DNA of 64,000 nt from an uncultured Prevotellaceae bacterium (GTDB taxonomy: Bacteria > Bacteroidota > Bacteroidia > Bacteroidales > Bacteroidaceae): the NCBI GenBank assembly GCA_900316685.1, contig ONDS01000013.1, positions 16,526 through 80,525 on the forward strand, written 5' to 3'. Below are positions 1-64,000 of this stretch, piece after piece. The first letter of the stretch is position 1, and each line of letters starts with the position of its first letter. The notes below the pieces were generated by a model. It made no database searches, had not been told where the DNA came from, and was given only the letters and a program-made list of their open reading frames with translations. A program made the translations under genes and the position numbers.

Positions 1-96
1 ATTTCCCCCTTCCAATAACTGGGAGCGTGTGGAAATCAACGGATAATATATGTGCAAAGTAATGAAAAATATCGGGAAAATGAAATATTTTATATA

Positions 97-1047
97 CTAA
101 TTCCGTTTTCCTGCGATTTTTTTCTTATAATTTAACATTTCTCTCACGTTCCTCATCAGCCCCTCATACTTCGCTCTTTTCACGGCGCTGCCCTTGAATA
201 ACCGTCTATATTCCTCCACACTCAAATTCCTCCAACGTTCAGCCGTCATGCTCAATAGTTCATCCGAGGGCTGGAGCCTTGCCTCGTCGGTAGGGCGGGC
301 GTAACGGTTCCATGGACAGGCTTCCTGACAACGGTCGCAACCATAGATGCAATGGCCCATCTTCTCGTCTGTACCCTCGGGCAACGGACCGCGATTCTCT
401 ATGGTTAGGTAGGATAGGCAGCGGCGGGCATCGAAATGGGTCGTACCTCCCTCGTCCATGCTCAGGGCTTGGGTAGGGCACGCATCCACACAACGACGAC
501 AATTGCCGCAACGAGAAGGTTGCGGCTGGTCGTATTCGCACTCGAAATCCACGAATAGCTCGCCTAAGAAAAACTGGCTGCCACCTTGCGGAACAATCAG
601 CAGGTGGCTCTTGCCAATCCATCCCAAACCGGCCATCACAGCCCAATGGCGTTCCAAGATGGGGGCGGTGTCGCAAAAAGCACGATAGGTGGTAGCGCCT
701 ATACGCTCCGCCAATAGGTGGAGCTTCTCTTTCATCACATCATGGTAATCATTGCCGTAGGCGTAAACGGCCAGCTGTGGTTCACCTTCGGGAATACGAC
801 GCAAGGGCGCATAGTTGAGGGCCACGCAGATGATGCTCTTTACCTCGGGCATCAACAAACGGGGGTCCAGACGTTTGTCGATATGGTTCGCCATATAGCC
901 CATGTCGGCATAAGAGCCGTCGCCTATCCACTGGAGGAAAAAGGCCTGAGTGGCAGGGTCGACGGCTTCAGCGGCGGCGATGCCGCAGGCACTGAAACCC
1001 AACGCCATCGCCGCCGACTTGATCTCATTCGAAGATCTTGAACTCAT
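97..1047 (-). CDS. queG: Epoxyqueuosine reductase QueG
   Basis: This 316-residue protein should reduce epoxyqueuosine to queuosine at the wobble position of tRNAs, the last step of queuosine synthesis; the family is cytosolic and cobalamin-dependent. The sequence shows two 4Fe-4S clusters in the second half: a CGNCRRC...CP motif near residue 180 and a CDRCQEACPWN motif near residue 240, the usual QueG arrangement. Length is normal for the family. Its start overlaps the end of the upstream deacetylase gene by 23 bp, so it is probably the last gene of a DUF2723-deacetylase-queG transcript. A second in-frame Met lies 13 codons downstream and cannot be excluded as the start. The catalytic role comes from the family, not from residues checked here. 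Confidence 0.93.
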   Translation of the reverse strand: MSSRSSNEIKSAAMALGFSACGIAAAEAVDPATQAFFLQWIGDGSYADMGYMANHIDKRLDPRLLMPEVKSIICVALNYAPLRRIPEGEPQLAVYAYGNDYHDVMKEKLHLLAERIGATTYRAFCDTAPILERHWAVMAGLGWIGKSHLLIVPQGGSQFFLGELFVDFECEYDQPQPSRCGNCRRCVDACPTQALSMDEGGTTHFDARRCLSYLTIENRGPLPEGTDEKMGHCIYGCDRCQEACPWNRYARPTDEARLQPSDELLSMTAERWRNLSVEEYRRLFKGSAVKRAKYEGLMRNVREMLNYKKKIAGKRN

Positions 1048-1636
1048 ATCCTTCGGAGCGAAGCCATTCTATGCTTTCGGGCAACGCCGTCTGCAACTTG
1101 TCGATGCTCTTCAGCGAGTCGTGGAAAGTGATGATCGATCCATTGCGGGCGTATTTCTTCACGTTCATCACCACATCCTCTGCGGTCATCCACTTCGAAT
1201 AGTCGCGCGTCACCAAGTCCCACATCACCACGCGGAAAGCCTTGCTCAACCAGTAATACTCACTCCAACGTAATACACCGTGAGGAGGACGGAACAGATG
1301 GGAGTGGATGTACTCGTTGGCCTTCATCGTATTCATGATATAGGTCACGGTCCAATGCTTGTATGCTCCCAAGTGGTTGTGGGTGTGGTTGCCAACCTGA
1401 TGCCCCTCATCGATGATGCGCTGGTAAAGGTCGGGGTATTTCACCACGTTGTCGCCCACCATGAAAAAGGTGGCCTTCACGTCATAGCGCCGCAGGGTGT
1501 CAAGAATGAAGGGCGTCGACTCGGGTATGGGACCGTCGTCGAACGTCAGGTATACCGAACGCTCATGCTTGTCCATGCGCCACGTGGCTCGCGGAAAGAG
1601 CCAACGGAACCAGAAGGAGGGCTGCTCGAGTATCAT
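1025..1636 (-). CDS. Polysaccharide deacetylase (NodB-like, CE4)
   Basis: This 203-residue NodB-homology domain protein probably removes N- or O-acetyl groups from a glycan. TFDDGP near residue 30 is the catalytic/metal Asp motif, and GNHTHNH near residue 70 is the His-x3-His metal motif. An open frame extends further upstream, but I place the start at 1636 because this ATG overlaps the TGA of the preceding DUF2723 gene (ATGA), a typical coupled start, and the residues before it do not fit the domain. No signal peptide is evident, so the site of action is uncertain. Coupling to a membrane glycosyltransferase-like gene suggests work on the same surface glycan, which is inference. Confidence 0.85.
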   Translation of the reverse strand: MILEQPSFWFRWLFPRATWRMDKHERSVYLTFDDGPIPESTPFILDTLRRYDVKATFFMVGDNVVKYPDLYQRIIDEGHQVGNHTHNHLGAYKHWTVTYIMNTMKANEYIHSHLFRPPHGVLRWSEYYWLSKAFRVVMWDLVTRDYSKWMTAEDVVMNVKKYARNGSIITFHDSLKSIDKLQTALPESIEWLRSEGYEFKIFE

Positions 1637-4600
1637 TGGTAACTGGGCATGTGACCACCGCGACTCTGATAGGTGCCGAACAATCCTCGCATCTCCTCGT
1701 AGTGGGTGTTCACCCAAGCTTCGTCCACGTTGTTCATCGCATCGACAACCGACGAGAGAATCATCATGTGCATCTGGCATTCACGCTGGTAGGTGTAGAA
1801 GTCGACGGGCTCAAGGTTCATATACCATGTGAGGTATTGCTTCGAGTTCTTCCACATCTGGTCGGCCACGTGAGTGGCACGCTTCTTGTCGCCCACCATG
1901 CCGTAGGCCTTGATGATGTCCAGACCACCACTGATATACTCAAATGGCATGTTGTACTCGGGCATCTCCTTTTCCATCTTATCCAGCACCTTTTTGGCCC
2001 TGGTCAGGTCACCCTTGTTCGCCAAGGCCACGGCCAGTTGGCCGAACAGGCGCTTGTGGGTGCAGCACATGCGGTAGACGGTCTGGTCCAGATAGAGACC
2101 CTCGGTGCTCAGTCCGCCATACTTGTATTTGTTCATCATCATGTCGTAGGTCTTGTCCACGTCGAAACGGTCTTCGGCCTTTGTGGTGAACGGTGTGATG
2201 CGGTAGGCGAGACCTTCCTGGATGGTGTTGTCGCCCAGGTTCATGTAGTTCTCGTCGCCCACGGTGATGGCTACGTACAACGGACGCACCCAGTTGCACT
2301 GCGACAGCATCTCAAGCATCATCAGGTCGCCTTTGCCCAGCGAACGATGACCCTTCAGCGAAATCACCATCTTGTCGGGGATGGAATCGTTGGGTATCAT
2401 CATGCCGCTCTTGCGCACGGCTTCCTTGTCGATGGTCATATACACAGTGTCGGTGGGTATCACTTGCACCTTCTGGCTCCTGCCGTCCATGGTGCCGAAC
2501 AGTGCATTCATCATCGCCTGCTGGTCGGGGGTAAGGTCGCCACGAACCCATACCTTCAGGATGTTTTTCAGTTCGAAGGGCTCCTCGCCGAACAGTTGTT
2601 TCGAACCCTCGGGATCTCTCTTGTACAAATCGAGGATGCCACTCTTCAGGTCGGGTTGGATGCTTACCATCTCGTTGGTGCCCGCGCAATAGTCCAGACG
2701 GGGCCAGCTGATGGGCACACTGGGCGACTCATAGGCGGGACGCTTCATCTGGTCGATATACCAATCGGTCTGCAGATAACTGAGGTTGCACACTCGGGTG
2801 TCGGTGCGTACGCCTTCCACCTCTTGGCTGTACCACAGCGGGAAGGTGTCGTTGTCGCCGTTGGTGTAGATGATGGGATTGCCTTTCTCTTGAAGCGACA
2901 TGAGGTAGTTCTCGCCGAAGTCACGGCAGGCGTAACGGCCGCTGCGGTCATGGTCGTCCCAGGTCTGCGACACCATCTGGATGGGTACCAACAGACAGGC
3001 GGCACCTGCTACGGCAGCCACCACGCTGCCCTTGAGGTTGATGCGTTTCAGCAGGTCGATGAGGGCCACCACACCCAGTCCGCACCAGATGGCGAAGGCA
3101 TAGAACGAACCGGCATAGGCATAGTCGCGCTCACGGGGCTGGTTAGGTGTTTGGTTCAGGTAGAGTACGATGGCCAGACCGGTCATGAAGAACAGGAAGA
3201 AGACCACCCAGAACTGGCGGATGCCGCGCTGACCGCGGAAGGCTTGCCAGAACATGCCGAGCAGACCCAGCAGCAGGGGCAGGCAGTAGAACACATTGTG
3301 GCCCTTGTTGTTCTTCAGGTCGTCGGGCAGTGTTTCTTGGTTGCCTAAACGGGCGTTGTCGATGAAGGGGATGCCGGTGAGCCAGTTGCCATGCTCCAAC
3401 TCGCCATAACCCTGTATGTCGTTTTGCCGACCGGCGAAATTCCACATGAAATAACGCCAGTACATGAAGTTGCATTGGTAGGAGAGGAAGAATTTCAGGT
3501 TCTCAATCATCGTTGGCATCTTCACGGGGTCGCCACCGTAGGCGGAGGGTACGTACTTACCTGTCACACCGCCCAACCAATTCTCATACGACGAGGCATG
3601 GGAGGCACTGTACATGCGGGGGAATATCATGTTCTGCACATACTCGGGATTCTCTTTCCTGCTCACGATGAAATAACTGTCGGGCTCATCGGCGCTGGCT
3701 TTCTCCTTGCGCTGCCAGATGGGGGCGCCCGACGACATCTTCACATGTCCGTCGTCGGTGGCTGCATATTCCGAGGTGTAAGCCTGGCCGTAGAGCAACG
3801 GACGGTAACCGTACTGGTCGCGGCTCAGGTAATTGCCCAAGGTGAAGATATCCTCGGGGGAGTTTTGGTCCATCGGGGGATTGGCTGATGAGCGAATCAC
3901 TATCACGGCATAGGTGGAATAACCAATCATCAGCATCAGCATACACAGTGTGATGGTGTTCTTTACACGGGCTGTCACATACGAAGTGCCGTCCTTGCGC
4001 TTCTGCTTCAGTCCGAAATAAAGAACTGCCAATACTACCACGCCGATGAAGAAGGCGCTCCAACCATACCCGTAGAAGGGGATGCCAAGCATCGCAATGG
4101 CGAGGATGAACGAGAGGTTCTGGCGCTTGAGGCTCTGCTGCGTGTAACTCTCGTGGATGGCCCAGATTACGGCACTCACCAAGAGGATGATGTAGATAAT
4201 CAGACCTGTGTTGAACGACATCCCGAGGGTGTTCACGAAGAACAGCTCAAACCAACCGCCCACTGTGATGATGCCGGGAACGACACCGTAAAGCACGGCG
4301 GCCACGATGATGCCGGAAATGATCAATGCGAACAACGATCCTTTCAGGTTGGCGTTGGGGAATCGCTTGTAGTAGTACACCAACACGATGGCGGGGATGC
4401 ACAACAGGTTCAACAAGTGCACACCGATACTCAGACCGGTCATATAGGCGATCAACACCAGGTATCGGTCGCTATGTGGTTCGTCGGCATGGTCTTCCCA
4501 TTTCAATATCAGCCAGAACACCACGGCGGTGAAAGCACTCGAATAGGCATATACCTCGCCCTCCACGGCACTGAACCAGAAAGTGTCGCTCCAGGTGTAT

Positions 4601-4989
4601 ATCAACGCACCCACCATGCCAGAGGCTTCTATGGCTATCAGCTTGGCGGTGGTCAGCGAGTCCCAGTCTTTAAGTATCAGGCGGCGGGCCAGATGGGTGA
4701 TGGTCCAGTAGAGGAACAGGATACACAGGGCGCTCAACAGGGCGTTCATGATGTTGATGAGATAGGCCACGTTCGATGGGTCGCTTGTGAACTGCGAGAA
4801 AAGGTTGCCTGTCAACATGAAGAACGGGGCGCCTGGGGGGTGACCCACTTCTTGTTTAAACGCTGTTAGAATAAATTCGGGGCAGTCCCAGAAACTGGCT
4901 GTCGGCTCTACGGTAGAGCAATACGTGACGGCGGCAATCAGAAAAGCCAACCAACCTAACGCATTGTCCACCAATCTGAATCTTTTCAT
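1633..4989 (-). CDS. DUF2723 multi-spanning membrane protein, probable glycosyltransferase
   Basis: A protein of 1118 residues. The N-terminal half has about a dozen hydrophobic segments, starting with a helix near residues 10-25. An acidic pair lies in an early loop (ASFWDCPEF), as in GT-C type glycosyltransferases. The C-terminal half is soluble and ends with a helical, TPR-like region. The DUF2723 family includes human TMEM260, a protein O-mannosyltransferase, so a role in glycosylating secreted proteins or surface glycans is plausible but unproven here. It begins the three-gene transcript that continues into the deacetylase and queG, with a 4-bp overlap at its 3' end. Confidence 0.85.
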   Translation of the reverse strand: MKRFRLVDNALGWLAFLIAAVTYCSTVEPTASFWDCPEFILTAFKQEVGHPPGAPFFMLTGNLFSQFTSDPSNVAYLINIMNALLSALCILFLYWTITHLARRLILKDWDSLTTAKLIAIEASGMVGALIYTWSDTFWFSAVEGEVYAYSSAFTAVVFWLILKWEDHADEPHSDRYLVLIAYMTGLSIGVHLLNLLCIPAIVLVYYYKRFPNANLKGSLFALIISGIIVAAVLYGVVPGIITVGGWFELFFVNTLGMSFNTGLIIYIILLVSAVIWAIHESYTQQSLKRQNLSFILAIAMLGIPFYGYGWSAFFIGVVVLAVLYFGLKQKRKDGTSYVTARVKNTITLCMLMLMIGYSTYAVIVIRSSANPPMDQNSPEDIFTLGNYLSRDQYGYRPLLYGQAYTSEYAATDDGHVKMSSGAPIWQRKEKASADEPDSYFIVSRKENPEYVQNMIFPRMYSASHASSYENWLGGVTGKYVPSAYGGDPVKMPTMIENLKFFLSYQCNFMYWRYFMWNFAGRQNDIQGYGELEHGNWLTGIPFIDNARLGNQETLPDDLKNNKGHNVFYCLPLLLGLLGMFWQAFRGQRGIRQFWVVFFLFFMTGLAIVLYLNQTPNQPRERDYAYAGSFYAFAIWCGLGVVALIDLLKRINLKGSVVAAVAGAACLLVPIQMVSQTWDDHDRSGRYACRDFGENYLMSLQEKGNPIIYTNGDNDTFPLWYSQEVEGVRTDTRVCNLSYLQTDWYIDQMKRPAYESPSVPISWPRLDYCAGTNEMVSIQPDLKSGILDLYKRDPEGSKQLFGEEPFELKNILKVWVRGDLTPDQQAMMNALFGTMDGRSQKVQVIPTDTVYMTIDKEAVRKSGMMIPNDSIPDKMVISLKGHRSLGKGDLMMLEMLSQCNWVRPLYVAITVGDENYMNLGDNTIQEGLAYRITPFTTKAEDRFDVDKTYDMMMNKYKYGGLSTEGLYLDQTVYRMCCTHKRLFGQLAVALANKGDLTRAKKVLDKMEKEMPEYNMPFEYISGGLDIIKAYGMVGDKKRATHVADQMWKNSKQYLTWYMNLEPVDFYTYQRECQMHMMILSSVVDAMNNVDEAWVNTHYEEMRGLFGTYQSRGGHMPSYQ

Positions 4990-5009
4990 CCTAAAATGTC
5001 TTGATATTG

Positions 5010-5037
5010 TTATTTCGAAATAATCGCTGCAAAATTA
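5010..5037 (-). promoter_or_regulatory. Probable promoter -7 box and palindrome upstream of DUF2723 gene
   Basis: On the minus strand a TAATTTTG box (5030-5037) matches the Bacteroidetes -7 consensus TAnnTTTG, about 40 bp before the start codon of the gene ending at 1633. No clear TTTG is found 20 bp upstream, so the call is moderate. Just downstream, a perfect 14-bp palindrome, TTATTTCGAAATAA (5010-5023), lies in the predicted leader and could be a regulator site. Confidence 0.4.
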
Positions 5038-5165
5038 GCTAAAAATATTCATATAATAGACCTTCCTGTAAAGATTTAATTTTTCTTTAGAGTAGAGGGT
5101 TGTTTATACATTAGGATATTGGGCAGACTCCCTCCTTTTCCAGGGCTTTTTCCTCTCCACCCCTC

Positions 5166-5609
5166 CTATATGAAAAACGCCATGATTAACGCATAGCGCA
5201 AAAACTTACCCACGAGGGTACTGAGAGCGGTCAATGGCAAGTTGGCCCGCATCAATCCCAAGAGGATGCTGATGGCCGTGCCTATGAGGGGAAGGAATGC
5301 GAAAAAGCCCATCAAGGCACCACGCCCCCCCAAAAAGCGCTGGGCCTTGTCTAAGTTCTCCTTCTTCACATGCAGATATTTCTCTATCCACTCCATCTTG
5401 CCCAATCGACCTACTCCGTAGTTGAACATACTGCCCAACCAGTTGCCGATGGTGCCGTAGATGGCCAAGGGTACGGGCTCAAGGCCGGCAGCCACCAAAC
5501 CTACCATCACAGCCTCGCTGCTGAAGGGAAGGAAACTGCCGGCTATGAAGGCGGCTATCAACATGCCCCAGTAACCGTAGTTGATCAGAAAATCAAGGAG
5601 GGAATCCAT
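5166..5609 (-). CDS. YqaA/DedA-like small membrane protein
   Basis: A 147-residue integral membrane protein with hydrophobic segments near residues 10-30, 40-60, 95-115 and 130-147. It resembles the SNARE-associated/VTT (YqaA, DedA) family: an early GSFLPFSSEAV segment and a later loop with GGRGALMGFFAFLPLIGT. Members are linked to membrane lipid and proton homeostasis; no substrate can be read from the sequence. Its start overlaps the upstream membrane-protein gene by 25 bp, so the two are probably co-translated. About 175 bp follow on its upstream/downstream side (4990-5165) without a gene. Confidence 0.75.
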   Translation of the reverse strand: MDSLLDFLINYGYWGMLIAAFIAGSFLPFSSEAVMVGLVAAGLEPVPLAIYGTIGNWLGSMFNYGVGRLGKMEWIEKYLHVKKENLDKAQRFLGGRGALMGFFAFLPLIGTAISILLGLMRANLPLTALSTLVGKFLRYALIMAFFI

Positions 5610-6526
5610 AGGTTATATGCACCAACGGCGAAGGTGAGTAACAAAAGGAGATAGAACATGATATTGGTCAGCCAAGTGTGCGTGAGCGTGATGAAATGGG
5701 CCAACAGTGGAGCGGTATTCACCACCAGCAACGCCATCAACGGCACATAATGTTGGGGCTGCAACACGATAAAGATGAGGGTCATCACATCCATCAGGAT
5801 GAACACCTCGTAGAGCATGCGGGTCTGCAACTTGTCGCTATAGCTGTTGCGCAGGTAGTGTACGATGCCCACCAAGGCGCAGAGGGCGACGAATCCGAAA
5901 GTCACCAACTGGTGCTCGTCTATGCCTCTGTAATCGAACAGTGGAGTGAACACGCTCAAATCACTCACATGGTCGCTCAGCAACGACAGGTCGCGCATGA
6001 ATACGCAATAGCCGCCCACGAACCAGTAGGGGGTGAACAGGCCAAGCAGCGAGGCGAAAAAGGTCTTGCCGTTCAATGTGTAGAGGTTGAAGGCCATGGC
6101 ACCCCAAAGGAAAGGAATGAAGAAAAGAACTTGGATGAACACCAGGCTGGCCAACCCTAAACAGAGAAATCCGTAAAACACCCAACCCGATGCCTTGCGC
6201 TGTTGGTAACATCGGAACAGCATGGTGTACATCGCTACGGCACAGAGCGACACGATGCCCATGCGAAGGTCGGGATAGAGGGCATTTGTGGCAATAAGCA
6301 ACAGCAGAAAACTGCCGCTGACCATCTTGCTGTACACTCGAAGCAGCTGATTGGAATTGTTCAGCTCAATCAGCAAGTAGGTCGACATGCCTAAGCAGAT
6401 GGTCTGCATCCACAACCGTTCTTCCACCATGCCACAAGCCACCCAGGTGGCCACGGTGACCACCATCAGGAAGGGCAACGAAAACCGGCTCTCCGCAAAG
6501 ATATTTTGAAATCGCTTGTAGGCCAA
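5585..6526 (-). CDS. Conserved Bacteroidales multi-spanning membrane protein of unknown function
   Basis: A 313-residue protein made of about eight to nine hydrophobic helices with short loops. I do not recognise a catalytic motif. It lies between purD and the YqaA-like gene on the same strand and overlaps the latter by 25 bp, so it belongs to the 11645-to-5166 transcription unit. Downstream of purD and upstream of this gene (6551-6563) there is a small hairpin, TCGCC-GAA-GGCGA, which could modulate readthrough. Function is unknown. Confidence 0.75.
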   Translation of the reverse strand: MAYKRFQNIFAESRFSLPFLMVVTVATWVACGMVEERLWMQTICLGMSTYLLIELNNSNQLLRVYSKMVSGSFLLLLIATNALYPDLRMGIVSLCAVAMYTMLFRCYQQRKASGWVFYGFLCLGLASLVFIQVLFFIPFLWGAMAFNLYTLNGKTFFASLLGLFTPYWFVGGYCVFMRDLSLLSDHVSDLSVFTPLFDYRGIDEHQLVTFGFVALCALVGIVHYLRNSYSDKLQTRMLYEVFILMDVMTLIFIVLQPQHYVPLMALLVVNTAPLLAHFITLTHTWLTNIMFYLLLLLTFAVGAYNLWIPSLIF

Positions 6527-6605
6527 TTCTCAATTCAAAAATACCTCATCGCCGAAGGCGACAATTTTTCGACATACGTCTTAACAACTCGTCAACATTC
6601 AACAT

Positions 6606-7874
6606 TCACAAATCCTTTCCTATATCGCTGCGGAAGTATTTGTCGGTGAACTGTATCTTGCTCGCTTCCTTGAAACTCTTCGCCAACGCCTCTGCCTTGT
6701 CCTTGCCGTAGCTACTCACAGCTATCACACGACCGCCGTTGGTCACCACTGCTCCGTCTTTCTCGGCCGTACCGCTGTGGAACACGATGCTCCCTTCCAC
6801 CTCATCCAGACCGCTGATGGCGTATCCCTTGCGGTAGGACTGGGGATAGCCGCCACTGACAAGCATCACACACACGGCGGCACGTTCATCGAACGTCACT
6901 TCGCACTCGTCGAGCGTGCCCTTGGCCACTCCCTCGAACAGGTCTACAATATCGCTCTTCAAACGCAACATCACGCTCTCGGTCTCGGGATCGCCCATCC
7001 TACAGTTGTACTCTATCACCATGGGTTCGCCCTTCACATTGATAAGACCGAAGAAGATGAAACCCTTGTAGTCAATACCTTCGCTTGCCAAACCCTCGAC
7101 AGTGGGACGGATGATGCGCTCTTCCACCTTGCCCATCCATTCCTTGGTGGCAAAGGGAACAGGGCTCACACTGCCCATGCCTCCGGTGTTCAAACCGGTG
7201 TCACCCTCGCCGATGCGCTTGTAGTCCTTGGCTTCGGGCAGTATCTGGTAATGTCGACCGTCGGTCAAGACAAACACCGAGCATTCGATGCCGCTGAGGA
7301 ACTCTTCGATCACCACCTGAGCCGAGGCTTGTCCGAACATACCTCCGAGCATCTCCTTCAACTCTTGCTGGGCTTCCTCTAACGTGGGGAGGATGAGCAC
7401 ACCCTTGCCGGCGCACAAACCATCGGCCTTCAGTACGTAGGGTGGCTCAAGGGTCTCTAAGAAACGCAGGCCTTCTGCCAATGTGGAGCCATCAAAGGTC
7501 TGGTAACGGGCGGTGGGGATATGATGGCGCATCATGAACGCCTTGGCGAAATCTTTCGAACCTTCCAAACGGGCTCCAGCCTGTGAGGGACCGATCACGG
7601 CGATATGACGGGTCGTCGGGTCGGAGGCGAAGTCGTCATAGATTCCTTTCACCAATGGGTCTTCGGGACCTACCACCACCATATCCACCTGATGGTTCAG
7701 GGCGAAGGCTTTCAGCGCATCGAAATCGTCGGCTTTGATGGCCACGTTCTCACCGCAGTTTCCCGTCCCCGCATTGCCGGGGGCGATATACAGTTTGTCC
7801 ACTTTCGGACTTTGTGCAATTTTCCATGCCAGGGCGTGCTCTCTGCCGCCGCTTCCTAATAATAATATGTTCAT
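6606..7874 (-). CDS. purD: Phosphoribosylamine--glycine ligase PurD
   Basis: GAR synthetase catalyses the second step of de novo purine synthesis: 5-phosphoribosylamine + glycine + ATP to GAR. The 422-residue length is normal. The N-terminal fold begins with [14 protein letters not shown], the ATP-grasp core includes [13 protein letters not shown] (around residue 145) and [15 protein letters not shown], and the metal-binding [10 protein letters not shown] motif sits near residue 290. It lies downstream of the S9 peptidase gene after a 77-bp gap holding a short CCCTCACTTCTCACT-type repeat, and upstream of a membrane protein gene on the same strand. Confidence 0.97.
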
Positions 7875-7951
7875 ATATCGACAATTAATTACTTATTTGT
7901 TTACTCCATACCCTCCTTAATTCCTCAAACATATCTCTCACCCCTCACTTC

Positions 7952-10129
7952 TCACTCCTTACCTCTCAAATAGTCATCAAAATAATCGCTAATCCGCTCA
8001 TGCAGGTGCGTACTCTGATGTCCCCGCATGTTATGAGGCTCTCCGGGGTAGACGAAGAAGTCGGGCTGAGTGCCTGCCTGGATACAGGCTGCGATGAACG
8101 ACAGGCAGTGCTGGGGAACCACCGTGGCATCGTTGTAACCGGTGATAATCTGCAACTTACCCTTCAGGTCCTTGGCGCGAGGGATGAGCGAGGTCTGCTC
8201 ATAACCCTCGGGATTGGTCTGCGGCGTATCCATGTAACGCTCACCATACATCACCTCATACCATTTCCAGTCGATCACGGGACCGCCAGCCACGCCTACC
8301 TTGAACACCTCGGGGTGGTTCACCATCAGCGTGATGGTCATGAAACCGCCGAAACTCCAGCCATGCACACCCATGCGGTCGGCATCCACATAAGGCAACG
8401 AGCGCAGATAGTCCACTCCTTTCATCTGGTCGGCCATCTCTTCCTGACCCAAACGGCGGAAGGTCACTTGCTCGAAGTCGCGACCGCGGTTCTCGCTACC
8501 TCGGTTGTCGAGTATGAACAACAGGTATCCCTTCGTGGCCATGTAGGTCTCCCAACCCCTGCTGCCATAGTGCCACGAGGCATCTACATTATGGGCATGC
8601 GGACCGCCATAGACATAGACGATGGTGGGGTATTTCTTCGTGGGGTCGAAATGGATGGGTTTCACCATTCGATAATACAGGTCGGTCTGTCCGTCGGCGG
8701 CCTTGATGGTGCCACTCTCATAAGTGGGCACCTCATAGTCTTTCCACGGGTCGGCGGCACGTAGGTAGGCGGTTCGCTTTGCCTTGCCGCCCTCTATGTT
8801 GATGATGTCGATGTTTCTCGGACGGGTGGGGGCAGATGATACGTCGTATACGTAACGACCACTCTTGCTCAACTCGCCACGGTGGTAACCCTCGCCGTCG
8901 TCTATCAGCGTACGCTTGCCGTTGCTTACGCTCACCTCATGGAAATTGGCTTGGATGGGATGCTCCTCGTTGCTGAGGATGATCGCCGACTTCCTCTTCT
9001 CGTTGAAACCCATCAGCTCCATGACCACCCACTCGCCCTTCGTCAGTTGCTTGAGCAATTTGCCGTCGGTATTGTATAGGTAGAGATGGTTGTAACCGTC
9101 ACGCTGACTCTGTAGGATGAACTTCTTGCTGTCCCAAGGCAGAAAGGTGATGGGATGGAGGGGCTCCACGTATTTGTCGCTCGTCTCGCGGTAGAGCTCG
9201 CCTTTCTTCTTCCCGCTCACCGCGTCGTAGGCGGTCAGACGACAGTCGTTCTGGTCACGGTTGAGTTCAAACATGTAGAGCGTGCTGCCATCGGGACTCC
9301 ATTGTATATTGGTGAAATAACGGTCGGTGGGGTCGCCGGCATCTAAATAGACCACGCGGTCGGTGGCTACGTCGAACACTCCCACCGTCACCTTATGCGA
9401 TGTCTCGCCCGCCATGGGGTATTTGTCGGGCTCATAACTGGCGATGCGATGGTCGATGTCCACCTGTGGGTAGTCGGTCACCATGCTCTGGTCCATGCGG
9501 TAGAAAGCGAGTTTGCTGCCGTCGCTGCTCCAGAAGGTGCCTTTCTCGATGCCGAACTCGTCACGGTGAACGCTCTGTCCATACACCAACTCGCGGGAAC
9601 CGTCGCGGCTCACCTGGTGCAGACGACCTTCGGCATCGGTCACATATAGGTTGTGATTGGCCACGAAGGCGACACAGCGCGACTGGCTGTTCCAGTCTTC
9701 CGATGTCTCGCATAGGCCGTTCACCTGTCGGCTCTGACGCCATACGCAACGTTTCGTTTCCCAGTTCACCAACAATCGCTCTTGCTTGCTGCTCAGCAAC
9801 ACGAGGGGCTCGTCGGCATAAGGGAAGGTGGCGTAGTAGAAATGGCGGATGCGGGTGCTGTCCACTGTGCCGGCCCACTCGTTCAGCTCCACAAGGTCGA
9901 AGAGCGGTCGCTCTGTGCCGTTCTGCTTGTCTACGAGACTGCAATGGTCGTATTCGGTGCGTATCAACTCGTCGCCCCACCAAGCGGTGTAGCGGTTCTC
10001 GGGCACCATGTTGTGGTAGTTGTTGCCCCCGTAGTTCAGGTCTTCTAAAGTGAATAGTTTTTTCTGGGCCATAACATTGGTGGTGGATAACAGGAGGGTG
10101 GCGAATATGACGGATAGGCTAATCCTCAT
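7952..10129 (-). CDS. S9 family prolyl oligopeptidase / dipeptidyl peptidase IV-like
   Basis: A secreted 725-residue serine peptidase. An N-terminal signal peptide (about 21 residues ending in VMA-Q) precedes an eight-bladed beta-propeller region (about 40-480) and an alpha/beta-hydrolase domain. The nucleophile is Ser592 in GWSFGG, with the Asp in GYNDATVV and the His in GEPHNMRG completing the triad; the family removes N-terminal dipeptides, often X-Pro. The open frame continues 114 codons upstream, but I set the start at 10129 because an AGGAGGT ribosome site lies just before it and the signal peptide begins there. The start overlaps the end of the upstream methyltransferase gene by 11 bp. 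Confidence 0.93.
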   Translation of the reverse strand: MRISLSVIFATLLLSTTNVMAQKKLFTLEDLNYGGNNYHNMVPENRYTAWWGDELIRTEYDHCSLVDKQNGTERPLFDLVELNEWAGTVDSTRIRHFYYATFPYADEPLVLLSSKQERLLVNWETKRCVWRQSRQVNGLCETSEDWNSQSRCVAFVANHNLYVTDAEGRLHQVSRDGSRELVYGQSVHRDEFGIEKGTFWSSDGSKLAFYRMDQSMVTDYPQVDIDHRIASYEPDKYPMAGETSHKVTVGVFDVATDRVVYLDAGDPTDRYFTNIQWSPDGSTLYMFELNRDQNDCRLTAYDAVSGKKKGELYRETSDKYVEPLHPITFLPWDSKKFILQSQRDGYNHLYLYNTDGKLLKQLTKGEWVVMELMGFNEKRKSAIILSNEEHPIQANFHEVSVSNGKRTLIDDGEGYHRGELSKSGRYVYDVSSAPTRPRNIDIINIEGGKAKRTAYLRAADPWKDYEVPTYESGTIKAADGQTDLYYRMVKPIHFDPTKKYPTIVYVYGGPHAHNVDASWHYGSRGWETYMATKGYLLFILDNRGSENRGRDFEQVTFRRLGQEEMADQMKGVDYLRSLPYVDADRMGVHGWSFGGFMTITLMVNHPEVFKVGVAGGPVIDWKWYEVMYGERYMDTPQTNPEGYEQTSLIPRAKDLKGKLQIITGYNDATVVPQHCLSFIAACIQAGTQPDFFVYPGEPHNMRGHQSTHLHERISDYFDDYLRGKE

Positions 10130-11645
10130 GTCGACCTCCTTTCTTGCCTGGGCGGAATCCGCCACGCGACTGGCCATCGCGCTTCCAAGGCTTGTCGCCG
10201 CGTGCGCCACCACGGTCGAAACGGCGGTCGCCACGTTCTCCATCGCTCTTGCGGCGTTCCTTGTGGTCCCTGAATCCTTTGTGCTCTCCATCGCCCCCCC
10301 CCTCGAAACGGCGTTTGCGGGCGGCTGCGGCTCGTTCGCGCTCTTCCTGACGGTCGAAGGAATGGAAGGTGAACGAACGGATGTCGCCATCCTCGTTCTC
10401 CTGCTCTTCGTCAAGACGTTTCTTGAATTCGCGCACCTTCTTGAAACGGTGCTTCTCGGCCATGGCGGCACGTTCCTCTTCGGTCTTCACCGTACCGCCC
10501 TCCTGACGGAACTCCTTCAGCTTGCCGCTGAAGATATTGTACTTGCGGAACTCACACTCCAACGAGCCGTTGAATAGGGGAATCTTGATGGAGGGTTTCA
10601 GACCGATCTGGTCGAAACATTCCTCGCGGTAACTGAGCACCCAGGCTTCATTGTCCTGGAATGCGTGTTTCAGACGCTCGCCAATCATACGGTAGGTACC
10701 CAACAGGTCGGGCGTGGAGATACGCTCACCATAAGGGGGATTGGTCACAAGCAGACTCTTGCGCTCAGGTTGGGTGAAGTCCTTGAAATCGGCCTGCTCC
10801 ACGGTGATATCGTTCGACAAACCGGCGGCCTTCACGTTCCTGCGGGCTGTGTTCACACATTTCATGTCTATATCGTAACCATAGATATGTCCCTTGAAAT
10901 CACGCTCTTGAGAGTCATCGTTATAGATTTCGTCGAACAGGTCGGCGTCGAAGTCGGGCCATTTCTCAAAGGCAAATTCCTTGCGGAACACGCCAGGGGA
11001 GATATTGCGGGCGATGAGCGCGGCTTCTATCAGCAGGGTGCCGGAGCCACACATCGGGTCGATGAAGTCGGTGTCGCCTTTCCAACCGGTCATGAGAATC
11101 ATGCCGGCGGCCAACACCTCGTTAAGAGGGGCCTCCGTCGACTCCTGACGGTAACCGCGACGGTGCAACGACTCGCCACTGGAGTCGAGGCTCAAGGTGC
11201 AGTCGCTTTCGGCGATGTGCATATGCAGACGCATGTCGGGATTGCTCACGGAGATGTTTGGACGGGTGCCGGTCTTCTCCCTGAACTGGTCGACAATGGC
11301 ATCCTTCACCTTGTAACTCACGAACTTGGAGTGACGGAACTCGTCGGAGAACACGACGGAGTCTACGGCGAACGTCTTGTCCGTGGCAAGATACTGACTC
11401 CAGTCTATCTTCTTCACTTCCTCGTACACCTCGTCGGGTGTGCGTGCTCGGAAGTGGGTGATGGGCTTGAGGATGCGGATGGCGGTGTGCAACTGGAAGT
11501 TGCTGCGATACATCAACTCCTTGTCGCCGGTGAACGATACCATACGGCGACCAATCTGTACATTGTTGGCTCCCAACTGGGTCAGCTCTTGTGCCAAAAC
11601 GGGTTCCAGACCCATAAACGTTTTGGCGATCAGTTCAAATTCCAT
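10119..11645 (-). CDS. THUMP-domain RNA guanine-N2 methyltransferase (RlmL-like)
   Basis: A 508-residue class I SAM-dependent RNA methyltransferase. A THUMP RNA-binding domain occupies about residues 45-155. The methyltransferase domain contains the SAM motif DPMCGSGTLLIEAA (around 195) and the catalytic NPPYGERI (around 305), which is typical of N2-guanine methylation of rRNA as in E. coli RlmL. The last 130 residues are a charged, low-complexity tail rich in Arg, Gly, Lys and Asp (RFDRGGARGDKPWKR type), absent from the core enzyme and probably a flexible RNA-binding extension. It heads the operon that continues with the S9 peptidase. Confidence 0.88.
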   Translation of the reverse strand: MEFELIAKTFMGLEPVLAQELTQLGANNVQIGRRMVSFTGDKELMYRSNFQLHTAIRILKPITHFRARTPDEVYEEVKKIDWSQYLATDKTFAVDSVVFSDEFRHSKFVSYKVKDAIVDQFREKTGTRPNISVSNPDMRLHMHIAESDCTLSLDSSGESLHRRGYRQESTEAPLNEVLAAGMILMTGWKGDTDFIDPMCGSGTLLIEAALIARNISPGVFRKEFAFEKWPDFDADLFDEIYNDDSQERDFKGHIYGYDIDMKCVNTARRNVKAAGLSNDITVEQADFKDFTQPERKSLLVTNPPYGERISTPDLLGTYRMIGERLKHAFQDNEAWVLSYREECFDQIGLKPSIKIPLFNGSLECEFRKYNIFSGKLKEFRQEGGTVKTEEERAAMAEKHRFKKVREFKKRLDEEQENEDGDIRSFTFHSFDRQEERERAAAARKRRFEGGGDGEHKGFRDHKERRKSDGERGDRRFDRGGARGDKPWKRDGQSRGGFRPGKKGGRHED

Positions 11646-11732
11646 ATCTTTATTTTATATCCTAAATGTCTAATAATCTTTGTCCTTTTGTCCCTATGTC
11701 TAAAGAATTATGTTCCTATGTCTAAAAAGACC

Positions 11733-12626
11733 TCACACCTTCTTGACCTTCTTTGTGTTAGGCTCCATATCTTCCGTCACCCAGATGTTGGCACCCACCA
11801 CACAACCTTCGCCGATGGTGATGCGGCCCAGGATGGTGGCGTTGGAATATACCACCACATGGTCCTCCAAAATGGGATGGCGGGGGATACCCTTGATGGG
11901 GTTGCCGTGTTCGTCGAGGGGGAAACTCTTGGCTCCCAAAGTCACTCCTTGATATAGCTTCACATGATTGCCGATGATGCAGGTGGCGCCAATCACCACA
12001 CCTGTGCCATGGTCGATGGTGAAATGATGGCCGATGGTGGCGGCGGGGTGGATGTCGATACCGGTCTCCGAATGGGCCAGCTCGGTCATCATGCGCGGTA
12101 TAAGGGGAACGCCCAGTAGATGCAATTCATGCGCCAGACGGTAATTGGTTAACGCCTTGATGACGGGGTAACAGGAGATGATCTCACCGTAACTCTCGGC
12201 GGCGGGGTCGCCGTTGTAGGCGGCCTCCACATCGGTGGCAAGCACCTGGCGGATAGCGGGCATACGCTCGATGAGCGTCGTGGCGATGTCGGCGGCATGA
12301 CGACGTTCTTCCGACTGTTCCTCTTGACTCTTGTCTTGGTCGCCGGCGAAGCACAAACCGGCATGTATCTGCTCTGACAGCAGGGCGTGCAAACGCTGGA
12401 CGTTCACACCGATGTGATATTCCAAAGTGGAGAGATGAAGGGTGGCCTTTCCGTAAAAACCGGGAAAAAGAATGGAACGGGAAATCTCAACGATTTCTTG
12501 CAGGCGTTGCCCAGAGGGCAATGGGGCACCGGCCTGATGCTTATGAAACAGGCCTTTCAGCGACGATGCCTCGGAAAGTGCCTCAACGGCTCGGGTGAGC
12601 GTGAGGATGGTGGCTCTTTGACTCAT
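11733..12626 (-). CDS. epsC: Serine O-acetyltransferase (EpsC type)
   Basis: This enzyme acetylates serine with acetyl-CoA, the first step of cysteine synthesis. The 297-residue protein has a helical N-terminal part and a C-terminal left-handed beta-helix of hexapeptide repeats, with the family signature TIDHGTGVVIGAT followed by GVTLGAKSF around residues 200-230. An upstream ATG at 12734 exists in frame, but I prefer 12626: the family N-terminus (MSQRATILTLTRAVEAL) starts there and the presumed promoter box (12655-12662) lies between the two. It is monocistronic and divergent from the inositol-lipid operon. The 87 bp after it hold a short CTATGTCTAAA-type repeat. Confidence 0.92.
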   Translation of the reverse strand: MSQRATILTLTRAVEALSEASSLKGLFHKHQAGAPLPSGQRLQEIVEISRSILFPGFYGKATLHLSTLEYHIGVNVQRLHALLSEQIHAGLCFAGDQDKSQEEQSEERRHAADIATTLIERMPAIRQVLATDVEAAYNGDPAAESYGEIISCYPVIKALTNYRLAHELHLLGVPLIPRMMTELAHSETGIDIHPAATIGHHFTIDHGTGVVIGATCIIGNHVKLYQGVTLGAKSFPLDEHGNPIKGIPRHPILEDHVVVYSNATILGRITIGEGCVVGANIWVTEDMEPNTKKVKKV

Positions 12627-12654
12627 AATGAGCGGGTGTATCAATAATTTTCGG

Positions 12655-12662
12655 CAAAGATA
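12655..12662 (-). promoter_or_regulatory. -7 box of the epsC promoter
   Basis: TATCTTTG on the minus strand matches TAnnTTTG, 29 bp before the chosen epsC start. The -33 element is not obvious. Together with the plus-strand box at 12845 it makes 12627-12897 a divergent promoter region; I see no other feature in that gap. Confidence 0.5.
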
Positions 12663-12844
12663 CGCATTTTTACCCGATAAAACGGAAAAAAACGCTTTTA
12701 TTTTGTGATTTTTTGCAATCACCTTCCAAAACAATCAGTCCTTCCCTTATGCGCCCCTGGGTCTCTCCACGCGATTTGTCTTAGCTGAATGTTTAAGAAA
12801 ATCAAAAATATCTCCAAAAGTTTCTCGTTGTCGACAATATTCGT

Positions 12845-12852
12845 TAACTTTG
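12845..12852 (+). promoter_or_regulatory. -7 box of the inositol-lipid operon promoter
   Basis: TAACTTTG matches the Bacteroidetes -7 consensus and lies 45 bp before the ATG of the nucleotidyltransferase gene. A TTT-rich stretch at 12821 sits at about the right distance for the -33 element. Because the box lies upstream of the ATG at 12898 and overlaps the alternative upstream ATG at 12850, it also supports the later start. Confidence 0.55.
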
Positions 12853-12897
12853 CGCCCTAATGCCGGGAAAAGAAATGCTCCCGGATGCGAAAACGAC

Positions 12898-13629
12898 ATG
12901 AATTATGCCATCATAGCGGCAGGCGAAGGCTCGCGCCTCGCGGCGGAGGGACTGCATACTCCCAAACCGTTGGTAAAAGTGGGCGGCGAATGTCTCGTCG
13001 ACCGGCTGATTCGCATATTCATCCGTCAGGGGGCGCAGTCCATTGCCGTGCTCTGCAATGAGCGCGACATGGAGGTGCAACGTCACCTGCGCGTCCTTTC
13101 TGATATGGGATTGGATGGACAGGCGCTTCCCCTGAGGTTCCGCGCGAAAAACACGCCGAGTTCGATGCATAGTTTACACCAACTGCGCCCTCTCATCGGC
13201 GATGGGCCGTTTTGCCTGACTACCGTAGATACGGTGTTCAGGGAAAAGGAGTTTGCCCTCTACATGGAGTACTTCCTGTCTGCCATCGCCAAAGGGGAGT
13301 GCCAAGGCGTGATGGGAGTGACGGATTTCGTCGACGACGAAAAACCTCTCTATGTCGGTGTCGACGACGACGGCGACATTACGGGTTTCTACGACGATTC
13401 CCACGGCTGCCGGTTCGTTTCGGCGGGTATCTACGGGCTCTCTCCCGAGATATGGAAGGTGCTGGAGCGATGCGTGAACAGGGGCGAACGGAGAATGCGA
13501 AATTTCCAAAGGGCGCTCATCGACGAGGGACTGCACCTCAAGGCGTTCACTTTCTCCAAGGTGATGGATATCGACCATGTCGCCGATGTGGCTCTGGCCG
13601 ACCAATGGCTGGAGGATAACCATGGGTGA
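12898..13629 (+). CDS. NTP transferase family protein of the inositol-lipid cluster
   Basis: A 243-residue sugar-nucleotidyltransferase-fold protein. The N-terminal signature AIIAAGEGSRLAAEG followed by PKPLVKVGG is the nucleotide-binding loop of MobA/GlmU-type enzymes. The start is set at 12898 because the fold begins immediately after this Met; the 16 codons upstream are not family-like. It is the first gene of the plus-strand operon and overlaps the next gene by 8 bp. In Bacteroides the inositol-lipid cluster contains a comparable NTP transferase. Its substrate is unknown; transfer of a nucleotide to an inositol- or alcohol-phosphate is a reasonable inference. Confidence 0.85.
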   Translation: MNYAIIAAGEGSRLAAEGLHTPKPLVKVGGECLVDRLIRIFIRQGAQSIAVLCNERDMEVQRHLRVLSDMGLDGQALPLRFRAKNTPSSMHSLHQLRPLIGDGPFCLTTVDTVFREKEFALYMEYFLSAIAKGECQGVMGVTDFVDDEKPLYVGVDDDGDITGFYDDSHGCRFVSAGIYGLSPEIWKVLERCVNRGERRMRNFQRALIDEGLHLKAFTFSKVMDIDHVADVALADQWLEDNHG

Positions 13630-14428
13630 GTGGGTGGCTGTCATCAGGGACCCGCGCTTCTCTCCCAACGCCGTGGAGAAGGATAGGGCGATCCTGCAAG
13701 CCGTAGCCGATAGGCTGGGTGGCGCCCTGATGCTGGAGGAACAAGATCTGCTGTCGTTGACAAACCATGATCTCAAGGGGAAAAAATGGCTGTCCATGGG
13801 ACGAAGGCCCGAAACACTCGATTTCCTGAGAATGAGGGTGGGGCAGGGAGCTCTGGTCATCAACAACCCCGAAGGCGTGGCGCGCTGCAAACGGACCATT
13901 CTGAGACGGGTGATGGAAAACCTGGCGGTGCCCGTACCGCCAAAGAGTGGCACTTACGGCCACTGGGTGAAACGCGACGATGGGGCGGCGCAGACTGCCG
14001 CCGACATCGTATACGTGCCGCCTGAGAATTCGCTTCAGGCTCATATCGACGACTTCCTCCGGCGCGGCATCAACGAAATGGTGGTCGAGGCGCACATTCC
14101 CGGCGACGTGGTGAAGTTCTACGGGGTGGATTCCACGGGCTTCTTCCGTATCTTCTATCCCTCTGACGACGGCATGTCGAAGTTCGGACAGGAAAAGGTA
14201 AACGGACCGGCCGGGCATTACGTGTTCGACATCGGAAGTCTACAGCGGAAGGTGGAGAGCGTGGCGCGCTTTCTCGAGGTGCCCATCTATGGCGGCGACG
14301 CCATAGTCACCCGCGAGGGGCGTTTCTTCGTCATCGACTTCAACGACTGGCCGAGCTTCTCTCGCTGCCGCGACGAGGCTGCCGACGCAATAGCTTCCCT
14401 GGTCGAAGTTATGAGTAGTGACGAGTGA
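13622..14428 (+). CDS. ATP-grasp-like protein of the inositol-lipid cluster
   Basis: A 268-residue protein. I recognise it only by general character: a central region with RCKRTILRRVMENLAVPVPP resembles the pre-ATP-grasp hinge, later segments (VVEAHIPGDVVKFYGV, and FFVIDFNDWPSFSRC near the end) match the metal/ATP-binding end of ATP-grasp ligases. The start ATG at 13622 overlaps the end of the upstream gene by 8 bp, which argues for co-translation. The last five codons (M-S-S-D-E) and the TGA stop are formed by the heptamer repeat that follows, so the natural C-terminus has probably been altered by repeat growth. Substrate unknown. Confidence 0.75.
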   Translation: MGEWVAVIRDPRFSPNAVEKDRAILQAVADRLGGALMLEEQDLLSLTNHDLKGKKWLSMGRRPETLDFLRMRVGQGALVINNPEGVARCKRTILRRVMENLAVPVPPKSGTYGHWVKRDDGAAQTAADIVYVPPENSLQAHIDDFLRRGINEMVVEAHIPGDVVKFYGVDSTGFFRIFYPSDDGMSKFGQEKVNGPAGHYVFDIGSLQRKVESVARFLEVPIYGGDAIVTREGRFFVIDFNDWPSFSRCRDEAADAIASLVEVMSSDE

Positions 14429-14474
14429 TGAGTGATGAGTGACGAGTTTCGAGTGATGGGTGATGAGTGAGTAG
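14411..14474 (+). repeat. Degenerate heptamer repeat overlapping a gene end
   Basis: GAGTGAT/GAGTGAC-type units run from inside the last codons of the ATP-grasp-like gene into the gap. This is the same unit, read on the other strand, as the CACTCAT arrays at 21138 and 45941. Stop codons (TGA) recur every 7 bp, so every reading frame is closed within three units. Confidence 0.8.
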
Positions 14475-14477
14475 TGG

Positions 14478-14551
14478 CTTCAATAGTATCTATAGCCCCC
14501 TATAGTTCCTATTTGCTCCTATAACTCCTAAAGCTTCTATAATAACTATAA
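14478..14551 (+). repeat. CTATAG-type short repeat before the phosphatidyltransferase gene
   Basis: Imperfect units around CTATAGCTC/CCTATAGTT (about 9 bp) fill the gap directly upstream of the start at 14552. The same unit fills the gap at 27948-28040, 13 kb away. I find no promoter box here, so transcription probably continues from upstream. Confidence 0.65.
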
Positions 14552-15589
14552 ATGCAAGAAACAGAAAACCCAAAAAAAGACATGATGGCTGACCAAGGGA
14601 AAACCTTTGGCCAACTGTTGCGTGCCTCGCTCAAATCTAAGGATACGGAGGAATGGCTCGACGTGCATTTCACACGTCCCATCGGGCTGTTCTTCGCCCT
14701 GATATGGCGAAAGCTGGGGGTACACCCCAACACCATCACCATCCTGTCCATCTTCCTGGGTATTGGCGCCGCCATCATGTTCTACTTCACCGATATATGG
14801 CACAACCTGGCGGGCGTGGCGTTGCTCATGCTGGCCAACTTCTGCGATAGCACGGATGGACAACTGGCTCGGCTCACGGGGCAGAAAACACTCATCGGAC
14901 GTATGCTCGACGGCTTCGCGGGCGATGTGTGGTTCTTCTCCATCTATTTCGCGCTGTGTATGAGGATGATGCCGCAACTCATGCCGGGAACGGACATCAA
15001 ATGGGGTGTATGGATATGGGTGCTTGCTGCCGTGGCGGGATTCATCTGCCACTCGCCGCAAAGCTCCGACGCCGACTACTACCGACAGATACACCTGCTC
15101 TTCCTCAAGGGAAAAGAGGGCAGCGAACTCGATACATCCGAGCAGCAACGCCGCATATATGAGAGCCTGCCGAAAAAGGGGGCTTTCTGGGACCGTATCT
15201 TCTATCGCAACTACGCCAATTACTGTAAGGCGCAGGAAAAACGAACACCGGAATTCCAGCGCTTCCATAAATTGGTGAAAGAGCGATATGGCGAGGTCGA
15301 CAAGGTGCCGTCATCACTGCGCCGACGTTTCCTCAAAGGGAGCCGACCGTTGATGAAATATACCAATATCCTCTCCTTCAACACCAGGGCGATATGCCTC
15401 TACATCACGTGTCTAACCAACTGTCCCTGGGTCTACTTCCTCTTCGAGTTGATAGTGCTCATGTGCCTCTATATCCATATGCACCGCTCACACGAGAGCC
15501 TCTGTCGTGAGTTGACCCTCGAACTGGAAAAGGAGCAGTCGGTAAACGAACAAACTCCGGATAGGGAACAAAATCCGGAAAGGGTATGA
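14552..15589 (+). CDS. CDP-alcohol phosphatidyltransferase, probable phosphatidylinositol-phosphate synthase
   Basis: A 345-residue membrane enzyme expected to join inositol 1-phosphate to CDP-diacylglycerol. About six helices follow a soluble N-terminus. The family signature DSTDGQLAR...G...D is present around residues 99-121. The last part departs from the standard DxxDGxxARx8GxxxDxxxD: after the third Asp come four residues (GFAG) before the next Asp, one more than expected. Function is inferred from the neighbours: inositol-phosphate synthase and a HAD phosphatase on the same transcript, the gene set described for Bacteroides inositol lipids. Its TGA overlaps the next ATG (ATGA). A different alcohol acceptor cannot be excluded. 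Confidence 0.8.
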   Translation: MQETENPKKDMMADQGKTFGQLLRASLKSKDTEEWLDVHFTRPIGLFFALIWRKLGVHPNTITILSIFLGIGAAIMFYFTDIWHNLAGVALLMLANFCDSTDGQLARLTGQKTLIGRMLDGFAGDVWFFSIYFALCMRMMPQLMPGTDIKWGVWIWVLAAVAGFICHSPQSSDADYYRQIHLLFLKGKEGSELDTSEQQRRIYESLPKKGAFWDRIFYRNYANYCKAQEKRTPEFQRFHKLVKERYGEVDKVPSSLRRRFLKGSRPLMKYTNILSFNTRAICLYITCLTNCPWVYFLFELIVLMCLYIHMHRSHESLCRELTLELEKEQSVNEQTPDREQNPERV

Positions 15590-16323
15590 TGGACGGGCTG
15601 AAAGCACTCATATTCGACTATGGGGGCACGCTCGATACGGGAGGCTGCCATTGGGCATGCTTTATCTGGCACGCTTACCAGGAACGGCGACTGCCAATCA
15701 GCTGGCAACAGTTCTCGCAGGCGTATGTCTACGCCGAACGCACCTTGGCACGCCAAAGGATCGTCACTCCGGAGTGGTCGTTCCGGCAAACGCTGAATGA
15801 GAAGATCAGCCTGCAACTGTCGTGGCTGGTACAAAGCGGGGGATCTGGCATGACAGAAGAGGAGAAACGTAGGGTGGGGCTCCTACTCACCGACAGGCTA
15901 TACCAGCAGGTGAGACAGAAAACAAGCGAGAGTGCCCTGACGCTGCGCGAGTTGCACAGCCGCTTCCCCATGGTGGTGGTGAGCAACTTCTACGGCAATC
16001 TCAATAAGGTGCTGAGGGAGTTCGCGCTCGACTCGTTCTTCGATGATGTGGTCGAGTCGGCGACAGTGGGGGTGAGAAAACCCGACCCGCAAATCTTCAC
16101 CCTCGGCGTGGAGAAACTGGCGCTGCCTCCGCAACAGGTGATGGTGGTGGGCGACAGCATCGACAAGGATATGGTGCCCGCAAGCAAACTGGGATGCCGG
16201 ACGGTATGGCTCAAGGGGGAAGGATGGCCTGGCGCACAGGCCGACACTTCGATGGTGGACTGGATCATCGACAGCCTGTCCGACTTGTCCGACCTGTCCG
16301 ACCAGTCCGAAAAAGAACAGTAA
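15586..16323 (+). CDS. HAD-superfamily hydrolase, probable PIP phosphatase
   Basis: A 245-residue HAD protein. Motif I is FDYGGT (nucleophile Asp11), followed by a helical cap, motif II VVVSNFYG, motif III RKPDPQIF, and motif IV VMVVGDSIDKDM. Motif I lacks the second Asp of the usual phosphatase DxD (it is Gly), which is odd for an ordinary phosphomonoesterase. Placement between the phosphatidyltransferase and inositol-phosphate synthase suggests it dephosphorylates phosphatidylinositol phosphate. The C-terminus is a 9-bp tandem repeat (about 16274-16310) encoding S-L-S-D-L-S-D-L-S-D, probably recent. Start overlaps the preceding stop; a second ATG follows at once. Confidence 0.82.
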   Translation: MMDGLKALIFDYGGTLDTGGCHWACFIWHAYQERRLPISWQQFSQAYVYAERTLARQRIVTPEWSFRQTLNEKISLQLSWLVQSGGSGMTEEEKRRVGLLLTDRLYQQVRQKTSESALTLRELHSRFPMVVVSNFYGNLNKVLREFALDSFFDDVVESATVGVRKPDPQIFTLGVEKLALPPQQVMVVGDSIDKDMVPASKLGCRTVWLKGEGWPGAQADTSMVDWIIDSLSDLSDLSDQSEKEQ

Positions 16324-16338
16324 ATCAAGTAACAAAAT

Positions 16339-17658
16339 ATGGAATCAGTGAAGAATCAGACGAAGGTGAAATCGGCAAACGGCAAATTAGGTGTCATGAT
16401 CGTAGGATGTGGGGCGGTGGCCACCACATTCATGACGGGTGTCTTGATGGTCCGAAAAGGACTGGCCAAACCGGTTGGCTCCCTCACTCAATATGATAAG
16501 ATACGTGTGGGCAAAGGCGACAACAAACGCTACCTGCCCTTTGCCGATATCGTACCGCTCGCCAAACTCGACGATATGGTGTTCGCCACATGGGATGTTT
16601 ACCCGCAAAACGCATACCAGGCGGCGATGTATGCCGAGGTGCTCAAAGAAAAGGATATCAATCAGGTGCGCGACGAACTCGAGCAAATCGTGCCCATGAC
16701 GGCGGCCTTCGACAAGAACTATGCCAAACGTATCGATGGCGACAATGTAAAGGATTGCGCCACACGTTGGGATATGGTACTCCAACTGCGCGAGGATATC
16801 CGACGTTTCAAGCAGCTCAACGACATAGATAGGGTGGTGGTCATCTGGGCTGCCTCAACGGAGATTTACGTGCCTGTCTATATGCCGGTGCATGGGACGC
16901 TCGACAACCTTGAGAAGGCGATGAAGGACGACGACAGACAGCATGTGGCTCCGTCGATGTGCTATGCCTATGCCGCTCTGACAGAAGGGGCCCCCTTCAT
17001 CATGGGCGCACCTAATACTACGGTGGATATACCGGCGATGTGGGAATTGGCCGAAAAGACGAAGATGCCCATAGCGGGGAAGGATTATAAGACGGGACAG
17101 ACCCTGGTGAAGAGTGGCTTCGCTCCCATCATCAGCACACGGTGCCTGGGACTCAACGGGTGGTTCTCAACCAATATCCTGGGCAATCGCGATGGACTGG
17201 TGCTCGACGAACCGGAAAACTTCCGTACCAAGGAGGTGAGCAAACTGTCTACCCTTGAGACGATTCTCGACCCGACCTGCCAACCGGATCTCTATAAGGA
17301 TTACTACCACAAGGTGCGCATCAACTATTATCCGCCACGCAACGACAACAAAGAGGGATGGGACAACATAGATATCTTCGGATGGTTGGGCTATCCTATG
17401 CAGATAAAGATCAATTTCCTTTGCCGCGACTCCATCCTGGCGGCACCGTTGCTGCTCGACCTCTGTCTGCTCATCGATCTGGCAGCCCGCGCAGGACGCT
17501 ATGGCATACAACGATTCCTGAGCTTCTATATGAAGAGCCCCATGCATGATTACACTCAAGACGAAACGCCGGTAAACAACCTCTACCAGCAATACACCCT
17601 ATTGAAAAACGCCATACGCGAGATGGGCGGATTCGAACCGGATGAAGAAATCGACTGA
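16339..17658 (+). CDS. ino1: myo-Inositol-1-phosphate synthase
   Basis: This NAD-dependent enzyme converts glucose 6-phosphate to myo-inositol 1-phosphate, the head-group precursor for inositol lipids. The 439-residue protein starts with a Rossmann motif, VGCGAVATTF, near residue 20, has the conserved FVPxP-like region replaced by a Bacteroidetes version, and shows the C-terminal catalytic core with GKDYKTGQT and SxxLGLNGW-like segments (around residues 250-280) and a KINFLCRDSILAAPLLLDL stretch near 360. It lies 15 bp after the HAD gene and overlaps the DUF5686 gene by 17 bp. Confidence 0.93.
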   Translation: MESVKNQTKVKSANGKLGVMIVGCGAVATTFMTGVLMVRKGLAKPVGSLTQYDKIRVGKGDNKRYLPFADIVPLAKLDDMVFATWDVYPQNAYQAAMYAEVLKEKDINQVRDELEQIVPMTAAFDKNYAKRIDGDNVKDCATRWDMVLQLREDIRRFKQLNDIDRVVVIWAASTEIYVPVYMPVHGTLDNLEKAMKDDDRQHVAPSMCYAYAALTEGAPFIMGAPNTTVDIPAMWELAEKTKMPIAGKDYKTGQTLVKSGFAPIISTRCLGLNGWFSTNILGNRDGLVLDEPENFRTKEVSKLSTLETILDPTCQPDLYKDYYHKVRINYYPPRNDNKEGWDNIDIFGWLGYPMQIKINFLCRDSILAAPLLLDLCLLIDLAARAGRYGIQRFLSFYMKSPMHDYTQDETPVNNLYQQYTLLKNAIREMGGFEPDEEID

Positions 17659-20197
17659 AAGAATCATCATATTGTCTATACTCTGGACGTGCGCCCTTCT
17701 GGCTCACGCCCAGATAACGGGCGTGGTCGTCGACAATGCCACGGGCGACACCATACAGTTTCCCAGCGCGGTATACAAGGGCAACCATGTCATGGCATCG
17801 GGCGATGAACACGGACGATTCACCATCGACAGGCATAACGGGTGGTATCTCACCGTCAGCGCCCTCGGCTACAAACCGCAACGCATCATGATCAGGGCGA
17901 ACACACCCGGAGATATGGTGATACGATTGAAGTCGGACACGAAAAACCTCGACGAGGTGGTGGTCAAGTCGAAACGCAAATCCAAATACAGCCGTAAGAA
18001 CAACCCGGCGGTGGAACTGATGAAAAGGGTCATCGAGGCGAAAAAACGCACCGATCTGGCCAACCACGATTTCTACCAGTACAACAAATACCAGAAAATA
18101 ACGCTGGCCGTCAACGATATCTCGCCCGATGAACTGGAAAACGCTCAGAAACGTAAACAGCAGTGGTTATTGGAACAGGTGGAGATATGTCCTTACAACG
18201 GAAAACTTATTCTGCCCATCAGTGTCGACGAGACAGTCACGCAACATCTCTACCGACGCGACCCGAGAAGTGAGAAGGATATCGTCAAGGGACAGTCGAG
18301 CACAGGTGTCAACCAGCTCATCGAGACTGGAAACATACTCAACTCGATGCTCAAGGATGTATTCACCGATGTGGATATCTACGACGACCAAGTAAGGCTC
18401 CTGCAATACCCTTTCACCAGCCCTATCGGCAAGGATGCCATTGGATTCTACCGATTCTATATAGAGGATACGGTGTTCGTGGGGCAGGATAGGTGCATTC
18501 ACCTGCAGTTCACACCTAATAATATCCAGGACTTTGGATTCCGCGGCGAACTATATGTCATCAACGACAGTTCGCTGCATGTGAAGAAATGCAGCCTCAC
18601 CATACCAAGCCGGAGTGATGTCAACTTCGTGGAAAATCTCAGGGTCGACCAGGAGTACACCAAATTGTCGAACGGTGAATGGGTGCTCTCCGTCGACGAC
18701 ATGATAGTGGAGATGGCGCTCACACAGTTCCTCAGCAAGGCCATCGTCATACGCACCACGAGGTTGAGTGATTATGCCTTCGACCCCCTGCCGAAAAAAC
18801 TGTTCAAAGGAAGGGCAACGACACGCTATGAGGCGGAGGCGAAAATGCGCGACGAGAAATTCTGGCAACAATACCGTACCGTGGAACTTTCCAAAAGCGA
18901 ATCGTCGATGGATGCTTTCATCCACAGGATGGAACAAACCAAGGGCTTCAAATACATCCTCTTCGGCATAAAGGCGCTCATCGAAAACTTCGTCGAAACG
19001 GGTACGCAGAACTCGAAGAGCAAGTTCGACATAGGACCTATCAACACCATCGTGTCGAACAACTTCGTCGATGGACTGCGCTTCCGTGCGAGCGGACAGA
19101 CTACGGCGGCACTCAACCCCCACTGGTTCTGGAAAGGCTACTATGCATACGGCGTGAAAAGCAACCGCCATTACTATAGCTCGACAGTCACCTATTCGTT
19201 CAACAAAAAGGAATACCAACCTTCGGAATTCCCCTCGCGAACCATTTCTCTCGAACTGGCGCGCGATGTGATGTCGCCTACCGACAAGTTCCTCTCCACC
19301 GACAAGGATAATGTGTTCACGGCACTCAGATGGCAAAAGGTCAACCAGATGTATTTCTACAGTCGGCAGAAACTGAAGTTCGACTGGGAAACGGCAGGTG
19401 GATTCCAGGCCACCTTCGATATCAAGAGGGAAAGTAATGAACCGACAGGCGACATGGAGTTCACACGTATCGACGATGGCTCCAGGGTGGGGAAAATCCA
19501 TACTACGGAGATGACGCTGGCTTTCCGCTTCTGCCCAGGCCGGACCTATGTCAACACCAAGCAACACCGCTTGCCGGTGAACTTCGATGCACCCGAGTTC
19601 ACTCTCTCGCATACCATGGGCTTCGACGGCTTCCTCGGGGGCGAATATAAGTATAATTATACCGAACTGGGGGTGTTCAAACGCTTCTGGCTCAATAGCT
19701 GGGGAAAGATGGACCTCAGGGTGAAAGGGGGAGCGCAGTGGAACAAAGTGCCTTACCCGCTGCTCATCATGCCGCCGGCAAACCTCTCCTATGTGCTCGA
19801 CGAGGGCACCTTCGCGCTCATGGGCAACATGGAGTTCCTCAACGACCGATTCGCCATGGTCGATATCATGTGGGACCTCAACGGAAAACTACTCAACCGC
19901 GTACCGCTCATCAAAAAACTCAAGTTGCGCGAAATCATCGGCATCAAGGGCATGATGGGACACCTCACATCGAAAAACAACCCCTTCCTCGAACAAAACG
20001 CCAACGACCCGGTACTCTTCAACTTCCCAGAGGGCACACGTCTCATGGAGAACGACAAACCATATCTCGAACTGGTGGTGGGGGTGCACAACATCTTCAG
20101 GTTCTTCCAAGTAGCCTACGTGCGGCGTCTCACCTACACCGACCTGCCTGGCGTAAAGAAAAACGGTGTGCGCTTTGGTTTCCAATTCACATTCTAA
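17642..20197 (+). CDS. DUF5686 outer-membrane protein with carboxypeptidase-like regulatory domain
   Basis: An 851-residue protein with a signal peptide (about residues 8-23, ending LLAHAQ). A carboxypeptidase-D regulatory-like beta-sandwich follows (residues 24-100), with the plug-like LDEVVVKSK segment seen in Bacteroidetes outer-membrane proteins, and a long C-terminal region rich in alternating beta strands ending in aromatic F-x-F, as expected for an outer-membrane barrel. The function of DUF5686 is unknown. It overlaps the inositol-phosphate synthase gene by 17 bp, so it is co-transcribed with the lipid genes; a role in envelope lipid handling is only inference. Confidence 0.85.
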   Translation: MKKSTERIIILSILWTCALLAHAQITGVVVDNATGDTIQFPSAVYKGNHVMASGDEHGRFTIDRHNGWYLTVSALGYKPQRIMIRANTPGDMVIRLKSDTKNLDEVVVKSKRKSKYSRKNNPAVELMKRVIEAKKRTDLANHDFYQYNKYQKITLAVNDISPDELENAQKRKQQWLLEQVEICPYNGKLILPISVDETVTQHLYRRDPRSEKDIVKGQSSTGVNQLIETGNILNSMLKDVFTDVDIYDDQVRLLQYPFTSPIGKDAIGFYRFYIEDTVFVGQDRCIHLQFTPNNIQDFGFRGELYVINDSSLHVKKCSLTIPSRSDVNFVENLRVDQEYTKLSNGEWVLSVDDMIVEMALTQFLSKAIVIRTTRLSDYAFDPLPKKLFKGRATTRYEAEAKMRDEKFWQQYRTVELSKSESSMDAFIHRMEQTKGFKYILFGIKALIENFVETGTQNSKSKFDIGPINTIVSNNFVDGLRFRASGQTTAALNPHWFWKGYYAYGVKSNRHYYSSTVTYSFNKKEYQPSEFPSRTISLELARDVMSPTDKFLSTDKDNVFTALRWQKVNQMYFYSRQKLKFDWETAGGFQATFDIKRESNEPTGDMEFTRIDDGSRVGKIHTTEMTLAFRFCPGRTYVNTKQHRLPVNFDAPEFTLSHTMGFDGFLGGEYKYNYTELGVFKRFWLNSWGKMDLRVKGGAQWNKVPYPLLIMPPANLSYVLDEGTFALMGNMEFLNDRFAMVDIMWDLNGKLLNRVPLIKKLKLREIIGIKGMMGHLTSKNNPFLEQNANDPVLFNFPEGTRLMENDKPYLELVVGVHNIFRFFQVAYVRRLTYTDLPGVKKNGVRFGFQFTF

Positions 20198-20212
20198 AAA
20201 ATAATCCCAACC

Positions 20213-20854
20213 ATGCCCATGATCCTCCTCGCTGACAACCAAGACATCACACGGGCCGGACTCCGGTTCTTGATAGAGGGAAAATCATCTGTTACTACCC
20301 TGCAATGTTCCGACAAGGCTGGATTGATAGATATCCTCCTCCATCACGATATATCGTTGGTCATACTCGATTATACACTCTTCGACATCTCCGATGCCGA
20401 CGAACTGTTGGTCATCGCACAGCGCTTCTTCCCCACACGATGGATGCTCTTCTCCGATGAGTTGAGCGTCGATTTCATCCGGCAGGTGGTCACCAGCTCT
20501 GCCTTGGTGAGCGTGGTCATGAAGGACGCCTCGATTCATGAAATCAGACAATGCATAGAGGCGAACCTCCACGATACGCGTTTCCTCTGCCAACGCACTA
20601 CCGAACTGCTCCTTATGCCGCAGGAGAAACCCGTAGAGAAGGTCAACCTGACCAAGACGGAAATGGAAATACTCAAGGAAATAGCATTGGGGTTGACCAC
20701 TCGCGAGATTGCCGAACAGCGCTTCTCCAGTTTCCATACGGTCAACACGCACAGGAAAAACATCTTCCGCAAACTGGGGGTCAACAACGTTCGCGAAGCC
20801 ACAAAATATGCCTTACGAGCCGGTCTCGTCGATGCTGCTGAATATTATATTTGA
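20213..20854 (+). CDS. Response regulator with LuxR-type DNA-binding domain
   Basis: A 213-residue regulator. The receiver domain (1-120) has the acidic pocket DNQD, the phospho-acceptor Asp53 in ILDYT and the conserved Lys104. The HTH domain (about 145-205) is of the LuxR/GerE type: LTKTEMEILKEIALG followed by REIAEQ and HTVNTHRKNIFRKL. No histidine kinase is adjacent. It follows the DUF5686 gene by 15 bp, so it may be read from the inositol-lipid operon and could control it or envelope functions; that is inference. Confidence 0.88.
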   Translation: MPMILLADNQDITRAGLRFLIEGKSSVTTLQCSDKAGLIDILLHHDISLVILDYTLFDISDADELLVIAQRFFPTRWMLFSDELSVDFIRQVVTSSALVSVVMKDASIHEIRQCIEANLHDTRFLCQRTTELLLMPQEKPVEKVNLTKTEMEILKEIALGLTTREIAEQRFSSFHTVNTHRKNIFRKLGVNNVREATKYALRAGLVDAAEYYI

Positions 20855-20859
20855 TTTAG

Positions 20860-21042
20860 AAGTTCAGGAGTTTGGGAGTTTGGGAGTTCAGGAGTTTAGG
20901 AGTTTAGGAGTTTAGGAGTTTAGGAGTTAGCTTTGGGAGTTCAGGAGTTCAGGAGTTCAGGAGTTTAGGAGTTCAGGAGTTTAGACAATAGTTCAGGAGT
21001 TCAGGAGTTCAGGAGTTTAGGAGTTAGCTTTGGGAGTTCAGA
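20860..21042 (+). repeat. AGGAGTTT octamer tandem repeat
   Basis: About twenty imperfect copies of an 8-bp unit, AGGAGTTT/AGGAGTTC, in two blocks with a shared interruption, GTTAGCTTTGGGAGTT, that occurs twice. It begins a few bases after the response-regulator stop codon. The repeated interruption shows that blocks larger than one unit were also duplicated. Confidence 0.85.
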
Positions 21043-21070
21043 CTAATGTTGTGCTAAGGAGGAGTAACTT

Positions 21071-21126
21071 CTCCCCTCCTTTTTCAAAGGAGGGGTAGGG
21101 GTGGTTTGTAAAAAAAGGTCCCAACC
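21071..21126. repeat. Interspersed palindromic element (GGAGGGG type)
   Basis: CTCCCCTCC-TTTTTCAAA-GGAGGGG forms a hairpin, followed by TAGGGGTGGTTTGT, an A-run and GTCCCAACC. Nearly the same sequence occurs at 38432-38490 and, interrupted, at 59176-59273. Shorter relatives are at 47501-47530, 48174-48204 and 59122-59150. It looks like a dispersed intergenic repeat. Confidence 0.75.
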
Positions 21127-21137
21127 GCTTTTAAAAT

Positions 21138-21337
21138 CTCGTCACTCGTCACTCGTCACTCCTCACTCCTCACTCCTCACTCATCACTCGTCACTCATCA
21201 CTCATCACTCGTCACTCATCACTCGTCACTCATCACTCGTCACTCATCACTCGTCACTCATCACTCATCACTCCTCACTCCTCACTCATCACTCATCACT
21301 CATCACTCATCACTCGTCACTCATCACTCGTCACTCC
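21138..21337. repeat. CACTCnT heptamer array, about 28 units
   Basis: A run of a 7-bp unit, CACTCAT, CACTCGT or CACTCCT; variation is almost confined to one position. The plus strand has no stop codon in any frame, so a 79-codon open frame appears across it, but this is a by-product of the repeat (heptapeptide periodicity). On the minus strand each unit supplies TGA. It separates the octamer repeat from the lacI region. Confidence 0.92.
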
Positions 21338-21346
21338 TAAAAGGGC

Positions 21347-21386
21347 AAAAAAAAAGGATTAGGTTGTTTCGCAACATCACTAATCC
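21347..21386 (-). terminator. Intrinsic terminator of the candidate small RNA
   Basis: GGATTAG/CTAATCC outer stem and GTTG/CAAC inner stem with a TTTCG loop, followed on the minus strand by nine T residues. There is no T-run on the plus side, so it acts in the minus direction only. Confidence 0.7.
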
Positions 21387-21437
21387 GATTCTAACTAACT
21401 TATTATCAACTATTCATTACTCATTCTTACCTTACTC
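21347..21437 (-). ncRNA. Candidate small RNA divergent from lacI
   Basis: A minus-strand promoter with -33 TTTG (21471-21474), exactly 20 bp spacing and -7 TATATTTG (21443-21450) predicts a start near 21437. About 90 nt later an intrinsic terminator ends the transcript: stem 21356-21362/21380-21386 with an inner 4-bp stem, then nine T residues on the minus strand (21347-21355). No open frame with a plausible start fits inside, so a small regulatory RNA is the simplest reading. Expression is not shown by sequence alone. Confidence 0.55.
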
Positions 21438-21442
21438 TGCTG

Positions 21443-21474
21443 CAAATATAAAATGGTTTTTCAGGAAAAACAAA
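21443..21474 (-). promoter_or_regulatory. Promoter of the candidate small RNA
   Basis: Minus-strand TTTG, 20 bp, TATATTTG: a consensus Bacteroidetes promoter facing away from lacI. Confidence 0.65.
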
Positions 21475-21507
21475 TAAATTGGTGTTTTTTATGTGAAAAA
21501 AGTACGT

Positions 21508-21544
21508 AAACGTTTGCGGGAACGACTGAAAAACGTTATTTTTG
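21508..21544 (+). promoter_or_regulatory. lacI-family gene promoter with overlapping operator-like palindrome
   Basis: TTTG (21513-21516), 20 bp, TATTTTTG (21537-21544) is a consensus promoter. The palindrome AAACGTTT (21508-21515) within GTAAACGTTTGC overlaps the -33 element and is the core found in many LacI-family operators, so autorepression is likely. The promoter lies inside the longest open frame, showing that the true start of the regulator is downstream. Confidence 0.65.
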
Positions 21545-21585
21545 CATCATCTAACTCAATTTCATTACTCTTAAAGACCTATAAC

Positions 21586-22608
21586 GTGAAACGACATCGT
21601 ACCTCATTGAAGGACCTCGCCGACGAACTGGGAGTAAGCATCGCTACCGTATCTCGGGCGCTGCGCAATAGTCATGAGGTGGGCGAGGAAATGCGCGAAA
21701 AGGTGAAGGACTTGGCCAAAAAGCGCAATTACCGACCCAATCCTTTTGCGCAGAGCCTCAGAAAAGAGTCGCCTAAGATGATTGGCGTGGTACTGCCCAA
21801 TCTCGTCACTCATTACTATGCTGCCGTGCTCGACGGCATAGAGGAGAAAGCACGGCAGCAAGGCTACTCGGTCTTCAGCAGCAATAGCCACGAGAACCAT
21901 AACCTCGAAGAAGAGGCCATAGATACTTTCATATCGCTTCACGTCGAGGGAATCATCGCATGTCTCGCGCAAGACACGGTCGACTACTCACATTTCCAGG
22001 AAATACACGACATGGGCATACCCCTCGTCTTCTTCGCACGCACTTGTCTGCCGGAGATGTTCTCGCAGGTGGTGGCCAACGGCGACGAGGCGGCTTACGA
22101 AGCTACCATGCACCTTATAGAAAAAGGTAGTAAAAGGGTGGCGTTTGTCGGCGGACCAAGTCATCTCGATATGGTCACACGACGCAAACATGGCTATCTC
22201 GAGGCCCTGCGGGAACATCGGATGCCCATCGACCGCGATATCATCGTATGCGATAAGATAGATTTCGATATCGCACGCAACAACACCATCAAATTGCTGC
22301 AAAGTGACAACCCGCCGGATGCTATCCTCGCCTTCAACGATATACTTACGCTCGGAGCCTTCGATGCCATCAAGAGCTTGAATCTGCGCATTCCGCAGGA
22401 TGTGGCTATCATCGGCTTCACAGAGGGTAACACGGCGGAATTCACCTCTCCCAAGCTTTCAGCCATCATGGACCAAGCACGGGAACAGGGCGTCAAGGCC
22501 TGCGAACTCTTGCTGCGCAATATCGCCGGCGACACGAAAATATACCGCGAGGTGGTGCCCATGATACTGAAAATCAGGGAAAGCAGCGATAAGTCACTCG
22601 TACCGTGA
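21586..22608 (+). CDS. LacI-family transcriptional regulator
   Basis: A 340-residue regulator. The N-terminal HTH (residues 4-50) has SLKDLADELGVSIATVSRALR, the typical LacI recognition helix, followed by the hinge helix and a periplasmic-binding-protein-like sensor domain (60-335). I choose the GTG at 21586 rather than the ATG at 21493, because the promoter (21513-21544) lies between them and the domain begins right after the GTG. The sugar effector is unknown. It sits 2.4 kb upstream of the GH31-GH2-GH31 operon, separated by a decayed locus on the other strand, so control of that operon is plausible. Confidence 0.9.
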   Translation: MKRHRTSLKDLADELGVSIATVSRALRNSHEVGEEMREKVKDLAKKRNYRPNPFAQSLRKESPKMIGVVLPNLVTHYYAAVLDGIEEKARQQGYSVFSSNSHENHNLEEEAIDTFISLHVEGIIACLAQDTVDYSHFQEIHDMGIPLVFFARTCLPEMFSQVVANGDEAAYEATMHLIEKGSKRVAFVGGPSHLDMVTRRKHGYLEALREHRMPIDRDIIVCDKIDFDIARNNTIKLLQSDNPPDAILAFNDILTLGAFDAIKSLNLRIPQDVAIIGFTEGNTAEFTSPKLSAIMDQAREQGVKACELLLRNIAGDTKIYREVVPMILKIRESSDKSLVP

Positions 22609-22621
22609 ATTCTTCTTACAC

Positions 22622-22656
22622 AAAACATCCCGACCAATCTTAGGCCGGGATGTTTT
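22622..22656. terminator. Bidirectional terminator between lacI and a convergent gene
   Basis: AAAACATCCCG and CGGGATGTTTT form a perfect 11-bp stem with a 13-nt loop. The A and T ends allow use from both sides. Two further small hairpins follow (about 22673-22688 and 22690-22703). Confidence 0.75.
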
Positions 22657-22763
22657 GATGATGATCTGAAGCCAGGATGAAATCCTGCTGTCACTGACGT
22701 GACTTATCTTATGGCTCCTCTTCTTCCTCCCATAATTCGTATTCATTGCTGAGAATCTCTTCT

Positions 22764-23231
22764 TCACTGCGCACGGTACGGCTGTACCTCGCCGCACACG
22801 CAATCGTAACTATAGGTATCGACGTTGATGTCGCCGTCAAAGGCGGCAGTGGTACGGCTGATGTCGAAGCAACGGTAACGGTTGGTCTGGCTGTCGCGCC
22901 AGAACTCTCCTCGGTTGGTCTCTGTCAGGTAGATGGTCAGGTGGACATCACCCTCTATATAGGCGCCTTCACAGTAGTATTTCAACTTGATGCCTGTTAT
23001 GTCCTTGCTTGCCAATTCGGCTACCTGGGCTTGGGTGTATATCACTTGGGTGCCACTGTTGGTAAGGTAGAAGTTGATGGGTGCCACTTCCCAGTAACTG
23101 CCTTCATAGAGATTGGAGGTGGGGGACCCCCATTCTTCTATCTCATCATAATTGCCAATACTCAGGCTACCTTGGGCATATACCGAGAGGATACATGCCA
23201 ACAGGCTGACGGTGAATAATGCTTTCCTCAT
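22764..23231 (-). CDS. Secreted protein of unknown function, probably truncated
   Basis: A 156-residue protein with a signal peptide (MRKALFTVSLLACILSVYAQ). The rest resembles the N-terminal beta-rich domain of larger Bacteroidales secreted proteins (NSGTQVIYTQAQVAEL... and ...IYLTETNRGEF), which usually continue for several hundred residues. The frame stops at QPYRAQ, while a neighbouring frame continues for about 22 codons (SEEEILSNEYELW...) to a stop at 22709, hinting at a frameshift. The longest frame has an earlier Met at 23327; I use 23231 because the signal peptide begins there. It lies in a decayed locus. Function unknown. Confidence 0.5.
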   Translation of the reverse strand: MRKALFTVSLLACILSVYAQGSLSIGNYDEIEEWGSPTSNLYEGSYWEVAPINFYLTNSGTQVIYTQAQVAELASKDITGIKLKYYCEGAYIEGDVHLTIYLTETNRGEFWRDSQTNRYRCFDISRTTAAFDGDINVDTYSYDCVCGEVQPYRAQ

Positions 23232-23242
23232 GGCCACAGTGA

Positions 23243-23425
23243 TTATCGGATGATGTGTTTCCTTCCCTGATTCACATATATACCTCTCCTGGGTTGGTCG
23301 GTACGTTGGCCACCCAAGGTGTACCATTTACCGTTGGCGGAGGGGGCGCTGTTCACTGAAGTGATGCCTGTCGTACTTTCAAGTGGGTAGAACTCGGCAT
23401 CGCCATCATTTACCACGATGTAGGC
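23243..23425 (-). pseudogene. Orphan C-terminal tail of a secreted Bacteroidales protein
   Basis: Sixty codons without a start, reading AYIVVNDGDAEF..., TTGITSVNS..., WYTLGGQRTDQPRRGIYV and ending HIIR. This TGI...Y-L-G-Q-R...G-I-Y-V layout is the C-terminal tail common on exported Prevotella proteins. Its 5' end is joined, out of frame, to the broken TonB receptor gene at about 23406-23425, so the body of the parent gene is lost. Confidence 0.65.
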
Positions 23426-24629
23426 TCAAGCTCTTGAACACACGCTCGTCGACGGGACTGAGGAGAAACGAATGCGACATGCTCATGCGGTTGTAACGCG
23501 ATTCGTAACGGTCGTCTTTCTGCTTGAGCATCTCAGGGTCGAACTTGTCATTGTCGAAAGAGCCGGTATAGTCGGCGGTGCCTTTCCAACGGAGGTTGAA
23601 ACGCGTAAACTGCCAGGTGTATTGACTGCGCATCGAGAAGGTGAGGCGTTGGTAACTGGTCAAGGGATCGCGGGGGTCGGACTTGGCATCAAGATAGTCT
23701 ATGCCGAAGTTGGCGATGAACCGTCCCCACTCAAAGCCCTTGCCGGCGTAAAGCAATTTGCTGTAAGAATCGGCCTTGAAACGGGCCTCGTAAGGGGTGG
23801 CCTTGAACTTACGTTGGATAAGCACCACACCCGAAGTCAGGTCGCCGTATTCCACAGGGGCGATGCCGCGGATAATCTCTACGCTCTCGATGTTGTCAGT
23901 GGGAATGCTGCGCATGTCGATGCCGCTGGTGGTATGGTTCCTGCCGGCATCCAAATCGCCATGACTGCTGCTCGTGGCTTGCGCCACTTTCTGCATGTTG
24001 GCATTGCTGTTCATTGGTATGCCGTCGGTGACAAACTGTGTGCCCAAGGAAGAGATGTCGTAGTCGCTGTCGCCTGTGCCGGCCTGACGCAAATGGATGC
24101 TGTTGCTGGTGGTCAGCGAGGGCAATGAGGACGAACCGCCCGGCAATAAGGCCAACAGGTCGGTGAAACTCGAAGGCTGCAAGTGCTCGATGGCCTGGCG
24201 GTCGATAATCGACGAACTGGTGATGCCATGTCCTTCCTTGGCCGTGACCACCACCTCGCTCAACAGCTTCTCGTCGGCTTCCATGAATATGTCGAGATGG
24301 CTGCTCCCCACCACTTCCACACGCTGCTTAATATCTCGGTAGCCCAGGTAACTGACTTCCAATAGGTAATGGCCCTCGGCAAGATGACTCACCACATAGG
24401 CTCCCGTGGCATCGGACGTGCCATGATGACGGGTGCCCTCGGCGTCGCTTAGCGTGATGACCGCATAAGCGATGCCGCTGTTGTCGTTCTTGTCTATGAT
24501 TCTTCCTCTTAACTCCGCTGCAAGAGCCTGCTCCACTCCGCATGTGACAGCCAAGAACAGGGATAACAATAGACGTAATATTCTCTGGTTGCCTTTGTCC
24601 AATTGATGTCGCTTTTTTGACAGGTCCAA
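23406..24629 (-). pseudogene. TonB-dependent receptor, 3' truncated
   Basis: The first 407 residues of an outer-membrane receptor that should be about 700-1000 long. Visible are a signal peptide (to ALAAE), a carboxypeptidase-regulatory-like domain (40-120), the LLSEVVVTAKE TonB-box-like stretch, the plug domain with IESVEIIRGIAPVEYGDLTSGVV (around 265), and the first barrel strands. The frame ends SLSLHRGK, and the sequence passes directly into the C-terminal tail of another protein. A deletion is the simplest explanation. A promoter is still present (24692-24722). It is not of the SusC type. Confidence 0.75.
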
Positions 24630-24691
24630 TTTCTTGTTCCTATCGCTGTCTTGTCTTTATGTTTTTTTCGCTATGCTGATAATAACGCGTG

Positions 24692-24722
24692 CAAAAGTAT
24701 ATAAATTAACTTATCTTCACAA
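24692..24722 (-). promoter_or_regulatory. Promoter upstream of the truncated TonB receptor gene
   Basis: Minus-strand TTG (24720-24722), 20 bp, TACTTTTG (24692-24699), about 65 bp before the receptor start. Confidence 0.55.
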
Positions 24723-24881
24723 TACCCAAAAATAGGTATCTCGCTTCATATAACATTTCTATTGCATATTCATAGGTATTTTTCCGTATGATTATGCAAA
24801 CATTTCTCTGATTATCGTCGATGGATTTGACACCGTAAAAAATTTTTGTCGCTTTTTGTCATTTACCATGACATTTTTTCG

Positions 24882-24889
24882 TATCTTTG
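24882..24889 (+). promoter_or_regulatory. -7 box of the GH31-GH2-GH31 operon promoter
   Basis: TATCTTTG with a TTTG at 24855-24858 (23 bp apart, slightly long). The predicted leader is about 100 nt. The remaining gap 24723-24854 is AT-rich and I see nothing else in it. Confidence 0.5.
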
Positions 24890-24995
24890 CACGATGGATT
24901 GGCAACTTGCCAAAACTCGAAATCAATACCTTAACCGACTTGTTCTTATGCCGGATGCACAAACCTAACAAAAATATAACAATTCAACAAACGAT

Positions 24996-27929
24996 ATGAA
25001 AAACTTAAGAACTCTTATTGCTACTTTCCTGTTGACATGCGCTTCATTGTCGCAAGCGGCCGATTATACCGTCAATGGGAACTTTATCTCCATCCCCGTG
25101 AAAAACGCGGTGGCAAACGGACCCAGGCTCATCCGGTTGCAAGTGATCAACGACAACATCATCCGTGTACAGGCTACTCCTGAATCGGCAATGCCGCAGA
25201 AGGAAAGTCTCATCGTGTTGCCTCAATCCACCTTCGCGGTGTTTGAAATCAGCCAGACGGGAAATACGGTCGATGTGAAAACGGCAAACATCCATGCGCT
25301 GGTGGATGTGAACTCCGGTCATGTGCAGTTCACCGACCTGCAAGGCAATACCATTCTCAACGAACAGGCGCAAGGGGGAAAGACGTTCACTCGCTTCACC
25401 GTGCCGGAAAGGGAAATCGGTGTGGGAACACTGACCGATGAACAACGCAACGGATGGACATGGAGGGCGCTCTTCGACAGCCCCGACAACGAGGCGTTCT
25501 ACGGGCTGGGACAGCACCAGGCAGAGGAACTCAATATGAAGGGGAAGAACGAAGACCTCTTCCAATACAATACCAAGGTAAGCGTGCCCTTCGTCATCAG
25601 CAGCCGCAACTACGGCATCCTTTGGGATAGCTACAGCTACTGCCGGTGGGGTAACCCCAATCCCTACCAGCAACTCCACGAGGCGTTCACACTCTACGAC
25701 AAGGACGGGAAACAGGGGTCGCTCACAGGTACCTATACGGATAAGGACGGAAAGACCCTCGTACGCCAGGAGGATAGCATCTATTACGAACATGCCATAC
25801 CGGAAATCAACGAGTGGCACTCGCGCGACCTCGGTGTCGACGCACTGCCCAAAGGATTCAATCTCGATGGGGCGAAGGTCGTTTACGAGGGATTTCTCGA
25901 GGCTCCCGTCACCAATAACTACCATTTCATCCTCTACTACGCGGGCTACATGAAAGTGTTCCTCGATGGACAGGAGGTAGTGCCCGAACGCTGGCGCACG
26001 GCTTGGAACCCGAACTCCTGGAAATTCACGTTCCAAATGGAGAAAGGAAAGAAAACACCGCTGCGCATAGAGTGGCTGCCGGATGGCGGCGTGAGCTACT
26101 GCGGACTGAGAGCGGCCACACCGGCCACCGAGAAGGAACAAGGACAAATGAGCATCTGGAGCGAGATGTCGCGCGATATGGATTATTATTTCATTGCAGG
26201 TAAAAACCTCGACCAGGTCATCTCGGGTTACCGCTCGCTCACTGGCAAGGCTTCGGTGTATCCCAAGTGGGCGCTGGGCTTCTGGCAGAGCCGCGAACGC
26301 TATAAATCGTCTGCTGAAATAGAGGAAACGCTGGCTGAGTTCCGACGCCGTCATATCCCTGTCGACAATATCGTGCAGGACTGGAACTACTGGAAACTGG
26401 ATTCATGGGGCAACCATACTTTCGAAGCGGCTCGATACCCCAACCCGCAGGCCATGCTCGACAGCGTGCATGCCATGCACGGAAGGTTCATGATCTCCGT
26501 ATGGCCGAAATTCTACGATACGGTCGACAACTACAAGGAACTGGATGCACGCGGATGGATTTACCACCAGGCCATCAAGGATGATATCCACGACTGGTTG
26601 GGATTCACCGGTTCCTTCTACGATGCCTACAGTGCCGATGCAAGAAAGATGTTCTGGCGGCAGATGGACGAGAATCTCTATACTAAATATAAATATGGTA
26701 TAGATGCCTGGTGGATGGATGCCTCGGAACCCAATGTGCGCGACTGCACGCCGATGTGGTACCGTAAGGCGCTCTCCGGACCGACGGCACTGGGCTCGTC
26801 GACCGAATATTTCAATGCCTATTCCATCGTCAATGCCGATGCCATCTACAACGGACAAAGGGCTACGAACCCCAACCAGAGGGTGTTCCTGCTCACACGA
26901 AGCGGATTCGCGGGCGAACAACGTTACAGCACGGCAACATGGAGCGGCGACATAGGTACACGATGGGAGGATATGCGCTCGCAAATCACTGCCGGACTCA
27001 ACTACTCCATGGCGGGACTGCCCTTCTGGGGTATGGACCAGGGTGGCTTCTCGGTGGAGAAGAGATATGTCGAGGCGCAACAACTCTACGACCGCACAGG
27101 ACAGGAGAACGCCGACCTGAAGGAATGGCGCGAACTACAGACTCGATGGAACCAGTTCGGATGCTTCATACCGCTTTATCGCGCTCACGGACAATGGCCC
27201 ACACGCGAGGTGTGGAACATAGCTCCCGAAAACCATAAGGCTTACCAGACCATCGTGTGGTACGATCGCCTGCGTTACCGTCTCATGCCTTACCTCTATT
27301 CGATGACGGGATGGGCACACTTCTGCGACTATACGCTCATGCGCGGACTCGTCATGGATTTCAACGGCGACGACAAGATCTACGACATCAAGGACCAGTG
27401 GATGTTCGGACCGTCGCTCATGGCTTGCCCCGTGGGTTATTACCAGACCTATCAGCGCGAGGTGTACCTGCCCAAACAGTGTGGATGGTACGATCTCTAT
27501 ACGGGCAAGCACTATACCGGTGGACAGACCATCATGGCGGACGCCCCGTTCGAACGCATCCCAGTGTTCGTACCCGAAGGTGCCATCATACCCTTCGGAC
27601 CGGCCATGGAGTGGAGCGACGAGAAACCGGCGGAACTCATCAACCTCTATGTCTATCAGGGGCGCAACGCTTCCTTCCAACTCTATGAGGATGAGGGTAC
27701 CAACTACAACTATGAAAAGGGCAAGTATGCCACCATCGATATCACCTATGATGATGCGGCGAAAACCATCACCTTCGGCACCCGCAAGGGCTCGTTCGAC
27801 GGGATGCTCCAGAACCGACGCTTCAACGTAGTGCTCGTATCTCCGACAAAAGCACAGCAGCTCGACCTCGAGCAGCCACAAGGCAAGATGGTCAGCTACA
27901 ACGGCACAGAACAGAAAATCAAACTCTGA
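24996..27929 (+). CDS. GH31 alpha-glycosidase with PA14 insert (alpha-xylosidase type)
   Basis: A 977-residue secreted enzyme: signal peptide to SQAAD, N-terminal beta-sandwich, a PA14-like domain inserted at about 240-370 (VYEGFLEAPVTNNYHF, MKVFLDGQEV), then the TIM barrel. The nucleophile is Asp575 in WWMDASEPN and the acid/base Asp652 in TWSGDIGTRW. A DUF5110-type C-terminal domain follows. The PA14 insert occurs in Bacteroides xyloglucan alpha-xylosidases, so xylosyl side-chain removal is likely; alpha-glucosidase activity is the alternative. First gene of a four-gene plus-strand operon with GH2, a second GH31 and a membrane acyltransferase-like gene. Confidence 0.9.
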   Translation: MKNLRTLIATFLLTCASLSQAADYTVNGNFISIPVKNAVANGPRLIRLQVINDNIIRVQATPESAMPQKESLIVLPQSTFAVFEISQTGNTVDVKTANIHALVDVNSGHVQFTDLQGNTILNEQAQGGKTFTRFTVPEREIGVGTLTDEQRNGWTWRALFDSPDNEAFYGLGQHQAEELNMKGKNEDLFQYNTKVSVPFVISSRNYGILWDSYSYCRWGNPNPYQQLHEAFTLYDKDGKQGSLTGTYTDKDGKTLVRQEDSIYYEHAIPEINEWHSRDLGVDALPKGFNLDGAKVVYEGFLEAPVTNNYHFILYYAGYMKVFLDGQEVVPERWRTAWNPNSWKFTFQMEKGKKTPLRIEWLPDGGVSYCGLRAATPATEKEQGQMSIWSEMSRDMDYYFIAGKNLDQVISGYRSLTGKASVYPKWALGFWQSRERYKSSAEIEETLAEFRRRHIPVDNIVQDWNYWKLDSWGNHTFEAARYPNPQAMLDSVHAMHGRFMISVWPKFYDTVDNYKELDARGWIYHQAIKDDIHDWLGFTGSFYDAYSADARKMFWRQMDENLYTKYKYGIDAWWMDASEPNVRDCTPMWYRKALSGPTALGSSTEYFNAYSIVNADAIYNGQRATNPNQRVFLLTRSGFAGEQRYSTATWSGDIGTRWEDMRSQITAGLNYSMAGLPFWGMDQGGFSVEKRYVEAQQLYDRTGQENADLKEWRELQTRWNQFGCFIPLYRAHGQWPTREVWNIAPENHKAYQTIVWYDRLRYRLMPYLYSMTGWAHFCDYTLMRGLVMDFNGDDKIYDIKDQWMFGPSLMACPVGYYQTYQREVYLPKQCGWYDLYTGKHYTGGQTIMADAPFERIPVFVPEGAIIPFGPAMEWSDEKPAELINLYVYQGRNASFQLYEDEGTNYNYEKGKYATIDITYDDAAKTITFGTRKGSFDGMLQNRRFNVVLVSPTKAQQLDLEQPQGKMVSYNGTEQKIKL

Positions 27930-27947
27930 CTCTCTCTCCGATAGGAG

Positions 27948-28040
27948 CGATAGGTTATCCTATCGCTCCTATCGGTACTATAGCCCTATAGCTTCTATAG
28001 CTCCTATAGCCTCTATAGCCTCTATAGCTTCTATAAATAT
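27948..28040 (+). repeat. CTATAGCTC nonamer tandem repeat between GH31 and GH2 genes
   Basis: About nine units of CTATAGCYY/CCTATAGCT (9 bp), preceded by the palindrome CGATAGGTTATCCTATCG-like sequence. It spans the operon gap up to the GH2 start. Confidence 0.85.
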
Positions 28041-28054
28041 CTATAACTTTCCCT

Positions 28055-30550
28055 ATGAAAAAAATATCCCTTTTCATATTCCTGATGATTCCCTTGGCCT
28101 CCTTGGCTCGGGAGAGGAAAAACATCGATTTCGACTGGCAGTTCATCCTGGCCGACTCGGCCCACTTCGCCTCGCCTGATTACAATGACAAGGCATGGCG
28201 CACGCTCGACCTGCCCCACGACTGGGCGATAGAGGGCGACTTCTCACCGGCCAACCCTTCGGGAGCGGGTGGGGGAGCACTGCCGGGCGGCATAGGATGG
28301 TATAGGAAAACACTCCATATTTCCAGTACCGAAGGTGAACGCTTCTTCATCGAGTTCGATGGCGTCTACATGAATTCCACGGTCTTCATCAACGGACAGA
28401 AGGTGGGCTTCCGCCCCTATGGCTACAGCTCGTTCGAATACGATATCACCGACCAGTTGAAAAAGGGCGACAATGTGGTCGCGGTAAGGGTCGACAATAG
28501 CGACCAGCCTAACTCGCGGTGGTATAGCGGATGCGGCATCTACCGCCATGTGTGGCTCACGCGCACACATCCCGTACATGTGGCGCATTGGGGCACGCAC
28601 GTCGTCACCGAAGCCAATGGAAAGATGAAGGTCTCTGTGACCATCGACAGGAGCGGCGACAGGACATCACGATGCGAACTGCATCATACAGTGCTCGACC
28701 CGGAGGGTAAGGCGGTGGCTGCCAAAAACACGACGCTCAACCTCGATAGGGATAAGGTGGCCACGGTGGATATGTCGGTGCGCAAACCGCGCCTTTGGTC
28801 GGTGCAGTCTCCTAATATCTATACCGTCAAGACGGAGGTGCTCGTAGGGGGACAGGTGGTCGATGTGGTAACGACGACCACGGGCTTCCGCTCCTTCCGT
28901 TTCGACCCGGCGAAGGGCTTCTCGCTCAACGGACAGTCGATGAAGATCAATGGGGTGTGTGAGCATCATGACCTGGGATGTCTCGGAGCGGCATTCCACG
29001 AGGATGCCATGCACCGCAAACTGGTCATACTGCGCAATATGGGGGTCAACGCCATACGATGCTCGCACAATCCGCCGGCACCCGAACTGCTCAATATGTG
29101 CGACACCATGGGATTCCTCGTCATGGACGAGTCGTTCGACATGTGGCGACGCAAGAAGACGCAGAACGACTACGCACGATTCTTCGACGAGTGGCACGAG
29201 CGCGACCTCGCCGATCTCATCCTGCGCGACCGCAACCATCCCTCCATCATCATGTGGAGCATCGGCAACGAGGTGCTCGAACAGTGGTCGTCGGCAGAGG
29301 CGGACACGCTCACCCTCGAACAGGCCAACCTCATTCTCAATGCTGGACATGATGCGTCGACCTTGGCGCGCGATGGGGAGATGAGTGTCAACTCGCTGCT
29401 CACCCAACACCTCGCGGAGATAGTGCACCGCTACGACACCTCACGACCCATCACGGCGGGATGCAACGAGCCGGATCCCAACAACCATCTGTTCCGTAGT
29501 GGGGCAATCGATATCATAGGGTTCAACTATCATCACCAGTGGGTGAAGGATGTGCCGAAGAATTTCCCGGGCAAACCGTTCATCTTCTCCGAGAGCGTGT
29601 CGGCACTGCAGACGCGAAGTTTCTACATGATGCCGAGCGACTCCGTATATAAGGCGCCCAAAGAGTGGTGGCTGCCCTATACCGACCCGTCGTTCCAATG
29701 CAGCGCCTACGACAATATGCACGCTTCGTGGAGCAGCACCCATGAGCAGACGTGGGATGTGGTGAAACATAACGACTTCGTGGGCGGACAGTTCATCTGG
29801 ACGGGCTTCGATTACCTCGGCGAACCGACGCCCTATGCCTATCCGGCACGTAGCAGCTACTTCGGAGTCGTCGACCTCGCGGGATTCCCGAAGGATAGCT
29901 ATTATATGTACCAAAGCGAATGGACTGACAAACAGGTGCTTCACCTCTTTCCCCATTGGAACCACCTGCCGGGCGACACCATCGACCTGTGGTGCTACTA
30001 CAACCAAGCCGACGAGGTGGAACTCTTCATCAACGGGCAGTCTCAAGGTACTTTGTCGAAACAGTCATCCTCACAGCAAACCACTCCCACTCCTGCGGCC
30101 CACACCACCGAATACCATGTGTCATGGCGCGTGGCCTTCACACCTGGCGAGGCAAAGGTCGTAGCCAGGAAAGACGGGAGGGTAGTTGCCGAGAAAGTCA
30201 TACGCACGGCGGGGCAGCCTCACCACCTGCGGCTCACTCCCGACCGCTCGGCGCTCACCGCTGATGGGAGGAGCCTTTGCTTCGTCACTGTCGAGGTGCT
30301 CGACAGCGAGGGCAACCTCTGCCCCTTGGCCGACAACCAGGTGTTCTTCGAGGTGGCGGGCGCTGCCCATATCGCCGGTGTCGACAACGGATGCCAGACA
30401 TCACTCGAACGGTTCAAGGACAACAAACGAAAGGCGTTCTATGGCAAGTGTCTCGTAGTGCTGCAGGCGGACAAAAAGCCGGGAACCATCTCCCTACGTG
30501 CCCGCGCCGTTGACCTTCAGGATGCCACCATCTCCCTCACCGCACAATGA
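28055..30550 (+). CDS. GH2 beta-galactosidase-like glycosidase
   Basis: An 831-residue secreted GH2 enzyme: signal peptide (to about residue 19), sugar-binding jelly roll (DLPHDWAIEGDF... GIGWYRK), immunoglobulin-like domain, TIM barrel and two C-terminal beta domains. The acid/base is Glu406 in MWSIGNEV and the nucleophile Glu513 in FIFSESVSA. Family members remove terminal beta-galactose; next to two GH31 genes this fits galactosyl-xylosyl side chains of xyloglucan. Substrate is inferred from context only. Confidence 0.88.
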   Translation: MKKISLFIFLMIPLASLARERKNIDFDWQFILADSAHFASPDYNDKAWRTLDLPHDWAIEGDFSPANPSGAGGGALPGGIGWYRKTLHISSTEGERFFIEFDGVYMNSTVFINGQKVGFRPYGYSSFEYDITDQLKKGDNVVAVRVDNSDQPNSRWYSGCGIYRHVWLTRTHPVHVAHWGTHVVTEANGKMKVSVTIDRSGDRTSRCELHHTVLDPEGKAVAAKNTTLNLDRDKVATVDMSVRKPRLWSVQSPNIYTVKTEVLVGGQVVDVVTTTTGFRSFRFDPAKGFSLNGQSMKINGVCEHHDLGCLGAAFHEDAMHRKLVILRNMGVNAIRCSHNPPAPELLNMCDTMGFLVMDESFDMWRRKKTQNDYARFFDEWHERDLADLILRDRNHPSIIMWSIGNEVLEQWSSAEADTLTLEQANLILNAGHDASTLARDGEMSVNSLLTQHLAEIVHRYDTSRPITAGCNEPDPNNHLFRSGAIDIIGFNYHHQWVKDVPKNFPGKPFIFSESVSALQTRSFYMMPSDSVYKAPKEWWLPYTDPSFQCSAYDNMHASWSSTHEQTWDVVKHNDFVGGQFIWTGFDYLGEPTPYAYPARSSYFGVVDLAGFPKDSYYMYQSEWTDKQVLHLFPHWNHLPGDTIDLWCYYNQADEVELFINGQSQGTLSKQSSSQQTTPTPAAHTTEYHVSWRVAFTPGEAKVVARKDGRVVAEKVIRTAGQPHHLRLTPDRSALTADGRSLCFVTVEVLDSEGNLCPLADNQVFFEVAGAAHIAGVDNGCQTSLERFKDNKRKAFYGKCLVVLQADKKPGTISLRARAVDLQDATISLTAQ

Positions 30551-30568
30551 TGAAGTGATAAGTCTTCC

Positions 30569-30642
30569 CGTGATTACGTTATCCCGTGATTACGTCATCC
30601 CGTCATCTCGTTATTACGTTATCCCGTTATAACGTCATTACG
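30569..30642 (+). repeat. CGTnATnn octamer tandem repeat
   Basis: Nine consecutive 8-bp units that all fit CGTnATnn (for example CGTGATTA, CGTTATCC, CGTCATCC) fill the gap between the GH2 and second GH31 genes. Confidence 0.85.
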
Positions 30643-30664
30643 AAAAAACGAAATAAATAAGAAA

Positions 30665-32977
30665 ATGAAAAAACTCCTCCTTACCATCGCCTGCGCGCTC
30701 TCCCTTACGACCCAGGCGCAAATCCAAACCAATGGGGGTATACAATACCTCCAGGCCAACCCAAAGGATATGTCGGCGGACTTCAGCGACTTATCCAATA
30801 CGTATTTCTTCGCCGATAGCCTGGCTTCATTCAACGTCTCCACAGGCGAGGGATTGGTCAACTGGAAACGCTACCGACTGGCACCGCGACAGGCATTCAA
30901 CCTCAACGGATACTGGCCACAACGGCTGCAGATGCTCGACTTTCCCGATGCGGCCTACGACAACGACCCGAATCTCCGCCTTCAGGTGCGATTCGTGTCG
31001 CCGCGCACCGTGCGCATCACCATGCTCACCACACCGATAGAGCCAGCCAATGAGGATGCCACCGACCCGATGTTCGCCAAGGTGCCGCCCTCGGATAACT
31101 CATGGCGGCGTTCCGACAACGGCAAGGTCATACGCTACGAGAGCGACTATGGTGTTGTGGAGATTCAGAAATACCCGTGGCGCATCATACTCAAGGATAA
31201 GAAAGGGAAAATCCTCACACAGACAAGGGCGCTCGTCGACAACGATTCCACGCAGGTGAAACTCATACCCTTCAATTTCATCAAGAGGGGCAGCGACAAC
31301 TCACGTAGCATCAATCCGGTGTTCCTCCTCTCGCCGGGTGAACGTATCTATGGCTGTGGCGAGTCGTTCACCTCGCTCAACAAGGTGGGACAGAAGGTAC
31401 ACCTATTCGTCACCGACCCGCAAGGACCGGAAACCGACGGGATGTACAAACCCATTCCCTTCTTCTTCAGCAACCGGGGATATGGCATGTTCATGCACAC
31501 CAGCGCTCCCGTGACCTGCGACTTCGGCGCATCATACATCGGCGCCGACCGATTGTTCATGGGCGACGAAACGATGGATTTCTTCCTCTTCTTCGGCGAA
31601 CCGAAGGAGATTCTCGATGCCTATACCGATATCACGGGGAAAAGTCCGATGCTGCCGCTGTGGACCTTCGGTACATGGATGAGCCGCATCACTTACTTCT
31701 CGCAGAAAGAGGGACTGGAGATAGCGTCGCAACTGAGGGCACACAAAATCCCGTGCGACGTGATTCACTTCGACACGGGATGGTTCGGTGTCGACTGGCA
31801 GTGCGACTACCAGTTCGCCAAGGACCGGTTCGCCAACCCTACGGCGATGCTCGCGCAGATGAAGCGTGATGGGTTCCATGTTTGCCTGTGGCAACTGCCG
31901 TACTTCACACCGAAAAACCGCTACTTCCGCGAACTGGTGGAAAACGGGATGCATGTGAAGAATGCCATGGGGGGCATGCCCTACGAGGATGCGGTGCTCG
32001 ACCTATCCAACCCTGCCACCGTGCGCTGGTACCAGGATAAGATAGCGGGACTCCTCCGACAGGGTGTGGGGGCCATCAAATGCGACTTCGGCGAGGCGGC
32101 ACCGCTCAACGGACTCTATGCTTCGGGCAAGACGGGATTCTATGAGCATAACCTATACCCGCTGCGATACAACAAGGCACTCTGGGAGATTGTCAACCAG
32201 ACGAACAATGGCGAGGGGGTCATCTGGGCGCGCTCGGCATGGGCGGGTTCGCAACGCTATCCGCTGCACTGGGGCGGCGACGCGGCCACCAACAACACGG
32301 GCATGATGGGCGACCTGCGAGGGGGACTGAGCTTCGGACTCTCGGGATTCTCTTTCTGGAGCCACGACATGGGGGGATTCGTCACGGCTTCGCCCGAGGA
32401 TATCTACCGCCGATGGCTGCCCTTCGGATTCCTCTCGTCGCATACCAGGGCGCATGGGGCACCGCCTACCGAACCGTGGCTCATCAGCGAATCATTCACT
32501 GATGCCTTCCGCGCCGCCGCGGAGATGAAATACCGCCTCATGCCTTATGTCTACGCTCAGGCGAAGGATTGCTCCAACCGGGGACTGCCCATGGTCAGGG
32601 CGATGTTCGTGGAATTTCCCGACGATCCGGGAGCGTGGTACTGCGAAGACCAGTATATGTTCGGGTCGCAAATCCTCGTGGCTCCGCTCATGGAGTCGGG
32701 CAACGAACGCACGGTCTACCTGCCGCAAGGAAAGTGGATAGATTACCAGACGGGCGAGGTCTATGCCTCGGGCTACCGCAATATCAAGGCGGGCACCATT
32801 CCGTGTGTCATCCTCGTGCGCGATGGCTCATACATACCTCATGTGCCGGTGGCGCAGAGCACCGACCGCATCGAATGGGACAAACTGGAGTGGAAAGCTT
32901 ATCAGGTTGACGCACCCTCATGCTCTGGCCTCCTCTTCCGCCCCGGCGACAGCGACATCCAAACCATCGAGAAATAA
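30665..32977 (+). CDS. GH31 alpha-xylosidase-like enzyme
   Basis: A 770-residue secreted GH31 enzyme with a signal peptide ending TTQAQ. The nucleophile is Asp474 in KCDFGE, and the acid/base Asp539 lies in WGGDAATN. The K-C-D-F-G-E form of the motif and the preceding HFDTGWF match YicI-type alpha-xylosidases rather than typical alpha-glucosidases. It is the third gene of the operon and not closely similar to the first GH31 (different domain layout, no PA14), so the two probably act on different linkages or positions. Confidence 0.9.
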   Translation: MKKLLLTIACALSLTTQAQIQTNGGIQYLQANPKDMSADFSDLSNTYFFADSLASFNVSTGEGLVNWKRYRLAPRQAFNLNGYWPQRLQMLDFPDAAYDNDPNLRLQVRFVSPRTVRITMLTTPIEPANEDATDPMFAKVPPSDNSWRRSDNGKVIRYESDYGVVEIQKYPWRIILKDKKGKILTQTRALVDNDSTQVKLIPFNFIKRGSDNSRSINPVFLLSPGERIYGCGESFTSLNKVGQKVHLFVTDPQGPETDGMYKPIPFFFSNRGYGMFMHTSAPVTCDFGASYIGADRLFMGDETMDFFLFFGEPKEILDAYTDITGKSPMLPLWTFGTWMSRITYFSQKEGLEIASQLRAHKIPCDVIHFDTGWFGVDWQCDYQFAKDRFANPTAMLAQMKRDGFHVCLWQLPYFTPKNRYFRELVENGMHVKNAMGGMPYEDAVLDLSNPATVRWYQDKIAGLLRQGVGAIKCDFGEAAPLNGLYASGKTGFYEHNLYPLRYNKALWEIVNQTNNGEGVIWARSAWAGSQRYPLHWGGDAATNNTGMMGDLRGGLSFGLSGFSFWSHDMGGFVTASPEDIYRRWLPFGFLSSHTRAHGAPPTEPWLISESFTDAFRAAAEMKYRLMPYVYAQAKDCSNRGLPMVRAMFVEFPDDPGAWYCEDQYMFGSQILVAPLMESGNERTVYLPQGKWIDYQTGEVYASGYRNIKAGTIPCVILVRDGSYIPHVPVAQSTDRIEWDKLEWKAYQVDAPSCSGLLFRPGDSDIQTIEK

Positions 32978-33004
32978 ATCAATTGCCATCCCGAAAGCTG
33001 CCTC

Positions 33005-34072
33005 ATGCAAAATAACCGTCTCCTCTCACTCGACGTGCTTCGTGGCATCACCGTAGCAGGCATGATACTTGTCAATGCCGGCTATGGTGATACCTATGCA
33101 CCGCTCAAGCACTCGGAGTGGAACGGCATGACGCCGTGCGACCTCGTCTTCCCCTTCTTCCTTTTCATCATGGGGGTGTCTACCTATCTCTCCCTCTCCA
33201 AGTTCGATTTCCGATTATCGGGTAGGGTGGTGCGGAAGATACTGAGGCGCACGGCACTCATCTTCCTTATCGGACTGGCCATCAACTGGCTCGGCTCAAT
33301 GGTGTGGGACGATGGGGCGTTCTCTCATCTGCGCATCATGGCGGTGCTCCAGCGCATAGCGCTATGCTATGGCATCGTATCCTTTCTCGTACTTCTCATC
33401 AATCATCGCTATGTCGTGCCCGTGGCTATGGCGTTGCTCCTCGGCTATGCGGTCATCCTCCTCGCAGGCAACGGCTACGCGCAGGATGACACTAACATCG
33501 CCGCCATCATCGACAAGGCCATCCTGGGGGAGAACCACCTTTACCGCTATTCACCCATCGACCCCGAAGGTCTGCTTGGCACGCTGCCGGCCATCGCCCA
33601 TACCTTGTTGGGCTTCTTCTGCGGAAGGCTGATAAAGGAAAAACATGAGACTGCCGACAAGGTGTTGGCGCTCTTGCTCACGGGCACAGTGCTCGTCGTT
33701 GGTGGCTATCTGCTGCAATATGGGTTGCCCCTCAACAAGGCGGTGTGGAGTCCTTCCTTTGTGCTGATGACTTGCGGTTTGGCGGCCCTTTTGCTGGGGT
33801 TGCTCATGTTCATCATCGATATCAGGGGCAAGAAAGGGTGGACCGTTCCTTTCCTGATCTTCGGTGTCAACCCTCTCTTCCTTTATGTCCTCAGCGAGCT
33901 GATGGCCATTTTCCTGAGTCTGGGTGGAATCCACGAGGGGGTATATGCTGTCATACGCTCCGTGGTGGGCGATCCCTATCTCGCCTCCCTTGGTTTCGCC
34001 CTTTCCCGTCTGATTGTCTGCGCAGCCATCGGCTACATCCTTTACCGCCGCCACATCTTCATCAAGATTTAA
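33005..34072 (+). CDS. DUF5009/HGSNAT-like membrane acyltransferase family protein
   Basis: A 355-residue membrane protein with about ten helices. The N-terminal LSLDVLRGITVAGMILVN and the following NGMTPCDLVFPFFLFIMG are the signature of the heparan-alpha-glucosaminide N-acetyltransferase-like (NagX/DUF5009) family, which may move acetyl groups across the membrane onto sugars. It follows the second GH31 gene by 27 bp and ends the operon. Its partner sugar is unknown. Confidence 0.8.
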   Translation: MQNNRLLSLDVLRGITVAGMILVNAGYGDTYAPLKHSEWNGMTPCDLVFPFFLFIMGVSTYLSLSKFDFRLSGRVVRKILRRTALIFLIGLAINWLGSMVWDDGAFSHLRIMAVLQRIALCYGIVSFLVLLINHRYVVPVAMALLLGYAVILLAGNGYAQDDTNIAAIIDKAILGENHLYRYSPIDPEGLLGTLPAIAHTLLGFFCGRLIKEKHETADKVLALLLTGTVLVVGGYLLQYGLPLNKAVWSPSFVLMTCGLAALLLGLLMFIIDIRGKKGWTVPFLIFGVNPLFLYVLSELMAIFLSLGGIHEGVYAVIRSVVGDPYLASLGFALSRLIVCAAIGYILYRRHIFIKI

Positions 34073-34077
34073 TCACT

Positions 34078-34190
34078 CACTGCCGTTACTACCTTTACTG
34101 CCGTTATTGTCGTTACTATCGTTATTATCGTTATTATCGTTACTATCGTTATTATCGTTACTATCGTTCCTATCGTTCTTGTCGTACTCG
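34078..34190 (+). repeat. CGTTAYTAT nonamer tandem repeat
   Basis: About twelve 9-bp units CGTTATTAT/CGTTACTAT follow the acyltransferase-like gene. A related 9-bp repeat, CGTTACAAT, lies at 63066-63124. Confidence 0.88.
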
Positions 34191-34198
34191 CCCCCCCC

Positions 34199-34240
34199 AA
34201 AAAAACGGAGCCTACCATTCGTGGTAAGCTCCGTTTTTTC
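34199..34240. terminator. Bidirectional intrinsic terminator
   Basis: ACGGAGC/GCTCCGT outer stem (34205-34211/34228-34234) and TACCA/TGGTA inner stem with a TTCG loop, flanked by an A-run and a T-run. It serves the glycosidase operon on the plus strand and the small gene on the minus strand. Confidence 0.85.
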
Positions 34241-34275
34241 GTTGTAATATCTCGTTGGCACAGCAGAGAAGACGT

Positions 34276-34479
34276 TTACTCTCCCCAGATGCCCTGGCTT
34301 TGAAGTTCCTTATTGTCTAATTGGTTGGAAAGCCCCTCGTCTAAGTTTTCGTCGAACTCTCCTTCGTTGCCCAACTGCGGGTCGCTGCTGTACTTGTCAG
34401 ACACATCGATGAGGAGGTTGTCGGCAAGTGAGGCATCGACAACCTTCAGGTATGGAGTCTTATAAATCTCTTTTTTCAT
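34276..34479 (-). CDS. Small acidic protein of unknown function (67 residues)
   Basis: It begins MKKEIYKTPYLKVVDASLADNLLIDVSD and continues as an acidic, Asn/Asp/Gly-rich tail. The MKKxYxxPxLxVVxxxxxxxLL start is one I recognise from short Bacteroidales open frames, which often lie beside secreted-protein genes. There is no signal peptide, membrane helix or Cys. It lies downstream of the 1133-residue secreted protein gene, after an 81-bp gap containing a strong hairpin. It could be a precursor peptide; this is speculation. Function unknown. Confidence 0.6.
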   Translation of the reverse strand: MKKEIYKTPYLKVVDASLADNLLIDVSDKYSSDPQLGNEGEFDENLDEGLSNQLDNKELQSQGIWGE

Positions 34480-34512
34480 TGATGATATAAATTGTTGTCG
34501 TTATTGTTTTAA

Positions 34513-34553
34513 CCTTCCTCGGCTCCTCCTCCGGTGAGGAGGAGAAGCCAAGG
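34513..34553. other. GC-rich hairpin between the secreted protein gene and the small gene
   Basis: CTCCTCCTC (34523-34531) pairs with GAGGAGGAG (34536-34544) around a CGGT loop, extended by CCTT/AAGG and GGC/GCC. Only a weak T-run follows on the minus strand, so it is probably an attenuator or 3'-end stabiliser. Confidence 0.55.
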
Positions 34554-34560
34554 TCGGATT

Positions 34561-37500
34561 TTATTTGCGAAGGGTCTTCTTGCCGTTCTGGATCACCACA
34601 CCGCGGTACGACGAGCCCACGCGCTGACCGCTGAGGTTGTAAGCCGGAGCATCGGCATCGTTGCCGGCATCGACACTGGTGATACCTGTGGTGGCACCGT
34701 CGGGCACAAGGTTCATCTCAGCATCGAACACATAGCCGTTGGCAGCCTCCCAAGCCTCGTAGTTGGGCAGGATGAGGAAAGCCTTCTTGGCACCGTTCTG
34801 GAACGGGCCGCCGTCGGGAGCGCCCCAGTAGAAGCCTACGTTCTTGCCGTTCTTCGTAGAGAGCTTGTAATACCTCACTTGGGTCAGACCGAGCCAATTA
34901 GGTGTTTCCCCAGCTTCTTCCGTTCCATAGAGGCAAGCGTATTGTCCACGCTCATAAGAACCCTGCAGTTCCGTCTCTGCCTTCGGGAAGTAGAAGGTGT
35001 AGGGCAGCTTGATGGTCTCGTCGGCCTTGAGCACGGCAGCGTAGTCGCCGTTGACCTTCTCGTCGGCTACATATTCGTGAGCCACATTGAGCACGGGAGG
35101 AACACCCGAATTGATCTCATACTCATATTCGTAGTCATAACCCTTCAGGCCGCCCGGCACGTAGTGGTCCCAAGCTCCGGGGAAGAAGATGGTGGCATAG
35201 CCCGTGGAGCCGATCGTCACCTCCTCGCCCTCGCCGTAGATGCTGTTGGCGATGTCGTCCTCGCTGTAACCGTTCTCAAGCAGATACTCCGTCGAGGCGA
35301 CGTAGGTGCGGGCGATGTGGGTTACGGAGTGCGTCTTGAAGTAAATGCCGAGTTGTACAGTCACCAGGTCATTTGTCAGGAACGCCTCTCTCTTGGGCAG
35401 GGGTATGAAGACGGTTTGGCAGAAGGGCTGGGCCATGTTGTCTGCCGGCTTAACCTCGGCATTGAGGTCCTGGTCTTCAAAATTACCCCAATCCGTGACG
35501 GCTCTCATAAAGACTCCTATTTTCGAGGAGGTAGGCTTGTCGAACTCTACCACCAAATAATCCAGGTTGTTATAGGCCATCGAAATGTCTTCCATTTGAA
35601 TCCCGCCGTACCACAAATTGGGAGCCCAACCATAGTCAACCTCGAAATCGTCTTCCTTCACCTCTCCATCGGTCGTTACCACTTGGGCGTTCGCCGTGAC
35701 ATTGAGCACCTGATGGGTATCACCCCAGACATCCGCTTCGTCCGTAATCGTCGTCTGGACATTGTTCGGGAGCCAAGATGCCAACGGAAGCTCCACGAAG
35801 TCAATCAACTCCGGATTCTGTACATACTCATCCTCAGGCACGCTTCCGTATTTCCTTGAATTGACGAGACAAACATTGCCTATGTTGAACCGTTCACCTT
35901 CCGTGGGATTGATGAGGGTGATGTGCTCGATCCAATTCTCCGTTTCGAAGAACTGCTCCCATAAGCCCTCATCGTCGATCTTCACCACCTTCTGCACGCA
36001 GGCAAGTGTCTCGTCGGGCGAGGCGATGTCTGTCACGAAGCTGTAGCTGCCCGAGCTGACCTTGATTTGTGCGGTACGGGTGGCGGTAGGCCTACTGAAG
36101 CGGACCACGAGGTAGTCGTACTCGTCGGGTTCAAACTCATTGGTCGGGTCGTACTTGAACTGCCAGTCGAGGGTGCTTTCAGCATCTTGTGGCTTCCAGA
36201 CGAGATTATTATAAGAACCCGTATTGACTTGAGGCTGGAGCCTGGAATTCATGTAATAGATGCTTTGTGAACGATCGTATTGGTTCTGCAGTTGACCCAT
36301 ATACATCAGGCCGTTGTCCGTCAGGTAATCTTCCGTGGCCAAGTACATGCACTTGATCTTCTCTGGGGTTACTTCATTCTTGGTGAAGCCGATGAACATG
36401 AGCTCTTCCACGTCTTTGTATTTCCATACTGCCGTGGTGCAGTATTTGTCAATCCAGGTGTCGGTGGCATCCCTTGGAGTGTAGCCACACAAATGCATCA
36501 GATAGTCCTGTGTAGGCTCGGCGAATTCCACCACCACATAGCCGTAGTCGTCTCTGTGATCCAGCAAGTATTCACTGGCTGGGTCCTTCCAAATGCTCCA
36601 CATCATGCCGCCGGCCTGGGTGTCGCCGGTGATGGTCTGGTCACTGGCGGTATAATGGAAACTGTTCCAGCCCCAGAAACCTTCTTCACCATCACCGGCA
36701 TCATTGGAAATGTCGAGGTCGAAGCGGCCCTCAGCCACGTAGATATGGTTCTGCAGCTGTTCCTCGGTGTAGCCTTGCTCAAGCAGATAGGCCTTGGTGG
36801 CGCAATACGCCTTCGTGGGCTGTGTGCTGGTGCCGCTTATACCGTATCCGAAAAAGAATAGCTCTTTGAAGGTAACCTCGGGCAGGGGGATGAAGACGGT
36901 CTTCAGGTTGGCATCCGTGCTCACCGTCTCACTGGCATCGCTTTGCGCCCACCAGGGGCTTTCGAATAGGTTGCCGCCGTATTGCAGGATGAAACTCGCA
37001 GCTTCCGTGGTTTGAGAATCAAACTCAAGCACCATGTAGTCGAAATTGTCGAAGTTGGCATACAAGGGACGGTCGCCCTCGTCAATACCGGAAGCATTAT
37101 CTTTCGATATCCAGGAGCCGCTCATCTCGGCATAGTCTACCTTGGTCATCCAGTAGGCGGCCTTCACCGTGAAGGGCACGTATCCACTGTTGGGATTTTG
37201 GAAGGCCACTTGCTGGATGGCGTTCTTGCGGGCGGCATCCAAGGGTATCCTGATATAGTGAGAACTGGAGTTCAAGTCCCACTGAATGGTCTGTGCGTCG
37301 CCCTCGGCATACCCCACGAAGGTCTGTACTGTGTAGGTACTGGTTGCTCCCTCTATACCGGCTATCTCAAACACCAAGTACTCATAGTCGCTGGCATCAA
37401 AACCGCCCAACCATTTGCTGGCACCGCCCCATGCGCCGACTTCGTTGAAGTCGATGGTCAGTGTGCCGTCGGTGTTTTCCGTCAGGTTGATGCCTTCATC

Positions 37501-37962
37501 CCACTTGTTCCAGCCGGTGAGCGACAGCTCAGTGGCTACCTCTGGGGTGGCAAGGGTCACTTTAGTGATGGTGAATACCGCGTTGCTGCTGAGTAAGAAG
37601 ACACCTCCCCACCATTGTTTCACATAGGCGGCATCGAGAATCTCCTGCGTGAGCTTCAAGGAGAAATAACCCTTGGAGGCGAGGAGATCCTGGTCGATAG
37701 ACCCGATGTATGTCCCTCCCCAGTGACCTTCTTGAAGAGACATCCAATCACCGGGGGTGTTAATGGTGACATAGAAACGCACCTCTTGGCCTACCTGGGC
37801 ATTGGCTGCCTGAAGCTGCTCACCGCCATCATCCAGGACATACACGTAGGAGTCGGAATCATTCGACCTACTGATAGGCGTGTCCGTCAGAATCACTTCC
37901 TCGGCCTGCGTTCCTATGCACATGGATAGGAGTGCAAGTAATAGCATTGTAAATTTTTTCAT
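34561..37962 (-). CDS. Large secreted repeat protein with Bacteroidales C-terminal tail
   Basis: An 1133-residue exported protein: signal peptide (to GTQAE), then at least five divergent modules, each with a Y-x-Y/F-L-V-V-E-F-x-x-P-T-like strand (EYLVFEIAG, YMVLEFDSQT, YVVVEFAEPT, YLVVRFSRPT, YLVVEFDKPT). These look like beta-sandwich, carbohydrate-binding-type modules. The end, TGITSVDAG...YNLSGQRV...GVVIQNGKK, is the usual Prevotella C-terminal tail. No catalytic motif is visible. It has its own promoter (38163-38170) with a large inverted repeat and a leader of about 195 nt. Likely a surface or secreted glycan-binding protein. Confidence 0.75.
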   Translation of the reverse strand: MKKFTMLLLALLSMCIGTQAEEVILTDTPISRSNDSDSYVYVLDDGGEQLQAANAQVGQEVRFYVTINTPGDWMSLQEGHWGGTYIGSIDQDLLASKGYFSLKLTQEILDAAYVKQWWGGVFLLSSNAVFTITKVTLATPEVATELSLTGWNKWDEGINLTENTDGTLTIDFNEVGAWGGASKWLGGFDASDYEYLVFEIAGIEGATSTYTVQTFVGYAEGDAQTIQWDLNSSSHYIRIPLDAARKNAIQQVAFQNPNSGYVPFTVKAAYWMTKVDYAEMSGSWISKDNASGIDEGDRPLYANFDNFDYMVLEFDSQTTEAASFILQYGGNLFESPWWAQSDASETVSTDANLKTVFIPLPEVTFKELFFFGYGISGTSTQPTKAYCATKAYLLEQGYTEEQLQNHIYVAEGRFDLDISNDAGDGEEGFWGWNSFHYTASDQTITGDTQAGGMMWSIWKDPASEYLLDHRDDYGYVVVEFAEPTQDYLMHLCGYTPRDATDTWIDKYCTTAVWKYKDVEELMFIGFTKNEVTPEKIKCMYLATEDYLTDNGLMYMGQLQNQYDRSQSIYYMNSRLQPQVNTGSYNNLVWKPQDAESTLDWQFKYDPTNEFEPDEYDYLVVRFSRPTATRTAQIKVSSGSYSFVTDIASPDETLACVQKVVKIDDEGLWEQFFETENWIEHITLINPTEGERFNIGNVCLVNSRKYGSVPEDEYVQNPELIDFVELPLASWLPNNVQTTITDEADVWGDTHQVLNVTANAQVVTTDGEVKEDDFEVDYGWAPNLWYGGIQMEDISMAYNNLDYLVVEFDKPTSSKIGVFMRAVTDWGNFEDQDLNAEVKPADNMAQPFCQTVFIPLPKREAFLTNDLVTVQLGIYFKTHSVTHIARTYVASTEYLLENGYSEDDIANSIYGEGEEVTIGSTGYATIFFPGAWDHYVPGGLKGYDYEYEYEINSGVPPVLNVAHEYVADEKVNGDYAAVLKADETIKLPYTFYFPKAETELQGSYERGQYACLYGTEEAGETPNWLGLTQVRYYKLSTKNGKNVGFYWGAPDGGPFQNGAKKAFLILPNYEAWEAANGYVFDAEMNLVPDGATTGITSVDAGNDADAPAYNLSGQRVGSSYRGVVIQNGKKTLRK

Positions 37963-38012
37963 GTTGTTAAGTTTTTGGTTATTATGTTTTTTATGTTTTT
38001 GTTTCCTTATTG

Positions 38013-38063
38013 TTGTTATTGATTGTTATTGATTGTTGTTGATTGTTGTTGATTGTTGTGTTG
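38013..38063 (-). repeat. Decamer repeat in the leader of the 1133-residue protein gene
   Basis: TTGTTATTGA twice, TTGTTGTTGA twice, then a longer variant. Read on the transcript it is A/C-rich with almost no G, so the leader should be unstructured. Confidence 0.8.
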
Positions 38064-38162
38064 ATATTTTGGTTGTTTTTTTATGGTTTTTGTTTTCTTG
38101 TTGTTTTTTATATTATAATTGTTCTTGCTGCTTTTCTTCATTATTAAACAACAAAAGCTATG

Positions 38163-38214
38163 CAAATATAATCATTTTTCCCGAATGATGGTGCATCAAA
38201 TCGGGAAAAATGAT
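38163..38214 (-). promoter_or_regulatory. Promoter with a large inverted repeat across the -33 region
   Basis: The -7 box is TATATTTG (38163-38170, minus). Immediately upstream, ATCATTTTTCCCGA (38171-38184) and TCGGGAAAAATGAT (38201-38214) form a perfect 14-bp inverted repeat; TGATG/CATCA inside adds 5 bp around a 3-nt loop. No consensus TTTG is found at the expected place, so the repeat may be an activator or repressor site. Confidence 0.6.
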
Positions 38215-38235
38215 GAAATCCTATGTTTTTAGTAA

Positions 38236-38312
38236 AAAATCCCCATTAAAAAGCCTCTAAAATCTCCATTAAAACGCCTCTAAAATCCCCATTAAAAAGC
38301 CTCTAAATCCCC
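38236..38312. repeat. 23-bp direct repeat, 3.3 copies
   Basis: AAAATCCCCATTAAAAAGCC-type units at 38236, 38259 and 38282, with a partial fourth; the second copy has two substitutions. Confidence 0.9.
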
Positions 38313-38346
38313 CTCAGTACCGCCTCCTTTGGCTAAAGTTCATTCG

Positions 38347-38490
38347 CTCCTTTTCCAAATCATGCAATCATCTCCCCTCCTTTTCCAAATCATGCAAATA
38401 TCTCCCCTCCTTTTTTCCAATCATGCAAACATCTCCCCTCCTTTTCCAAAGGAGGGGGTAGGGGTGGTTTGTCAAAAAAATGTCCCAACC
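38347..38490. repeat. 30-bp direct repeat merging into the interspersed GGAGGGG element
   Basis: Units starting CTCCTTTTCCAAATCATGCA at 38347, 38377, 38407 and 38438 (30-31 bp apart). The fourth continues as the complete interspersed element (TCCCCTCC...GGAGGG...GGGTGGTTTGT...TGTCCCAACC). So part of the element itself was duplicated in tandem. Confidence 0.8.
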
Positions 38491-38513
38491 TCTTGAACAT
38501 TCAACGTAAAAAA

Positions 38514-39266
38514 TCATTGGAAGTTCCTGATACGCACCTCGATGCCCGAACCTTCCATGGCTTGTTCCATGGCATCCTCGGGAGTGTCGCCGAAGTGGTA
38601 GGGATACAGCACCTTGGGCTTCACCATGTCGGCGGCACGCCGCAACTGCGACGGCAGCATCGTGTAGGGTTGGTTGCACGGCAGGAAGGCGATGTCGATA
38701 TCCTTCACCTCGTTCATCTCCTCGATGTCCTCGGTGTCGCCGGCGATGTACAGGCGCAGACCGTCCAACTCGAGGATGAACCCATTGTCGCGGCCCTTGG
38801 GGTGGAACTGCAAATGGCCCTCCGTGGTGTTGTAGGCGGGCACCGCCCACAGCATGATGTCGTCGGACAGGCGCAGGCTGTCGCCGTTGGCCATTACCTC
38901 GCCCCGACCCAGAATGGCGGCGGAGTTCTTGTTCGTCACGATGACCGTCGATGCCTTCGACAACTGCTCCACGGCCTTGCCGTCTAAATGGTCGTAGTGC
39001 TCATGTGTGATGAGGATGTAGTCGGCCTTGGGCATCTGCGTGTAGTCGGTGTAGGGTGGTGTGGCGTCGATCACGGGGTCTACCTGTATCTCTACCTCGC
39101 CGAAACGAATCTCCATACTGGCGTGCTTGATGGGGATGATTGTCACCTCTTTTCCTGATTGGGTCTTGAATGTATCCATAGTACTTGTGTTTTGTGATTG
39201 CGTCGACTGGCAGCCCAGCGTCAGGGCGCCCAACGACAATAATGATATAAGTGTTGACAGTTTCAT
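38514..39266 (-). CDS. Metallo-beta-lactamase-fold lipoprotein (UlaG-like)
   Basis: A 250-residue hydrolase with a lipoprotein signal (MKLSTLISLLSLGALTLGC, Cys at position 19). The metal motif THEHYDHLDG and later GDTEDIEEM and YPYHFGDTPED fit the metallo-beta-lactamase superfamily, UlaG/MBL-fold group. Substrate unknown. The open frame continues upstream to 39434, but the lipobox and the promoter at 39332-39363 fix the start at 39266. A periplasm- or surface-anchored position follows from the lipobox. Confidence 0.87.
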   Translation of the reverse strand: MKLSTLISLLSLGALTLGCQSTQSQNTSTMDTFKTQSGKEVTIIPIKHASMEIRFGEVEIQVDPVIDATPPYTDYTQMPKADYILITHEHYDHLDGKAVEQLSKASTVIVTNKNSAAILGRGEVMANGDSLRLSDDIMLWAVPAYNTTEGHLQFHPKGRDNGFILELDGLRLYIAGDTEDIEEMNEVKDIDIAFLPCNQPYTMLPSQLRRAADMVKPKVLYPYHFGDTPEDAMEQAMEGSGIEVRIRNFQ

Positions 39267-39331
39267 AATGATATTCTCTCTAATGGTTCCAATCATGTCC
39301 TTCCTTTCTTCGAAAGCCTTTTTCTCCGTTG

Positions 39332-39363
39332 CAAATATACTTCTTTCTTCCGAATAATCCAAA
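39332..39363 (-). promoter_or_regulatory. Consensus promoter of the MBL-fold lipoprotein gene
   Basis: Minus-strand TTTG (39360-39363), 20 bp, TATATTTG (39332-39339), with a leader of about 60 nt. Confidence 0.75.
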
Positions 39364-39557
39364 TTTAGAACTGTTCTATTTATACTTTTTCCATCACGAA
39401 TGTCAGGATAATCGAATAGGCAAGTCTTCATCATCTGAAAGTCATGACAATCTTTATTCGCACATTCTCTTATTCGTAATAATAAATAGAAATCGCCTGT
39501 TTTTTTGAATTATGCAAACGATTGTCTGGTAAATAGTGCGATTATAGGTCCTTTTCC

Positions 39558-39660
39558 TTTCTTCAGCCAATTGTTTGTCATTAATTTTGCACCGCTTTTC
39601 CGGAAGTATTGGCCAGTGTAGGGTCGGTGCCTTGTGCCCGCCCGCAAAAAAACCAAAAAT
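39558..39660 (+). other. Gene-free stretch with a promoter-like box and a foldable segment
   Basis: The gap 39364-40004 holds no convincing gene. Within it TTTC (39558-39561), 20 bp, TAATTTTG (39582-39589) resembles a promoter. Directly after it GCACCG (39589-39594) can pair with CGGTGC (39625-39630), and smaller palindromes (TTCCGGAA, TGGCCA) lie between. GCAAGC-GGA-GCTTGC forms another hairpin near 39738-39755. There is no clear terminator, so I do not call an RNA gene. Confidence 0.3.
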
Positions 39661-39933
39661 AGACGCATCAATAAGGAATAATTCAATAGGTAGATAATTC
39701 AACTTCCTCTGTCTTCTTCTAACTCCTTTCATCTACAAGGCAAGCGGAGCTTGCGGAAGTTGAATAGATAGGATTCATTTCAGTAGGTAAATAGTATAAG
39801 CAAATAGTAATAGTAGCATTAGGAATGGTAATTTCGTGAAAACACGTAGGTCGTTATTTGTTCCTTGGAACAGAAACCACCATCCGCCTGTGGGTCGAGA
39901 GATAACATATCTTGAGAACCGCCGGCGATTTTT

Positions 39934-39965
39934 TTTGTGAATTATATTTTTTTTCGTTACTTTTG
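39934..39965 (+). promoter_or_regulatory. Promoter of the broken ZIP transporter gene
   Basis: TTTG (39934-39937), 20 bp, TACTTTTG (39958-39965), 39 bp before the ATG. Confidence 0.7.
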
Positions 39966-40004
39966 CCGCAACCTGTTGAATAAACCCGTAAATCCATCAC
40001 ACGT

Positions 40005-40588
40005 ATGACTGTTCTGTTCGTCGGTTTGCTGATTCCCTTGCTGGGCACGATGCTCGGCGCGGCCTTCGTCTTCTTCATGAAGGAAGAGATGTCCGTCCGC
40101 CTGCAAAAATCATTGTTGGGCTTCGCCTCGGGCGTCATGGTGGCCTGGCCTTGGCCGTCACCATACACAACCTGCCCGAGGGCATGGCCGTGGGTGTGGT
40201 CTTCGCGGGGGCCGAAGAGGGTGGAGCGGGCATATCCCTGGCGGGTGCCGTAGCCGTGTCGTTGGGTATCGCCATACAGAATGTGCCCGAGGGAGCGATC
40301 ATCTCCATGCCTATGCGGGCGGCTGGCAACTCGCGATGGCGCTCCTTCGTCATCGGCTCGCTCAGTGGTGCGGTGGAACCTTTAGGGGCGTTGGCGGTGC
40401 TCTTGCTGGCCTCGATGATGATGCCCGTCCTCCCTTATATGCTGGCCTTTGCCGCCGGTGCCATGTTCTATGTCGTCATCGAGGAACTGATTCCCGAGGC
40501 ATCTTCAGGCGAGCACAGCAACCTCAGCACCATTGGCTTTGCCATCGGCTTTGTGCTCATGATGGTCCTCGATGTCGTCATGGGATGA
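40005..40588 (+). pseudogene. ZIP-family metal transporter with internal deletion and frameshift
   Basis: The first frame encodes the N-terminal helix and LLGFASGVMVA, then goes out of phase. From about 40145 a second frame resumes with LAVTIHNLPEGMAVGVVFAG, the metal-binding helix of ZIP transporters, and runs to a normal C-terminus (NVPEGAI, IEELIPEASSGEHSN). Intact relatives have roughly 70 more residues between these two points. The joint lies in GTGGCCTGGCCTTGGCC, where short TGGCC repeats could have guided the deletion. The protein would be non-functional. Its promoter is intact. Confidence 0.8.
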
Positions 40589-40592
40589 TAGC

Positions 40593-40629
40593 ACATTGAA
40601 CATTGAAAATTGAGCATTGAACATTGAAC
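40593..40629 (+). repeat. Short CATTGAA-type repeat
   Basis: ACATTGAACATTGAAAATTGAGCATTGAACATTGAAC: about five 7-8-bp units just after the transporter stop codon. Confidence 0.7.
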
Positions 40630-40806
40630 GTTTCTCCACTCCAAACAATTAGACCACGATGATGAGTTCAGGACTATTGTCTAAATACCTAAACTCCCAA
40701 AATTATTTATTGCACAATTATCAACTAAAAATATACTAAACTGTTAATTTAACTAAATATTATACTATTTCTTAACGTTTGTATGTTATCGTTTTAAGAA
40801 ATCGAC

Positions 40807-40814
40807 TACTTTTG
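40807..40814 (+). promoter_or_regulatory. -7 box of the rprXY promoter
   Basis: TACTTTTG, 31 bp before the kinase start. The nearest TTTG (40778-40781) is 25 bp upstream, longer than usual. Confidence 0.5.
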
Positions 40815-40844
40815 CGATACAAAAAAGCAAATATGCGTTAGGAT

Positions 40845-42404
40845 ATGACGAAGAAAACAATCTGGACCATCGCCGTTATCATGGGATTCTCTTTCCTGGC
40901 CCTGCTCTTCCTCCAGCTGAAATACATTCAGCAGATGGCAAGGATGAAGAAGGAACAGTTCGACGAATCGGTCAACCGATCGCTCAACCAGGTGTCGAGA
41001 AACCTCGAACTCAATGAGACGTTGCGATATCTCGAGCATAATGTGAATGAGACGGAACGAAGGGCACAACAGGCCGACTCCGTGGCACTCGTGGCTGTAG
41101 ATGGTGATACCTTGATGCAGCAGTCACACCAGTTCGCCGTCACCGACGATCAGGGCAATGTCTACTCGTCATTCCAAATGAAGACATCTCGGCTCAAACC
41201 GTCTGCCATGCCCAAGGCGATGATTCTCTACAGCGACAAAAACTCGCTCTCGCAGGCCAGCAAGTCGATGAAGGAAATCGTCAGAAACCGATATGTCTAC
41301 CAGAAAGCGCTCCTCGACCGCGTGGTCATGAACATCCTCTATTCGGCATCCGAAAAACCGCTCCGAGAAAGGGTCAACTTCAAACTGCTCGACCAGGACC
41401 TCAAGGTGGAACTCATCAGCAACGGCATCAACATACCGTATCACTTCACCGTATCAACGCAGGACGGACGGGAGGTGTACCGATGCCCCGACTACACCGA
41501 CGAGGGGGAGGAGAACAGCTATCAGGCGGTACTCTTCCGCAACGACCCTGCCAACAAGATGGGCATGGTGCGCATACACTTCCCCGACATGGACAGCTAC
41601 ATCTTCTCCAGCGTCAAGTTCCTCATACCGTCCATCGTCTTCACCATCGTGCTGCTGGTCACCTTCATCTTCACCATCGTGGTCATCTTCCGACAGAAAC
41701 GATACACGGAGATAAAGAACGACTTCATCAACAATATGACGCACGAACTCAAGACGCCTATCTCCAGCATCTCGCTCGCGGCGCAGATGCTCAACGATGA
41801 GTCGCTGGCCAAGTCGCCGGCAATGCTCAAACATGTGGGCGGCGTCATCGGCGATGAGTCGAAACGACTGCGCTTCCTCGTCGAAAAGGTGCTCCAGATG
41901 TCGATGTTCGACAGGAAAAAGGCGGTGTTCAAACGTAAGGAACTGGATATCAACGAACTGGTGGAGAACGCGGCGCACAGCTTCCAACTGAGGGTGGAGC
42001 ATACCGGAGGAAAAATCAATGTGGACATAGAGGCGGTCGACTCGGCCATCTACGTCGACGAGGTGCATTTCACCAATATGATATACAACCTCATCGACAA
42101 CGCCATCAAATACCGCAAACCCGACAAACCGCTCAACCTCACCATCCACACCTGGAACGACAAGGGCAAGCTCTACTGCTCCATCGCCGACGATGGCATA
42201 GGCATCAAGAAGGACAACCTCAAGAAAATATTCGATAAGTTCTATAGGGTACACACGGGTAATGTGCACGACGTGAAAGGCTTCGGTCTCGGACTGGCCT
42301 ACGTCAAGACCATCATCGACCTGCATGAGGGAGAAATCAAGGTGGATAGCGAATATGGAAAGGGCACCAAGTTCACCATCTCGCTCCCAGCCATCATCAG
42401 CTGA
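40845..42404 (+). CDS. rprX: Sensor histidine kinase RprX
   Basis: A 519-residue membrane kinase. Helix 1 (about 7-26) and helix 2 (about 258-282) bracket a periplasmic sensor of about 230 residues. The dimerisation/phospho-acceptor helix contains His300 in MTHELKTPISS. The ATPase domain has the N box (IYNLIDNAIKY), the G1 box DDGIGI and the G2 box GFGLGLAYVK. Order and similarity to Bacteroides RprX, with the regulator next to it, support the name; in B. fragilis overexpression of RprXY alters tetracycline resistance. The signal sensed is unknown. Confidence 0.88.
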   Translation: MTKKTIWTIAVIMGFSFLALLFLQLKYIQQMARMKKEQFDESVNRSLNQVSRNLELNETLRYLEHNVNETERRAQQADSVALVAVDGDTLMQQSHQFAVTDDQGNVYSSFQMKTSRLKPSAMPKAMILYSDKNSLSQASKSMKEIVRNRYVYQKALLDRVVMNILYSASEKPLRERVNFKLLDQDLKVELISNGINIPYHFTVSTQDGREVYRCPDYTDEGEENSYQAVLFRNDPANKMGMVRIHFPDMDSYIFSSVKFLIPSIVFTIVLLVTFIFTIVVIFRQKRYTEIKNDFINNMTHELKTPISSISLAAQMLNDESLAKSPAMLKHVGGVIGDESKRLRFLVEKVLQMSMFDRKKAVFKRKELDINELVENAAHSFQLRVEHTGGKINVDIEAVDSAIYVDEVHFTNMIYNLIDNAIKYRKPDKPLNLTIHTWNDKGKLYCSIADDGIGIKKDNLKKIFDKFYRVHTGNVHDVKGFGLGLAYVKTIIDLHEGEIKVDSEYGKGTKFTISLPAIIS

Positions 42405-42425
42405 ACAAAAAACAAGAGACAGAAG

Positions 42426-42488
42426 AGGAGTCTGAACTCCAGAACTCCCAAAGTAATGTCTAAACTCCCAAACTCCCGATCTCCTAAA
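42426..42488 (+). repeat. AACTCCCAA-type short repeat
   Basis: Irregular units CTGAACTCC, CAGAACTCCC, CTAAACTCCCAAACTCCC in the gap between rprX and rprY, the complement of the AGGAGTT repeat at 20860. Confidence 0.6.
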
Positions 42489-42519
42489 AAATAAATATCA
42501 ACCTTTAATACAAACGACT

Positions 42520-43221
42520 ATGGACGAGAAATTGAAAATCTTATTGTGCGAAGACGACGAGAACCTCGGTATGCTGCTTCGCGAGTATCTCCAAGCCAAA
42601 GGGTTTATGGCTGAGTTGTGCCCCGACGGAGAAGCCGGATACAAGGCTTTCCTGAAGAGCAAGTTCGATATCTGCGTGCTCGATGTGATGATGCCTAAAA
42701 AGGATGGATTCACGCTGGCACAGGAAATTAGGCAGGCCAACGCCGAAATTCCCATCATCTTCCTCACAGCCAAACAGCTCAAGGAGGATATCCTCGAAGG
42801 ATTCAAGATCGGCGCCGACGACTATATCACCAAACCCTTCTCCATGGAGGAACTGGTGCTCCGCATCGAGGCCATATTGCGACGCGTAAGAGGAAAGAAG
42901 AACAAGGAGAGCACGCTCTACCATATCGGACGCTTCACCTTCGACACACAGAAGCAACTGCTCACCCTCGGCGAGAAACAGACCAAACTCACCACCAAAG
43001 AGAACGAACTGCTCGCACTGCTCTGCAGCCATGCCAACGAGATACTCCAGCGCGACTTCGCACTGAAGACCATCTGGATCGACGACAACTACTTCAACGC
43101 CCGCTCCATGGATGTCTATATCACCAAACTGCGTAAACACCTCAAGGACGACCCGCAGATAGAAATCATCAACATCCACGGCAAAGGTTACAAACTCATC
43201 ACACCCGAAGAGGAACTGTAA
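42520..43221 (+). CDS. rprY: OmpR-type response regulator RprY
   Basis: A 233-residue regulator: receiver domain with acidic residues EDDE, phospho-acceptor Asp55 in VLDVMMP and Lys in ITKPFS (around 105), and a C-terminal winged helix (about 130-230) with TTKENELLALLC and SMDVYITKLRKHL. It is co-directional with rprX 115 bp downstream and should be its partner. A GC-rich hairpin follows the stop. Confidence 0.92.
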   Translation: MDEKLKILLCEDDENLGMLLREYLQAKGFMAELCPDGEAGYKAFLKSKFDICVLDVMMPKKDGFTLAQEIRQANAEIPIIFLTAKQLKEDILEGFKIGADDYITKPFSMEELVLRIEAILRRVRGKKNKESTLYHIGRFTFDTQKQLLTLGEKQTKLTTKENELLALLCSHANEILQRDFALKTIWIDDNYFNARSMDVYITKLRKHLKDDPQIEIINIHGKGYKLITPEEEL

Positions 43222-43222
43222 G

Positions 43223-43257
43223 GAAGGGGGAGGGGCAATCCCTCCCTTCCTTGTCTC
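43223..43257 (+). terminator. GC-rich hairpin after rprY
   Basis: GGAAGGGGGAGGG pairs with TCCCTCCCTTCC around GCAA. It lacks an immediate T-run, so termination may be partial. Confidence 0.55.
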
Positions 43258-43296
43258 ACAAACTTTTTCCACTAACTTATTATTATAATTAAAACA

Positions 43297-44253
43297 ATGA
43301 CCACAAACCAATCCCACATGAAATGGGGCATGTGCCTTCTTGCCCTATGTATAAGCTGCATCGCTTGTGCGAAAAAGAATCCCCAAGGCGAATCCTCTGT
43401 GTCGAGTCCTTTGGAAAAGAAAGAAGCCAGGATAGCCAATAACCCCCTCTTCCAGCAATGGGTGGTCGAAGATGAGGATGGCTCGATGATGCTCTACGAC
43501 TTGAGCGATGGGCAACATCTGGTCACAGCCACGACGTATTCGGAACAAGAACTGCAATCCTATCACGGGGCTTTCGAGAAAGGGGTGTTCTATCTCGTGT
43601 CGTCCGAAAAATTCCGAGTGACTAACGTCAATGGGGATAGTGGCGACGTGGAGACAAAAAGCGATGTCGCCATCGATTGGATGCCTAGTTTCAGCTATTC
43701 CCAACTCTCCGCAGCGACGGTCACCCTGCTCTTCGAAGGGGAGTATGAGTGGAAGGCCAAGAAAGCCAATTCTGCTATCAGGGTGGTGAACCCCAACACG
43801 GAGGAACTGAACGTCGAGGATATGACCACGGTCTTCAATTTCTATGATACGGCTCCCAATGTGATGGAAACGGTCTGCAAGGGAAAACAATTGCAACTGC
43901 TTGACAAGAAAAACGACGATCCCAATGGTTATATCTATGAGACCTGGGGAAGGGGCGTCAAGGCCAACGGATGGCAGATAACCAAGACTGCCGACGATGC
44001 CTTGGCTATCCATTTTCTTAAGAAGCAAGGGGAACTGACCGAAGTGCGCATCATCTTCTCTAATCCTAAACTCATTGCCGCTTATGAGAAACAGTTGGCG
44101 CAGCATGGATACTTTAAGAAAAAGACACGCAATGTGGAGGGGATGCAGGAAACCACTTATGCATCGGATGAATGGACTCCTGGCAGTGATGAACCCGTCT
44201 ACATCATCGCCGACGATGGGCAAGGGTTATACCATCTCGTCTATAGCATATAG
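43297..44253 (+). CDS. Lipoprotein of unknown function
   Basis: A 318-residue protein with a lipoprotein signal (helix CLLALCISCIAC, Cys near residue 25 followed by AKK). The rest is beta-rich and soluble (WVVEDEDGSMMLYDL..., ...EVRIIFSNPKL), with no recognised motif. Two possible starts exist (43297 and 43318); both keep the signal. It lies 75 bp after rprY on the same strand and may be read with it. Function unknown. Confidence 0.7.
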   Translation: MTTNQSHMKWGMCLLALCISCIACAKKNPQGESSVSSPLEKKEARIANNPLFQQWVVEDEDGSMMLYDLSDGQHLVTATTYSEQELQSYHGAFEKGVFYLVSSEKFRVTNVNGDSGDVETKSDVAIDWMPSFSYSQLSAATVTLLFEGEYEWKAKKANSAIRVVNPNTEELNVEDMTTVFNFYDTAPNVMETVCKGKQLQLLDKKNDDPNGYIYETWGRGVKANGWQITKTADDALAIHFLKKQGELTEVRIIFSNPKLIAAYEKQLAQHGYFKKKTRNVEGMQETTYASDEWTPGSDEPVYIIADDGQGLYHLVYSI

Positions 44254-44280
44254 GTCGTAGCGCCGATGACTACAGAGGGC

Positions 44281-44484
44281 TTATCGTCCTGCCTTCTTCG
44301 CGCTCACGTAACCCCGGATGCCCACGAGGATGAGCAGGACGCAAATAACCAAAAACACGTTGTTGGCGGTCCAGCCCAACAGGTAGCCCGCAAAAAGGAG
44401 AAGTGCGCCGAGAAACACCATCCCTTGCCCCAAATAGGGCTTGATACGACGGAAAATAGATGAAAATGAGGGCTCTTGTGCCAT
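44281..44484 (-). CDS. Small membrane protein, 67 residues
   Basis: Starting MAQEPSFSSIFRRIKPYLGQ, followed by two helices (about 20-40 and 42-60) and a basic end (SAKKAGR). The frame extends upstream to 44574, but that part overlaps the rpsF promoter and contains unlikely sequence, so 44484 is used. It is convergent with the lipoprotein gene and divergent from rpsF. Function unknown; conserved small membrane proteins at this position are common in Bacteroidales. Confidence 0.65.
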   Translation of the reverse strand: MAQEPSFSSIFRRIKPYLGQGMVFLGALLLFAGYLLGWTANNVFLVICVLLILVGIRGYVSAKKAGR

Positions 44485-44520
44485 AATTGCTTGTTTTTGC
44501 GGCGAAATTACGAAAAATAT

Positions 44521-44551
44521 TTTGCCGACTGAAAAAAAATAACTACTTTTG
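44521..44551 (+). promoter_or_regulatory. Promoter of rpsF-rpsR-rplI
   Basis: TTTG (44521-44524), 19 bp, TACTTTTG (44544-44551), leader about 50 nt. Confidence 0.75.
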
Positions 44552-44607
44552 CACCGCATTTTGCAAAAATCCATTTTTTTAACATTTTATCAACCATCTA
44601 AAGTAGT

Positions 44608-44952
44608 ATGAATCAATACGAAACCGTTTTCATTTTGACTCCCGTTTTGTCTGATGAACAGATGAAGGAAACGGTCGCTAAATTCAAGAAGGTTCTCACT
44701 GATAAAGGTGCGGAAATCGTGAATGAAGAGACCTGGGGACTCAAAAAACTGGCTTACGCCATCGAAAAGAAAACCTCGGGCTTCTACAACATGTTCGAGT
44801 TCAAGGCTGAGCCGGAAGTGATCAACACATTGGAAATCGCTTTCCGTCGCGATGAGAAAGTGATCCGTTTTATGACCGTGAAGCTTGACAAGTATGCTGC
44901 ACAGTATGCTGAGAAGCGTCGCAACAAACTAAGTAAAAAAGAGGAGGCTTAA
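44608..44952 (+). CDS. rpsF: 30S ribosomal protein S6
   Basis: A 114-residue ribosomal protein that binds 16S rRNA with S18 in the platform of the small subunit. The sequence [17 protein letters not shown] at the start, [14 protein letters not shown] in the middle and [13 protein letters not shown] are characteristic. First gene of the S6-S18-L9 operon, 3 bp before rpsR. Confidence 0.96.
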
Positions 44953-44955
44953 ACC

Positions 44956-45225
44956 ATGGCAGAACAAGATCAAGAAATCCGTTACCTGACACCGCCGTCA
45001 GTAGACACCAAGAAAAAGAAGTATTGCCGCTTCAAGAAAAGCGGTATCAAGTATATCGACTATAAGGATCCCGAGTTCCTCAAGAGATTCCTCAACGAAC
45101 AGGGAAAAATCCTGCCCCGTCGCATCACTGGCACATCGCTCAAGTATCAGCGCCGCGTGGCCCAGGCCGTAAAACGTGCTCGCCAGATCGCTTTGCTGCC
45201 TTACGTAACCGATTTGATGAAATAA
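44956..45225 (+). CDS. rpsR: 30S ribosomal protein S18
   Basis: An 89-residue protein with the core [20 protein letters not shown] and [20 protein letters not shown], the latter the rRNA-binding signature. It forms a complex with S6. It lies between rpsF and rplI in the usual order. Confidence 0.97.
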
Positions 45226-45243
45226 AAAGAAGGAGGACGATTT

Positions 45244-45816
45244 ATGGAACTTATATTGAAAGAAGACATCATCGGTTTGGGTTACAAAAACGATATCGTG
45301 AATGTAAAGTCTGGTTACGGACGTAACTACCTCATCCCTCAGGGTAAGGCGGTTATCGCTTCGCCCATGGCTAAGAAAATACTCGCTGAGAACCTGCGCC
45401 AGCAGGCTCATAAGATCGAACTCCAGAAGGCCGCTGCACAGAAACGCGCCGACCAGCTCGAAGGACTCGTGCTCGAAATCGCCATGAAGGTGAGCGCCAC
45501 GGGTGTCACCTACGGATCGGTCAACGCCAATGTGGTGGCTGACGAACTCAAGAAGCGTGGTATCGACATCGACCGCAAGATCATCACTATGCGCGATGCC
45601 AAGCACGTGGGTGAGTTCGAGGCTACCGTGCACTTCTACAAGGATGTGGAGGTGAAACTGCCTATCGTGGTGGTGGCTGAAAACGCTCCTGCCCCCGCCG
45701 TCGAAGAGGCTCCTGCAGCTGAAGAGGCTCCCGCAGTGGAAGAAGTTCCCGTCGAGGCTCCTGTAGCCGAAGAGGAGGCTCCCGCCGCTGAGGAGGAAAC
45801 TCCCGCCGCTGAATAA
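45244..45816 (+). CDS. rplI: 50S ribosomal protein L9 with acidic C-terminal tail
   Basis: L9 binds 23S rRNA and helps keep reading-frame fidelity. Residues 1-148 are the normal protein (start MELILKEDIIGLGYKNDIV, connecting helix, C-terminal domain). The last 42 or so residues are an extra tail made of repeats of Ala, Pro, Glu and Val (units like EEAPA), strongly acidic and encoded by an imperfect DNA repeat (GAGGCTCC core). Canonical L9 stops before it. A clear AGGAGG site precedes the start. A terminator follows. Confidence 0.95.
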   Translation: MELILKEDIIGLGYKNDIVNVKSGYGRNYLIPQGKAVIASPMAKKILAENLRQQAHKIELQKAAAQKRADQLEGLVLEIAMKVSATGVTYGSVNANVVADELKKRGIDIDRKIITMRDAKHVGEFEATVHFYKDVEVKLPIVVVAENAPAPAVEEAPAAEEAPAVEEVPVEAPVAEEEAPAAEEETPAAE

Positions 45817-45854
45817 CAGAATATTTTTCGCACTGTAAAGCAGTTAAATAGGTT

Positions 45855-45893
45855 GAATCCCGATCGGCAAACGCCGTCGGGATTCTTTTTTTT
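45855..45893 (+). terminator. Intrinsic terminator of the ribosomal protein operon
   Basis: GAATCCCGA/TCGGGATTC and CGGC/GCCG stems around AAAC, followed by eight T residues. Confidence 0.9.
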
Positions 45894-45940
45894 CACCATC
45901 ACCATTCAAAATTCAAAATATCTTCATCGCGAAGCGACCA

Positions 45941-46101
45941 TTCGTCACTCGTCACTCATCACTCGGCACTCGGCACTCATCACTCGTCACTCATCACTCA
46001 TCACTCGTCACTCATCACTCATCACTCGTCACTCATCACTCGTCACTCATCACTCATCACTCGTCACTCATCACTCGTCACTCGTCACTCATCACTCATC
46101 A
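45941..46101. repeat. CACTCnT heptamer array, about 22 units
   Basis: The same unit as at 21138: CACTCAT and CACTCGT, plus two CACTCGG near the start. It lies between convergent rplI and the symporter gene. Its last unit provides the TGA stop codon of the symporter on the minus strand (46099-46101). Confidence 0.92.
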
Positions 46102-47466
46102 CTCTTCCATATCTTCCTCCAGCCGATTTTCCCACAGGTATTTTCGTGTCTCCTTCACTAAGACACTACTCAACAGCAACAAGGAGAAGAGGTTGGGGAT
46201 GGCCATCAGCGCATTCATACAGTCAGCCATGTTCCACACCACACTCAGGTTCATCACACTACCCAAAAACACGGCGATGATGAACACGATGCGGTAAATG
46301 TGGGTCCATCGCTTGCCCTTTAGGTACTCAATGGCCCGCTCGCCATAATAACACCAACCTAAGATGGTACTAAAGGCGAAGGTGGCAAGACCGATGCTCA
46401 GCAACGGGGCTCCCACATAAGGTATCTTGCTGAAGGCGGCCTTGGTGAGGGCGGCGCCATCGTTGTAATCGATGTCGGGGTGGGCGATGATGCTGCTGAC
46501 TATCACAAGACCGGTAAGGGCGCAGATCACCACAGTGTCCCAAAAAGTGCCGGTGCTCGACACCAAGGCCTGGCGCACGGGGTTGCGGGTCTGAGCGGCG
46601 GCGGCGACGATGGGAGCACTGCCCAAACCCGACTCGTTGGAGAACAGACCGCGGGCGATGCCGAAACGGGCGGCCATCATCACCGTGCTGCCGGCGAAAC
46701 CGCCTCCCGCCGCCAATGGACTGAAGGCGGAACTGACGATGATCTTGATGGAGGGCCATACATAAGGGGCGTTCACGATGAGGATGTAAATACATCCCAG
46801 CACGTAAAACATGGCCATGAAGGGTACGAGCTTGCCACACACACGGGCGATGCTCTTCACGCCGCCAAGCACTACAATGGCCACCAACGCACTAATCACC
46901 AGACCGGTGATATAGGGGGAGATGTCGAACGAGTCCTTCACAAGGGTGGCCACGGCATTGGCTTGCACGGTGTTGCCGATGCCGAAGGAGGCGATGGCAC
47001 AGAACAGGGCGAACAGCACACCGGCCCATTTCCAACCCAGACCGCGCTCCAGAGCGTACATCGGGCCGCCTAGCATCTTACCGTCGGAGGTCGTCACCCT
47101 GTACTTGATGGAGAGAAGACCCTCGGCGTATTTCGTGGCGATGCCGAACACACCGGTAAGCCAGCACCACAACACGGCTCCCGGACCACCTATCGAGATG
47201 GCGGTGGCCACACCGATGATGTTGCCCGTGCCTATAGTGGCGGCCAAGGCGGTGGCCAAAGCCTCAAACTGCGATACATCGCCCTTGGCATCCTTGTCGC
47301 GCTGCAACGACAACTTGATGGCGGTCCAGATCTTACGCTGCGGAAAGTGCAACCGGATGGTCAGATAGAGGTGGGTGCCCAAAAGGAGGATGATCATGGG
47401 CCAGCCCCACAACAGCGTGCTGAAATCAGAAAAAAAATCGTTTAAAAAATCTCCTATGCTCGACAT
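46099..47466 (-). CDS. Alanine/sodium symporter (AGCS family)
   Basis: A 455-residue transporter with about eleven helices, importing alanine or glycine with Na+. Family segments include ATIGTGNIIGVATAISIGGPGAV (around 90-115), GGPMYALERGLG and NESGLGSAPIVAAAA (around 285). The C-terminus (ENRLEEDMEE) runs straight into the heptamer array, which supplies the stop codon. Single-gene unit or downstream of the DUF4230 genes. Confidence 0.93.
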   Translation of the reverse strand: MSSIGDFLNDFFSDFSTLLWGWPMIILLLGTHLYLTIRLHFPQRKIWTAIKLSLQRDKDAKGDVSQFEALATALAATIGTGNIIGVATAISIGGPGAVLWCWLTGVFGIATKYAEGLLSIKYRVTTSDGKMLGGPMYALERGLGWKWAGVLFALFCAIASFGIGNTVQANAVATLVKDSFDISPYITGLVISALVAIVVLGGVKSIARVCGKLVPFMAMFYVLGCIYILIVNAPYVWPSIKIIVSSAFSPLAAGGGFAGSTVMMAARFGIARGLFSNESGLGSAPIVAAAAQTRNPVRQALVSSTGTFWDTVVICALTGLVIVSSIIAHPDIDYNDGAALTKAAFSKIPYVGAPLLSIGLATFAFSTILGWCYYGERAIEYLKGKRWTHIYRIVFIIAVFLGSVMNLSVVWNMADCMNALMAIPNLFSLLLLSSVLVKETRKYLWENRLEEDMEE

Positions 47467-47544
47467 TTTTATTGGTTGAGTGTTTAGTGTTGAGTGTAAC
47501 TCCCTCCCTTAGGGAGGGCCGGGGTGGGTGCCCTTTTCAAAAAC

Positions 47545-48144
47545 TCAAAAATGCACCTCCACATGCTCAAACCCCATGGCTTCCACCAACTGGCGGAAAT
47601 GGGTGATGGCACTGTTCTGGGCACTCTTAATGTTCTCGCGGGTATAACAGCGTTGGATAATCTGCTTCTTGGCTTTCTGGTAAAGGGCCTCACGCGCCTT
47701 CTGGTTCCACTTGCCGGTCTCAAAGAAAGGCTGGCTGGCGGCCTCGTCGACGATGTCGGGATCGAGCACCTCAATAGGGGGAAGTGACACATCGACGGTG
47801 TCGCCACGCATCGTAATCCAACTGTCGCCGGCTTTTTTAAGGTCCACACCCAGACTCACCGTGCCGTAATACACTCTTACCAACTCGTCGTCGGAAAAGA
47901 GACCTTTACGGATGGTGTCTACCAATTCCTCATCGCGCACAGAGAGAAACTCCCACTGCCCGATGTCCTTGATCTGCTTGATTTGCAGGGGGGTGATGGC
48001 GATGGACTTGTCCTCGCTAAGGTGAACGTTCGAGCCTGTGCCTATAATCAATAGGAGCAGGCCGATGCCGACAAGCACCATCCAGGTGATGTCGTTCAAT
48101 ATAGTATGTTCGCCACTACGGCTTCCCTTCTTCCTTCTTTTCAT
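47545..48144 (-). CDS. DUF4230 protein, membrane-anchored
   Basis: A 199-residue protein with a short basic N-terminus, one transmembrane helix (about 20-40) and an outside domain with the DUF4230 pattern (EFLSVRDEELVD, VYYGTVSLGVDL, SLPPIEVL). DUF4230 has no known function. The 78-bp gap to the symporter holds a CTCCCTCCC/GGGAGGG hairpin. It is 60 bp downstream of a second DUF4230 gene, presumably an old duplication. Confidence 0.8.
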   Translation of the reverse strand: MKRRKKGSRSGEHTILNDITWMVLVGIGLLLLIIGTGSNVHLSEDKSIAITPLQIKQIKDIGQWEFLSVRDEELVDTIRKGLFSDDELVRVYYGTVSLGVDLKKAGDSWITMRGDTVDVSLPPIEVLDPDIVDEAASQPFFETGKWNQKAREALYQKAKKQIIQRCYTRENIKSAQNSAITHFRQLVEAMGFEHVEVHF

Positions 48145-48204
48145 TTCGGTAACGTAAATCGTTTCTCATCTTCTCCCTCCCCTTGGGAGGGCAGGGGTGG
48201 GTAC

Positions 48205-48861
48205 CTATCCACCACGACTCACATCTCGTACCACCATCGAGTCGGGATTGAACTGCTGGCGAAACGAGATGGTGATATCCTCCTCGGCATAACCGAACTG
48301 CTGCAAGAGTGGTACCAATACACGAGCGGCGTTCTCTCGCGCCTTCACCTCGATGCCCATCTTGGGGATGGTGCGGATGATGCTGGCACGGCCCTGACGC
48401 TCATAACTCGACAACTCCTCGTCGCTGAAACGCGAACGGAACAACGCCACATGGTCCTTCACGCCTTCGTGGTCTATCCTGCTGCTCGTCAAGGCCACCT
48501 CAGGGTCGGGCAATATCAGTTCTATCTTGTTGCCGTCACGACGCACATTGTCGGTGCTGAAACCTGCAAAGTCGATGTAACCCTTCAGCGTGGCATCCAT
48601 GGGAATGGCTATCTTGCGCTCACCGGCAGGCAGGTCGATACTGAAATCATGACCCAGGAAACTGCCCTCCAACTTCAACTGGTCGTTGTGCGTCACTATC
48701 TTGTGAACCTTATACTCGGTGGTGTATAAGCGCGATGTGCTTTGTATCTTAGTGATCAGAAGGGGCAGAGAGTCCTCCATCACGGCATCTTTCTCATTCT
48801 TACCGCATGAGAAGGTGCCGAGAAACAGGATAAGAAACAGCAGATAGGGCAAACGTTTCAT
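48205..48861 (-). CDS. DUF4230 lipoprotein
   Basis: A 218-residue paralogue of the next gene with a lipoprotein signal (LFLGTFSC, Cys near 18) in place of a transmembrane helix. Matching segments are LYTTEYKVHKIVTH, IPMDATLKGYIDF and IELILPDPEVAL. The start at 48861 is fixed by the signal peptide; the longer frame upstream lies across the promoter. Function unknown; the pair may act together at opposite membranes, which is inference. Confidence 0.8.
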   Translation of the reverse strand: MKRLPYLLFLILFLGTFSCGKNEKDAVMEDSLPLLITKIQSTSRLYTTEYKVHKIVTHNDQLKLEGSFLGHDFSIDLPAGERKIAIPMDATLKGYIDFAGFSTDNVRRDGNKIELILPDPEVALTSSRIDHEGVKDHVALFRSRFSDEELSSYERQGRASIIRTIPKMGIEVKARENAARVLVPLLQQFGYAEEDITISFRQQFNPDSMVVRDVSRGG

Positions 48862-48891
48862 TTTGATGCGACTCCTTTGGTTGTTGCCATG

Positions 48892-48899
48892 CAAAAATA
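48892..48899 (-). promoter_or_regulatory. -7 box upstream of the DUF4230 pair
   Basis: TATTTTTG on the minus strand, 31 bp before the start. The -33 element is unclear in the A/T-rich flank. Confidence 0.4.
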
Positions 48900-49014
48900 T
48901 AAAAAAAAACACAATTTGCTGATTCTTTGTTTCTTTTTTTCTGCAACTTCTTTCTTTTTCGTTTTTTTACCCTCTTTCTCCTTCTTTCTAATGTATGTTT
49001 TCCGTTTTTTTGCT

Positions 49015-49022
49015 TACCTTTG
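49015..49022 (+). promoter_or_regulatory. -7 box of the DUF4738 lipoprotein gene
   Basis: TACCTTTG, 29 bp before the start, divergent from the DUF4230 promoter. No good -33 element is seen. Confidence 0.45.
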
Positions 49023-49050
49023 CATGAAATTTTTACTAAATACCTGAATC

Positions 49051-49656
49051 ATGAAAGCTATACACGCCTTATTGGCGGCGGGCATCATCAGCCTCTTCGC
49101 CATGGGATGCGAGAAAAAGAAAGAGTCGTCTACCATCATCATACCCCGACAAACGGTGGCAAAACCGTCAGACACCATAGCATGGATGCAACGCTCGGAT
49201 ACCACCATCACGTTCTCTTGGCTACACAACAACTATCGCGTACATGTATTAAGGGAGGCGGTAGACAGCTTGCCGCTGGCCAAAGACGAGATAGGCAACC
49301 GTTATTACGACAACGCCGTACATGTCTCCATCACACGTAACGATGGAAGCACGTTCTTCGAGAGAAAACTCACCAAGAAATCGTTCGCCGACCTCTTGAC
49401 AGACGAGATGAAACAGACAGGGGCCTTGTTGGGCTTTGTCTTCGATGGCGTGGAAAACGATGTGGTGCGATTCGCGGGGAGCGTGGGGTCGCCCGACCAG
49501 CAGAGCGATACCTATGTGCCTTTCCTCATGCTCGTGGATAGGGATGGACATGTGTCCATCAAGCGTGATACCGACCTTGACATGCACAACCAGGCGGCCG
49601 ACACCGCCACCGTCGACAATGACCAGCAAGACGACGAACAAGACGACGGGGTGTAA
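49051..49656 (+). CDS. DUF4738-type lipoprotein
   Basis: A 201-residue lipoprotein (LFAMGC, Cys at 20). Segments such as NAVHVSITRNDGSTFFERKLTKKSF, LLGFVFDGVENDVVRFAGSV and VPFLMLVDRDGHVSIKRDTDLD follow the DUF4738 pattern, found only in Bacteroidales and of unknown function. The end is a low-complexity Asp/Gln tail. Just after the stop, another frame (about 49663-49801) encodes TIVWRHTDLG, similar to the SIKRDTDLD of this protein, possibly a fragment of a second copy. Confidence 0.78.
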   Translation: MKAIHALLAAGIISLFAMGCEKKKESSTIIIPRQTVAKPSDTIAWMQRSDTTITFSWLHNNYRVHVLREAVDSLPLAKDEIGNRYYDNAVHVSITRNDGSTFFERKLTKKSFADLLTDEMKQTGALLGFVFDGVENDVVRFAGSVGSPDQQSDTYVPFLMLVDRDGHVSIKRDTDLDMHNQAADTATVDNDQQDDEQDDGV

Positions 49657-49842
49657 ACGATATTCCATACGCTTGATAGCCGCTGGAGGCAAGCGTGCAG
49701 GAATACCTGATACGGGCAGCTTCACCATCGTATGGCGACACACGGACCTCGGTGTGAACAGCGACCGCGAGGAGTTCACCTTCAACATGAACACGCAGTA
49801 GTAGTGGGAGACTGAGGGCTTTCCATGAGAGCCTGAAATAAC

Positions 49843-49882
49843 GAAAGCGAGAATGTGACTCATCAGTCACATCCTCGCTTTT
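49843..49882. terminator. Bidirectional terminator between convergent genes
   Basis: AAGCGAG-A-ATGTGACT pairs with AGTCACAT-C-CTCGCTT, one mismatch, around a CATC loop, then TTTT. It separates the DUF4738 gene from ribH. Confidence 0.8.
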
Positions 49883-49909
49883 CATATACAGGTGAATAAA
49901 TGTCTTGAC

Positions 49910-50383
49910 TTAGAATTTTGCCATCTTGATGGCTACCACAGCACATTCACTTCCCTTGTTGCCGTAGGCTCCTCCGCTGCGGGCTTTGGCCTGCTCCAGC
50001 GTGTCGCAAGTCAACAGACCGTACACCACGGGGATGGGATTGCTGGCGTTTAACTGGGCGATGCCGTAGGTCACTCCCTGGCAGATATAGTCGAAATGGG
50101 GAGTCTCGCCGCGTATCACACATCCTAAGATGATGATGGCTTCATAATCCTTATGGGTGAGCTGGCTGGCTCCGTACACTAACTCAAAACTGCCAGGTAC
50201 ACTCTTCACATGGATATTCTCTGGCAGAGCTCCATGCTCTTCCAAGGTGTTGACACAACCTTCCAGCAAAGCTCCGGTAATCTCCTTGTTCCATTCCGAC
50301 ACGACGATGCCGAAACACATATTGCTGGCGTCGGGTATCTTGTCAAAACCCTCGCCGGAGAGGTGATGGGGTAGGGTGGCCAT
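49910..50383 (-). CDS. ribH: 6,7-Dimethyl-8-ribityllumazine synthase
   Basis: This enzyme makes the riboflavin precursor lumazine and usually forms an icosahedral or pentameric assembly. The 157-residue protein has [10 protein letters not shown] (around residue 65), [17 protein letters not shown] (around 90) and the C-terminal [13 protein letters not shown]. Its ATG overlaps the TAA of the TPR gene upstream by one base (TAATG), indicating coupled translation. Confidence 0.96.
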
Positions 50384-51114
50384 TACTTGGATGCGTATTC
50401 GATGTATTTGTCGATCTCGTTCACCAACGGGGTCTGGACATACTTGGCCTTGATGTCCTTGAACAACTGAAGGGCTTCGTCTTTCTTGTTCTGCTTGAGC
50501 ATCACGATACCGGCCTTCAGCAGCGCAACAGGAGAAACGCTGTTGTTGGCACCATCCTCAGCGGCCTTGTCGGCTACATCGGCGGCTTTCTTGAACAGGC
50601 TGATGGCCTTGTCCAAATCGCCTACATTGGCGTAGGTGTCGCCAGCGGCTACCAAAGCCATAGGACTGACCATCAGGTCGCCCTTCTGGTCGAACTTATC
50701 AAGATAGGTCACGGCTTCCTGCCATTTCTTCGAGGCGTTGGCGGTGGAGTCGAGGCTGGCCAAGTTGGCATAGCACAATCCAGCGTAAAGGTTGGCAAGA
50801 TTGCCGGCGGGGGTGCTGCTGTATTCGTCGGCAATGGCGATGAAACCTTTCACGCCCGTGCTGTCGCCCTTCAACGCCTTGTCAAACTGACGCATACCGA
50901 ACAGCTCCTGGGGCTTGCTCAATGCCGTGTTGGCTTTCTCGATGCGGGGCTTCACCACAAATTCCTTGTACAGCATGTAACCGCCAATGATGATGATGAT
51001 GGCGGCCAGAGCTGCCAATAGCTGCTTCTTGTACTTCTCGAAAAATGCTTCCGATTTGTTAACGACCTCATTCACTTCGGCCTGGCCTTTCTTGGCCACT
51101 TCTTTCTTTGCCAT
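50383..51114 (-). CDS. Membrane-anchored TPR protein (YfgM-like)
   Basis: A 243-residue protein: a charged N-terminal region, one transmembrane helix (about 34-53) and a helical TPR-type domain (65-240). The layout matches YfgM/ancillary SecYEG-linked proteins and a common Bacteroidales family. Its stop overlaps the ribH start by one base. A promoter box TAATTTTG lies at 51214-51221. Confidence 0.8.
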
Positions 51115-51213
51115 TGCTTATTATTCTGATTTTTAATTGTTTACATTCGTTGATGCTCCCCAAAAGGCCCATGACAGGACCTTCGCGCTATGGGATGCAC
51201 TTTTTTCGCGTGG

Positions 51214-51221
51214 CAAAATTA
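51214..51221 (-). promoter_or_regulatory. -7 box upstream of the TPR gene
   Basis: TAATTTTG on the minus strand, about 100 bp before the start. A -33 match is not clear. Confidence 0.4.
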
Positions 51222-51288
51222 CTGATATTTTCTCATATACTGAAATTTATTCACATCTTTTTTGCCTTTCACCTGAAAAACACTTCTC

Positions 51289-52197
51289 TCACCCCTCACC
51301 TCTCATCTCTTTCCTCTTGCTCTTCGTATGCTTCCCGATGTAATAGCCAACGGACCATAGGATGATGGTACCGAGGAAGAAAAAGGAAATGGCAACCACC
51401 CAACTTCCTTTCAGGTTGGTAAAATGGCGTTGATAGACAGTGTGAATAGCAATAATGGTAATAAAGGACAGGATGATGGAGGCATAGCAGAAGACAATAC
51501 GCCAGAAGGTGCCCCACCAACCATAACCGAACAACTGGTGGTAGCCTATGATTTGGTAAATGGGAATCAACAGCATGAACCAACCATTCACTTCCGCGAG
51601 AAAGCTCAAAAGGAGAATGATGGTGCTGAAAAACACTTGAATGAAAAAGCCCTCGGGCAATGTATGTTTCTCATGGCGGGGGGCGAAGCGGAATAAAATC
51701 CAGGTGGGAAGAATGAATAAAGAGGTTTGTATCAACATGCCCCAGCCGGGATTGGTTTCCATGATGTTGCCAAAGGCATCAATCAGATTTCCCGGCTCGT
51801 TGCTGTTGGGGGTGGATACTGCTGTACCGTCTTCGATTAATTTCGTGAAAAAAAGGTAGGCCAAGGCCACGATGAAAAGCATTTTCACAGGGGGAAAGCT
51901 CACCAGACGACGACCACTGATATAGTCGTGGATAAGATAGCCGGGACGCAGGAGCAACTGCCATAGCGTATAGGGCAATGAACGGCTGTCCATGCCCCAG
52001 AGTAGCATGATGCCTTGACGGACAGTGTTCCAACTGATTTTGCCCACACCGTATTTCTGACCGCATACTGGACAGAACTCGCTGGTGAACTCATGCCCGC
52101 AGTTGGCGCAATGGCAACTGGCGTGCTCTTTCAACTTGTAGTGGAAGGGCTCGCGCTGCCATTCCAAAAACCTATGGTATCGTTCTTTGATGCTCAT
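51289..52197 (-). CDS. DUF3667 membrane protein with zinc ribbon
   Basis: A 302-residue protein: a zinc ribbon (CHCANCGHEF...FCPVCGQKY, about residues 29-50) followed by a region with QLLLRPGYLIHDYISGRRLVSFPPVKMLF, the DUF3667 signature, and four to five transmembrane helices. Function unknown. The start at 52197 is chosen because the -7 box at 52218 lies upstream and the longer frame crosses the recF promoter repeat. The last codons lie in a TCACCCCTCACC-type short repeat. Confidence 0.82.
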   Translation of the reverse strand: MSIKERYHRFLEWQREPFHYKLKEHASCHCANCGHEFTSEFCPVCGQKYGVGKISWNTVRQGIMLLWGMDSRSLPYTLWQLLLRPGYLIHDYISGRRLVSFPPVKMLFIVALAYLFFTKLIEDGTAVSTPNSNEPGNLIDAFGNIMETNPGWGMLIQTSLFILPTWILFRFAPRHEKHTLPEGFFIQVFFSTIILLLSFLAEVNGWFMLLIPIYQIIGYHQLFGYGWWGTFWRIVFCYASIILSFITIIAIHTVYQRHFTNLKGSWVVAISFFFLGTIILWSVGYYIGKHTKSKRKEMRGEG

Positions 52198-52217
52198 GCT
52201 ATGATGGTCTATGACTG

Positions 52218-52248
52218 CAAAAATAATTATTTCGCGGCAATTGACAAA
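52218..52248 (-). promoter_or_regulatory. Promoter of the DUF3667 gene
   Basis: Minus-strand TTTG (52245-52248), 19 bp, TATTTTTG (52218-52225), leader of about 20 nt. Confidence 0.65.
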
Positions 52249-52286
52249 AAACTTCCACCACGTTTTCGTGTTTTTACTTTGCTTTG

Positions 52287-52453
52287 TCGATTTTTTCCGT
52301 AACTTTGAATAAGTTACTCCATCTCGGGATAAAAAATATGCGAGCATATTTTGTTCTCCACTCGATTTTCCGTAACTTTGAATAAGTTACTCTATCTCGA
52401 CATAAAAAATGAACGAGTTCATTTTGTTCTGTGCTCGATTTTCCGTAACTTTG
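52287..52453 (+). repeat. Tandem promoter repeat upstream of recF with covarying palindromes
   Basis: Three copies begin TCGATTTT at 52287, 52362 and 52435 (75 and 73 bp apart; the third is partial). Each carries a TAACTTTG -7 box (52300-52307, 52373-52380, 52446-52453); copies 2 and 3 have TTTG 19 bp upstream (52350-52353, 52423-52426). Copies 1 and 2 also have GTAACTT-TGAAT-AAGTTAC around the -7 box. Between units sits a 20-bp palindrome: AAAATATGC-GA-GCATATTTT (52333-52352) and AAAATGAAC-GA-GTTCATTTT (52406-52425). The arms differ but remain perfectly complementary. Confidence 0.8.
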
Positions 52454-52473
52454 TGCTCGAAAAGCTGCCATCC

Positions 52474-53589
52474 ATGATTCTCAATACAATATCCATCATC
52501 AATTATAGGAATATCGCCTCGGCCAATGTCGAACTGTCACCGAAGTTCAACTGCTTCGTGGGGAAAAACGGCATGGGAAAAACCAACTTCCTCGATGCCG
52601 TGCATTACCTTTCTTTCTGCCGGAGCAACATCACCTCTGTAGATGCGCAGGTGCTACGACATGACCAGGAGTTCTTCGTCATCGAAGGCGATTACTTCAA
52701 TGAGACGGGCGAACAGGAGCGTATCTACTGCGGCATGAAGCGGGGACAGCGCAAGCATTTCAAACGCAACAAAAAAGAATATAAGCGACTCTCACAACAT
52801 ATCGGACTCATCCCCGTCATCTATGTGTCGCCCTATGACACGAGCATCATCGAAAACGGGAGCGAGGAAAGGAGGAAGATGATGGATATGGTCATCTCGC
52901 AGTACGACAACGAATATCTCAACGCACTCTCTAATTACAACAAGGCACTGCAACAGCGCAACGCACTGCTGAAAATGGAGGTGGAACCCGACCCGCTGCT
53001 CTTCGATATGTGGGAACGGCAGATGGCACAGGAGGGCACGGCGATATTCCGCAAACGAACGGAGTTCATACAACAGCTCACACCGGTGTTTGAACGGATA
53101 TACAGCAGGGTGGCCAACGTGGATGAAAGGGTGTCGCTCAACTACATCTCGCACGGACAACGGGGCGACCTGCTCGACGTGATACAACGCGACAGGGCGC
53201 GCGACCGCATCATGGGCTTCTCGCTGCATGGCGTGCACCGCGACGATCTGGACATGGCGCTCGGTGGCTATCCCGTGAAACGGGAAGGAAGCCAGGGGCA
53301 GCATAAGACCTTCGCCATAGCCCTCAAACTGGCACAGTTCGATTTCCTCAAGACCACCAACAGCAAGACTACACCCATACTGTTGCTCGACGACATCTTC
53401 GACAAACTGGATGCCTCACGAGTGCAACAGATCATATCGCTGGTGGCGGGCGACGACTTCGGACAGATCTTCATCACCGATACGAACAGGCAACACCTCG
53501 ACGGACTGCTCCGACAGGGGGATTTTGATTATAAGCTGTTCCTCGTCGACGAGGGGAACGTTCATCTTGAGGAGGAACGGCATGTTTAA
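52474..53589 (+). CDS. recF: DNA replication and repair protein RecF
   Basis: RecF loads RecA at single-strand gaps together with RecO and RecR. The 371-residue length is normal. The Walker A loop is GKNGMGKTN (around residue 31), the ABC signature region SQGQHKT is near 272, and Walker B is PILLLDDIFDKLD (around 300). The longer frame starts within the promoter repeat; I use 52474, where the family N-terminus MILNTISIINYRN begins, about 21 bp after the last -7 box, so the leader is very short. It overlaps the DUF721 gene by 8 bp. Confidence 0.95.
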   Translation: MILNTISIINYRNIASANVELSPKFNCFVGKNGMGKTNFLDAVHYLSFCRSNITSVDAQVLRHDQEFFVIEGDYFNETGEQERIYCGMKRGQRKHFKRNKKEYKRLSQHIGLIPVIYVSPYDTSIIENGSEERRKMMDMVISQYDNEYLNALSNYNKALQQRNALLKMEVEPDPLLFDMWERQMAQEGTAIFRKRTEFIQQLTPVFERIYSRVANVDERVSLNYISHGQRGDLLDVIQRDRARDRIMGFSLHGVHRDDLDMALGGYPVKREGSQGQHKTFAIALKLAQFDFLKTTNSKTTPILLLDDIFDKLDASRVQQIISLVAGDDFGQIFITDTNRQHLDGLLRQGDFDYKLFLVDEGNVHLEEERHV

Positions 53590-53872
53590 AAGAAAAGTGG
53601 AAAAGGTGGACGATGTGCTCGCCATGGTCTTGCGAACACAGGGACTGGAAACGCCGCTCTTGCAACGACGACTCATAGAGGCGTGGGAAACGGTGATGGG
53701 ACCGGTAGTAGGACGTTATACGGCGGAAAAATTCATATCCAACCAGACGCTCGTGGTCCATCTGCTCAACCCTGCCATGAGGGCGGACCTGTCGATGATG
53801 AGGCAGAAACTGGTGAAAAGACTCAACGACGAGGTGGGGGCGGCGGTCATCACCGATGTAAAATTCTATTAA
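53582..53872 (+). CDS. DUF721 (DciA-like) protein
   Basis: A 96-residue protein of the DUF721 family, related to the DciA helicase-loading factor: WETVMGPVVGRYT...FISNQTLVVHLLNPAMRADLSMMRQKLVKRLN. The ATG lies inside the end of recF (8-bp overlap), so the two are co-translated, a common order in Bacteroidetes. DciA domains help load DnaB helicase; that role here is inferred. Confidence 0.85.
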   Translation: MFKRKVEKVDDVLAMVLRTQGLETPLLQRRLIEAWETVMGPVVGRYTAEKFISNQTLVVHLLNPAMRADLSMMRQKLVKRLNDEVGAAVITDVKFY

Positions 53873-54059
53873 CTCAACCCTCAACCTTCAACCTTCAACC
53901 CTCAACCTTCATCCCTCAACCTTCATCCCTCATCCCTCATCCCTCAACCCTCATCCCTCAACCCTCAACCCTCAACCTTCAACCCTAAACCTTCATCCCT
54001 CAACCCTCAACCCTCAACCCTCAACCTTCATCCCTCAACCCTAAACCTTCATCCCTCAC
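53873..54059. repeat. CAACCCT/CATCCCT heptamer array overlapping a gene end
   Basis: About 26 units of a 7-bp repeat, CAACCCT, CAACCTT, CATCCCT. It starts right after the DUF721 stop codon and runs into the coding end of the convergent 5-formyl-THF cyclo-ligase gene, forming its last 12 codons and stop. Confidence 0.9.
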
Positions 54060-54602
54060 AACCTCATCCATCCTGATGTCGTGCTCCTCATGGGCAACAG
54101 ACTCCACCAACTGGTAAGCATGGCAGATGCCGATCTTGTAAGCGCGCGGCAAAAGGGGCAACAAACGGTCGTAATATCCCTTGCCTCGACCCAATCGGTG
54201 GCCGCCAGCGTCGAAGGCCATGCCAGGAACGATGGCCACGTCGATACTGTCGTAATCGGCGAAGAGGGCACCTGTGGGCTCCATGATGCCATACGCTCCT
54301 TCTCGCAAACTGTCTTTCCCCGTATACTTACGCAATACCATACTCGCAGCTCCGGTCACCTGGGGCAGCAACACCGTCTTGCCTTCTGCCAAAAGGGCAT
54401 CGAGCAAGGCATGGGTGTCGGCCTCGTCGGGCAGGCTGTGGTAGGCCATCACCACTTGGGCAGACTTCACACGGGGGTGCGACAACAAGCGGAGGCACAG
54501 CTCTTGGGAACTGTGGGCAAGCAGGGTGGCTTCTTGCCGACGCTTCAGTTCGCGTATGCGCGCCCGCAGCTGGCGCTTGGCTTCTTGAATGGTCATGCCC
54601 AT
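54021..54602 (-). CDS. 5-Formyltetrahydrofolate cyclo-ligase
   Basis: This enzyme converts 5-formyl-THF with ATP to 5,10-methenyl-THF. The 193-residue protein has the substrate loop VAIVPGMAFDAGGHRLGRGKGYYDRLLP (around residues 123-150) and the C-terminal E-x-HDIRMDEVV. Family members end about there; this one continues V-R-D-E-G-L-G-L-R-D-E-G, translated from the heptamer array, so the ancestral stop has been lost. The start overlaps the upstream S41 peptidase gene by 10 bp. Confidence 0.93.
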   Translation of the reverse strand: MGMTIQEAKRQLRARIRELKRRQEATLLAHSSQELCLRLLSHPRVKSAQVVMAYHSLPDEADTHALLDALLAEGKTVLLPQVTGAASMVLRKYTGKDSLREGAYGIMEPTGALFADYDSIDVAIVPGMAFDAGGHRLGRGKGYYDRLLPLLPRAYKIGICHAYQLVESVAHEEHDIRMDEVVRDEGLGLRDEG

Positions 54603-56296
54603 GAACGGTCGGCTACCAAATGGCGCTGCAAGGGTAGGGTGATGGCGCCTCTTAGGGCGGTGGGACCCTTGTCACCCTGCTCTTCTTTCTGGGGGAAGGA
54701 GGCTTTGCGGCGGAACACGTCGAGGGCTTTCTCCACCGCGGGGTCGTCGGAATTGAGGTATTTCAACCAGGCTTCCTCGTTGAGCATGTTGTATACCACT
54801 CGGCTGACAAGGTATTTCTCCAACAGCGAATGCGACTTCTGTATCATCAGGTTCCTACGCTTCAAACCGTGCTTCTCGCCATAGGTGGCGAACTGCTCAG
54901 TCAGGTTCTGGCTCTTCAGGTAACCCAGCAGCGACGACAACTCGTCGTAACCCTTCAACTTCTGGCGGTTGGCGTCGGTATATTCGAAAGCGAACTGGAG
55001 AATCAATCCGCGCATGGCGGCTTCCTTATAATAAGAGGTGATGGCTGTGGTGTCCTCGGCCACGAAGATGTCGGGCATGATACCGCCGCCACCATACACC
55101 GTACGACCCAATTGGGTGTGGTAGGCGGGACCGCTCTGCTTGATGCTGTCTTGCGAGAAGAACTCGCCATGTTCGTAGCGCAGCAAAAGGTCTTCCTCGT
55201 AATTGCGGTCCTTGCCTAAGGTGTAGGGCTTCTGGATGCAACGGCCGGAGGGGGTGTAATAGCGGGCGATGGTCAGGCGTATCATGCTGCCGTCGGGAAA
55301 CTCGATGGGCTTCTGGACCAGTCCCTTGCCGAACGAACGACGGCCAATCACTGTGCCGCGGTCGTTGTCCTGGATGGCACCGGCGAAAATCTCTGCCGCC
55401 GAGGCGGAGGTCTCGTTGATGAGCACCACCAAGGGCAGGTGTTGGTAACTGCCACGACCGGAGCTGGGATAGTCTTCGCGCGGCGACTTCCTGCCTTCGG
55501 TGTAGACAATCATACGACGGGCCGGAAGGAACTCATCGGCTATCTGCACGGCGGAGAGCATATAGCCGCCGCTGTTGTCGCGCAAGTCGATGACCAACTG
55601 CTCCATGCCGTCGGTAGACAACTGGGCCAAACCTACCAGCATCTCTTCATAGGTGGTCTCGCCGAAACTCTTGATCTTCAGATAACCGGTGGTCTCGTCC
55701 AACATGTAGGCGGCACTCACACTGTGGGTGATGATGTCGTCGCGAGTCACGGTGAACAGTTTCTCTTCCTTGCTGCCGTAACGCGTCACGCCGATCTGCA
55801 CCTTGCTGCCCTTGGGACCCTTCAGCCGGTGCATGGCCTCTTCATTGGTCACCTCGGGACCCACAAAGGGCTTGCCGTCGATGCTCACGATCTTGTCGCC
55901 GGCCAAGATGCCTGAACGCTCGGCAGGACCGTCGGTGATGACGTTCTGCACCCTGACGGTGTCTTCGCGGATGATAAACTCGATGCCCACGCCGGAGAAC
56001 GAGCCACGAAGGTCGTCGGTGGCTTGCTGCACATCACGCGAACTGATGTAGACGGAGTGGGGGTCCAACTCGGCCAATATCTCGGGCATGGCTTTCTCTA
56101 CCAGGTCGTCGATGTTCACCGTGTCCACATATTGGTCGTCGATGATGCGGAGCAGGTTGTTCAAACGGTTGCTGCCGGAATTGATGATGTTCAGACGGTT
56201 GCCGGAGAAATGCTTGGCGTAGAAGGTGCCAATCACGATACCCACCACCACGCTCAAGGCGAGAAGGATGGGCATATAGCGCTTATTGATGTTCAT
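54593..56296 (-). CDS. S41 family C-terminal processing peptidase
   Basis: A 567-residue periplasmic or membrane-anchored serine peptidase: one transmembrane/signal helix (8-27), a PDZ domain (about 85-175, with FSGVGIEFIIRE and GILAGDKIVSIDG), then the S41 core with NETSASAAEIFAG and GRRSFGKGLVQ, which hold the Ser and Lys of the catalytic pair. It overlaps the dCMP deaminase gene by 14 bp and the cyclo-ligase by 10 bp, indicating one transcript. Confidence 0.94.
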   Translation of the reverse strand: MNINKRYMPILLALSVVVGIVIGTFYAKHFSGNRLNIINSGSNRLNNLLRIIDDQYVDTVNIDDLVEKAMPEILAELDPHSVYISSRDVQQATDDLRGSFSGVGIEFIIREDTVRVQNVITDGPAERSGILAGDKIVSIDGKPFVGPEVTNEEAMHRLKGPKGSKVQIGVTRYGSKEEKLFTVTRDDIITHSVSAAYMLDETTGYLKIKSFGETTYEEMLVGLAQLSTDGMEQLVIDLRDNSGGYMLSAVQIADEFLPARRMIVYTEGRKSPREDYPSSGRGSYQHLPLVVLINETSASAAEIFAGAIQDNDRGTVIGRRSFGKGLVQKPIEFPDGSMIRLTIARYYTPSGRCIQKPYTLGKDRNYEEDLLLRYEHGEFFSQDSIKQSGPAYHTQLGRTVYGGGGIMPDIFVAEDTTAITSYYKEAAMRGLILQFAFEYTDANRQKLKGYDELSSLLGYLKSQNLTEQFATYGEKHGLKRRNLMIQKSHSLLEKYLVSRVVYNMLNEEAWLKYLNSDDPAVEKALDVFRRKASFPQKEEQGDKGPTALRGAITLPLQRHLVADRSWA

Positions 56297-56732
56297 GATC
56301 GTTGGGATTGAGGTATAGCAATTCGATGTTGGCGCGCTTCAGCAGGTCGATGCCGTCGGTCAGACGGTACTGCTCGCCATAAACCACGCGCTTGATGCCG
56401 GCTTGGATGATGAGCTTGGCACACTCGATGCAGGGCGAGGCGGTGACGTACAAGGTGCTGCCATCGCTGTTGTTGTTGCTACGGGCCAACTTGGTGATGG
56501 CGTTGGCCTCGGCATGCAACACGTAGGGCTTGGTCACGGCGTTGTCGTCTTCGCAGATATTCTCAAAACCGCTGGGCGTGCCGTTGTAGCCGTCGCTGAT
56601 AATCATCTTGTCCTTCACCACCAACGCACCAACCTGGCGACGCTGGCAGTAACTGTTCTCTGCCCATATCTGTGCCATGCGTAAATAACGCAAATCGAGC
56701 AGCCGCTGCTTCTTTTCCATCTTTCCTTCCAA
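56283..56732 (-). CDS. dCMP deaminase family protein
   Basis: A 149-residue zinc deaminase giving dUMP from dCMP. Zinc ligands and catalytic Glu are in LHAEANAI (around 70) and TASPCIECAKLI (around 100). The N-terminal CQRRQVGALVVKD fits the ComEB/dCMP type. A second possible start Met lies four codons later. It overlaps the S41 gene. Confidence 0.92.
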   Translation of the reverse strand: MEGKMEKKQRLLDLRYLRMAQIWAENSYCQRRQVGALVVKDKMIISDGYNGTPSGFENICEDDNAVTKPYVLHAEANAITKLARSNNNSDGSTLYVTASPCIECAKLIIQAGIKRVVYGEQYRLTDGIDLLKRANIELLYLNPNDHEHQ

Positions 56733-56795
56733 ATCTCTCTTTTTTTATATGTCTTTTACCTTGAAGGTATTCTCTCACCCCTCACTTCTCACCCC

Positions 56796-58901
56796 TCACT
56801 TCTTACTTTTTACCTTTCTCTTGATCCCATTCCTCCTGAGCAATGCCTCGATGGTGGGATCGCTGCCGCGGAATCGACGGTAAAGCAACATGGGATGCTC
56901 GGTGCCGCCACGAGAGAGAATGCAGTCGCGGAAACGACGGGCGGTGTGCTGGTTGAAAATGCCGTTTTGTTGGAAAACGCTGAAAGCGTCGGCATCCAGC
57001 ACCTCGGCCCACTTATAGCTGTAGTAGCCGGCGGCATAACCGCCCGACATGATGTGCGAGAACTGAACGGTCATGCAGGTGTCCGCCAACTGCTCGCCGA
57101 TGATGGCATCTTTCCATGCGGCTTTCTCAAAGGTACGGATGTCGGCGTCGAAGGGCTTGCGCAGGGTGTAATAAGCCATGTCCAACAAACCGAAACTCAC
57201 CTGGCGCATACAGCCATAGGCTACCATGAAATTACTGCTCTTGTGGATACGCTCGATCAACTCGTCGGGCATGGGCTCGCCCGTCTGGTAGTGGAAAGCG
57301 AAGGTGCGAAGGAACTCGCGCTCCTTACCGTAGTTCTCCATGAACTGCGAGGGCAACTCCACGAAATCCCACCATACATTGGTGCCCGAGAGACTGCCGA
57401 AACGGGTGTTGGCGAACATGCCATGCAGAGCGTGACCGAACTCATGGAGGAAGGTCTCCACCTCGCCCAGCGTGAGCAGGGCGGGACGCTCGGGGGTGGG
57501 CTTGGTAAGGTTCATCACCACGCTCACATGCGGGCGGACATTCACTCCCTTGCGGTCTATCCACTGGCCTTGGTACTCGGTCATCCAGGCACCGCCGCGC
57601 TTGCCCTTGCGCGGATGGAAGTCGGCATAGAACACGGCTAAGTAACTGCCGTCCTTGTCGAACACCTCATAGGCTTTCACGTCGGGGTGGTAAACGGGTA
57701 TGTCGGGGTTCTCCTTGAAGGTGATGCCGTAGAGGCGGGTGGCAAGACCGAACACGCCGTCGATCACTCGCGACAACTCGAAATAGGGGCGGAGCATCTC
57801 GGAGTCAAGGTCGTATTCCTGCATCTGCAACTGATGGGAATAGTAGGCAAGGTCCCAGGGCTTCATCTTGAATCGACGACCTTCCATCTTCCGGGCCAAA
57901 CGTTCCACCTTGGCTATCTCTTTCTCGGCGTAGGGCTTATAGGCATCGATCAACTCATGGAACAAAGCGTACACGGTCTTCTTGTCGCTGGCCATGCGGC
58001 GCTTCAATATATAGTCGGCATAGCTCTTGTAACCCAAGAGCTGGGCCACTTCGCGACGGAGGTTGACCAGACGGGTGCAGTTGACGAAATTGTTCTGCTC
58101 GTTGTCATGGGTGCACAAGGTGTTGTAGGCCATGTACATCCGCTCGCGCAACTCACGGCGCTCGCTGTATTTCATAAACGGACCCATGCTCGGGGCATCC
58201 AGCGTGAACAGCCATCCGCTGAGATCGCGCTCTCGCGCGGCTTGGGCGGCTGCCTCACGGGCACTCTCGGGCAAACCGGCAAGGTCGGATTCTTCCGTCA
58301 GGTGCAACGACCAGGCATTGCGCTCCTTCAACAGGTTCTGGGAGAACTGAAGGGAGCAGAGACTGGCTTCCTCGGTCAGCTGGCGGAGTTTCTCCTTGCC
58401 GGCATCGTCGAGCAGGGCACCGCTACGCACAAAGCCTTGGTAGCTGTGGTCCAACAGCACACGCTCCTCGGTGGTCAGACGGCGGTGGTGGCGGTGCACT
58501 TTGTTCAGACGCTCAAACAACCGCTTGTCCAAGCGCATGTCGTTGGCATGCTGCGTCAGGATGGGTTGCATCTTCTGGGCCAAAGCGTCCATCTCGTCGT
58601 TGGTCTCGGCACTGAGGAGGTTGAAAAACACGGTGGAGACTCGCTCCAACAGGTCGTAATAACCGTCGGGGTCGTCTTCGCTGGTGATCAGTGTGTTGTC
58701 GAAGGTAGGACGCTCGGGGTTGTTGACGGTCTTCTCTAAATATTCCTTGTCACGACGGATTCCTTCCATGAAGGCTTCCTCGTAGTCCTCCATGCGGATG
58801 CGGTCAAAGGGTACGGTATCGTGGGGGGTGTTGTAGGGTTCGAAAAAAGGATTTTTCCTCTTTTCATTTACAACTTTGTTATCTACGCTTTTCGTAATCA
58901 T
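56796..58901 (-). CDS. M3 family oligopeptidase (Dcp/OpdA-like)
   Basis: A 701-residue zinc metallopeptidase with the HEFGHALHG motif (His486) and a downstream Glu in the active-site helix. Length and the N-terminal NPFFEPYNTPHDTVPFDRI fit Bacteroidales M3 enzymes, which degrade short peptides. No signal peptide is evident, suggesting cytoplasm. A consensus promoter lies at 58971-59001. Confidence 0.94.
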   Translation of the reverse strand: MITKSVDNKVVNEKRKNPFFEPYNTPHDTVPFDRIRMEDYEEAFMEGIRRDKEYLEKTVNNPERPTFDNTLITSEDDPDGYYDLLERVSTVFFNLLSAETNDEMDALAQKMQPILTQHANDMRLDKRLFERLNKVHRHHRRLTTEERVLLDHSYQGFVRSGALLDDAGKEKLRQLTEEASLCSLQFSQNLLKERNAWSLHLTEESDLAGLPESAREAAAQAARERDLSGWLFTLDAPSMGPFMKYSERRELRERMYMAYNTLCTHDNEQNNFVNCTRLVNLRREVAQLLGYKSYADYILKRRMASDKKTVYALFHELIDAYKPYAEKEIAKVERLARKMEGRRFKMKPWDLAYYSHQLQMQEYDLDSEMLRPYFELSRVIDGVFGLATRLYGITFKENPDIPVYHPDVKAYEVFDKDGSYLAVFYADFHPRKGKRGGAWMTEYQGQWIDRKGVNVRPHVSVVMNLTKPTPERPALLTLGEVETFLHEFGHALHGMFANTRFGSLSGTNVWWDFVELPSQFMENYGKEREFLRTFAFHYQTGEPMPDELIERIHKSSNFMVAYGCMRQVSFGLLDMAYYTLRKPFDADIRTFEKAAWKDAIIGEQLADTCMTVQFSHIMSGGYAAGYYSYKWAEVLDADAFSVFQQNGIFNQHTARRFRDCILSRGGTEHPMLLYRRFRGSDPTIEALLRRNGIKRKVKSKK

Positions 58902-58970
58902 GCTATCGCTCGGTTATACTATCAGGCTCCATTCTCTCATGATAGAGCCTATTATCCCTATTTTAAATTG

Positions 58971-59001
58971 CAAATATACGGCAAATGGCATACAAAACAA
59001 A
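58971..59001 (-). promoter_or_regulatory. Promoter of the M3 peptidase gene
   Basis: Minus-strand TTTG (58998-59001), 19 bp, TATATTTG (58971-58978). Confidence 0.7.
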
Positions 59002-59121
59002 AAAAACATCATTTTTTTACAATTTCTTAAACAATCACCTATGGTATTCTCGCGATATGTGTGCTGCCCCGCGCCCGCTCGCAAAAGCATTTTTCTCCCA
59101 TCCTTTTCCAACGCTAACCAG

Positions 59122-59273
59122 TCCCCCTCCTACAGGAGGGGTTAGGGAGGTCACTTTCCATAGTCAGCTATCTTCCTCCCCTCCTTTTCCAAAGGCGATT
59201 TAGTCCTTAAGCGGACAAAATCTTCAAGTAGGGGTGCTTTGTCAAACAATGTCCTGACCTCTACAACATTCAA
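59122..59273. repeat. Interspersed GGAGGGG elements, one interrupted
   Basis: A short copy (CCCCTCC-TACA-GGAGGGG, 59122-59150) is followed by a long copy (59176-59273) whose hairpin arm is interrupted after CAAAGG by about 33 bp containing GATTTAGTCC...GGACAAAATC, itself an imperfect hairpin. The rest (TAGGGGTGCTTTGTC...TGTCCTGACC) matches the copies at 21071 and 38432. The whole gap 58902-59269 otherwise holds only the promoter above. Confidence 0.7.
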
Positions 59274-59923
59274 AACCTCAGCCCTCCTCGTATCATTTCC
59301 AACTTTCCCTCTTTGGCCATGGCATGCAGGCAACGGGAGAGGTTCAATCGACTCTCGCCTAACAAACGGGCGAGACAGACTTGTTTGATATGGAGGGTCT
59401 TGGCACCAGAGGGGTGATCGCTCAGCTCTTCCAACCAACGACCCAGTTTGCCTTCGATGCTCTCTGGACGTATTCTCCACGCTTGACGGCTATGACGCTG
59501 AGTGCGGATGCAGAGTATGTTGAGCAGGTTGAAACGGATGGTCTGGAACTGGCGTACCAGATGGTCGATGTCGCCTTTCTTGATGCGCAGCACATGGCAG
59601 GTGCCCTTGGCACGCAACGAACGGGTGTAGCGCTGGTGCCAGCCAAACAAATGCTCGGGCTGATGTATGTAGGGCGCCATAACCTGTTCGTCTAATGACC
59701 ATTGGCGGTCGTCCGACTCGATGTGGCTCTCGGCCTCGCCTTGGATAAGGAAGATGAGACCTTTGCAAGGGGCGTCCATGGGGACAATGGTCGTGCCCCC
59801 ATCGTAGGTGGAGAAGGCAAGAGGGGTGTGGGCGGCCACCTCGTGAAGGTCGTCTTGGCTCATGCCGAGGAAGAGGGGCAGACTGAGCAAACGCTCATAC
59901 ATCTGGTGGCTCGTCTCGTTCAT
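59270..59923 (-). CDS. Crp/Fnr-family transcriptional regulator
   Basis: A 217-residue regulator with a cyclic-nucleotide-binding-like beta-roll (20-125) and a C-terminal winged helix with LHIKQVCLARLLGESRLNLSRCLHAMAKEGKL. No Cys cluster as in Fnr is visible. Its ATG overlaps the ApbE stop (ATGA), tying it to the ApbE operon. Ligand unknown. Confidence 0.88.
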   Translation of the reverse strand: MNETSHQMYERLLSLPLFLGMSQDDLHEVAAHTPLAFSTYDGGTTIVPMDAPCKGLIFLIQGEAESHIESDDRQWSLDEQVMAPYIHQPEHLFGWHQRYTRSLRAKGTCHVLRIKKGDIDHLVRQFQTIRFNLLNILCIRTQRHSRQAWRIRPESIEGKLGRWLEELSDHPSGAKTLHIKQVCLARLLGESRLNLSRCLHAMAKEGKLEMIRGGLRF

Positions 59924-60954
59924 GGTTCCAGTTCGCTTTCAAGGGTGGGGGAGTACCATACGTCGTATCCTCCATCGTCGGCGGCACTGATGAGGTATGC
60001 TTCCAATTCCTGATGGGTGCGGAGCAGCTCCTTGGCTTTCTCGGTGCCTACGACCATGAAGGCGGTGGCATAGGCGTCAGCGGTGGCGCAGTCGCGGGCT
60101 ATCACCGTGGCTGACAATAAGTTGTGACTAACGGGATAGCCGCTCTTGGGGTCGATGGTGTGGGCGTATTTCTTACCGCCCTTGTAATAGAAATTGCGGT
60201 AGTTGCCACTCGTGGCCATGGCTCGGTTGGTGATGCTCAGGATGGCTTGCTGTTCGCCGTTCACACTCAACGAGTCGTCAACGGGTTTGTTCACGCCGAT
60301 GCGCCAAGGCTGCTTGCGCTCGCTCTGGCCACGCACCACCACCTCGCCGCCGATCTCTATCATGAAATTCTCGATGTCGTGCGAACGAAACATGCGGGCC
60401 ACGACATCGCAGCCATAACCCTTGGCCACGGCACTGCAGTCGAGCATCACACGGGGGTCGCTCTTCGTCAACTGGCCATCGCGGCCCAGGCTTAACTTGT
60501 CGTAACCCACCAATGCCAACAAACTGTCAATAGCCGCCTTGCTGGGATCGGTGCCTTGCTTGAAACCGAAGCCCCAAGCGTTTACCAAGGGGGCGACGGT
60601 GATGTCGAAGGCGCCGTCGGTGCGCTTGGATATGTCTTCTGCCAGGGTGAACACCTCGCGGAACATGTCGTCGGTGGCACGACTACGGTTGTCGTTGATG
60701 TGGCTGATCACCGACTGGGGGTTGAAAGGCGACAACGACTGGTCCACTTGCTTCAACACTGCCTCTATCTCTTGTTTCAGGTTGTCGGTGTGTTGGTAGG
60801 TGATGTTATACATGGTGCCGAACACCATGCCGTGGTCGTGATGATAGGGCATGCTGGCGTGTTGACGCACTATCCATACGGTGCCCACGATGAGCACCAA
60901 CAGGAAAGGGAGGTGCCACCACGATAACTTGCTTTTTTGCTCTTTTCCGCTCAT
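59920..60954 (-). CDS. apbE: FAD:protein FMN transferase ApbE
   Basis: A 344-residue enzyme that attaches FMN covalently to Thr of flavoproteins such as Na+-NQR and RnfG, using FAD. The N-terminus has a membrane helix (about 15-30). Family motifs are DVVARMFRSHDIENFMIEIGGE (around 195), the later Met-rich ATSGNYRNF and the HTIDPKSGYPV (around 265). It lies between the DUF6048 gene (5 bp) and the Crp/Fnr gene. Confidence 0.95.
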   Translation of the reverse strand: MSGKEQKSKLSWWHLPFLLVLIVGTVWIVRQHASMPYHHDHGMVFGTMYNITYQHTDNLKQEIEAVLKQVDQSLSPFNPQSVISHINDNRSRATDDMFREVFTLAEDISKRTDGAFDITVAPLVNAWGFGFKQGTDPSKAAIDSLLALVGYDKLSLGRDGQLTKSDPRVMLDCSAVAKGYGCDVVARMFRSHDIENFMIEIGGEVVVRGQSERKQPWRIGVNKPVDDSLSVNGEQQAILSITNRAMATSGNYRNFYYKGGKKYAHTIDPKSGYPVSHNLLSATVIARDCATADAYATAFMVVGTEKAKELLRTHQELEAYLISAADDGGYDVWYSPTLESELEP

Positions 60955-60959
60955 GATGC

Positions 60960-61661
60960 TTATATGTCAACGATGATATTGAAGGTGCCGCCGAAGTTGT
61001 CTTTGTCGGAGACTCCAAAGCCGGGCACATACCAACAGTTGTCCATGGCGTCGACGCTATCGGTCAAACGACGGCGGTAGCGTACCGACCAACCCAAATG
61101 GATGGGACCCCATATCTTGGCGTCGACACCCATCACGGCTTCCATCCAATGGAAACTGCTCTTCACTCCCTCGGCACCAAACGATACCTTGTCGTGCCAT
61201 ACGGGGTCTTCCAAACCGGGATGGCTCACGTCGAACTTAAACGAGGTGAAGGCGTAGCGCAAACCACCATACACGCGGTAGATGTCGTGCTTGTTCTTCA
61301 GTAGGTTGAGGTCCAAGCCGATGCGGAAATAGGGGGCGCTGGTCTCATAGTGCAACTTCGTGGCTTCATCGTCATGATTGGCCTTGCCCAAACCCAACTC
61401 GAAAATGGGGAAATAACGGTCTTTCAGGTTCACACGCAGGGCGGCCTCGTACTGGCCATAGTCGCTAACGGCCAACTGGATGAGGCCGACGACATCGGCC
61501 GACACGGCGAAGCCTTGGAAGAACTTGGTGGTATCGCGTTCTTCCGTCTGGGCGGTGGCAGTGTGTCGAGGCTGGGCTGACACAGGCTGCAGCGACAGCC
61601 ACAGTGCCACGCTAATCGTCGCTATGGAAATAAAGGTAGATGTTGGTCTTCGTGTTATCAT
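60960..61661 (-). CDS. DUF6048 outer-membrane beta-barrel-like protein
   Basis: A 233-residue exported protein (signal helix up to VSAQ) with alternating beta strands and aromatic ends (YFPIFELGLG, YFRIGLDLNLL, YRVYGGLRYAF), as in small outer-membrane barrels. Bacteroidales-specific; function unknown. Its start lies 50 bp inside the upstream DUF6452 gene, a long overlap, and the two families usually travel together. Confidence 0.78.
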   Translation of the reverse strand: MITRRPTSTFISIATISVALWLSLQPVSAQPRHTATAQTEERDTTKFFQGFAVSADVVGLIQLAVSDYGQYEAALRVNLKDRYFPIFELGLGKANHDDEATKLHYETSAPYFRIGLDLNLLKNKHDIYRVYGGLRYAFTSFKFDVSHPGLEDPVWHDKVSFGAEGVKSSFHWMEAVMGVDAKIWGPIHLGWSVRYRRRLTDSVDAMDNCWYVPGFGVSDKDNFGGTFNIIVDI

Positions 61662-62088
61662 AATTGACGTGGGGTTCGGCGATGCTCACCGAGTCTAACA
61701 TGTGATGGGTGCAGCGCAGGGAGGTCAGGTGATGGAAAAAGTTGGGCTGGCAGTCCACCGACTCGAAATGGGCTTCGTTGGTCTTGTTCACATACAGCGT
61801 GTCCATGATTTGCTTGTCGGTGGTGTCGGTCAGGCAGAACACCAACTCATCCGTGGGCTGCTGATAACTCATCTGCAACTCAAAGGTGCTGGCACTGGCC
61901 AGGCGGTTCAGTACGGTGTCGTTGCCGTTGCCTCTCACGGCCCAGATGGTCAGGGTGTCATAGGCGCTCAGTTCCGTCACCTCGCCTCCAAGGGTGTAGA
62001 CGGCCGACACCGCGTTGTTCAGCGGACAGTCGATGGACGAACAGGCGACCAATAGGGTGAGAACGACGGATAGGGCTATTTTTCGCAT
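61612..62088 (-). CDS. DUF6452 lipoprotein
   Basis: A 158-residue lipoprotein (LTLLVAC, Cys near 16) followed by SSIDCPLNNAV and a beta-rich domain. Function unknown. It overlaps the GT2 gene by 13 bp and the DUF6048 gene by 50 bp, so the three are probably made from one mRNA. Confidence 0.78.
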   Translation of the reverse strand: MRKIALSVVLTLLVACSSIDCPLNNAVSAVYTLGGEVTELSAYDTLTIWAVRGNGNDTVLNRLASASTFELQMSYQQPTDELVFCLTDTTDKQIMDTLYVNKTNEAHFESVDCQPNFFHHLTSLRCTHHMLDSVSIAEPHVNYDNTKTNIYLYFHSDD

Positions 62089-63050
62089 CGGATGGCCTCC
62101 TCTATCTGGTAGTCATTGCGGTTCGACGACGAACGGCTGATCAGGTCGCCCAAGAAACCGGCCAGGAACAATTGGGTGCCGATGATCATCATCGTCAGCG
62201 CCAGATAGAAATAGGGCGACGACGTGATCAGGCGCATGGGCACGTTGTTCGCCAAGGCTATCAACTTGTCTACGCCGAGAATGATCACGGCTATCAAACC
62301 GATGAAGAACATGATGCTGCCCAGAAAACCGAACACATGCATGGGCTTACGGCCAAAGGTGCTCAAGAACCAGAGGGTGATGAGGTCGAGGTAGCCGTTG
62401 ATGAAGCGGTTCAGGCCGAACTTCGACTTGCCGTACTTGCGGGCCTGGTGCTGCACCACCTTCTCACCTATCTTGTCGAAACCGGCGTTCTTCGCTAAGT
62501 AGGGGATGTAACGGTGCATCTCGCCATACACCTCGATGTTCTTCACCACCTCGCTGCGGTAGGCTTTCAATCCGCAGTTGAAGTCGTGAAGGTTCTTGAT
62601 GCCGCTCACCTTGCGGGCGGTCCAGTTGAACAGTTTCGTGGGGATAGTCTTCGACAAGGGGTCGTAACGCTTCTGCTTGTAGCCCGACACCAAGTCGTAA
62701 CCGTCCTCGGTAATCATGCGGTATAACTCGGGTATCTCGTCGGGCGAGTCCTGCAAGTCGGCATCCATGGTGATGACCACACCGCCACGGGCTTCCTTGA
62801 AACCGCAATACAGGGCGGGACTCTTGCCATAGTTCCTGCGGAACTTGATGCCGCGCACACTCTCATGCGCCTCCGACAGACGCTCGATGACATCCCACGA
62901 ATGGTCCGTACTACCATCGTTTACGAATATCACCTCGAAACTGAAATGATGCTCGTTCATCACACGCTCTATCCAGTCGTACAACTCGGGCAGCGATTCC
63001 TCCTCATTGTAAAGAGGCACTATCACTGATATGTCTAATTTCTCTTCCAT
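62076..63050 (-). CDS. GT2 glycosyltransferase, polyprenyl-phosphate sugar type
   Basis: A 324-residue membrane-bound GT-A enzyme: VIVPLYNEEESLPEL at the start, the DXD-like DADLQDSP (around 95), and two C-terminal helices (about 235-260 and 270-295). The layout matches GtrB/DPM1-type transferases that load a sugar on polyprenyl phosphate. The product is not readable. It heads the operon GT2-DUF6452-DUF6048-apbE-crp. Confidence 0.9.
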   Translation of the reverse strand: MEEKLDISVIVPLYNEEESLPELYDWIERVMNEHHFSFEVIFVNDGSTDHSWDVIERLSEAHESVRGIKFRRNYGKSPALYCGFKEARGGVVITMDADLQDSPDEIPELYRMITEDGYDLVSGYKQKRYDPLSKTIPTKLFNWTARKVSGIKNLHDFNCGLKAYRSEVVKNIEVYGEMHRYIPYLAKNAGFDKIGEKVVQHQARKYGKSKFGLNRFINGYLDLITLWFLSTFGRKPMHVFGFLGSIMFFIGLIAVIILGVDKLIALANNVPMRLITSSPYFYLALTMMIIGTQLFLAGFLGDLISRSSSNRNDYQIEEAIRCEK

Positions 63051-63065
63051 CTATCTTGGTTTATT

Positions 63066-63124
63066 TCGTTACAATCGTTACAATCGTTGCATTCGTTATT
63101 CTCGTTCCTATCGTTCCTACCGTG
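63066..63124 (+). repeat. CGTTACAAT nonamer repeat
   Basis: CGTTACAAT, CGTTACAAT, CGTTGCATT, CGTTATTCT, CGTTCCTAT and so on: about six 9-bp units sharing CGTT, related to the array at 34078. Confidence 0.8.
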
Positions 63125-63155
63125 TTATATTGTCTTTAGTCCATCCGTCGAAAAA

Positions 63156-63689
63156 TCATTTCCCCCGTCTCTTCACCAATGCGATGACCACACTCACCAG
63201 GGCACCCAGCATCAAGCTGCTCCAGATGGTCTGAAATGCCATATCCACAGGACGTACGCTCTTCCATACATCAAGACTCATCTGGATCATCTCGTCGCTG
63301 TAACCCATGCCCCGGGCATAGCCACTCACCTCGGGCGAAGATAAAAGAAGGGTGAACTGGTCGCCGATGAAACCGTGGTCCCAGAAATGGAAGTAGGCGG
63401 CAACACCGACAGCCAGGATGAGCGACGCATAGAAAAACGTGAACAGCGAATAGCCGAAGGCGCGACGGAAGGATATCACACCGTCGAGCACCTGGTCGCG
63501 GAAACTACCCACCCGCATAGCCACTAAAAAGGGGGTTGAGAAAACCACGGCCATGCACAGCATGCCGCAGATGGGATAGCGGAACATGCCCACAAAGCAG
63601 GCAAACCCCACCAGCCACACCACGCCGAGCACCACTCCGTCGATTCGGGCAAAGGCCTTCAGCTGTACGTATGCTTCTGCAAATGTCAT
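63156..63689 (-). CDS. DUF4199 membrane protein
   Basis: A 177-residue protein with four helices and the DUF4199 pattern (early helices, SFRRAFGYSLFTFFYASLI in the third, end VKRRGK). Function unknown; in Bacteroidales this gene commonly lies before a GT2 gene of the type found here. Start set at 63689, since the frame upstream (MIIFAVCKGRK) crosses a TATTTTTG promoter box at 63716-63723. Confidence 0.8.
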   Translation of the reverse strand: MTFAEAYVQLKAFARIDGVVLGVVWLVGFACFVGMFRYPICGMLCMAVVFSTPFLVAMRVGSFRDQVLDGVISFRRAFGYSLFTFFYASLILAVGVAAYFHFWDHGFIGDQFTLLLSSPEVSGYARGMGYSDEMIQMSLDVWKSVRPVDMAFQTIWSSLMLGALVSVVIALVKRRGK

Positions 63690-63871
63690 ATCTCTCTTTC
63701 TTCCTTTACAAACTGCAAAAATAATCATTTTCCATCAAATCTTATTATAAATAACATTTTTTTTGTTCTTACACGAACATGTCACCCTCACAACCTACAG
63801 CTTAATTGTAAAAATATGTTAAATCGTAAACTTTCCCATGCTTGATAACTCTCCTTTTCCATCTTTTTCAT

Positions 63872-63879
63872 TAACTTTG
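63872..63879 (+). promoter_or_regulatory. -7 box of the SRP RNA gene
   Basis: TAACTTTG, about 7-19 bp before the predicted RNA start. The region 63729-63871 is AT-rich and shows nothing else. Confidence 0.55.
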
Positions 63880-63889
63880 CACCCGCAAT

Positions 63890-64000
63890 TTGCAAATGGG
63901 CAAGTCTTGCACGGCCAGCTCCCTTCGAATCCTCCAGGACGGGAACGTAGCAAAGGTAGTTGGTTGTAGCGGCGCGATGTAAGTAGCTTGCCCACCCGCC
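63890..64000 (+). ncRNA. ffs: Signal recognition particle RNA, small bacterial type
   Basis: The closing stem GGGCAAG (63898-63904) pairs with CTTGCCC (63988-63994). Between them CCTCCAGGACGGGAACGTAGCAAAGG has the conserved apical layout of SRP RNA helix 8 (CCAGG on one side, GGAAC...AGCAA on the other). The RNA binds Ffh and guides membrane-protein insertion. The 3' end may lie just beyond the window. Recognition is by pattern; no alignment was possible. Confidence 0.75.

Follow-up and report, generated by a model that had tools for sequence, protein, structure and literature searches.

A hairpin unit ending at a -7 box, dispersed upstream of recF and other genes in a Prevotellaceae bacterium, is a probable mobile promoter

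An uncultured Prevotellaceae bacterium carries, directly ahead of recF, a tandem repeat in which every copy brings a promoter-like box, and the question that this locus raises is what kind of unit is repeated there and how it came to stand before this gene. We think it probable that the unit is a non-autonomous mobile promoter, one that is probably recognised as a folded single strand and that inserts at -7 boxes. The evidence for this reading, and for four others, is set out below.

Tandem units ahead of recF

Within the window (the whole 64,000-nucleotide stretch of DNA analysed here), positions 52293-52453 hold two complete 73-bp units (52293-52365 and 52366-52438) that are 84% identical, followed by a 15-bp third copy, TTTTCCGTAACTTTG (52439-52453; Tandem Repeats Finder score 238). 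The original prediction had described three head-to-tail units, each with a box; the three promoter boxes are there, but the repeat amounts to 2.2 units, two of them complete. Given that these two differ at 16% of sites, misassembly is an unlikely source of the repeat. Exact copies of TTTTCCGTAACTTTG number three in the window, all of them in the recF upstream region, and with up to three mismatches 13 occurrences were found versus 1.3 expected.

The Bacteroidetes promoter consensus consists of TTTG, about 19 bases and TAnnTTTG, and each complete unit fits it with the box TAACTTTG and a TTTG 19 bases upstream; from this consensus match we infer that the unit boxes drive transcription. The palindromes, read directly in the sequence as AAAATATGC-GA-GCATATTTT in unit 1 and AAAATGAAC-GA-GTTCATTTT in unit 2, have changed both arms together between copies, just as first described. 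The proposed joining of the right arm to the -33 TTTG of the next unit was likewise borne out, TTTG continuing from each right arm and the next TAACTTTG following 19 bases on. Stem 3, which the prediction had not mentioned, also differs in step, with GGA/TCC in unit 1 versus ACA/TGT in unit 2. When each recF unit was folded as a single strand, 1 of 200 shuffles was equally good or better (z -2.7 and -2.9). The gene on the other side, encoding a DUF3667 protein, is divergent and therefore does not read into the units (Table 1). A search of 52150-52650 returned no terminator-like site, and a sigma-70 scan gave nothing above chance. Arrays of 7- or 8-base tandem repeats (CTCATCA, TCACTCA, CTCAACC, TTTAGGAG) also occur in the window, at 21138-21336, 45945-46104, 53873-54058 and 20855-21025, the third of them lying downstream of recF.

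Table 1. Coordinates of features in the recF region of the window
Feature	Position (strand)	Description
DUF3667 protein gene	51289..52197 (-)	Divergent neighbour; start codon taken as 52195-52197
Probable original recF promoter	52278..52307 (+)	TTTG 52278-52281, 18 bases, TAACTTTG 52300-52307; recF of the relative G019 has TTTTTTCCGTATTTTTG and no unit
Unit 1, 72-nt hairpin and promoter	52309..52380 (+)	Covariance model 97.7 bits; arm AAGTTAC, stem 2 ATC/GAT, TC/TC mismatch, stem 3 GGA/TCC, palindrome AAAATATGC/GCATATTTT, box TAACTTTG
Unit 1, 5' arm AAGTTAC	52311..52317 (+)	Partner GTAACTT 52372-52378
Unit 1, core (stem 2 to stem 2')	52321..52366 (+)	46 nt
Unit 2	52382..52453 (+)	Covariance model 98.1 bits; architecture as unit 1, with stem 3 ACA/TGT and palindrome AAAATGAAC/GTTCATTTT
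Unit 2, 5' arm AAGTTAC	52384..52390 (+)	Partner GTAACTT 52445-52451
Unit 2, core	52394..52439 (+)	
Unit 2, box TAACTTTG	52446-52453 (+)	Promoter box closest to recF
recF	52474..53589 (+)	371 aa; TIGR00611 334 bits (cut-off 172); ATG 20 bases past the last box

A dispersed family in the source genome

Copies of the unit are scattered over the genome and end at a -7 box; they lie mostly just upstream of a co-oriented gene, and pairing is kept in them although sequence is not. A blastn search of the source genome (3.15 Mb in 42 contigs, 90% complete) with the recF region matched 42 places on many contigs, and most of these matches stop with the final base of TAACTTTG or no more than one base away from it. 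A covariance model trained on 21 units gave at least 80 matches in this genome at E up to 1 (150 of 1816 candidates scored) and 71 at E up to 0.01. After removal of one opposite-strand duplicate, 79 matches were kept, forming 56 arrays: 38 single, 14 double, 3 triple and 1 quadruple, all lower bounds. Tandem units counted in, 49 of 72 units have a -7 box of the type TAnnTn ahead of them. Another palindromic repeat, approximately GGGCGGGCACAAGGCACCGCCCCTAC, is likewise dispersed and lies directly upstream of several promoter units (for example at L012, L026, L030, L031 and L036).

Locus DNA was taken for 53 of the 56 arrays, the other three all being weak matches (E 0.09-0.6). An ATG frame of at least 100 codons begins within 69 bases downstream of 43 of the 53; among 3000 random window positions 692 have such a frame, and 5 of the 53 arrays do when taken in reverse. 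An invertible promoter would be expected in both orientations between recombinase repeats, and of the two orientations these counts are what was observed. Under a looser criterion (any start codon, 60 codons) 49 of 53 arrays pass, a weak result since 1766 of 3000 random positions and 13 of 53 arrays read backwards pass as well. Thirty of 45 candidate downstream proteins were scanned, and those over curated cut-offs comprised recF, glnS, aroA, rsmA, glucose-6-phosphate isomerase, dapB, UPRTase, MTHFR, S-adenosylmethionine synthetase, PhoH, an amino acid kinase, a MatE transporter and an ABC transporter; one further protein was clearly a SecA fragment, though under the cut-off, and 9 of the 30 had no match at E up to 1e-10. 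The genes behind the arrays, as far as the 30 scanned proteins go, have no evident common function. The idea that the repeat is a switchable control of a DNA-repair gene thus found no support: recF accounts for a single array among 56, unrelated genes lie behind the arrays, and the arrays are biased in orientation.

Helices, imperfections and modules

Each unit is one hairpin with four covarying helices. In a MAFFT alignment of 21 units made without a structure model, a 21-pair, four-helix structure paired in 99.1% of 441 cells, helix 1 being biased in this test because the units had been selected with at least 6 of 7 arm pairs. Both sides had changed in 9 of the 21 pairs, a figure that none of 500 shuffles reached, and sliding the partners lowered pairing to 34-47%. 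Across 118 matches (117 distinct) 94.5% of cells paired and 19 of 22 pairs had changed on both sides, in an alignment that was fitted to the model and leans to the structure.

The pairing between the 5' arm and the box was also tested with 3' halves chosen by sequence score in the arrays. The 5' arm complemented the box at its variable bases in 47 of 56 units (permutation mean 15.4, maximum 27 in 20000), and in 34 of 41 versus 11.1 by permutation when one unit per array was taken; the 56 were drawn from 75 units, those dropped having no candidate arm, several, or one outside the distance range, and the arrays came from the structure-including model. Within the subset of these arrays that blastn had picked up by itself, arm and box were complementary in 35 of 42 (permutation mean 14.5, maximum 25 in 5000). 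The copies are related by descent, so these permutation tests overstate independence. A model-free scan of 0.8 Mb of a related genome, G019, gave 5 usable units of 16, of which 3 were complementary versus 2.0 expected, too few to decide. The variable bases of the box are TC, AC, AT, CC, AA or TT, and the 34 fell into five matched arm-box types (TC/GA, AC/GT, CC/GG, AT/AT and TT/AA). In the original prediction the GTAACTT/AAGTTAC repeat surrounded a -7 box, a description that has to be changed, as the 5' arm mainly pairs with the distal box, the one that closes its own unit. In the 4 informative cases, those with a different box ahead of the unit, the arm matched its own box in 3 and the preceding box in 1, and where no TAnnTn box preceded it matched its own in 18 of 23.

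The hairpin has imperfections that are themselves conserved. A TC/TC mismatch is retained in 99 of 117 units of the model-fitted alignment, and the bulged base beside it is always present and shows no preference of letter (A34 G31 T26 C26); the pattern in a loose form recurred in 22 of 23 units of an order-wide search, which were found with the model and so not blindly. Imperfections conserved in this way are what one would expect if a protein recognises the structure, and they sit badly with copying that simply perfects palindromes. The suggestion that pairing is under selection therefore holds in the main and covers four helices in which mismatches are conserved, though a mutational cause could yet lie behind it.

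RNA helices usually tolerate G.U far more than A.C. Helix cells of the model-fitted alignment comprised 2235 Watson-Crick pairs, 36 G.T, 41 A.C and 88 others, and this Watson-Crick pairing without an excess of G.T over A.C points to a structure that acts as DNA rather than RNA. Consistent four-helix covariation is also what a structured RNA would give, be it an attenuator, a terminator or a small RNA read through from upstream, but we regard such an RNA as highly improbable. The lack of a G.U excess (36 versus 41, set against the general expectation for RNA) speaks against it, as do the divergent upstream neighbours of 25 of 53 arrays (by a crude longest-frame measure), recF included, the position of the unit upstream of the start site that its own box would give, and the lack of a terminator-like site around the recF units. 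Membership of an Rfam family was rejected, as no score passed any gathering threshold: a scan of window positions 51000-54500 gave no match at E up to 1, and one of 20 other loci gave three matches to unrelated families, all below their gathering scores.

Comparison of units within the genome indicated that arms and cores differ in their histories. Neighbouring units average 78% identity versus 65% for other pairs. Of 32 neighbouring pairs, 15 reach 85% identity or more, and for only 8 is the neighbour the genome's best match. The 17 less alike pairs share both variable box bases in 15 cases as counted (0.30 expected), three of the 17 rows being unreliable for cut-off boxes (L034, agreeing, and L036:1834 and L212:1549, not agreeing) and the other 14 all agreeing. 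At L222 and L218 a foreign unit appears to be flanked by two similar ones. An identical 46-nt core was found at L011 or L012 and at L020 with both arms differing in step; this contrast of core and arms comes from pairs picked for similar cores, mainly one locus (L020) versus two, in the model-fitted alignment. Thus, arms tend to follow the place and cores the element.

A mutational account of these patterns would be template switching at quasi-palindromes, in which one arm is copied from the other at replication with no selection on pairing, and the units spread by ectopic gene conversion. G.T and A.C are equally rare, as a process acting on both strands would make them, and the 15 closely similar neighbouring pairs together with the likeness of boxes within a locus fit this account. 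Template switching should, however, erase mismatches in the hairpin, yet the TC/TC mismatch and the bulge are kept, the loose pattern also in the order-wide units, and it leaves both the common 3' boundary and the spread across the order unexplained. We therefore consider it unlikely, though not negligible.

Presence, spread and candidate routes of movement

Units are present at some promoters and absence was observed at the orthologous promoters of a relative. G019, the nearest relative compared, which came out best among 299 genomes of the same genus with the window's not counted (recF DNA 78% identical), has before recF a plain promoter, TTTTTTCCGTATTTTTG, and no unit, in an intergenic region of 161 bases versus 276 in the window. 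Twelve arrays of the source genome had their downstream gene located in the 0.8 Mb of G019 compared. At 10 of the 12 promoters G019 lacks a unit, both by eye and by the model at E up to 0.1; both flanks matched at 8 of the 12 loci, C12:165307 and C12:177146, which have several matches in G019, being left out. Both genomes carry a unit at the other two (C16:109742 and C37:12734), and at C37:12734 the two species have different palindromes and a swapped stem 2, ACC/GGT versus GGT/ACC. One reverse case was found, in which G019 has a unit before the orthologue of the gene at window position 49051 and the window has only TACCTTTG; CATGAAA follows the box in both genomes, and the difference therefore ends at the box. 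Because G019 is distant, gain and loss are mostly indistinguishable in this comparison.

Identical copies were also found at separate loci. In G014 an identical 72-nt unit occurs at three loci with three different neighbours, two of the loci sharing a downstream stretch, and in G481 an identical unit with an 11-nt spacer occurs at two loci with different flanks; at one of the latter the preceding box is unlike the arms of the unit, so matching to the target is not absolute. The notion of a mobile or self-copying promoter module, put forward from the recF locus alone, is strengthened by these copies, by the dispersal of the family and by its presence and absence at orthologous promoters. Gene conversion between promoters could be an alternative way of copying units. 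In G495 the unit is embedded, at all seven places examined (L299-L305), in a longer repeat of some 190 bases or more, and these copies carry little weight for movement.

A palindromic unit of like build before many genes would also be expected if the palindromes bound a dimeric regulator common to all these genes. A fixed protein needs fixed half-sites, however, and here the arm and stem sequences vary with pairing kept; moreover, the named genes have no evident common function and the units are missing at most orthologous promoters in G019. We give such an operator very little chance, as little as the structured RNA.

Within the order the family is unevenly spread. At E up to 0.01, model R1 matched 17 of 23 same-genus genomes besides the window's, with 1 to 60 matches each, and none in the other six, three of which are at least 94% complete; among genomes of other families 1 of 16 had matches. 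In the order as a whole, where no more than 16 candidates were scored for any genome, model R2 at E up to 1e-4 matched at least 36 of 295 genomes, counting the window's; these belong to 23 of 177 genera, and four genomes from three other families hold 24 to 58 units each. In a phylum-wide sample of 345 genomes, members of the order among them, searched with stricter filters and at most 14 candidates scored each, matches were confined to the window's genome and one of its family. Arms mismatched at random in relatives, which the original prediction had named as evidence against itself, were not seen in the relatives' units examined, which were found with the structure model and hence not blindly.

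Named recF relatives come from Prevotella and other Bacteroidales, from which the order is taken to be Bacteroidales. At E up to 0.001, 5 of 80 (L099, L076, L082, L063 and L058) carry a unit on the same strand that ends no more than 100 bases upstream of recF, L099 having two such units and a third further upstream. Outside these five, L075 gave a weak match and L053 a match on the other strand. The divergent recF promoters of L063 (1425-1492) and L058 (1408-1496) have -7 boxes that are inverted copies of one another on opposite strands (over 15 bp in L063), as though a single unit were working in both directions. Plasmid records gave no unit match at E up to 0.001. Partial unit matches occur in unannotated faecal phage contigs (MT835841, MT835707, MT839029, MT839871, MT837568 and MT836022), which may be host DNA or phage-borne copies.

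Several known systems resemble the units in part. Putative mobile promoters are reportedly defined, following Matus-Garcia, Nijveen and van Passel (2012), by sequence identity. Integron attC sites are folded single-strand recombination sites with mismatches and extrahelical bases; the units likewise form a hairpin with mismatches and an extrahelical base, whereas their arms are not GTT/AAC boxes. Like the putative mobile promoters of Matus-Garcia, Nijveen and van Passel (2012; see the citing paper PMC4596501), the units are dispersed, promoter-bearing intergenic sequences before unrelated genes, with copies ahead of non-homologous genes and presence or absence at orthologous promoters. They differ from them in that pairing is kept while arms and stems change, the 3' end coincides with the -7 box and the family extends over an order. 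BrickBuilt of Porphyromonas gingivalis is described as a MITE with inverted ends and tandem parts, and is suggested to work as, or in the manner of, a putative mobile promoter (PMC4596501). The units share with it a non-autonomous repeat, inverted ends, tandem parts and a related bacterium, but no target duplication is apparent at them beyond the box itself. Assignment to the MITEs was rejected, the unit ends varying in step and having no conserved terminal inverted repeat sequence. Among the matches listed in the open-access literature, a scope outside which most subscription papers fall, no description of this hairpin family was found.

REP sequences and their RAYT enzymes are described as short non-coding hairpins whose stem residues change in complementary alternatives and which occur in many copies, in clusters and unevenly across species, their palindromes tagged with GTAG or CGTC (PMC3733652, PMC6006769). 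The units are alike in being short hairpins with complementary stem variants, many copies, clustering and a patchy species spread, and unlike in their 72 nt, four helices, promoter position and lack of a link to Y1 transposase genes. A REP identity was rejected, as 118 units have no conserved tag (GTAG in 6, CTAC in 20, CGTC in 10, GACG in 1). A Y1 enzyme (RAYT/IS200) as the mover was rejected by Pfam search in 13 genomes: neither G019 (91% complete, 39 units) nor G008 (90%, 20 units) has a Y1 match, G010 has 2 matches and 2 units, and G016 has 3 matches and 0 units. The one Y1 transposase gene found in the source genome, at L121 1300-1960, lies near apparent restriction-modification genes and, as judged by eye, is flanked by other repeats of its own, such as CCTGAAAGGGCAAAAGCCC.

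Frpo1 and Frpo2 of plasmid F are described as single-strand promoters in the plasmid leading region, Frpo itself being a stem-loop that rebuilds -10 and -35 boxes (PMC9849209). A promoter of this kind in the units would have the folded bottom strand place -7 and -33 in stems, RNA polymerase starting on single-stranded DNA, and would be kept for genes that pass through a single-stranded state. The predicted fold of four units does put six bases of the -7 box and the TTT of -33 in stems, so that a single-strand stem-loop holds both promoter boxes, and by its geometry a polymerase would run from the hairpin base onto the template strand of the gene. In contrast to Frpo, however, the units are dispersed before chromosomal housekeeping genes, plasmid records lack them at the threshold given above, and the hairpins of the four units are weak (-8 to -12 kcal/mol). 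We judge this explanation improbable, more so than template switching.

The mobile promoter that we favour would have a hairpin core some 46 nt long, flanked on each side by a short arm; the -7 box would form the 3' arm, and the -33 TTTG would lie in the right-hand part of the core. The recF region would hold two copies. Because the unit has both -7 and -33, a copy that lands at a promoter would supply a complete new one. The TC/TC mismatch, the bulge that may be any letter and the lack of a wobble excess suggest recognition as a folded single DNA strand. IS200/IS605 ends are described as using guide-target pairing (PMC6006769), and since the complementarity of arm and box resembles it, the folded single strand appears the likelier substrate. 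Insertion would take place beside an existing -7 box, the arms probably being set by the target box through pairing or later copying, and arrays would grow by tandem duplication together with insertion of further, different units at boxes. A stronger version, which we put forward tentatively and regard as rather doubtful, is that the 46-nt core travels in the form of a folded single strand and locates promoters through pairing of arm and -7 box, its ends taken from the target and not fixed, so that each insertion rebuilds a promoter and core genes across the order have been repeatedly re-promoted.

If the mobile promoter reading is right, recognition of the unit would aid promoter prediction and intergenic annotation, and expression studies could draw on its arrays as a naturally occurring series with one to four promoters in a stack. 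It would raise the question of which enzyme moves a hairpin without fixed ends. Promoters of housekeeping genes in a major gut order would have been replaced by copies of one mobile element defined by its structure, providing a countable route for the evolution of regulation.
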